Shown here: positions 1-23,578 of the stretch, one piece after another
Layout of the letters: each line of letters starts with the position of its first letter
Position numbering within the stretch: position 1 is the stretch's first letter
IMG/VR virus record: IMGVR_UViG_3300042887_001418
Coordinates: 1-23,578 of that record
Origin: a virus
Reading direction: 5' to 3' (one strand)
Length of the DNA stretch: 23,578 bases
The notes under the pieces: model-generated
The model's input: the letters and a program-made list of their open reading frames with translations, nothing else
The model's database searches: none
What the model was told of the DNA's origin: nothing
Position numbers and translations under genes: made by a program

Positions 1-306
1 CTCACATATCGCTGCAACCACTCCTTCGACGGCGAGAACGATGTCGACCTCATCATCACTTATATCTACACGCCGCCGTCACCCCCACGCGGCCCGACCT
101 ATAGCTGCGGCGGTGAACCGGCTGAGTACACCGAAGTTGAAGTGATCTCTATGCTCGTCGACGGCGTCCCTGCAACTCACGATGAACTGTGCCAACTTGA
201 TGAATGTACGCGGCTGTACGAGGAGATGGAAATTCACGGCGCGGATTGCACTGCAGACGAACGCGCCGCTGCTGCTGAATACCGCGCTGAGATGATGAGA
301 GAGTAA
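1..306 (+). CDS. Hypothetical phage protein, 5' end missing
   Basis: An open frame runs from the first base to a TAA at 304-306, giving 101 residues with no start inside the window that is clearly the true one. The visible part is acidic, has scattered cysteines (for example in YSCGGEPAEY and DELCQLDEC), and ends in an Ala/Glu-rich helix (ADERAAAAEYRAEMMRE). I do not recognise a domain. The stop shares one base with the ATG of the next gene (TAATG), so the two are probably translationally coupled and belong to the same rightward unit that leads to the methyltransferase. It resembles short accessory phage proteins in size and composition only; no function is proposed. Confidence 0.6.
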   Translation, partial: LTYRCNHSFDGENDVDLIITYIYTPPSPPRGPTYSCGGEPAEYTEVEVISMLVDGVPATHDELCQLDECTRLYEEMEIHGADCTADERAAAAEYRAEMMRE

Positions 307-608
307 TGACAATGACCGCACCTATGATCCCAGACGCAGACATTATCGACGGCCTGAAGTTGATCCGCGACAACTTTGCTGTCGAGGGCGGAGATGGTGG
401 CGACGAGCGCAGACGCGAAATCATGAACGTAGCTATCGAACGCCTCTCAGCTTCCCACACAGCCACGCCCATGACGCGACGGGACGATCTTCACGGCGTC
501 ATAGCTCGAATTATGCAACAGCCCATATACAACTCGTCGGCAATTTGTGACGCGGTTGAACAATATCTCGACCGTCTCTCAGATTCCCCCACAGCCACGG
601 GGACGTAG
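306..608 (+). CDS. Hypothetical phage protein, 100 aa
   Basis: The ATG at 306 overlaps the previous stop by one base, and GAGAG lies just upstream; a second in-frame ATG at 312 is possible. The product is a soluble, mostly helical, acidic protein. A Gly/Asp-rich stretch (EGGDGGDERRRE) sits around residues 27-37, and two similar helical segments follow (IMNVAIERLSASHTATP and ICDAVEQYLDRLSDSPTATG). Both segments end in an S-x-TAT pattern, which hints at an internal duplication. No signal peptide, membrane helix or known motif is visible. It lies in the short rightward cluster before the methyltransferase. Function unknown. Confidence 0.5.
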   Translation: MTMTAPMIPDADIIDGLKLIRDNFAVEGGDGGDERRREIMNVAIERLSASHTATPMTRRDDLHGVIARIMQQPIYNSSAICDAVEQYLDRLSDSPTATGT

Positions 609-612
609 GACC

Positions 613-666
613 ATGAACACGCAAATCCCCCTCGTATCCCCCCTCGTAAAGATCGCGAGGGCCTGA
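613..666 (+). CDS. 17-codon micro-ORF leading into the methyltransferase
   Basis: ATG at 613 opens a 17-codon frame (MNTQIPLVSPLVKIARA) ending in a TGA at 664-666 that overlaps the methyltransferase ATG (TGATG). An AGGA lies at 607-610, close upstream of the start. It fills exactly the space between the preceding gene and the methyltransferase, and a GAGGG inside its tail serves as ribosome site for the methyltransferase. It could be a leader peptide coupling translation, or simply untranslated spacer with a chance frame. There is no homology evidence for a functional peptide. Confidence 0.3.
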   Translation: MNTQIPLVSPLVKIARA

Positions 667-2084
667 TGCGGTACGGCTCAGTCTGTTCCGGCATCGAAGC
701 GGCCACGGTCGCATGGCATCCGCTCGGCTGGCGGCCGGCCTTCTATTCCGAGATCGACAAATTCCCGCGGGCGGTCCTCGCGCACCACTATCCCGATGTG
801 CCGTTGCATGGGGACTTCACCACCATTCGCGAGGGCGAATATGAACCAATTGACATTCTTGTCGGCGGAACCCCCTGCCAGAGCTTTTCGATCGCAGGAT
901 TGCGGGGCGGCTTGGGCGACGCGCGTGGCAACCTGGCCCTCGCGTTTCTTCAACTTGCTCGCCGCTCACGCGCCCGATGGGTGGTTTGGGAGAACGTCCC
1001 CGGTGTACTGTCATCGAACGGAGGACGGGACTTTGGTTCCATCCTCGGGGGCTTGGCAGAACTCGGGTATGGGTTCGCCTATCGAGTGCTTGACGCTCAG
1101 TACTTCGGAGTGGCCCAGCGCCGCCGCCGTGTGTTCGTTGTCGGACACCTTGGAGACTGGCAACGTGCCGCAGCGGTTCTTTTTGAGCGCGAAAGCCTGC
1201 GCGGGGATTCTGCGCCGCGCCGCCAAGCGGGGCCGGGAGTTGCCGCGCTCACTGCAAACGACGTTGGAACATGCGGCGCAGACGATAACCAAGCCCAAGC
1301 CGGTCATCTAATCGCTAGGGCTTTAAACGCCAAGGGCGGCGTCGGTCGCATTGACGGTGAAAGTGAGACGTTCGTTACCCACTCCCTGCGCGCTGATGGC
1401 TTTGACGCGAGTGAAAATGGGACGGGACGGGGAACGCCGCTTGTGCCTGTCACGATTGGCGTTGACTGCTATAACGGAATCATAACTGGCGAGGTTGCAG
1501 CGACAATCGGGACGGCTGGGTCAGGTGTAAACGGGGCCAGTCCTATGGCAATGCAGATCCGCCAGGTCGCAGTGTCGAACAGCCTCGGCGCCAACTCTGG
1601 CGCCAACTCTGGCGGCAACCAAGTCGAGCAAACCTACGTCGCGTGGTCGATCATGCCGCAGAACTCGAGCCGTGATTACAAGGCACGCGCCGTGGACGTA
1701 GCGCAGCCTGTCATGGCGGGTGGCCCTGTCGGGGGCAACCAACAAGGGGGCGACTGCATTCAGCAAGCCGTGGCCTTTGCTCAAAACCAGACAGGCGAGG
1801 TGCGCGCGGGGGACGTGTTTAACACTTTGAACACGAACAGCAACGCAAGCGGGCGCAATACGCCCATGCCTTCCACATCAGCCGCCGTGCGCCGCCTTAC
1901 ACCGCGGGAGTGCGAAAGATTACAGGGATTTCCTGACGATTATACTTTGATTCCTTACCGCAACGGCATGGCCGCTGATGGCCCTCGCTACAAGGCGCTG
2001 GGGAACTCAATGGCCGTGCCCGTGATGGCCTGGATTGGCCGGCGCATCACAATGGTGGATCAGATCGAAAGGCCCGCAGCATGA
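666..2084 (+). CDS. C5-cytosine DNA methyltransferase (Dcm-like)
   Basis: The enzyme would transfer a methyl group from S-adenosylmethionine to carbon 5 of cytosine at a specific DNA site. The ordered C5-methyltransferase motifs are all present in 472 residues. Motif I is SVCSGIEAA (about 5-13), motif IV is GGTPCQSFS with the catalytic Cys71, motif VI is ENV (109-111), and motif VIII is QRRRRV (151-156). Motif IX (RRLTPRECERLQGFPDDYT) follows the recognition region, and motif X is GNSMAVPV near 446. The target-recognition region between VIII and IX is long, Gly/Asn-rich and carries a short tandem repeat (GANSGANSGG). No endonuclease partner is visible, so it is probably an orphan phage methyltransferase for evading host restriction. 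The ATG is chosen for the GAGGG upstream and because the family starts right before motif I. Confidence 0.95.
   Translation: MRYGSVCSGIEAATVAWHPLGWRPAFYSEIDKFPRAVLAHHYPDVPLHGDFTTIREGEYEPIDILVGGTPCQSFSIAGLRGGLGDARGNLALAFLQLARRSRARWVVWENVPGVLSSNGGRDFGSILGGLAELGYGFAYRVLDAQYFGVAQRRRRVFVVGHLGDWQRAAAVLFERESLRGDSAPRRQAGPGVAALTANDVGTCGADDNQAQAGHLIARALNAKGGVGRIDGESETFVTHSLRADGFDASENGTGRGTPLVPVTIGVDCYNGIITGEVAATIGTAGSGVNGASPMAMQIRQVAVSNSLGANSGANSGGNQVEQTYVAWSIMPQNSSRDYKARAVDVAQPVMAGGPVGGNQQGGDCIQQAVAFAQNQTGEVRAGDVFNTLNTNSNASGRNTPMPSTSAAVRRLTPRECERLQGFPDDYTLIPYRNGMAADGPRYKALGNSMAVPVMAWIGRRITMVDQIERPAA
841..1311 (+). CDS. Possible overlapping gene inside the methyltransferase (alternate frame)
   Basis: A 156-codon frame starting MNQLTFLSAEPPARAF lies wholly inside the methyltransferase gene in another frame of the same strand. 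Its ATG at 841 has a good ribosome site (GCGAGGGCGAAT directly upstream). It includes patterns such as GWFGRTSPVYC, GTLVPSSGAWQNSGMGSP, CSLSDTLETGNVPQRFF and ACAGILRRAAKRGRELP. I recall similar sequences annotated as stand-alone hypothetical proteins in many phage genomes, some next to or inside cytosine methyltransferase genes; this is memory, not a search. The alternative is that apparent conservation is carried along by methyltransferase motifs IV-VIII, which the frame overlaps. The C-terminal helix (GILRRAAKRGRELP) is basic and could bind nucleic acid. Product function unknown. Confidence 0.4.
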   Translation: MNQLTFLSAEPPARAFRSQDCGAAWATRVATWPSRFFNLLAAHAPDGWFGRTSPVYCHRTEDGTLVPSSGAWQNSGMGSPIECLTLSTSEWPSAAAVCSLSDTLETGNVPQRFFLSAKACAGILRRAAKRGRELPRSLQTTLEHAAQTITKPKPVI

Positions 2085-2158
2085 CCCCGACCGTTCGCTC
2101 TAAGGAACGCTCCACCCCCACAGCGATGACGAATACAGCCCAGGAGAATGAAAGATGA
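2081..2158 (+). CDS. 25-codon micro-ORF bridging methyltransferase and membrane protein
   Basis: ATG at 2081 overlaps the methyltransferase stop (ATGA), and its own TGA at 2156-2158 overlaps the ATG of the next gene (again ATGA). The 25 residues read MTPTVRSKERSTPTAMTNTA then QENER: polar, Thr-rich, with no hydrophobic core. AAGG occurs upstream at 2069-2072. Four-base overlaps at both ends suggest it may be translated in a coupled chain, but a chance frame in a 70-base spacer cannot be excluded. Confidence 0.3.
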   Translation: MTPTVRSKERSTPTAMTNTAQENER

Positions 2159-2388
2159 AACAAGACCTCCAATCTATCGCCGCACTGTGCTTTGCCATTT
2201 TTCTAATCATGGTCACGACGTTGGTTTTCGTCGGCGTGTCTCAATGGCTGGCCGGTGTGGCCTACCGCATGGGCTTCACCAGTGACGCCGCGCAGTGGAC
2301 GATCTACGCAATGGGGCTGTGCATGTGCATCGGCACGGTGATAACCGTCGCCGGTCGCATCGTAGACGGAGAGTGGTGGTTTAGATGA
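2155..2388 (+). CDS. Small two-helix membrane protein, 77 aa
   Basis: AGGAG at 2142-2146 sits eight bases before the ATG at 2155. The protein has two clear hydrophobic segments, about residues 8-28 (AALCFAIFLIMVTTLVFVGV) and 48-67 (WTIYAMGLCMCIGTVITVAG). They are joined by a short loop (SQWLAGVAYRMGFTSDAAQ), and the tail is short and polar. No known family is recognised. Two-helix topology and size are compatible with a class II holin, but no endolysin or spanin is adjacent, so this is not claimed. A role as an early membrane or superinfection-exclusion protein is equally possible. Its stop codon ends exactly one base before the stop of the convergent gene at 2389. Confidence 0.6.
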   Translation: MKQDLQSIAALCFAIFLIMVTTLVFVGVSQWLAGVAYRMGFTSDAAQWTIYAMGLCMCIGTVITVAGRIVDGEWWFR

Positions 2389-2913
2389 TCACTCGCACGA
2401 CCAGACTTCTGTCTGCGTCACCAAGTCTTTTGGTGCGCCTGTATCGACAGTAAACGACTTGTCCTCAAACAGCGTGCGGTTCGTCGGCTGGATCGTAAGA
2501 CGACCGTTGTCTAGCTCGATGAAGCTGAACTCTTTCTGCTGCTCTGGTGCGCGGGTGAAGCCGTCATCAGTAAACGCGGCGGTGAATAGATATGTGCCGC
2601 TGTGGTCTTTTGTTTTGGCCGTCATCTCGCGCAGATATGTGTACTCATGCAGTTGGAACTTGTCGGCGTAGCAGTCCCACAATTGAGCATCAGTGACGGC
2701 CCACATTTGTTCAGGCTCATCGCAAAACGCAATCGCATGAGGCGGGAGGCTGCGATAGATAGCTCCGCACTCCAGCATTACATTCAGGCCCCAGGCCCTG
2801 CCGTACTGGCTGACGAGGCCAAACCATACTGCCGGCTCAAAGCCTGAGCCGCCGGCGCGGATGAAGTGGCTATCGACCCAGACGTATTTGTGGATGGGGA
2901 GTGAGGAGATCAT
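2389..2913 (-). CDS. Conserved-looking hypothetical phage protein, 174 aa
   Basis: This is the last and largest gene of the leftward cluster. GGAGGAG lies directly upstream of its ATG, inside the end of the preceding gene, and the two genes abut with no gap. The N-terminal half is rich in aromatic residues and Gly (HKYVWVDSHFIRAGGSGFEP, AVWFGLVSQYGRAWGLNVML, GAIYRSLPPHAIAF). The C-terminal half looks like beta strands (GTYLFTAAFTDDGF, GRLTIQPTNRTLF). I have the impression of having seen similar N-terminal halves in other phages, without a function. No catalytic motif, signal peptide or membrane helix is seen. Its end is immediately convergent with the membrane-protein gene. Confidence 0.65.
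   Translation of the reverse strand: MISSLPIHKYVWVDSHFIRAGGSGFEPAVWFGLVSQYGRAWGLNVMLECGAIYRSLPPHAIAFCDEPEQMWAVTDAQLWDCYADKFQLHEYTYLREMTAKTKDHSGTYLFTAAFTDDGFTRAPEQQKEFSFIELDNGRLTIQPTNRTLFEDKSFTVDTGAPKDLVTQTEVWSCE
2402..2435. other. Two tandem stem-loops at the convergence point
   Basis: Just inside the 3' end of the leftward 174-aa gene are two adjacent hairpins: CAGAC-TTCT-GTCTG (2402-2415) and CACCAA-GTCTT-TTGGTG (2419-2435). They lie where rightward and leftward transcription meet and could slow or end transcription in either direction. There is no clear U-tract, and they overlap coding sequence, so this may be chance. Confidence 0.25.
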
Positions 2914-3180
2914 CTACTCCTCCTGCTTCGCCTTGTCGCGCTCGGCTTTCTTCCTGGCTCTGCCGGCGCGGGCGGCCTCCATGTTCGTGTTGTTCGCGGC
3001 GCCGAGTTTTCGGTAGTACTCGGCATCACCGCGCACCTTGCGGCGTCCACGGCGTAATCCTCCGAGCGCGCCCAGCTTGCGCATATACGCCGTGATCTCA
3101 ACGCGGTCTTGCGGCGTAAGAGTGGCTTCCCACTCTGCGCGTAGGCGGGCCTTTTCTTTAGCGGTCAGGTCGTCGTTCAT
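2914..3180 (-). CDS. Small basic helical hypothetical protein, 88 aa
   Basis: A highly charged, helix-forming protein with Arg/Lys-rich ends (TAKEKARLRAEWEATLTPQD at the front, ARAGRARKKAERDKAKQEE at the back). In the middle, two related patches RKLGALGGLRRGRRK and YRKLGAANNTNMEAARAGR resemble the repeated (R/K)LG-A/G-GG basic pattern of small DNA- or RNA-associated proteins. This is resemblance, not an assignment. GAGAGAGA lies upstream of the ATG at 3180. It follows the Cys-rich 58-aa gene after 18 bases and runs directly into the 174-aa gene. A nucleic-acid-binding role is inferred from composition only. Confidence 0.55.
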   Translation of the reverse strand: MNDDLTAKEKARLRAEWEATLTPQDRVEITAYMRKLGALGGLRRGRRKVRGDAEYYRKLGAANNTNMEAARAGRARKKAERDKAKQEE

Positions 3181-3198
3181 TGTACGTCTCTCTCGCTG

Positions 3199-3375
3199 TT
3201 AAATGGGACGGTCGCGGGGCTTTTCTACCCAGAGGTCGCCGTGTACTCCGCACACCCCGCCCTGTTCGCGGGCGGTCTGCGTGGTCGTGTTTGGCAACGC
3301 GGCGGGTGCGTGGCATTCTCCAGGCCCCGTTTGGGGCCAGTGTGCGTAAATGCAGCGCATGCAGTAACGGTTCAT
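3199..3375 (-). CDS. Small Cys-rich putative zinc-binding protein, 58 aa
   Basis: The start chosen is the ATG at 3375, which overlaps the stop of the preceding gene as ATGA; an upstream in-frame ATG at 3393 would add six residues (MAKEKN). The protein carries C5-x2-C8 (RYCMRC), C21 (GECHAP) and C42-x2-H45 (VCGVHG), a spacing that could form one zinc site. Short C-x2-C ... C ... C proteins of this kind are common in phage early regions and usually lack an assigned function. There is no enzyme motif. It sits in the middle of the coupled chain of small leftward genes. It might regulate transcription or bind a host protein, but nothing in the sequence decides this. Confidence 0.55.
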   Translation of the reverse strand: MNRYCMRCIYAHWPQTGPGECHAPAALPNTTTQTAREQGGVCGVHGDLWVEKPRDRPI

Positions 3376-3554
3376 GTTTTTTTCTTTTGCCATGCCGCAA
3401 TGGCGGCTGCGCGGGCTTCTGGCGTTACTGTTGACCAGTCAAAAGGCTTGGGCGGGCGCCCGCGGCGGAACTTTACTGTGCCGGCTGCTGCGTCTGCCGC
3501 TTTCGCGTCTGCTGCCGTGTATGTCGCCGACGTCTTCTTGCTGCGCGGCTTCAT
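3372..3554 (-). CDS. AT-hook-like basic small protein, 60 aa
   Basis: The frame is open further upstream, but the ATG at 3554 is chosen because it overlaps the stop of the 27-aa membrane peptide (ATGA) and the protein then begins with a sensible basic segment (MKPRSKKTSA). After an Ala-rich stretch comes KFRRGRPPKPFDW, with the RGRP core flanked by basic and proline residues typical of an AT-hook that binds the minor groove of AT-rich DNA. The C-terminal part (TVTPEARAAAIAAWQKKKT) is a short amphipathic helix. The next gene starts within its stop codon. DNA binding is inferred from the motif; no partner or target is known. Confidence 0.5.
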   Translation of the reverse strand: MKPRSKKTSATYTAADAKAADAAAGTVKFRRGRPPKPFDWSTVTPEARAAAIAAWQKKKT

Positions 3555-3634
3555 GGCGTAATTAGGGTCAGGCAGTACAGCAAAAAAGCCAGACCCAAGG
3601 CGCCGGCTGCTGTGACAAAAAAGTCGCGTATCAT
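3551..3634 (-). CDS. 27-aa single-helix membrane peptide
   Basis: A frame of only 27 codons (MIRDFFVTAAGALGLAFLLY then CLTLITP) has a near-ideal ribosome site: AGGAGCT seven bases before the ATG at 3634. Its stop overlaps the next ATG as ATGA. Residues about 5-25 form one hydrophobic helix after a charged start (MIRD), so it should insert in the inner membrane. Length, ribosome site and coupling together make it more credible than a chance frame. Small phage membrane peptides of this type often act on host membrane enzymes or lysis timing, but no specific role can be read here. A longer frame from a GTG at 3689 in another register covers the same bases and lacks a ribosome site. Confidence 0.55.
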   Translation of the reverse strand: MIRDFFVTAAGALGLAFLLYCLTLITP

Positions 3635-3669
3635 GGGCGTAGCTCCTGTTTGTTTGCGTGGTTGTTGAG

Positions 3670-3710
3670 CGTGGGGAATAGCGCTTCACCGTGATCCGCT
3701 ATTCCCCGCG
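3670..3710. other. Strong 14-bp stem-loop inside the leftward gene cluster
   Basis: The arms CGTGGGGAATAGCG (3670-3683) and CGCTATTCCCCGCG (3697-3710) pair over 14 positions, with one G-U wobble and a 13-base loop. The hairpin sits in the only sizeable gap of the leftward cluster, between the 63-aa gene and the 27-aa peptide gene. No U-tract follows on either strand, so it is not a standard terminator. It could be an RNA processing or stability element that sets different levels for the two halves of the cluster, or a protein-binding dyad. Confidence 0.55.
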
Positions 3711-3723
3711 TAGGCTAGAGGCG

Positions 3724-3915
3724 CTAACGGGTTGCGTCAAGCGGGTCAAGGGCAGCGTGTAAACGGCGCGTGGTTTCGGCTTTTCGGGCGGTGGAGCAGT
3801 CCCAGCAGCTTGTGACGCGGCGGGCCTGGGGGTCGTAAATTACTCGCGCGCCTTGCGCGAATTGATGCGAGCAGCGGCAGGTGCCGGCGAAGCGGGCGTT
3901 TATGGTGCGGGTCAT
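3724..3915 (-). CDS. Small zinc-ribbon-like protein, 63 aa
   Basis: The ATG at 3915 overlaps the preceding stop (ATGA). Cysteines occur as C13-x-C15 (GTCRCSHQF, with H17) and C37-x2-C40 (SCWDC), separated by a strand-like segment (GARVIYDPQARRVT). This arrangement looks like a zinc ribbon holding a small beta hairpin. Phage proteins with a FAGxCxCG-type start and a C-x2-C after about 20 residues are familiar to me as unnamed zinc ribbons. The C-terminal tail is helical and basic (ARKAETTRRLHAALDP). Function unknown; nucleic-acid or protein contact is the usual role of such folds. A large stem-loop follows its stop. Confidence 0.55.
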   Translation of the reverse strand: MTRTINARFAGTCRCSHQFAQGARVIYDPQARRVTSCWDCSTARKAETTRRLHAALDPLDATR

Positions 3916-4172
3916 GAGGTGGCCTGGAGGGCAATGAGTTTTGCTTTTCGCACTTGGCTGCGGGTCATGTTGGCGGCGTGGATACGAGACATGACGTCGC
4001 GGTCATATCCGACAAAAAACCAGCCGGTCTTGATGCTATTTGGCATCCTGCCGTGCGCGTGGACGCTGCCGTCTTTGCTTATTTTAACGCGCTCGACGCT
4101 GTAGTCGCAGCGCACCGCGCTACGGATAGCCAGCTGGATATGGCGAGCGCGATAGTTTTTGATGATGATCAT
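3912..4172 (-). CDS. Hypothetical phage protein, 86 aa
   Basis: AGGAG at 4178-4182 precedes the ATG at 4172. The protein begins with a basic strand (MIIIKNYRARHIQLAIRSAV), and its central part has a polar beta pattern (VKISKDGSVHAHGRMPNS followed by KTGWFFVGYDRDV). It ends in a basic helix (SRIHAANMTRSQVRKAKLIA). The GRMPN-x4-GWFFVGY segment reminds me of short conserved phage proteins of unknown function. No catalytic or metal-binding residues stand out. It is the second gene of the leftward unit and is coupled to the zinc-ribbon gene by an ATGA overlap. Confidence 0.55.
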   Translation of the reverse strand: MIIIKNYRARHIQLAIRSAVRCDYSVERVKISKDGSVHAHGRMPNSIKTGWFFVGYDRDVMSRIHAANMTRSQVRKAKLIALQATS

Positions 4173-4201
4173 GGTGGCTCCTGATTTGTGGGGTTTGAGG
4201 G

Positions 4202-4459
4202 TTAGGAGGCTTCGTCGGTCTTCTCGAACGTCACTTCGATCCAGCGCGTGCCTCCGAAATTGTTGTTTACGGCGTCTTGGACGGATTTAATCGACTGTTG
4301 GTCGATATCGTGGACGTTGAGGTGGAACGCCTCGGCGTAGTCGTGCGCGTCAAACGTGTCGGTGTCGGGACTGGCGAACCAAGTCCAGCAACTGAGGTCG
4401 ACGGCAATGGCGGGGACGGAGCGGTAGGAAAGGGTGATCAGGTTTGTCGGGCGGTTCAT
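4202..4459 (-). CDS. First gene of the leftward unit, hypothetical, 85 aa
   Basis: AGGA lies eight bases before the ATG at 4459, and a good promoter lies about 40 bases further upstream. The product is a small acidic protein with a strand-rich start (NLITLSYRSVPAIAVDLSCWTWF), a His/Asp-rich middle (DTDTFDAHDYAEAFHLNVHD) and a short strand near the end (TRWIEVTFEKTD). No signal peptide, membrane helix or known motif is seen. As the promoter-proximal gene it would be made earliest and most in this unit. Function unknown. Confidence 0.55.
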   Translation of the reverse strand: MNRPTNLITLSYRSVPAIAVDLSCWTWFASPDTDTFDAHDYAEAFHLNVHDIDQQSIKSVQDAVNNNFGGTRWIEVTFEKTDEAS

Positions 4460-4500
4460 GGTTTTTGTCCTGTTTGATTTGTTTGCGGGTTAGTGAGAGG

Positions 4501-4529
4501 AAATTATTTGAGCGGCTTGCGCCTGTCAA
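4501..4529 (-). promoter_or_regulatory. Leftward sigma70-type promoter
   Basis: On the minus strand a perfect -35 hexamer TTGACA (4529-4524) is followed by either TAATTT at 17 bases or AATAAT at 15 bases (around 4508-4501). It faces the 85-aa gene starting at 4459, leaving room for a transcript start near 4495 and a leader of roughly 35 bases with the AGGA ribosome site. This is the clearest promoter in the window, judged by eye. Confidence 0.55.
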
Positions 4530-4670
4530 TACGGATAATGCGGGGTGGTTTTGTGTTGAGATAACAAGAGTTGTAATGTTCGAAAATGGTGCAAGTTAGG
4601 CCCGTTTTTGTTGGTCCGTTTGAAAACGTTGAGGCACGTTGAGGCACGTTGAGGCAAACGTTGAGGCTGT

Positions 4671-4697
4671 ACTTAGGCCCAGTATTGCTGGGTAAGT
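4671..4697. other. Dyad within the control region
   Basis: ACTTA-GG-CCCAG-TATTG-CTGGG-TAAGT forms a 10-bp dyad with a two-base GG bulge and a five-base loop, immediately after the fourth direct GTTGAGGC copy. It could be an operator, a cruciform site at an origin, or an RNA hairpin in a leader transcript. Confidence 0.4.
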
Positions 4698-4879
4698 GTG
4701 TGATTTGGGGGGTAGTTCGTACTCGCTCGCTTCAAAGGCTTGCCTCAACGTTATTAACCTTTGCTTCAACGGTTGAGGCTGGGGGAGGGTGTTTTGTGCT
4801 TTGAATGTTCAATGTTTGCTGAGGTTTTTGTGTGGGCGCTTCAATCGTTGAGGCAGCGTTTTTTTGGTGCCCATGCAAT

Positions 4880-4917
4880 GAGGCTTTCTTCCCCCCCCCT
4901 GTAAGGGGGGAAGCCTC
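4880..4917. other. GC-rich hairpin with C-run and G-run arms carrying repeat copies
   Basis: CTTCCCCCC (4888-4896) pairs perfectly with GGGGGGAAG (4905-4913) around an eight-base loop. Outer arms GAGG (4880-4883) and CCTC (4914-4917) extend the stem past a four-base bulge. The outer arms are parts of GTTGAGGC-type repeats, so the array ends in a stable hairpin. Without a following U-tract it is not a normal terminator. Confidence 0.5.
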
Positions 4918-5176
4918 AACGGGTGATGCGGGGGGTGAGAGAGGGGTCAATGAATTTCTCATTCGTTGTATGGAAAACACCGCCTTCACCGGCTTTACCG
5001 CATTCCGCGGGTTCGACTGCGGGAACTGTCAATGCGGCGGCGGTTATGCCGCCTTGCCGTCGTGCCGCAGTGACAGAGGCAAGGAGTAGGGGAAGGACGC
5101 CCCGCGAGAACTAAGATCCCCGCGTTGTTGCGAGGTCGTTGTAAACACTAGCAGCTTGCGTCTTTCAAGGTGGTTG

Positions 5177-5596
5177 ATGTGGCTCGAGGATGGAGTTAAT
5201 TTTTCAGGCATGGAAAAAACGCAAGCGAGGCTAGAGAAACCCGAGGCGATGAAACGCCTCTCCAAGCCGGTTTTAAAGAGCGGCAGACCCGCGGGCTTGC
5301 TCAACTTGATACCTCGCCCCATTGCCAAAGAGATTGCCCGTGCGGCGGCTGAATGCCGTCCAGGAGGGTTCGGAGAGTTCCTGATAGAGATGTCTCGCAG
5401 TGAAGTAGCCAGCGACCGCGCTACCTTCGCCGGCTGCGTCCTGCGCCTTCTTCCGCCCGTACAGACCCAGGCCGGCGGGCCGGCGGTGACGATCAACCTG
5501 GGCTGGCTGACCGGTCGAGCCGTCGCCGGCAGCGCTCACACCGTCACGATCGATCAGCCGGCGCCCGAGGCCGAGGCCCACAATGCAGACGTGTAA
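5177..5596 (+). CDS. Putative terminase small subunit
   Basis: The small terminase recognises phage DNA and hands it to the large terminase. The assignment is an inference. A basic start is followed by SGRPAGLLNLIP, like the GRPKG-x-N opening of many small terminases, then helices (RPIAKEIARAAAECRPGGFG, FLIEMSRSEVASDRATFAGC) leading to VLRLLPPV. The C-terminal part looks like strands (PAVTINLGWLTG, HTVTIDQP) before an acidic tail. It is the first gene of the rightward late module and lies about 1 kb before the large terminase. The ATG at 5177 is chosen for AAGGTGG just upstream; ATG at 5210 (MEKTQARL) is a credible alternative. Other DNA-binding roles remain possible. Confidence 0.45.
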   Translation: MWLEDGVNFSGMEKTQARLEKPEAMKRLSKPVLKSGRPAGLLNLIPRPIAKEIARAAAECRPGGFGEFLIEMSRSEVASDRATFAGCVLRLLPPVQTQAGGPAVTINLGWLTGRAVAGSAHTVTIDQPAPEAEAHNADV

Positions 5597-5849
5597 TCCG
5601 CGCAGGGTTACCCTAAAAACACCTGTTTTTCGGGTGCGAAATACACCAATGAATTGCACCTCGTTGAAATCATTCAATGTTTTACTTTCCGTAATGCACA
5701 TTATGCGACAACGCAGTGCAGCATGGACCCGCCCCGCGGCGCCCGCGGCGTCAAAAACACCCCCCCACCCCCCCGAAAACGGCAGGGGGGGGCGGCGCGG
5801 GAACGGGGACCCGCCCCCCCCCATGCCCAATCCCGTTTTTATTTTTTTC
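5597..5849. other. Gap with competing C-run/G-run hairpins before the secreted-protein gene
   Basis: The 250-base gap contains a C7 run (5768-5774), a G8 run (5785-5792) and a C9 run (5814-5822). GGGGGGGGCGG (5785-5795) pairs perfectly with CCGCCCCCCCC (5811-5821), or the G run can pair with the first C run, so the two hairpins exclude each other. AACGGG (5802-5807) can also pair with CCCGTT (5832-5837), which is followed by TTTATTTTTTT, giving a terminator-like end. No convincing gene is seen. The sequence may attenuate or pause transcription into the following genes. Confidence 0.45.
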
Positions 5850-6233
5850 ATGAAAAAGGCTTACAAAATGCGCCCTTTGCTCACCGTCGCGGCCTTAGTC
5901 GCGCTGCTGTCCCCCACAGCAAACGCGACCACCATACAGGTCTGCGACGGTGAGTTTGCTTTGTGCGCCGCAAGCCCCACGACTGCGGTCCCAGGACAGA
6001 CGATCAACGTCAACGGCGTGACGTTTCCTCTTGGCACGTCAGTCTGCCCTGTCCTCAGAGGCCCCGCGCTTGCCGACATGGAGCTGATGAACAACTCGTG
6101 CGCCGCCCCAGGCCCAGGCAAGGTTTGGTCGCTCTTTCAGCCACGCACGCAATTCCCTCAGGCCCCGACCTGGGCGACACAGCCGGCCGCGTTCAGAAAG
6201 TTCACCACCACCGCAACGCCCCCGGCGGCATGA
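5850..6233 (+). CDS. Secreted Cys-containing protein with signal peptide
   Basis: The frame is open upstream, but the ATG at 5850 gives a textbook signal peptide: basic start (MKKAYKMRP), hydrophobic core (LLTVAALVALL) and cleavage likely after ANA at residue 26. Of 127 residues about 100 would be exported. The mature part has four cysteines (QVCDGEFALC, TSVCPVL, NNSCAAP), enough for two disulfides in the periplasm, and ends in a Pro/Thr-rich tail. No known domain is recognised. Its stop overlaps the start of the next gene (ATGA). Exported phage proteins often alter the envelope or block superinfection, but placement inside the late module could also mean a virion or lysis role. Confidence 0.6.
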   Translation: MKKAYKMRPLLTVAALVALLSPTANATTIQVCDGEFALCAASPTTAVPGQTINVNGVTFPLGTSVCPVLRGPALADMELMNNSCAAPGPGKVWSLFQPRTQFPQAPTWATQPAAFRKFTTTATPPAA

Positions 6234-6412
6234 GCAATATGTTCAGCTTCCCTTGCAATGTCAGGCCAAACAAAATCAACAATACAAAGCTCGCCGACTG
6301 TTATGGCCCAATGAACGAAAGCCCGACGGGCGCCGCTGTACCACCAGGCACTGAAGTTATGACGCAATCACCGGCTGGCGCAGCCAACCCTGTTGGTGGC
6401 CCGACGCCGTGA
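6230..6412 (+). CDS. 60-aa partner of the secreted protein
   Basis: ATG at 6230 overlaps the previous stop. The 60 residues contain two cysteines (FSFPCNVRP and LADCYGPMNE) and a Pro/Gly-rich tail (SPTGAAVPPGTEVMTQSPAG). It has no signal peptide of its own. It may be the detached C-terminal part of what was or elsewhere is a single exported protein, since it continues the Cys/Pro style of the preceding gene in the -1 frame next to a C5 run (6219-6223). Alternatively it is a genuine separate cytoplasmic protein. The next gene starts with GTG overlapping its stop (GTGA). Function unknown. Confidence 0.45.
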   Translation: MSNMFSFPCNVRPNKINNTKLADCYGPMNESPTGAAVPPGTEVMTQSPAGAANPVGGPTP

Positions 6413-6672
6413 ACTGGGGCGACATACTTAAAGCGATTATCCCCGTAGTTGTTGCGTCAATCGCATGGCTGCTGGGAGAAGTAAACGGTATGGGCATCAG
6501 GATGACTAAGTTGGAAGGTCAGATGCCAATGTTGATTACGCCGCAAGGCATCCCTACCGACAGTCCTCTTTCGGCTGATGCGCGGCACAAGATGCGTGAG
6601 GAAATATTCACGCAGATGAACGACATGAACGTGCGTCTGAGGCTGATGGAAGAACGTCAGAAGTCAAAATAA
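6409..6672 (+). CDS. Membrane-anchored coiled-coil protein, 87 aa
   Basis: The start is GTG at 6409, overlapping the preceding stop; GGTGG lies about nine bases upstream. One hydrophobic helix near the N-terminus (about residues 6-25, ILKAIIPVVVASIAWLLGEV) is followed by a loop and a long charged helix (ARHKMREEIFTQMNDMNVRL, ending in LMEERQKSK) suited to a coiled coil. A single N-terminal anchor with a cytoplasmic coiled coil is common in small phage proteins near lysis or packaging genes. A holin-like or lysis-accessory role is possible but not shown. Its stop directly precedes the large-terminase ATG, so the two are likely co-translated. Confidence 0.55.
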   Translation: MNWGDILKAIIPVVVASIAWLLGEVNGMGIRMTKLEGQMPMLITPQGIPTDSPLSADARHKMREEIFTQMNDMNVRLRLMEERQKSK

Positions 6673-8010
6673 ATGGACATAAATGACTACATCCCGCGCA
6701 AAGTCTTTCTTCCGCTTCATACGCGCAAGAAGCGTTGGGCTGTCGTCATTGCTCACCGCCGCGCTGGCAAGACGGTTGCGATGTGTGCTGACTTGGTTGT
6801 TGGCGCGATGGAATCAGACCTCCCCAAGCCGCAGTTTGCTTATCTTGCCCCCTTCCGCGAACAGGCTAAGAAGGTCGCGTGGAATTACCTCAAAGAACTT
6901 ACCAAGCCGCTCCAATCAAAGCCGCCAAACGAGTCTGAATTAAAGATCACGATCAAGAACGGGTTTGGCAACGAGTCCACGATCTACGTTGGCGGAGCAG
7001 ATTTGCCCGATAATTATCGAGGCATGTATTTCGATGGAGTCGTTTTGGACGAAGTGGGCCACATACGCCCCAGCGCGTGGTACTCGGTCTTACGCCCCGC
7101 GTTGTCAGACCGCAGAGGCTGGGCGATATTCGCCGGCACGCCAAGTGGCAAGAACTTCTTCTGGCAGATGCGCGAAGAGGCGCGATTAAACCCTGACACG
7201 CACATGATGATGGAGCTGCCGGCGTCGAAGACTGACATCTTGCATCCTGACGAACTTCGCGACGCCCGCGCTCAGATGACCGAAGAGACATACCTGACCG
7301 AATACGAGATATCTTTCGACGCCGCCATTCCCGGCGCATATTACGCAAAGCAGATCGGGCAAGCCTACGAAGACAAACGTGTAGGCAGTTTCCCCACAGA
7401 CCAAGAGTTTACGACAGACCTGGTCGCCGACCTTGGTTTTACGGACAGTTGCAGTTGGTGGGGTTGGCAGACAACGCCAGACGGCTACAAGATCACTGAC
7501 TTTTACGAGAACGATAACCAGCCAATCCAACACTACATCGACTGGATTAAATCACGCCCGTACAAGGTTGGAACGGTCTGGTTGCCGCACGATGCCAAGG
7601 CAAAAAGCTTACAGACCGGCAAAAGCATTATTGAGCAGTTTCTACAGGCGGGCATAATTCCGCGAATAGTAACGGAGCTTAAGTTGCAAGACGGCATTGA
7701 GTCAGCCCGCCTGATTCTGCCCAAGTGCTACTTTGATGAAACTGGCACTTATGACGGCATTGAGCATCTCCGCGCTTACATGCGTGAGTGGGATGAGAGT
7801 ACTCAGACTTATCGCAGCAGACCAAAGCACGACCAGCACAGCCACGCATCTGATGCGTTTAGATACTTAGCCATTGCCGCCCAGCCAGTTGCTAAACAGG
7901 CATCAACGGGCGTAAAAAAGGTAAAGCTGGCAATTGAGGGTGCAAATTACGCTTTTGCGCTCGATGACATTTGGGATTGTCAGAACAATCAAAGTGGGCG
8001 GTTAGGCTAA
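6673..8010 (+). CDS. Terminase large subunit
   Basis: The motor-nuclease that translocates DNA into the procapsid and cuts it. In 445 residues the ATPase shows Walker A AHRRAGKT (27-34), Walker B VVLDE (about 123-127, with Glu127 as likely catalytic acid) and a coupling motif AGTPSG (154-159). The nuclease half has an RNase-H-like acidic set: Asp253 (LVADLGFTD), Asp307 (WLPHDAKA) and Asp394 (HSHASDAFRYLA). Length and motif order are complete, so it looks functional. It follows the membrane/coiled-coil gene without a gap. Its stop overlaps the portal start by one base (TAATG), which fits the usual terminase-portal order. Confidence 0.95.
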   Translation: MDINDYIPRKVFLPLHTRKKRWAVVIAHRRAGKTVAMCADLVVGAMESDLPKPQFAYLAPFREQAKKVAWNYLKELTKPLQSKPPNESELKITIKNGFGNESTIYVGGADLPDNYRGMYFDGVVLDEVGHIRPSAWYSVLRPALSDRRGWAIFAGTPSGKNFFWQMREEARLNPDTHMMMELPASKTDILHPDELRDARAQMTEETYLTEYEISFDAAIPGAYYAKQIGQAYEDKRVGSFPTDQEFTTDLVADLGFTDSCSWWGWQTTPDGYKITDFYENDNQPIQHYIDWIKSRPYKVGTVWLPHDAKAKSLQTGKSIIEQFLQAGIIPRIVTELKLQDGIESARLILPKCYFDETGTYDGIEHLRAYMREWDESTQTYRSRPKHDQHSHASDAFRYLAIAAQPVAKQASTGVKKVKLAIEGANYAFALDDIWDCQNNQSGRLG

Positions 8011-9950
8011 TGGAAAATCAAAACAGAATTGAGTCGAACAGCGACTTTGCAAACACGCCCACGGGCATGGCGCAGCGTTGGGACACTGAGATCACGGCCA
8101 GCAAGAAAGAATTAAGGAAGTGGCACGACGATGCCATAAAGATTACGCGCAGATACCTAGACCGGCGCGATGACTTTGGCCGCGATGATGCCGGCCGCGA
8201 CGAAAGCCGCGTAAACTTGTTTTGGTCGAGCATGAAGGTCTTGCTCAGTCTTTTGTACGCCCGACCGCCCAAGGCAAGCGTAGCGCGATCGTTCTTGGAC
8301 GCGGACGACGACCAGGCCCGCGTTGCCGGCGTCATCATGCAGCGCATGCTCAACAGATCGTTCGACGACAACATCTCGAACTGGGATGGCGCCATACGTC
8401 AGGGCATCGAGGACTGGCTTATTGTTGGGATGGGGCAATGCTGGCTGCGTTACGAGGTCGAGACGGTGCAAGAGCCTATGCCACCGCAGATCGACCCCAT
8501 GACCGGCCTAGAAGTGGACACGGGCGAGATGTTCGAGCGCATCACGAACGAAGATGCGCCGCTTGATTATATCTACTGGCAGGATTTCTTCTATTCGCCG
8601 GCGCGCACTTGGGACGAGGTGCGTTGGGTAGCGCGGCGCGTAGCAATGACCCGCGACCAGCTCATTGCCCGCTTTGGCGAAGAGATCGGCAAGAGCGTTG
8701 CGCTGGGTACGCAGTCTGGCACATCGGATATGCGCCTCAACAACGAGGCTCCTAAGTATGATCCCTGGTCTAAGGCAGAAGTGTTTGAGATTTGGGATAA
8801 AGAATCGCGCAGGGTTTTTTGGACTGCAAAAGGGTCAGACGTAATTCTTGATTACAAAGACGACCCTCTGAAGCTCGACAATTTTTTCCCATGCCCCAAG
8901 CCGCTTGCGGCAAATCTTACCTCGAGCAACTTCCTCCCGCGTCCCGACTACATCTTCGCGCAGGATCAATTCAACGAGCTTGATGAAATCAACACGCGCA
9001 TCACCTGGCTGACGCGCGCCGCCAAGGTCGTGGGCGTTTACGACAGAAACGCTGAAGGCATCCAGCGCATGTTCTCACAAGCCGCGGAAAACCAACTAAT
9101 CCCGGTGGACAACTGGGCTATGTTCAGCGAGGCCGGCGGCGTCAAAGGCAAAGTGGATTGGGTGCCGATCGAGCAAGTGGTCAACGCCATCGACCATCTA
9201 CGCCAATACCGCGCCGACAAGACGCAGCAGATTTACGAGGTGCTTGGCATCTCCGACATTATGCGTGGATCATCGAGGGCGTCTGAGACTGCGACCGCGC
9301 AGCAGATTAAAGCGCAGTTTGGCTCGACGCGGATCCAGCTTAATCAGTTTTACATTGCGGAGTGGATTACGAACCTGCTGCGTATTAAGGCCGAAATCAT
9401 CTCAAAGCACTTCCAGCCCGAGACGATTGCAACGCGCTCAAACATCATGCGCACGGCTGACGCTCAATACGGCGAACAGGCCATCCAGCTTATCAAGGAC
9501 GAGAACCTGGCCGAGTACCGCGTCAACGTCGAAGCGGACAGCATGGCGGCGATGGACTGGAGCGCCGAACGCGACAGTGCCACGCAGTTCCTGTCGGGCC
9601 TGGGCGCGTTTGTCAGCCAGGTTGCGCCGCTGGGACAAATGATGCCGCAGGCAGTGCCGTACATGCTGAAGCTCTTGCAGTGGAGCGTTAGCAAGTTCCG
9701 CGTCTCGGCTGACATCGAGGGCGTACTGGATCAGGCGATCGCGCAGATGCAGCAGGCCGGCGTGCAGCAGCCGCCGCCGCCAAACCCAATGCAGATTGCA
9801 GAGGTTGAAAACAAGAAGGCCCAGGCCGCGGAGCGTCAGGCTAACGCGCAGGACACAAACGTGGACACGCAAGCCAAGGTGCTCCAGCTAAACGCTATGG
9901 CGCGTCAAGCCATGCAGCCCAATCCAAACTTGCCTCCTGTGACCAGATAA
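8010..9950 (+). CDS. Portal protein
   Basis: The portal forms the dodecameric ring at one capsid vertex through which DNA enters and leaves. The ATG at 8010 overlaps the terminase stop and gives 646 residues. The length, the position after the large terminase, and the segments RVNLFWSSMKVLLSLLYARP near the front and DYIYWQDFFYSPARTWDEVR in the middle match podovirus-type portals. A tail region (QQAGVQQPPPPNPMQ) leads into a long Gln/Ala-rich helix (AEVENKKAQAAERQANAQDT), the expected C-terminal barrel. The frame is intact throughout. P22-like portals are similar in size. Assignment rests on context and remembered family look. Confidence 0.85.
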   Translation: MENQNRIESNSDFANTPTGMAQRWDTEITASKKELRKWHDDAIKITRRYLDRRDDFGRDDAGRDESRVNLFWSSMKVLLSLLYARPPKASVARSFLDADDDQARVAGVIMQRMLNRSFDDNISNWDGAIRQGIEDWLIVGMGQCWLRYEVETVQEPMPPQIDPMTGLEVDTGEMFERITNEDAPLDYIYWQDFFYSPARTWDEVRWVARRVAMTRDQLIARFGEEIGKSVALGTQSGTSDMRLNNEAPKYDPWSKAEVFEIWDKESRRVFWTAKGSDVILDYKDDPLKLDNFFPCPKPLAANLTSSNFLPRPDYIFAQDQFNELDEINTRITWLTRAAKVVGVYDRNAEGIQRMFSQAAENQLIPVDNWAMFSEAGGVKGKVDWVPIEQVVNAIDHLRQYRADKTQQIYEVLGISDIMRGSSRASETATAQQIKAQFGSTRIQLNQFYIAEWITNLLRIKAEIISKHFQPETIATRSNIMRTADAQYGEQAIQLIKDENLAEYRVNVEADSMAAMDWSAERDSATQFLSGLGAFVSQVAPLGQMMPQAVPYMLKLLQWSVSKFRVSADIEGVLDQAIAQMQQAGVQQPPPPNPMQIAEVENKKAQAAERQANAQDTNVDTQAKVLQLNAMARQAMQPNPNLPPVTR

Positions 9951-9952
9951 TC

Positions 9953-10243
9953 ATGGACAAATACACGGCGCGTATACAGGCGTTGCGAAAAGAGTTTGGT
10001 GGCTTTAACGCGCCTAAACGCACGCCTTCGCATCCTAAAAAGTCTCACGCCGTTTTAAGCAAAGTAGGCGAGCAAATAAAGTTAATCAGGTTTGGTCAGC
10101 AAGGCGTCAGCGGCTCGCCAGCAAAAGAGGGCGAATCTGAAGCCTACAGCAATAGGCGCAAATCTTTTAAGGCGCGTCACGCATCCAACATTGCCAAGGG
10201 CAAAACCTCTGCCGCCTATTGGGCAGACAAAGTGAAATGGTGA
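9953..10243 (+). CDS. Small basic protein after the portal, 96 aa
   Basis: The ATG at 9953 lies two bases after the portal stop. The protein is strongly basic. Its C-terminal half reads KLIRFGQQGVSGSP, then NRRKSFKARHASNIAKGKTS and AAYWADKVKW, a pattern I recall from many phages as an unnamed conserved small protein. Aromatic and Lys/Arg residues at the end would suit binding to DNA or to an acidic partner. It overlaps the next small gene by a few bases. It may be a minor virion or assembly protein; the sequence alone does not decide. Confidence 0.6.
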   Translation: MDKYTARIQALRKEFGGFNAPKRTPSHPKKSHAVLSKVGEQIKLIRFGQQGVSGSPAKEGESEAYSNRRKSFKARHASNIAKGKTSAAYWADKVKW

Positions 10244-10404
10244 ACAACATGCACGCCAAAATGCAAATCTACGCTGAAATCCTGCGCCAGATCGGGCGTA
10301 TGCCCGACAACTACAAAGAACCTGAGATGGAAGAAATGGGCGAGATGGAAGAGCCAGAGGAAGAAGAGGAAGTCCGTACCAAGGGCGAGAAGAAAGAAAG
10401 ATAA
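10237..10404 (+). CDS. Glu-rich small protein, 55 aa
   Basis: ATG at 10237 (MVNNMHAK) overlaps the end of the preceding gene; an ATG at 10249 is possible. A short helical N-terminus (MQIYAEILRQIGRMPDNYKE) is followed by an extremely acidic stretch (EEMGEMEEPEEEEE) and a basic tail (RTKGEKKER). Such composition could bind the neighbouring basic proteins or act as a minor scaffold element. It is short and of low complexity, so coding status rests on its place in the tight gene chain between portal and scaffold. Confidence 0.45.
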   Translation: MVNNMHAKMQIYAEILRQIGRMPDNYKEPEMEEMGEMEEPEEEEEVRTKGEKKER

Positions 10405-10408
10405 ACCC

Positions 10409-10738
10409 ATGCCACGCTACAGATACGACGCAAAGGCAAAAAAAGTCGTAGAGATCACCACAGAACGCAAGATTGACCGCACTAACGCTGACCGTTCGCT
10501 GTGGAACGACACGCATTATGACGGCGCAAGAACGACTGACGGCAAGGACATCGGCAGTCGCAAAAAGCACCGCATGTACATGCGCGACAACAACCTGACG
10601 ACGAGCGACGATTATAAGAACGAATGGAAATCCGCAGAGAAAGCGCGAGACATTTACAGAACTCGCGGCGGTACGATCACAAAACGTGACATCCATGATG
10701 CCATCACCCAGCTAGAAAGACAGAACAATGGAAAATGA
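10409..10738 (+). CDS. Conserved small phage protein between portal and scaffold, 109 aa
   Basis: The protein starts MPRYRYDAKAKKVVEI and has a central HYDGARTTDGKDIGSRKKHR motif followed by YMRDNNLTTSDDY. I recall this small-protein type (P-R-Y-R-Y start, then DI-S-R-KH) from podovirus-type phages at the same place, before the scaffold, with no firm function. It is basic and probably mixed helix and loop. It overlaps the scaffold gene by 11 bases, implying coupled translation. A role in assembly is suggested by position only. Confidence 0.6.
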   Translation: MPRYRYDAKAKKVVEITTERKIDRTNADRSLWNDTHYDGARTTDGKDIGSRKKHRMYMRDNNLTTSDDYKNEWKSAEKARDIYRTRGGTITKRDIHDAITQLERQNNGK

Positions 10739-11807
10739 ACCCTCGATCCGCGAATCGATTGAAGCGGCCATGCCAGAAGAAAACGATCTTCTTACGCCAG
10801 CCGTAGAAAGCACGCCGGCGCTAGAGCCTAGCCCGAAAGAAGAGCCACAACCTGAGCGACCGCAGCTACGCGCTAAAGAAACCAAGCTTTCGGAAGCCAA
10901 CCCTACAGAAGAAAAGCTTACAGAAGCCAAGTCTGGCGGTATCCAGCCCGGGCCTAAGTCTTCTCCGTCTAAGACGGAAGCCCGTGCGCCGGCATCTTGG
11001 CACCCCGAAACACGCGAACATTGGGCCGCGCTGCCAGAGGCGGTGCGAACAGAGGTCGCACGCCGCGAACGCGAGGTACAGTCTACGTTAAAAGAGACTG
11101 CCGAGGCGCGTAAGTACGCCGAGCAGATCGAGCGAACGATTGCGCCTTACCAGATGTTCATCAAGGCCGAGAACTCTAACCCGCTCCAGGCGATCGACAA
11201 CCTAATGTCCACCGCGGCGCGGTTGCGGACAGGTTCCTCGCAGGATATCGCGCAACTGGTGTCTGGTCTGGTTAAGCAGTTTGGCGTCGGTCGCTTTGGG
11301 CAGGGCTTCATCGAGCAGCTCGATAGCGCCCTAGTGGGCGAGATCCCCCGCGTGGACGCCCAGCAGCAGCAACTCCAGCAAGCCATGCAGCAGCAGCTTG
11401 CGCCGATCCAACAGTTTATGAACCAGCACCAAAGCGCACAGGCGCAAGCGCAACAGAACGTAGCGCGCCAAGCCGAAAGCGAGGTTCTCGACTTTATTGA
11501 GCGGGCTGAGTTTGCCGAGGACGTCCGCGAAGACATGGCAGATCTGATGGAGATGGCCCAGAGGCGCGGTCGCGACCTATCGCTTGGCGATGCGTATAAA
11601 CAGGCGTGTGCCGGCAATGAGCGTGTCAGGTCGGTCTTGGTTGCTCGTCAGAAGGCACAAGGCGCGCAGAAGCTCACAGGGGCCGCGCAGAAGGCAAAGT
11701 CGGCGGCGGTAAGCGTCAGTGGTGCGCCGGCATTAGGAGCGCCTCAGCAGACCGCGTTAGACGTCAGGGGCGCTATCGAAGCTGCTATTGCCAGCCACAG
11801 CCGTTAA
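10728..11807 (+). CDS. Scaffolding protein
   Basis: A 359-residue protein directly upstream of the major capsid gene, in the standard scaffold position. It begins with a disordered acidic region containing short repeats (LSEANPTEEKLTEAKSGG). A conserved-looking segment follows (PASWHPETREHWAALPEAVR, then TEVARREREVQSTLKET), which I associate with podovirus scaffolds. The remainder is long helices with Gln-rich stretches (AQQQQLQQAMQQQLAPIQQF) and an Ala-rich basic end, typical of an elongated coiled-coil scaffold whose basic C-terminus contacts coat protein. No protease motif is seen. It would direct procapsid assembly and then leave or be removed. The frame is intact. Confidence 0.8.
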   Translation: MENEPSIRESIEAAMPEENDLLTPAVESTPALEPSPKEEPQPERPQLRAKETKLSEANPTEEKLTEAKSGGIQPGPKSSPSKTEARAPASWHPETREHWAALPEAVRTEVARREREVQSTLKETAEARKYAEQIERTIAPYQMFIKAENSNPLQAIDNLMSTAARLRTGSSQDIAQLVSGLVKQFGVGRFGQGFIEQLDSALVGEIPRVDAQQQQLQQAMQQQLAPIQQFMNQHQSAQAQAQQNVARQAESEVLDFIERAEFAEDVREDMADLMEMAQRRGRDLSLGDAYKQACAGNERVRSVLVARQKAQGAQKLTGAAQKAKSAAVSVSGAPALGAPQQTALDVRGAIEAAIASHSR

Positions 11808-12138
11808 TGTTAAAAATTGCATGATAGCTTGCGGCACTTTTAAGATTGTCCTTTGATAAAAGCTGGACGTTTATTTGTAAGGCATCATCCGGTTGGAACG
11901 CCACGTCAGATAAGCACCACCAGCAATATCAAATAATAATTAAAACTGTGCCGCAAGAACGTGCAGCGAATAACGCCATCGGAGAGCTAAGGCTCCCACC
12001 GTTGTTTCGTCGCGGTCACTGTGCCATCGGGCCAAGGCCCGAACATGAGGCGACCACATTAGTTCCGCTGCAAGGAACGAACGTGTGTCACGCGGAGCAG
12101 TACCTGTTCCGTGAACCCTTTCCTCATGGAGATTTCAG
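11808..12138 (+). ncRNA. Structured leader upstream of the major capsid gene
   Basis: The 331-base gap before the capsid gene is unusually long for this compact genome. CTTGCGGCAC (11828-11837) plus TTTTAA (11838-11843) pair with TTAAAA (11940-11945) and GTGCCGCAAG (11948-11957), a 16-bp closing stem with a two-base bulge over about 100 bases. Inside are hairpins at 11848-11868 (GTCC/GGAC with a GATA loop) and 11881-11902. Downstream come GAGC-TAAG-GCTC (11984-11995), CGGGC-CAAG-GCCCG (12028-12041) and GTTCC-GCTGCAA-GGAAC (12062-12078). GCCATCGG occurs twice, each time in front of a hairpin (11975, 12023). GGAG precedes the capsid ATG. I propose a regulatory or processing RNA; no known class is recognised. 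Confidence 0.5.
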
Positions 12139-13110
12139 ATGGCTTTTCCGAACACTACGGACATCGTAGCAACGACAATTCAAAATCGTAGTCGCGCTAT
12201 TGCGGACAACGTGACCAAGAACAACGCCCTGCTTGCCAAGCTCAACATGCGCGGCAACGTCAAGACGATCGGTGGCGGTAACGTCATCCTGCAGGAACTG
12301 AGCTACGCGCAGAACAGCAACGGCGCGTTCTACAGCGGTTATGATCTGCTGCCCGTTGCGGCGGCTGATGTCATTAGCGCGGCTGAGTTCAACATTAAGC
12401 AGCTCGCCTGCCCGGTTGTGATTTCCGGCCTCGAAATGCTGCAGAACAGCGGCAAAGAAGCCTTCATCGACTTGCTTGAAGGCCGCATCAACGTAGCCGA
12501 AAGCACGATGTCGAACCTCTTGGCGCAGTCGATCTACAGCGACGGCACCGGCAGCGGCGGCAAAGAAGTCACCGGCCTCAACGCCGCTGTGCCTTCTGAT
12601 CCTACGACTGGCACCTACGGCGGCATCAACCGCGCTACTTGGGCGTTCTGGCGTTCGCAGCTGTATGACTTCAGCACAGCGTCGGTGACTCCGTCTGCGA
12701 CGACGATCCAGGCCGCGATGAACTCGATGTGGGCCAGCCAGGTCCGCGGCTCTGACCGCCCTGACCTGATCGTCTCGGACAGCATCTTCTGGACTTACTA
12801 TATGACCTCGCTGCAGGCCATTCAGCGGTTTACGTCTCCAGAAACTGGTTCGCTCGGTTTCCCGACGATTAAATTTATGGATGCAGACGTTGTTCTGGAC
12901 GGCGGCATCGGCGGCTACATCGGCTCTTCGCTGATGTTCTCGCTGAACACCAAGTACATCTTCCTGCGCCCGCACAAGGACAGGAACATGGTCGCCCTTA
13001 GCCCGAACAAGCGTTACTCGGTCAACCAGGACGCAGAGGTACAGATCCTTGGCTGGGCCGGCAACCTCACGAGTTCTGGCGCGCAGTTCCAGGGTCGCAT
13101 TCAAGCCTAG
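12139..13110 (+). CDS. Major capsid protein
   Basis: A 323-residue protein following the scaffold gene, with a GGAG ribosome site eight bases upstream. The sequence (MAFPNTTDIVATTIQNRSRA, GNVILQELSYAQNSN, FYSGYDLLPVAAADVISAAE, then KQLACPVVISGLEMLQNSG) matches my memory of a widespread family of phage coat proteins of HK97-like fold. The end (YSVNQDAEVQILGWAGNLTS) is the usual closing beta strand region. The gene is flanked by its own structured leader and a strong terminator, consistent with very high, separately controlled expression. A longer out-of-frame reading that crosses its start is judged spurious. Confidence 0.88.
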   Translation: MAFPNTTDIVATTIQNRSRAIADNVTKNNALLAKLNMRGNVKTIGGGNVILQELSYAQNSNGAFYSGYDLLPVAAADVISAAEFNIKQLACPVVISGLEMLQNSGKEAFIDLLEGRINVAESTMSNLLAQSIYSDGTGSGGKEVTGLNAAVPSDPTTGTYGGINRATWAFWRSQLYDFSTASVTPSATTIQAAMNSMWASQVRGSDRPDLIVSDSIFWTYYMTSLQAIQRFTSPETGSLGFPTIKFMDADVVLDGGIGGYIGSSLMFSLNTKYIFLRPHKDRNMVALSPNKRYSVNQDAEVQILGWAGNLTSSGAQFQGRIQA

Positions 13111-13122
13111 TAGCCGTGGTGG

Positions 13123-13175
13123 CTCACCTCGCCTTGGCGGGCCTGGTGAGTCCCTCGTCCGCCAAGGCATTTTTT
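13123..13175 (+). terminator. Intrinsic terminator after the capsid gene, with competing hairpin
   Basis: GCCTTGGCGG (13131-13140) pairs perfectly with CCGCCAAGGC (13159-13168) and is followed by A and six T (13170-13175), a textbook rho-independent terminator. CTCACC (13123-13128) can instead pair with GGTGAG (13145-13150). The two stems cross, so they exclude each other or form a pseudoknot, and read-through to the decoration gene might be adjustable. Confidence 0.8.
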
Positions 13176-13192
13176 AATTAGGAGAGATAAAA

Positions 13193-13699
13193 ATGGCTCA
13201 AGCAACAATTGGCATTAGTGCCGATCAAGTTACCGCTTCTACAAGCACTGCCGCTTTTCGCCTTGGTACTGTTGGTGGCTACGACAACCCCACCAATGGC
13301 TATCAGGAATTTATTTACGGACAAGCTGACGGGGCCGTCACTGGCGCTGGATATGCCGTTGTCGAACTGACCGGCTTTAATTTTGCAATGGCATCGACCA
13401 CGACGACTGCACCCGGCTCTTCTGGGTTTGGGACTCGCTTTGCTGCCGCCCAGGCCGCTCTTGCGGACAACGAGTACGGTTGGTTCCAGATTTACGGCAA
13501 AGGAAGCCTCCGCACTCTGGCATCTGCTGCTAAAGGCACTCGCCTCAACTCGACTGGCACTGCCGGCGCTGTTGATGACGATGGAACCGCCGGCTCTGAA
13601 ATTATCGATGGCATTGTTCTGTTGACTGCTACCGGCGGCGCTGCCGCGACAAACGCCGACGCTATGTTTTCCTACCCTAACGTAAGCAGCACTCTGTAA
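13193..13699 (+). CDS. Probable capsid decoration or head protein, 168 aa
   Basis: AGGAG eight bases upstream and placement directly after the capsid terminator indicate a highly expressed virion protein. The sequence is rich in Gly, Ala, Ser and Thr with a beta-sandwich look (STAAFRLGTVGGYD, GYQEFIYGQADGAVTGAGYA, NEYGWFQIYGKGSL, EIIDGIVLLTATGG). No cysteine is present. I remember similar proteins next to coat genes in podovirus-type phages, probably binding the outer shell. The exact family is not assigned. It is closed by a second terminator, so capsid and decoration genes form a two-gene high-expression block. Confidence 0.6.
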   Translation: MAQATIGISADQVTASTSTAAFRLGTVGGYDNPTNGYQEFIYGQADGAVTGAGYAVVELTGFNFAMASTTTTAPGSSGFGTRFAAAQAALADNEYGWFQIYGKGSLRTLASAAKGTRLNSTGTAGAVDDDGTAGSEIIDGIVLLTATGGAAATNADAMFSYPNVSSTL

Positions 13700-13707
13700 T
13701 TTCTAAC

Positions 13708-13739
13708 AACAGCGCGGGGCAACGTCTCCGCGCTGTTTT
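13708..13739 (+). terminator. Intrinsic terminator after the decoration gene
   Basis: AACAGCGCGG (13708-13717) and CCGCGCTGTT (13728-13737) form a perfect 10-bp stem around a 10-base loop, followed by TTTTC. It starts a few bases after the stop codon and precedes the next ribosome site, so it marks the end of the capsid block. Confidence 0.75.
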
Positions 13740-13763
13740 CTACATAAAACAAAAGGGTAAAAA

Positions 13764-14351
13764 ATGAACACCGCCACAGCACCGACAGATTGGAATAATG
13801 TTGCAGACGCAGTAGACGACAACTCCAACAGGTTCCAGAACGACGACAAGCTGCATGTACAGTTCAGCCGTCGCCCAAAGATTCAGCCGGCTGAGTCAGA
13901 CCTGGCTGGTCGCGCCATTTATAAAGAGATCGACTACATCACGATCATTGTCCCAGGCGACAAGGCAAGCATCGTCGAGCGTCCCGTTCAGTCTTATGAC
14001 GTCACGCGCTTCGCGGCAAAATATGCCAACTGGCAAGCAAACGCCGGTGTAGTGCAGGAAGGCACGCCGATCTCCTCGCTGCCGAAGATGACGCCCAGCA
14101 AAATTGAGGAATACAAGTTTTTCTCTATTCACACTGTTGAGCAGCTTGCAGCGGCGTCAGATAGCGTGGGTCAAAAGTTCTTTGGCTTCCAAGATGACAA
14201 ACGCTCTGCCAACGCTTTCTTGGAGATTGCCAAGGGCAACGCTCCCTTTGAGCGCATGAACAACGAGCTTAAAGAACGCGATGCCAAGATTGAGGAAATG
14301 CAGTCTCAGATCGAGGCGCTAAATAAAATGATGACTAAAGCCAAAAACTAA
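13764..14351 (+). CDS. Conserved head-module protein with C-terminal coiled coil, 195 aa
   Basis: The ATG at 13764 follows AGGG and an A-rich spacer. After a polar start the protein has LAGRAIYKEIDYITIIVPGD, then VTRFAAKYANWQANAG, EGTPISSLPKMTPSKIEEY and FSIHTVEQLAAASD. This order (PGD strand, EGTP-L-S-LP, TVEQLA helix) is one I recall in many phages just after the coat protein, always without a named role. The last 30 residues form a short heptad helix (NNELKERDAKIEEMQSQIEA). The low-complexity start may be disordered. A structural or assembly function is likely from position. Confidence 0.6.
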   Translation: MNTATAPTDWNNVADAVDDNSNRFQNDDKLHVQFSRRPKIQPAESDLAGRAIYKEIDYITIIVPGDKASIVERPVQSYDVTRFAAKYANWQANAGVVQEGTPISSLPKMTPSKIEEYKFFSIHTVEQLAAASDSVGQKFFGFQDDKRSANAFLEIAKGNAPFERMNNELKERDAKIEEMQSQIEALNKMMTKAKN

Positions 14352-14367
14352 TTAAGGGCTGGGTTAG

Positions 14368-15117
14368 ATGGCTTTCCAAATTATTCAAGACGCAAGTCTT
14401 TTAGCCATCGTTCAAAACGTGGCTCAGATGGTGAGCTATCCTACGCCATCCGACCCAGCCGGCGATTCAGATCCGTCTGTTCAGCAGATGGTGCAAGCCG
14501 TCAATATGTCGGCCACCGAACTTCTTGGTCTGTACGATTGGCAAGAACTTACGCGAACTTATAATATTTCTATCGCTGCAGACACTCCCGGACAGACAGA
14601 ACAAGCGTTTGATCTGCCCGAGGATTTCTACGAGTGGTTAGATCAGACGCAGTGGAACAGCACTAACCAGTGGCCGGCGATCGGGCCTATCAGCCCGCAG
14701 ATGTGGCAGAACTTGTTAGTCAACGACGTCTTGCCGACAATGTCGTTCTACTGGCAAGTCCGCGACAATTCTCTGTATATCCTGGCGCCGCCAACTGAAG
14801 CGCAGACGCTGACGTTTATGTATCAGTCCCTCGCCTGGGTACAGGATCAGGACAACCCAACGCTCTACAAAAACCGCGCCACCAAGAATGGCGACATCAT
14901 TCTTCTTGATGCCTTTTTAGTCACACTTTTCACGCGGGCAAAGTGGCTAGAGATGAAGGGATTAGACTCTTCTGCGGCAATGCGTGATTTCCATGTGAAC
15001 TTTGAAAACCGCAAAGGCCAAGAAAAGGGCGCACCCGTTTTGAACATGGTGCGTACATACGGGTTCCCTTACCTCAACGCGCTCTACAACACGCCTGACA
15101 CTGGCTTCGGTTCCTAA
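14368..15117 (+). CDS. Head-tail adaptor (gp4/gp11-like)
   Basis: A 249-residue protein between the head genes and the gp10-like protein, where podoviruses encode the adaptor ring that attaches to the portal. The front is helical (LLAIVQNVAQMVSYP, VNMSATELLGLYDWQELTRT) and the DW motif after a helical bundle is typical of adaptors. The middle has FDLPEDFYEWLDQTQWNS and a strand region (FYWQVRDNSLYILAPP), and the end is helical again. Its stop overlaps the next ATG by one base (TAATG). Assignment is by context and pattern; it could also be described simply as a neck protein. Confidence 0.55.
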   Translation: MAFQIIQDASLLAIVQNVAQMVSYPTPSDPAGDSDPSVQQMVQAVNMSATELLGLYDWQELTRTYNISIAADTPGQTEQAFDLPEDFYEWLDQTQWNSTNQWPAIGPISPQMWQNLLVNDVLPTMSFYWQVRDNSLYILAPPTEAQTLTFMYQSLAWVQDQDNPTLYKNRATKNGDIILLDAFLVTLFTRAKWLEMKGLDSSAAMRDFHVNFENRKGQEKGAPVLNMVRTYGFPYLNALYNTPDTGFGS

Positions 15118-16709
15118 TGCCGTTAGTCGCAGTCAAACCATTTAAAAGCCCTCGAGTATCTGCGGCAACGCAAGTCTCAATGATGACGAGTGTTCCGTCA
15201 CCTGTGGGCGGTTTGAATTTCCGCGACCCGATCAGCGAGATGCCCGCGACCGACGCGATGGTGCTTAACAACTTCATCCCACAGCGCACAGGCTGTTTGT
15301 TGCGAAAGGGATGGCAGTATAGCTGCAATGTCCTTGATGATCCGGTCACATCGTTGTTTAGCTATAACGCTGCTGACAGCGCGGATAACAAGTTGTTCGC
15401 GGCATCAGGCGGCAGCATCTGGGATGTTACTGGCGAAGATGCGGTTGAAGACCAAGCCGCAACAGGATCAACAGATGGCATCTGGAGCACGACACAGTTT
15501 GCGCTCGTCAGCGGCGAAGTTGTCTTGCTCGCGGTATCTCCCGGCGCCGGCTATTGGGTGTACGAGGCAACCACCGGCTGGACACAAACCACGCCCACAA
15601 ATTTACCAACTGACTTGTCGTCTATAGCAGTTTGGAAAAATCGCGTTTGGTTTACGGAAGACAAGACTTCAACGGTCTATTACCTCGAAGACGTTGATGC
15701 AATCGACGGCGTTGCTGTAGCATTTGAGATGGGTTCGTTGTTGCGCAACGGCGGCTCTGTCCGCGGGCTTATCAACTGGACGCTCGACAGCGGATTTGGC
15801 GTTGATGATTACCTTGTAGTTGTCGGCACCGAGGGCGATGTCGGCGTCTGGCAAGGCACCGATCCAACGTCTGCTGCTACGTTTGGGTTGAAGGGTGTCT
15901 GGTATGTCGGACCCGTCCCATCAATAGGCCGTTTTTTTACCGCATACGGCGGCGATGTGATGATCTTGTCAGAGCTTGGCTTGGTGCCAATGTCTCGCTT
16001 GGTCAACGGTCAGTTCAGCGAAATACAGCCTGGGCCGTCTTCTAAAATTCAAAGCGTGTTGTCTCCACTGATTGTTCAATATCGCAACGACCCGTCGTGG
16101 GACGTTATCCTTGTTCCGAACTCAGATGTCTTGATTATTAAAGTTCCGCCGCAAAACGGCATCTATGTGCAGTACGCAATGAACGTGAACACTGGGTCGT
16201 GGTGTTCGTTCACCAACATGCCTATGGTCTGCACCGCGCTGCTCAATGGACAATTATATTTTGCCACCGACGACTACGGCATCGCCAAGGGGCTTTACGG
16301 AGAACAAGACGGACTAACAATAGCCAATACCAGCGGCGATTATGTGAGCGGCGATGTCCAGGGAGCTTTTAACTCGTATCAAATGCCTGGGCGCTTGAAG
16401 AAATTTACAATGGTGCGTCCTGTTTTTATTACGACGAAGGCACCTGGCGTAAAACTGCGTATGAACACGCAGTACAGTTTCACTGGTGTTCCTGGCACGC
16501 CATCTTTTAGCGCAGATACGACCTCAGAATGGGATACCGGAGTTTGGGGGACTGCCAAATGGTCTGGAGCCTCTAACACTTACGAAAATTGGTTTGGCGT
16601 TACCGGCCTTGGTTATTTTGGTGCTGTGCGCTTGCGTGTGAAGGGCGTTGGTGGATCAACAACGCTGTCCTCCTATCACGTACTTTATGAACCGGGAGGA
16701 ATTATGTAA
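15117..16709 (+). CDS. P22 gp10-like packaged-DNA stabilisation / tail nozzle protein
   Basis: In 530 residues the protein shows the pattern of beta-propeller tail-hub proteins: a short start, then SPVGGLNFRDPISEMPATDA, NNFIPQRTGCLLRKGW, and repeated blades with aromatic-rich strands (LFAASGGSIWDVTG, VVLLAVSPGAGYWVYEATTG, AVWKNRVWFTEDKTSTVYYL). The opening P-x-GG-N-x-RDP-x-x-MP-x-x-DA is one I associate with gp10-type plugs. Located after the adaptor, it would close the portal channel after packaging and support the tail. The stop overlaps the start of the proline-rich gene (TAATG). No truncation is seen. Confidence 0.7.
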   Translation: MPLVAVKPFKSPRVSAATQVSMMTSVPSPVGGLNFRDPISEMPATDAMVLNNFIPQRTGCLLRKGWQYSCNVLDDPVTSLFSYNAADSADNKLFAASGGSIWDVTGEDAVEDQAATGSTDGIWSTTQFALVSGEVVLLAVSPGAGYWVYEATTGWTQTTPTNLPTDLSSIAVWKNRVWFTEDKTSTVYYLEDVDAIDGVAVAFEMGSLLRNGGSVRGLINWTLDSGFGVDDYLVVVGTEGDVGVWQGTDPTSAATFGLKGVWYVGPVPSIGRFFTAYGGDVMILSELGLVPMSRLVNGQFSEIQPGPSSKIQSVLSPLIVQYRNDPSWDVILVPNSDVLIIKVPPQNGIYVQYAMNVNTGSWCSFTNMPMVCTALLNGQLYFATDDYGIAKGLYGEQDGLTIANTSGDYVSGDVQGAFNSYQMPGRLKKFTMVRPVFITTKAPGVKLRMNTQYSFTGVPGTPSFSADTTSEWDTGVWGTAKWSGASNTYENWFGVTGLGYFGAVRLRVKGVGGSTTLSSYHVLYEPGGIM

Positions 16710-17761
16710 TGGCGAGAACATCTGGTTCTGCTGAATCTAGTCCGACCATCTCTGGGTACCCTGCCGGCGCTAACCCGCTGATTGCCGCGCTGCGCGCTAA
16801 TTCTCCCGCGCCCGCAAGATTGGCAACTGGACCGACAACGCTTAATTTCCCGTGGATGCAGAATACTGCACCTGGCGCGCCGCCTACACCGACACCTACC
16901 CCGCCGCCCGCCAATCCTGTCCCACCGCCGGCCCGCGATGACCCTACGCCCACCCCGACGCCTACCCCAGACCCGACGCGCCCCCCACAGCCGGGTGACC
17001 CTCTCCCTGACGACGAGGAATGGCAGTATATAGATTTTGGTAATGGCTTTGGCGGGCAGTGGCTGAGAGTGCCGAAGTCTAATCGCACGCCCGCCAATCC
17101 TGTCCCGCCGCCCGCGGATCCTGTCCCGCCGCCCGGCGGCGATGATCCGTTTGACCCGACGCGCCCCCCACAGCCGGATGACCCTCTTCCTGACGACGAG
17201 GAATGGCAGTGGATCAGCTTTGGCGACTTTGGCGGGCAGTGGCTGAGAGTGCCGAAGTCTAATCGCACGCCTGCGACGCCCACTCCTCCGCCCGCCAATC
17301 CTGTCCCCCCGCCCGCAGATCCTGTCCCGCCGCCCGGCGGCGATGATCCGTGGCCTACTCCGACACCTACCCCGGCGCCCACTCCCGCGCCAGCCGATCC
17401 TTTCATGCCGCCTGAAGACGAAGGCAGACCGGTTTACCCGCCGCCTTACACGCCGCCACCCGTAGACGAAGCACCGCCTTACACGCCGCCGCCGGTGGAC
17501 GAAGCACCGGCCTACACGCCGCCGCCGGTGGACGAAACGCCGGCCTATACGCCGCCACCCGTAGACGAAGCACCGGCTTACGAAGACCCCGGCTATGATT
17601 TTGAATACGTGGATTTTGGCGACGGGTTTGGTGGGCAGTATGTGCAAGTTCCAAGAAAAAATTACACGCAACCCGCTCCGATTGCTCCACCTCCTTACAC
17701 GCCGCCCGCTCCACCGAATTACGATGACTACGAATATTACGACTACGGTAATTTGCTTTGA
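16709..17761 (+). CDS. Proline-rich repeat protein of the tail module, 350 aa
   Basis: An unusual protein with three kinds of repeat. Long stretches are Pro-Thr and Pro-Pro rich (PTPTPTPPPANPVPPPA). A small folded-looking module EEWQYIDFGNGFGGQWLRVP occurs twice almost identically and a third time in degenerate form (FEYVDFGDGFGGQYVQVP). Four tandem copies of an 11-residue unit YTPPPVDEAPA follow near residues 247-290. The end is Tyr/Asp-rich (YDDYEYYDYGNLL). The first about 50 residues are non-repetitive and could be the attachment domain. It is coupled by TAATG to the gp10-like gene and by TTGA to the next gene, so it is very likely a virion protein, perhaps an extended flexible fibre or linker. 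No homologous family is recognised. Confidence 0.65.
   Translation: MARTSGSAESSPTISGYPAGANPLIAALRANSPAPARLATGPTTLNFPWMQNTAPGAPPTPTPTPPPANPVPPPARDDPTPTPTPTPDPTRPPQPGDPLPDDEEWQYIDFGNGFGGQWLRVPKSNRTPANPVPPPADPVPPPGGDDPFDPTRPPQPDDPLPDDEEWQWISFGDFGGQWLRVPKSNRTPATPTPPPANPVPPPADPVPPPGGDDPWPTPTPTPAPTPAPADPFMPPEDEGRPVYPPPYTPPPVDEAPPYTPPPVDEAPAYTPPPVDETPAYTPPPVDEAPAYEDPGYDFEYVDFGDGFGGQYVQVPRKNYTQPAPIAPPPYTPPAPPNYDDYEYYDYGNLL
16970..17351 (+). repeat. In-frame tandem duplication of about 183 bases
   Basis: A segment beginning GACCCGACGCG occurs at 16970 and again at 17153. Period is 183 bases up to the WQY module and 180 bases after it, because the second copy lost one codon (GNG to GD). The following proline segment (CCCGCCAATCCTGTCCC onward) also repeats near 17090 and 17290. 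Near-identity of the DNA points to recent duplication. Confidence 0.75.
17447..17578 (+). repeat. Four tandem 33-base repeats
   Basis: Four successive units begin TACACG or TATACG, each encoding YTPPPVDE followed by three variable residues (APP, APA, TPA, APA). Third-position differences alternate between CCACCCGTAGACGAAGCA and CCGCCGGTGGACGAAGCA forms, so unit copies have been shuffled or expanded. Such arrays can change copy number by slippage or recombination. Confidence 0.75.
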
Positions 17762-18192
17762 TTCAATTTGGGCCGCATGACGTTTTTGAACGGTGGTTGT
17801 GCGAGAGAATAGAATACGCGCCGACGCGCAATTTAAGATGCCTTGCTAATGTTACGCCTGACGCAAAAATACGCGGCGTTGTCGGGCTTGATAACTGGAA
17901 CGGTGCTTCATGCCAGCTTCATGTCGCTGGCGAGGGCATCTGGCTCACGCGAGAGTTTCTGAGGTGCGTGTTCGACTATGTGTTCAATGTAGCAAAGATT
18001 AAAGTTCTGCTTTGCATGATCGAGAGCGGAAACGAGAAGTCACTTAGATTTACGCGGCGCGTAGGTTGGACAGAAATAGCGCGGATTGAGGGCGCACATC
18101 CTACCGGCGCTTTAATTGCCTTCGAGATGCGTCCTGAGAACTGCAAGTATTTGGAGAAACCTGATGGGCAAATCTACTCCCGCTGCGCCTGA
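17758..18192 (+). CDS. GNAT-like acetyltransferase domain protein
   Basis: The start is TTG at 17758, overlapping the preceding stop (TTGA); no ATG is available in frame near the front. The 144 residues have the order expected of a small GNAT fold: a strand pair with GVVGLDNWNGASCQLHVAGE, a helix LTREFLRCVFDYVFNVAKIK, the strand VLLCMIESGNEKSLRFTRRV and the closing GWTEIARIEGAHPTG with LIAFEMR. The N-x-KSL-x-F-x-RRVGW segment matches the C-terminal half of GNAT enzymes. The acetyl-CoA loop (R/Q-x-x-G-x-G/A) is not clear, so activity is uncertain. GNAT-like genes do occur in podovirus tail modules. Substrate unknown; it may modify a virion or host protein. Confidence 0.6.
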   Translation: MIQFGPHDVFERWLCERIEYAPTRNLRCLANVTPDAKIRGVVGLDNWNGASCQLHVAGEGIWLTREFLRCVFDYVFNVAKIKVLLCMIESGNEKSLRFTRRVGWTEIARIEGAHPTGALIAFEMRPENCKYLEKPDGQIYSRCA

Positions 18193-19468
18193 TTATACCG
18201 GGGCGGCTAACGCGCAAGCGGCGGCGTCAAAAGAGAATTTGATAACGCAGAACTTTGCCAATCGCCCAACGATTAACACACCTTTTGGCAGTCAGTATTA
18301 CGACACAGAGAAAAAAACAGACCCCGCTTCTGGGCAAGATGTAACGGCGTGGACGCAGCAAAACACTCTTGCACCAGGGCTTCAAAGCGCACTCGACGCG
18401 CAGATTGCATCTCAAAATCAACGCAGCACTCTTGCTAATAGTTTTATGAACCGTGTTGGCTCTGAGTACAGCCAGCCGTTTGACTATCAGAACCTCCCCA
18501 AGATGACCTCTGGCGGTCAGGCTGGCGAGATCAGGACTAATGTCGCTGACTATTCGCCGGGGCTAAACACCAGCTTCAACTTTGGTGGAGCGCCGGCGGC
18601 GCCTACCTACGATACCAATTACCGCGATACAGTAGCGCGGGGCCTCATGGAACGCATGATGCCAGTGCAGGATTATCAGAACCGGCAGCTTCAGACGCAG
18701 CTGTCGAACCAGGGCTTTAAGCTTGGCAGCGAGGGCTACAAGCGCGGCCTAGATGAGCTTGCACAGCGCCAGGCTGCAGAGCGGTACAACGCCTATGACA
18801 CTGCCGGCAACGAAGCACAGCGCATGTACGGCTCACAGATGGGCGCTCGTCAGCAGGGCATCAGCGAAGCTATGGCGCAGGGCAACTTTGGCAACCAGGC
18901 GCTAATTCAAGCGCAGGGCCTTGACATCAACGCGATGAACGCAATGAACGCGGCGCAGGGGCAGCAGTTTGGCTTAAACCAGAGTTACGCTAACGCGCAG
19001 AACACGCTGCGCCAGCAAGCCATTGCAGAACAAGCTCAACGCCGCGGCATGTCACTGAACGAGATGAACGCGCTCATGTCAGGCCAGCAAGTTAACATGC
19101 CGAATATGCCGCAGTTTAATCAGGCTGGCATTTCTCAGACGCCGAATCTACTCGGCGCAGCGCAGAGCCAGTACGGTGCGGCGCTTGATGCGGCAAACGC
19201 AAAAAATGCCGGTATCAGTAACGTATTCGGTGGTTTGACCAGCTTGGGAGCGGGCGCTTTAAGCGGTGGCTTCTCATTCTCAGATGTCAGGCTCAAAAGC
19301 AACATTCGGCGCGTAGGCACTCACTCTGTTGGTGTCGGTGTGTACGAATACGACATCTTTGGACACCGCGAACGCGGCGTGATTGCACAAGAGCTTAAGC
19401 GCGTCAGGCCTGACCTGGTGCGTCAGCATAACAGCGGATATTTAACCGTTAATTACGGAGCTTTGTGA
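18164..19468 (+). CDS. Virion protein with C-terminal S74 auto-chaperone domain
   Basis: The ATG at 18164 with GGAG at 18153-18156 is preferred over an upstream ATG at 18116, giving 434 residues. The body is Gln/Asn/Ala-rich and mostly helical (RQLQTQLSNQGFKLGSEGYK, DINAMNAMNAAQGQQFGLNQ), like podovirus internal or tail proteins. The last 62 residues start with SDVRLKSNIRRVG and continue YEYDIFGH, RGVIAQELK, PDLV and SGYLTVNY, the pattern of the endosialidase-type intramolecular chaperone (peptidase S74). Ser373 and Lys378 match the Ser-Lys pair used for self-cleavage. The chaperone would trimerise the protein, then cut itself off. This domain is shorter than usual, and fusion to a helical protein rather than a spike is notable. 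Confidence 0.7.
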   Translation: MGKSTPAAPDYTGAANAQAAASKENLITQNFANRPTINTPFGSQYYDTEKKTDPASGQDVTAWTQQNTLAPGLQSALDAQIASQNQRSTLANSFMNRVGSEYSQPFDYQNLPKMTSGGQAGEIRTNVADYSPGLNTSFNFGGAPAAPTYDTNYRDTVARGLMERMMPVQDYQNRQLQTQLSNQGFKLGSEGYKRGLDELAQRQAAERYNAYDTAGNEAQRMYGSQMGARQQGISEAMAQGNFGNQALIQAQGLDINAMNAMNAAQGQQFGLNQSYANAQNTLRQQAIAEQAQRRGMSLNEMNALMSGQQVNMPNMPQFNQAGISQTPNLLGAAQSQYGAALDAANAKNAGISNVFGGLTSLGAGALSGGFSFSDVRLKSNIRRVGTHSVGVGVYEYDIFGHRERGVIAQELKRVRPDLVRQHNSGYLTVNYGAL

Positions 19469-19875
19469 TGACTGAAGAAGAACTGTATTTTCGCCAGCGG
19501 CAAGCCCAGCAAGATCAAGAAAACAACCGGCTGAGAAATCAGCAGTTTAACTACATGGTCGAAATGGGTGCGCTTGATCCTCAAGAAGAGGAGCTGCAAC
19601 GTAAACAAGCGCAGATCGACATGCTGCGCGACAGAGGTATGGAAGGACAAGAGGGCCGCATGGTCGGCAATACTTTTGTCGCGCCCTCGTTCGCGCAATA
19701 CGCAGCGCAGCTTGGCAACGCCTACATGGCCCGCAAAGGGAATGAAGAAACCAAGGCCGGCAGGGCCGACATTGCAGCAAAGAGGGCTGAGTCAGTTGGC
19801 AGATTTGCGGACAACAATTACTTTTCTCAAGGCTACGATCCGCGCAAGAAGCGGTCTTACACAGGTCCGGTCTAA
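19468..19875 (+). CDS. Small virion-associated protein, 135 aa
   Basis: The ATG at 19468 overlaps the preceding stop (TGATG) with GGAG eight bases upstream. A long Gln/Glu-rich helix (YFRQRQAQQDQENNRLRNQQ, then NYMVEMGALDPQEEELQRKQ) is followed by EGRMVGNTFVAPSFAQYAAQLG and NAYMARKGNEETKAGRADIA. The MVG-x-x-FVAPSF-x-Q-x-x-A-x-L-x-NAY pattern is one I recall from small proteins preceding ejection proteins in podoviruses. No membrane segment or signal. It is linked by TAATG to the next gene, so the ejection block is co-translated. Confidence 0.6.
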   Translation: MTEEELYFRQRQAQQDQENNRLRNQQFNYMVEMGALDPQEEELQRKQAQIDMLRDRGMEGQEGRMVGNTFVAPSFAQYAAQLGNAYMARKGNEETKAGRADIAAKRAESVGRFADNNYFSQGYDPRKKRSYTGPV

Positions 19876-21125
19876 TGGATTTCTACGACCCAAACGATGA
19901 CGCTTTTGACCCGTCAACTTATGGGTCGCAGCAGCGTAGTTATTTGCCGAAAACGCGCAGACAGAGCGTGGGTGGTACATTGTCTCAGAAAAGCGCGGAC
20001 GCTGCTTTTGAACGATTCATGGAACTTGCTGGCGGCAAGGACGATTACTCTGAAGCCCAAATGCAAGCACTTGAACGCTCGAAACAAGCAAACATGGACG
20101 ACAGACTTGCCATTGCGGCTCAGTACGCTGGGCCTAAGTTTGCTGGCATGCAGGAGAGCTATCTGAAGAGGGCGATGGCTGGTCGTGAACCCACGCGGGT
20201 GGGTAATGTCACGATTGGGCCTGATGGCACTGTTGTTAGAGATGTCGGCGCTGACAGGATGAAACAGGCAGAAGTGCAGTTTAGGCTCGGACAGAATTAC
20301 GCACAAACAGCCGACCGCGAGGAGCGCAGGGCTGATAGAGATTATCAAATTGGCTTAGACCAAGACGAGCGCGACTACCAACGCGGGCGTAATATTGTCG
20401 CTGATGCTAACGCAGCAGAAACGCGCAGAATACAATCGCAACTTGGGTTTGGCGCTACAAGTTCAGGTGGATTTACGCCAAGTGGCGAAGCTGTAAGGCT
20501 TACAAAAGATTCAAGACCATTTACAATTAATAATGGCGTCCCGACGTTATATTCTGGAATTATTAAGTATCCAGAAACCACTAAGCCGCCGACAGAGGAC
20601 GCGCTAAAGGCTTCCTCATGGCTTACGACTGCTGATATTGGCTGGAAGGACATGCAAGCGGCCATGTCTCGCGATCCTAATGTTGCTTACAAAAGCATGT
20701 CAGAAGGGATTACATCCTCCATCCCATTGGTGGGAGAAGCGGTTGCAAATATGGGCATGACGCCAGATCGGCAAATATTTACCGGCGGCGTTGCTAATGT
20801 GGTTGAGGGGTTGCTGAGGGCCGCGACCGGCGCTGGTATAACTAATCCAGAAACACTAGCAAAAATTAAAGCTATCTCCCCGGCCTATGGCGATTCGCCA
20901 GAGCGCGTAAGACAAAAAATGGCTTCTATCCCAAAGCTTATTCAGTCTTTGCAGCAAAGAGCAGGAAGAGCGGCAACGCCAGAACAACAGAAGATGGATT
21001 ATGAAGAAGAAATAAATAAGTGGGCGGCTGTGTCTGTTGCGCCAGAAGGCGTTTCCCAAGTTGATTGGGATAGTATGACGCCTGACGAAAAAGAAGAATT
21101 TACTGCTGCTGGAGTTCCCCAATGA
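19875..21125 (+). CDS. Probable DNA-ejection / internal virion protein, 416 aa
   Basis: This gene overlaps both neighbours (TAATG before, ATGA after). The product is hydrophilic with a long highly charged helix in the middle (DREERRADRDYQIGLDQDER, DYQRGRNIVADANAAETRRI) likely to be coiled coil. A compact helical C-terminal half follows (EDALKASSWLTTADIGWKDM, ITSSIPLVGEAVANMGM, RQKMASIPKLIQSLQQRAG) and ends in an acidic tail (DWDSMTPDEKEEF). No enzymatic motif is visible, and there is no lytic transglycosylase signature. Position between other internal virion genes and the tail fibre supports a role as one of the three ejection proteins of P22-like phages, which build the channel through the envelope. 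Individual equivalence is not assigned. Confidence 0.6.
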   Translation: MDFYDPNDDAFDPSTYGSQQRSYLPKTRRQSVGGTLSQKSADAAFERFMELAGGKDDYSEAQMQALERSKQANMDDRLAIAAQYAGPKFAGMQESYLKRAMAGREPTRVGNVTIGPDGTVVRDVGADRMKQAEVQFRLGQNYAQTADREERRADRDYQIGLDQDERDYQRGRNIVADANAAETRRIQSQLGFGATSSGGFTPSGEAVRLTKDSRPFTINNGVPTLYSGIIKYPETTKPPTEDALKASSWLTTADIGWKDMQAAMSRDPNVAYKSMSEGITSSIPLVGEAVANMGMTPDRQIFTGGVANVVEGLLRAATGAGITNPETLAKIKAISPAYGDSPERVRQKMASIPKLIQSLQQRAGRAATPEQQKMDYEEEINKWAAVSVAPEGVSQVDWDSMTPDEKEEFTAAGVPQ

Positions 21126-23224
21126 CACCGGCACAGCAAAAAATACTAGACGATGCCAAGGCAAGACGGGCCGCTGCTGACGCTCCCATTGGACACTTGC
21201 AAGGGCTGAGGGAGCAATTCGAGCAGGGCATAAGCCTTGGATCACTTGACGAGGGGCGGGCAGCGTTTGAGCGCGCCACCGGCAAGGCCGGCGACTACGA
21301 TCTTTCAATGGAGCGGCAGAGGCGCGACCGCGAGAGATACGCCGCTGCGAACCCATATAAGGCCGGCACGGCAGCGGCTCTCGGGGCGGTGGCTCCAGTC
21401 GTCATGTCTTACGTGGGCGGCGTGGGCGCGGCTCCTTTCACCGGTGGCGCATCAATGGTTTTGCCAGCGGCCACTACAGCCAGGGCTTTACCAATAGTCA
21501 TGGACGCTCTGTACGGCGTAGGCGGGGCTGGCAAGGTTGCCGCTGCGAATACGCTGCGCCAGGGCATCTCTTCCGGCGCAAAAGCTGGTGCCACTCCTGG
21601 CGCGCTTGAAGGTTATATGTCGGCTAATCCTGGGCAGCGCGAGTACGGCGCGGCACAGGGGGCTGTCGTCGGAAGCGGTCTTGGAGGCACAATTGGCGGT
21701 ACCAGCATTGCGCTGCCGAGAGCCATGCGTTACGGGCGCGGGAAGCTAGACAACATCAACCAATATTTGGCTGGGCCAGGAAACGATCCCACACGCGGCT
21801 CTGTAAATGTAGGCGGCGGTCCATCTACGCGCACGCCTCGCGCACCTCGCACGCCATCTCCTGCGCCGGCAACGGCGGCAGAGGCGCAGATCATGCAAGC
21901 GATGCAAGACGGCAGCATTACGCAAGATCAAGCGATTGCGGCGATTGCGCGGGCACAGCAGCTTAATGTCCCGGTGATGCTTGCTGATGTTGGTGGACAG
22001 CCTGTACAGCGTTTGACTCGGTCTGTGAGAACTCTAACTGGCCCCGGCAGCGCGATGGTCGATCAGGCTTTTGAGACAAGAGCCAGGGGCGGTGCTGGTC
22101 GGGTTATTAATGCAGTAGAGCGCGGTATCGGTGCCAGAACGACAGGCAACCCGGCTGCGGTGAGCGATAGGTTCCGCCAGCAAGCTCGGACAGATTCTCG
22201 CCCATATTACGAGCAGCTTCCTGGCTTGCCAGACATCAGCAACGCTGAAGTTATAGCGCAGATGCAAACGCCCGCGGTTCAGCGCATTATCCAAGCCGAG
22301 GAGAGGGCAAATAGAGATGTGGGGAGATCGGTGTCATCTCTTTATAACGATAATGGCACGCTTGCGAGAAACCCTACTTTTGAAGAATTAGACATTGTTA
22401 AAAAGATCGTCGGTGAAACCATTACCGCGAACAGGCGCTTTGGCTCTCGCCCGACTGATCCGATCCCCGCGCAAACACAAACAGAAGTTGAACGGGCGCA
22501 GGACGTCGTAAACAACCTTTTGCGCGGCGCTGACGCTTCTGCCGGCGGCGACATCTATAGGATGGCACGCGGCGCTTATGAACGTCCCATGCAGCGAAAG
22601 GACGCATTTGACGCGGGCCTCGAGCAATTTAGGGCCAAGGGCGATTTTGAAACCCTGCGAGACATTGAAACAACGCCAGAGGCGATCCTTCCTGAGAATT
22701 TGAAATACCTCCGTCGCGGTCAGGTCGAGGCTCTCAGGCAGCGCGTGCAGTCGCCTAATGATCAAACGTCTAACCCAAACAGAGTTGCTCCGATTGCGGG
22801 AAGCATAAACGCAAGAGCGCAACTTGATGCTGCCGCTCTCAACGCGAACAGACGCGAAAGAATGAACGAGCGTCTTGCGCTGGAAAACCAGATGTCCGCG
22901 ACAAGCAATTACGTTCGCGGCGGCTCTAATACAGCAGACAAAATTGCTGAAGCTGAACCAAACATAATTGGTGACATGGCGGCTGCTGCTCCAAGTGGGA
23001 TGCAAGCTGTCGGCGTCTCTGGTGTGAAAAGCGTCTGGAACGCAATGAGCGGTGCCTTTGGAAAAGAAACCCGCGCAGAGATAGCCGGCATTCTGACCAA
23101 TATGAACCCAAGGCAGTCGATAGAATTTTTGGAACGTCTAAAAGTTCTCCAAGCGCAGGGAGAACTTACTACCAAGGCAATTAGGGCTACCGCTGCGGCG
23201 GCGACTACCTCGATGAACGAATAG
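21122..23224 (+). CDS. Large DNA-ejection protein with Gly/Ala-rich membrane-type segment, 700 aa
   Basis: The longest gene of the window. A charged N-terminal helix region is followed around residues 80-200 by Gly/Ala-rich hydrophobic sequence (AGTAAALGAVAPVVMSYVGG, ASMVLPAATTARALPIVM, GAAQGAVVGSGLGGTIGGTS), which could insert in a membrane when released. A Pro/Thr linker (STRTPRAPRTPSPAPATAAE) leads to a large helical region rich in Arg, Gln and Asp. A hydrophilic C-terminus ends in an Ala/Thr helix. This composition and placement is typical of podovirus ejection proteins (gp16/gp20-type), carried in the head and injected with the DNA. No lysozyme or transglycosylase motif is seen. ATGA coupling to the preceding gene. 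Confidence 0.65.
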   Translation: MTPAQQKILDDAKARRAAADAPIGHLQGLREQFEQGISLGSLDEGRAAFERATGKAGDYDLSMERQRRDRERYAAANPYKAGTAAALGAVAPVVMSYVGGVGAAPFTGGASMVLPAATTARALPIVMDALYGVGGAGKVAAANTLRQGISSGAKAGATPGALEGYMSANPGQREYGAAQGAVVGSGLGGTIGGTSIALPRAMRYGRGKLDNINQYLAGPGNDPTRGSVNVGGGPSTRTPRAPRTPSPAPATAAEAQIMQAMQDGSITQDQAIAAIARAQQLNVPVMLADVGGQPVQRLTRSVRTLTGPGSAMVDQAFETRARGGAGRVINAVERGIGARTTGNPAAVSDRFRQQARTDSRPYYEQLPGLPDISNAEVIAQMQTPAVQRIIQAEERANRDVGRSVSSLYNDNGTLARNPTFEELDIVKKIVGETITANRRFGSRPTDPIPAQTQTEVERAQDVVNNLLRGADASAGGDIYRMARGAYERPMQRKDAFDAGLEQFRAKGDFETLRDIETTPEAILPENLKYLRRGQVEALRQRVQSPNDQTSNPNRVAPIAGSINARAQLDAAALNANRRERMNERLALENQMSATSNYVRGGSNTADKIAEAEPNIIGDMAAAAPSGMQAVGVSGVKSVWNAMSGAFGKETRAEIAGILTNMNPRQSIEFLERLKVLQAQGELTTKAIRATAAAATTSMNE

Positions 23225-23233
23225 GAACTCACC

Positions 23234-23578
23234 ATGCCTCGTAACGGAGCAGGAACGTACACGCTGCCAGCCGGCAACCCGGTTGTCGCCAACACGAACA
23301 TTACCGCGGACTGGGGTAATGCAACGATGGAGGACATCGGCAACGAGATTACGAACAGCCTTAGCCGCGAGGGCGACGGCGGCATGAACGCACCGCTGCG
23401 CTTTGTAGACGGTGACGAAAACACCCCCGGCATTGGTTGGGTTAGCGAAACAAACAGCGGTTTTTATTGGGCTGGCTCGGGCGAGTATTGGGCGACTGTA
23501 CTGGGAACGCCCATCTTACAGTTTACAGAAAACGGTTTGCTTATTCCGAGCGGCATCGATCTTACAGTGCAAGGCACT
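23234..23578 (+). CDS. Tail fibre or tailspike protein, N-terminal part (cut by window end)
   Basis: ATG at 23234 with AGGAA seven bases upstream opens a frame that runs to the window end (115 codons). The start MPRNGAGTYTLPAGNPVVAN, then ITADWGNATMEDIGNEITNS, is the common opening of phage tail-fibre and spike proteins that attaches them to the tail. Beta-rich sequence follows (GIGWVSETNSGFYWAGSGEY, ATVLGTPILQFTENGLLIPS), suggesting the beginning of a trimeric shaft. The receptor-binding part lies outside the window. As the last gene after the ejection block, it fits the usual podovirus order. Confidence 0.75.
   Translation, partial: MPRNGAGTYTLPAGNPVVANTNITADWGNATMEDIGNEITNSLSREGDGGMNAPLRFVDGDENTPGIGWVSETNSGFYWAGSGEYWATVLGTPILQFTENGLLIPSGIDLTVQGT

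Follow-up and report, generated by a model that had tools for sequence, protein, structure and literature searches.

A short-repeat array in a freshwater phage contig is probably a replication origin read by the phage's own primase-helicase

Background

According to PMC7581432, which cites Ubeda 2007, the C-terminal domain of the helicase in SaPI Rep and SCCmec Cch2 recognises short iterons that lie directly downstream of its own gene, and the PICIs of E. coli and Gram-negative bacteria carry iterons that differ from element to element, grouped as two sets that flank an AT-rich region (PMC6092414). The SaPI/PICI Rep helicases belong to families other than the one described below, namely the DUF927 or Primase_Cterm/D5 type (PMC7581432). 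As outlined in PMC4234260, RSF1010 replicates with RepC, RepA, RepB', iterons and the ssiA/ssiB stem-loops. The same source describes the P4 alpha protein, which unites a primase of the Toprim type, a helicase and a winged helix that binds the origin repeats, as well as pRN1 ORF904 and the phage BIP-1/BPP-1 protein, where the origin is a stem-loop immediately past the 3' end of the gene encoding a primase-helicase-winged-helix protein.

The locus analysed here lies in a stretch of 23,578 bases (the window), which is an entire virus record on one contig and belongs to a freshwater bacterial virus. It contains an array of short repeats that is probably the phage's replication origin, its iterons being bound by the winged helix of the phage's own primase-helicase. 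By analogy, the array would work like the SaPI Rep, P4 alpha and pRN1 systems, and would differ from them in the type of helicase and primase, in belonging to tailed phages, in its fast-changing words and, for the window lineage, in its distance from the gene.

The reading of adjacent iterons by a helicase C-terminal domain is what it would share with SaPI/PICI (SaPIbov1, SaPI5, the E. coli PICIs) and SCCmec Cch2, but here the helicase has the RecA fold of RSF1010 RepA, the genomes are those of tailed phages, a GC palindrome stands at the array end, and in the window lineage the array is about 5-6 kb from the gene. The RepA-like helicase and RepB'-like primase folds are both found, and iterons and stem-loops are likewise common to RSF1010 and the phages. 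RSF1010, however, has three separate proteins, including a separate RepC initiator with iterons of about 20 bp, whereas the phages join primase, helicase and the predicted DNA-reading winged helix in one polypeptide and have repeats of 7-10 bp; the likeness established covers the helicase and primase folds. P4 alpha has the same three-part, single-protein design with a winged helix for origin repeats, but the N-terminal fold is RepB'-like here, an AEP Prim-Pol in the related genome G011 (G and L numbers are our labels for related records), and no Toprim match was obtained in the proteins scanned. The pRN1 system, as described, has an SF3 helicase and no iterons, whereas in the phages the iterons are the dominant element and the palindrome is short. 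The open-access literature (PMC, no subscription journals) yielded no description of this origin type, and neither an origin nor iterons are mentioned in papers on two of these phages or phage groups.

A dense repeat array at one locus

The word GTTGAGGC occurs 11 times in the window, 8 times at 4628-4920 and 3 times elsewhere, against a whole-window expectation of 0.86; in 100 shuffles the count always stayed below 11. At 4763 there is a ninth copy, GTTGAAGC, that departs from the word at one base. The relaxed word TTGARGC (TTGA(A/G)GC) has 11 sites inside the array (4628-4920) and 6 in the remaining ~23 kb, and its peak density of 11 per 300 bp compares with a shuffle maximum of 3 (300 shuffles). 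The dense packing of about nine to ten copies that the original prediction had reported is thereby borne out, with eight exact copies and one single-mismatch copy, as is its description of three copies in exact tandem at a 10-base period with others inverted or in dyads. The iterons at 4628, 4638 and 4648 keep the exact period, and the fourth, at 4660, follows 12 bases beyond. The features of the array are as follows.

4628..4635, + strand: iteron 1, GTTGAGGC, the leading copy of the tandem set with 10-bp period (motif count)
4638..4645, + strand: iteron 2, GTTGAGGC (motif count)
4648..4655, + strand: iteron 3, GTTGAGGC (motif count)
4660..4667, + strand: iteron 4, GTTGAGGC (motif count)
4729..4735, - strand: iteron-like TTGAAGC (TTGARGC search)
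4742..4749, - strand: inverted iteron GTTGAGGC (motif count)
4763..4779, no strand: 17-bp dyad GCTTCAACGGTTGAGGC, an inverted iteron at 4763-4770 (one mismatch) with a direct iteron at 4772-4779
4838..4854, no strand: 17-bp dyad GCTTCAATCGTTGAGGC, with a direct iteron at 4847-4854, 75 bases past the preceding dyad
4879..4918, no strand: hairpin/palindrome TGAGGCTT...CTTCCCCCCCCCTGTAAGGGGGGAAG...CCTC (folding against shuffles)
4913..4920, - strand: last iteron GTTGAGGC, inverted, shared with the 3' arm of the hairpin

The two 17-bp dyads (GCTTCAA-N3-TTGAGGC) are inverted iteron pairs, and a degenerate third at 4913-4929 continues their 75-base step. The hairpin at 4879-4918, which had escaped the original prediction, folds with z = -3.7 relative to shuffles; its outer stem is an inverted iteron pair and its inner stem a perfect 9-bp pairing of a C-run with a G-run. 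As is general for iteron origins, short direct repeats, with a unit of 7-10 bp, are confined to a single locus. No gene was identified in the array interval, which overlaps only with mechanical ORFs; Rfam gave no significant match for window positions 4400-5250, and the window contains no DnaA box (TTATNCACA).

Genetic setting of the array

The right part of the window encodes the terminase large subunit, the portal, the major head protein and further structural proteins, and the structural proteins are related to their counterparts in Myxococcus phages Mx8/Mx9. A host scan of the genome collection returned two MAG fragments only. Two features flank the array.

5210..5596, + strand: TerS-like (terminase-small-subunit-like) gene, starting 290 bases right of the array, named from its position upstream of terL and from resemblance, without an HMM match
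4501..4529, - strand: sigma70-like promoter of the leftward unit, TTGACA-17-TAATTT, TTGACAGGCGCAAGCCGCTCAAATAATTT (pattern search)

The promoter is kept in L010, L012, L013 and L017, and a stricter promoter scan did not list it. Its position bears on the suggestion that the array is a multi-site operator for a repressor or Cro-like regulator, governing an early/late or lytic/lysogenic choice, a suggestion to which the nearness of this promoter and the resemblance of the 17-bp dyads to helix-turn-helix operators lend themselves. Since the promoter lies about 100 bp outside the array, however, the iterons do not overlap it, and the promoter overlap that marks CI/Cro operators is missing. In many phages, moreover, the genes on either side of the array point the same way, and the array lies at the helicase 3' end and partly within coding sequence. 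A second promoter-like element (TTGAAAGACGCAAGC...) was seen right of the array, at about 5130-5170 (- strand) of the window, and a related GCGCAAGC element lies inside the arrays of L012, L013 and L074.

The array in close and distant relatives

Searching with terL yielded 65 viral loci, among which those with a terL at least 91% identical were taken as close relatives. The array is present in every close relative whose contig reaches the region (L010, L012-L015, L017, L019-L021, L065 and L070), and L074, found by DNA pattern, also carries it. Loss of the array in close relatives, which would have spoken against the original prediction, was thus not seen, nor is the motif equally common elsewhere: 11 of 22 TTGARGC sites fall in the array in G005 and 10 of 20 in G002, these genome-wide counts being made in relatives because the window is itself a whole contig. 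Within each genome the spelling drifts jointly (GTTGAGGC, GTTGAAGC, CAATGAAGC, or GTTGAGGC with GCTTCAG) around a constant core, TGARGC, and the spacing of the two dyads is 75 bases in L012 versus 65 in L013, a difference of about one helical turn. The array had been placed between divergent gene sets. The interval is indeed one in which no gene was identified, but L012, L013 and L017 have a further leftward gene right of the array, and the space between divergent units is therefore not its defining context.

Distant relatives have their array in the corresponding position, upstream of terS/terL, written in other, lineage-specific words: GTCGCAA in L027, GCGTTGCA in L026, GGGACAA in L023 and L269, GTGGACG in L038, GGGGACA in L062, TGTCCGG in L058, GTGCATC in L056 and ACCGCA in L060, with CGGGACA and CCGGACA in further lineages at the equivalent position. 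In G011 and G014 the array is at the 3' end of the large replication gene. Cumulative GC skew has its minimum at 12,168 in the near-complete relative G007, where the array is at 12,570; the minima of other relatives are not near the array. Repeats unlike iteron arrays were also seen, namely a dense short tandem repeat, ATGCGGC x16, at about 4050-4350 of L013/L014, and GCCGTAGC x18 at about 2300-2600 of L047, which seems to encode an AVAVAG-type repeat protein.

The replication protein

The product of the replication gene has about 650 residues, in which a primase resembling RSF1010 RepB' and a helicase resembling RSF1010 RepA are followed by a winged helix at the C-terminus. In G011 it shows Prim-Pol, PriCT_2 and AAA_25 domains and matches RSF1010 RepA by sequence (PDB 1g8y, E 7.7e-9); a weak Pfam RepB_primase match was obtained in G009. 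The helicase is of the AAA_25/RSF1010 RepA-like type, and not of the DUF927 or D5/Primase_Cterm type. For the 644-residue version of G005, a close relative of the window, an AlphaFold2 model has a mean pLDDT of 80 and a pTM of 0.47, a value that leaves the relative placement of the domains uncertain. Its N-terminal part matches the fold of the RSF1010 RepB' primase (3h20, E 2.8e-7) and its middle that of RSF1010 RepA (1olo, E 2.2e-6); it ends in a winged-helix topology with a long helix at residues 613-629. The label "winged helix" rests on this predicted topology, since a search of the C-terminal domain alone against the PDB gave no significant match (best E 0.04, the top-ranked entries being mostly winged-helix proteins).

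In G005 about 5.6 kb separate the end of the replication gene from the array to its right. A search for helicase sequence in the window was negative, and the window begins with bases that align to G005 a short way past the stop codon of its helicase gene; we infer that the window phage's own replication gene lies just off the left contig end, about 5-6 kb from the array. Between that off-contig gene and the array, a DNA-methyltransferase-like gene (PHROG 116/363) occupies positions 666-2084 (+ strand) of the window.

Association of the array with the helicase gene

Three more scans brought in over 150 helicase loci. In 65 lineages (90% identity) we scored an array wherever a 7-mer was repeated at least 5 times in 200 bp, in the interval running from roughly -120 to +500 bp relative to the helicase stop. 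Such an array was found in 23 of the 65 lineages versus 24 of 856 control tiles; the window lineage is unlike these 23 in that its iterons are not directly downstream of the helicase gene but about 5-6 kb away. For the phages that lack this terminase family, which have other genes on the right and packaging genes starting after another 1-3 kb, the counts are 15 of 34 and 6 of 325 control tiles. In some array-negative lineages the array is displaced from the helicase 3' end, and no array was found by the 7-mer criterion in the G009, G012 and G013 types or in Caulobacter GB2A. Long ATGCTAGGGTCTTTGGC-type repeats about 100-600 bp 3' of the helicase gene in L211, L213 and L225 look coding (DARVFG...) and are not iterons; the 7-mer criterion therefore also picks up coding repeats.

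In cultured phages the array follows directly after the helicase gene in Alteromonas PB15 (TGAACCA), Idiomarinaceae 1N2-2 (CGGTACA), Salicola CGphi29 (ATGTCCC), Rhizobium RHph_Y3_1 (GTTCCCA) and RHph_N65 (GCGGAGA). The same layout, with the word TGGGACA, is present in the metagenomic complete genome ct3Oc712, and it is weakly seen in Vibrio 1.076.O. Arrays often finish with inverted iterons around a C-rich/G-rich palindrome, for example CCCTATAGGG or GGGGTACGTAGTACCCC, and perfect stems of 8 bp or more were present in 34 of 48 array regions versus 34 of 559 random regions.

Proteins of the adjacent unit with AT-hook or zinc features had been proposed as binders. This proposal finds no support: the array tracks the primase-helicase gene ~5-6 kb away, and it occurs in phages whose neighbouring genes differ from these small AT-hook/zinc-like proteins. 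An attachment site composed of a core and arm-type integrase sites was considered as well. Regions of attP can hold arrays of direct and inverted sites, and 5 of 21 related records encode a tyrosine integrase. In G014, however, the integrase is several kb from the array, no integrase match was obtained in the searched records of the window's clade (all incomplete contigs), and integrases that do not adjoin the array leave its link to the helicase unexplained. We rejected this candidate on the 5 of 21 records and the distance in G014, and regard an attachment site as exceedingly improbable. The integrases, together with XRE/Cro-like gene pairs, indicate that part of the family is probably temperate. 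Divergent pairs of an XRE-repressor-like and a Cro-like gene lie upstream of the helicase gene at 4012-4948 in G011, 14104-14963 in G014 and 9089-9992 in L291.

Covariation of repeat word and predicted recognition helix

The relation between word and protein was analysed in 42 array-bearing lineages, which we chose, as we did the array bounds, from automatic matches, and for which a motif-distance matrix was built. A 12-column sliding scan over the last 330 residues of the 42 helicases, with overall relatedness removed, peaked at AAAQRQAWRRTM with r = 0.40, where the largest of 1000 permutation maxima was 0.342, label permutation leaving some shared ancestry in these statistics; the rest of the scan was near zero. 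The peak corresponds to G005 residues 613-624, at the start of the helix 613-629 of the modelled winged helix, the helix expected to act in recognition. In partial Mantel tests the helix, given the helicase domain, correlated with the word (r 0.36, p 0.0005), and the rest of the C-terminal domain was not significant. The peak stayed at this predicted helix in every leave-one-clade-out run (p 0.002-0.006).

Phylogeny can inflate covariation tests on related sequences, and when each motif class is represented by a single lineage (n = 26) the peak, at the same helix, has p = 0.08. The array might then be an origin whose iterons are read by another protein, such as a separate small DNA-binding protein, the covariation reflecting shared ancestry. 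Yet the peak is restricted to a single short stretch where the predicted recognition helix begins, and survives the removal of each clade, and the array adjoins the helicase gene in otherwise unrelated phages; we consider a different reader unlikely. On this covariation, the C-terminal domain of the helicase may decide which iteron is read.

Close pairs point the same way. L279 and L280 are 99% identical in TerS, 98% in terL (where the sequences overlap) and 94% in the helicase, and their words differ (TGAAGC versus TGAGCGT); three of the changes in the C-terminal domain (N/E, T/S, T/A) fall at residues 601-606 of that protein, at the helix or immediately ahead of it. The same position distinguishes L228 (TCGCAC) from L207/L220 (TCACAC), with STRSRR versus VTSGKR / FTSGKR. 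Counter-examples are L117, L127 and L153, which have nearly one helix and slightly different words (TGTCCG, TGTCGG and TTGTCC).

These comparisons also bear on the reading of the array as a packaging start (cosB or pac) bound by TerS. Phages commonly have TerS-binding repeats beside or within terS, and in the window and its terL-related relatives the array does lie upstream of a TerS-like gene. TerS is nevertheless nearly invariant between L279 and L280 despite their different words, while the window and G002 share one word with TerS proteins only 42% identical, the divergence lying mostly in the N-terminal half. Where the terminases are unrelated, furthermore, the array is still found beside the helicase gene, with the start of the packaging genes 1-3 kb beyond. 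We rejected a TerS-bound site mainly on the L279/L280 comparison of sequences, and a packaging start appears distinctly unlikely.

A P22-Cro-like helix-turn-helix gene precedes the helicase gene, and in the same subset of 22 lineages the Cro-like helix correlates with the word only slightly less than the helicase helix does (r 0.27 versus r 0.295), which favours the operator reading. The Cro-like recognition helix PSAVSRW is, however, identical in L101, L027, L269 and L251, whose words are unrelated, and because the helix is constant between unrelated words the Cro-like protein is disfavoured as reader. Nor is the array word concentrated at the CI/Cro-like divergent pairs of G011, G014 and L291. 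An operator is therefore very unlikely. The original prediction had offered an origin with iterons or an operator for the early/late switch; the association with the helicase gene and the covariation with the helix favour the former, and the latter finds no such backing.

A putative origin and its initiator

Taking the array as a replication origin read by the primase-helicase, we propose that the iterons would be bound by the winged helix at the C-terminus of the phage's single-polypeptide replication protein, that several copies of the protein would load on the direct and inverted iterons, and that the loaded helicase would then open the DNA. The palindrome at 4879-4918 may serve as a melting or primer-start site, by analogy with the RSF1010 ssi stem-loops and the pRN1 stem-loop. 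Loading on iterons through the winged helix is, given the covariation, the most likely of these steps, and the association with the gene suggests origin function; a priming or melting role of the palindrome is put forward from the analogy. In the window lineage the origin would be separated from its gene by about 5-6 kb, which hold small leftward genes and the methyltransferase gene.

More tentatively, and with somewhat less than even confidence, the arrays may represent a widespread, apparently undescribed class of tailed-phage origin, in which the three functions of RSF1010 are fused, one helix reads a short word, and word and helix diversify together quickly. Such co-diversification, even at 99% identical TerS, could on this tentative reading make co-infecting close relatives independent replicons. 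If it is true, a helix-to-word code could be derived from natural sequence variation alone. Many environmental and cultured tailed phages would gain a candidate origin with a named initiator, their starts being unannotated in the records examined, and phage primase-helicases would be linked to the broad-host-range replicon RSF1010. An initiator-origin pair that changes specificity between very close relatives would provide a natural data set on the evolution of DNA recognition, and the iteron array with its palindrome an easy signature for locating origins in metagenomic phages.

Neighbouring genes

In the leftward unit of the window, positions 2389-2913 (- strand) encode a 174-residue protein matching PHROG 3704 (annotated "ferredoxin"; E 1.9e-22), and PHROG 3704-like proteins, similar by look, recur in G007, G012 and G013. 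Directly after the helicase gene, and convergent with it, L279 (11923-12474) and L280 (2742-3305, - strand) encode a protein that looks GcrA-like by eye; a similar GcrA-like protein is found in G008 at 15935-16411.
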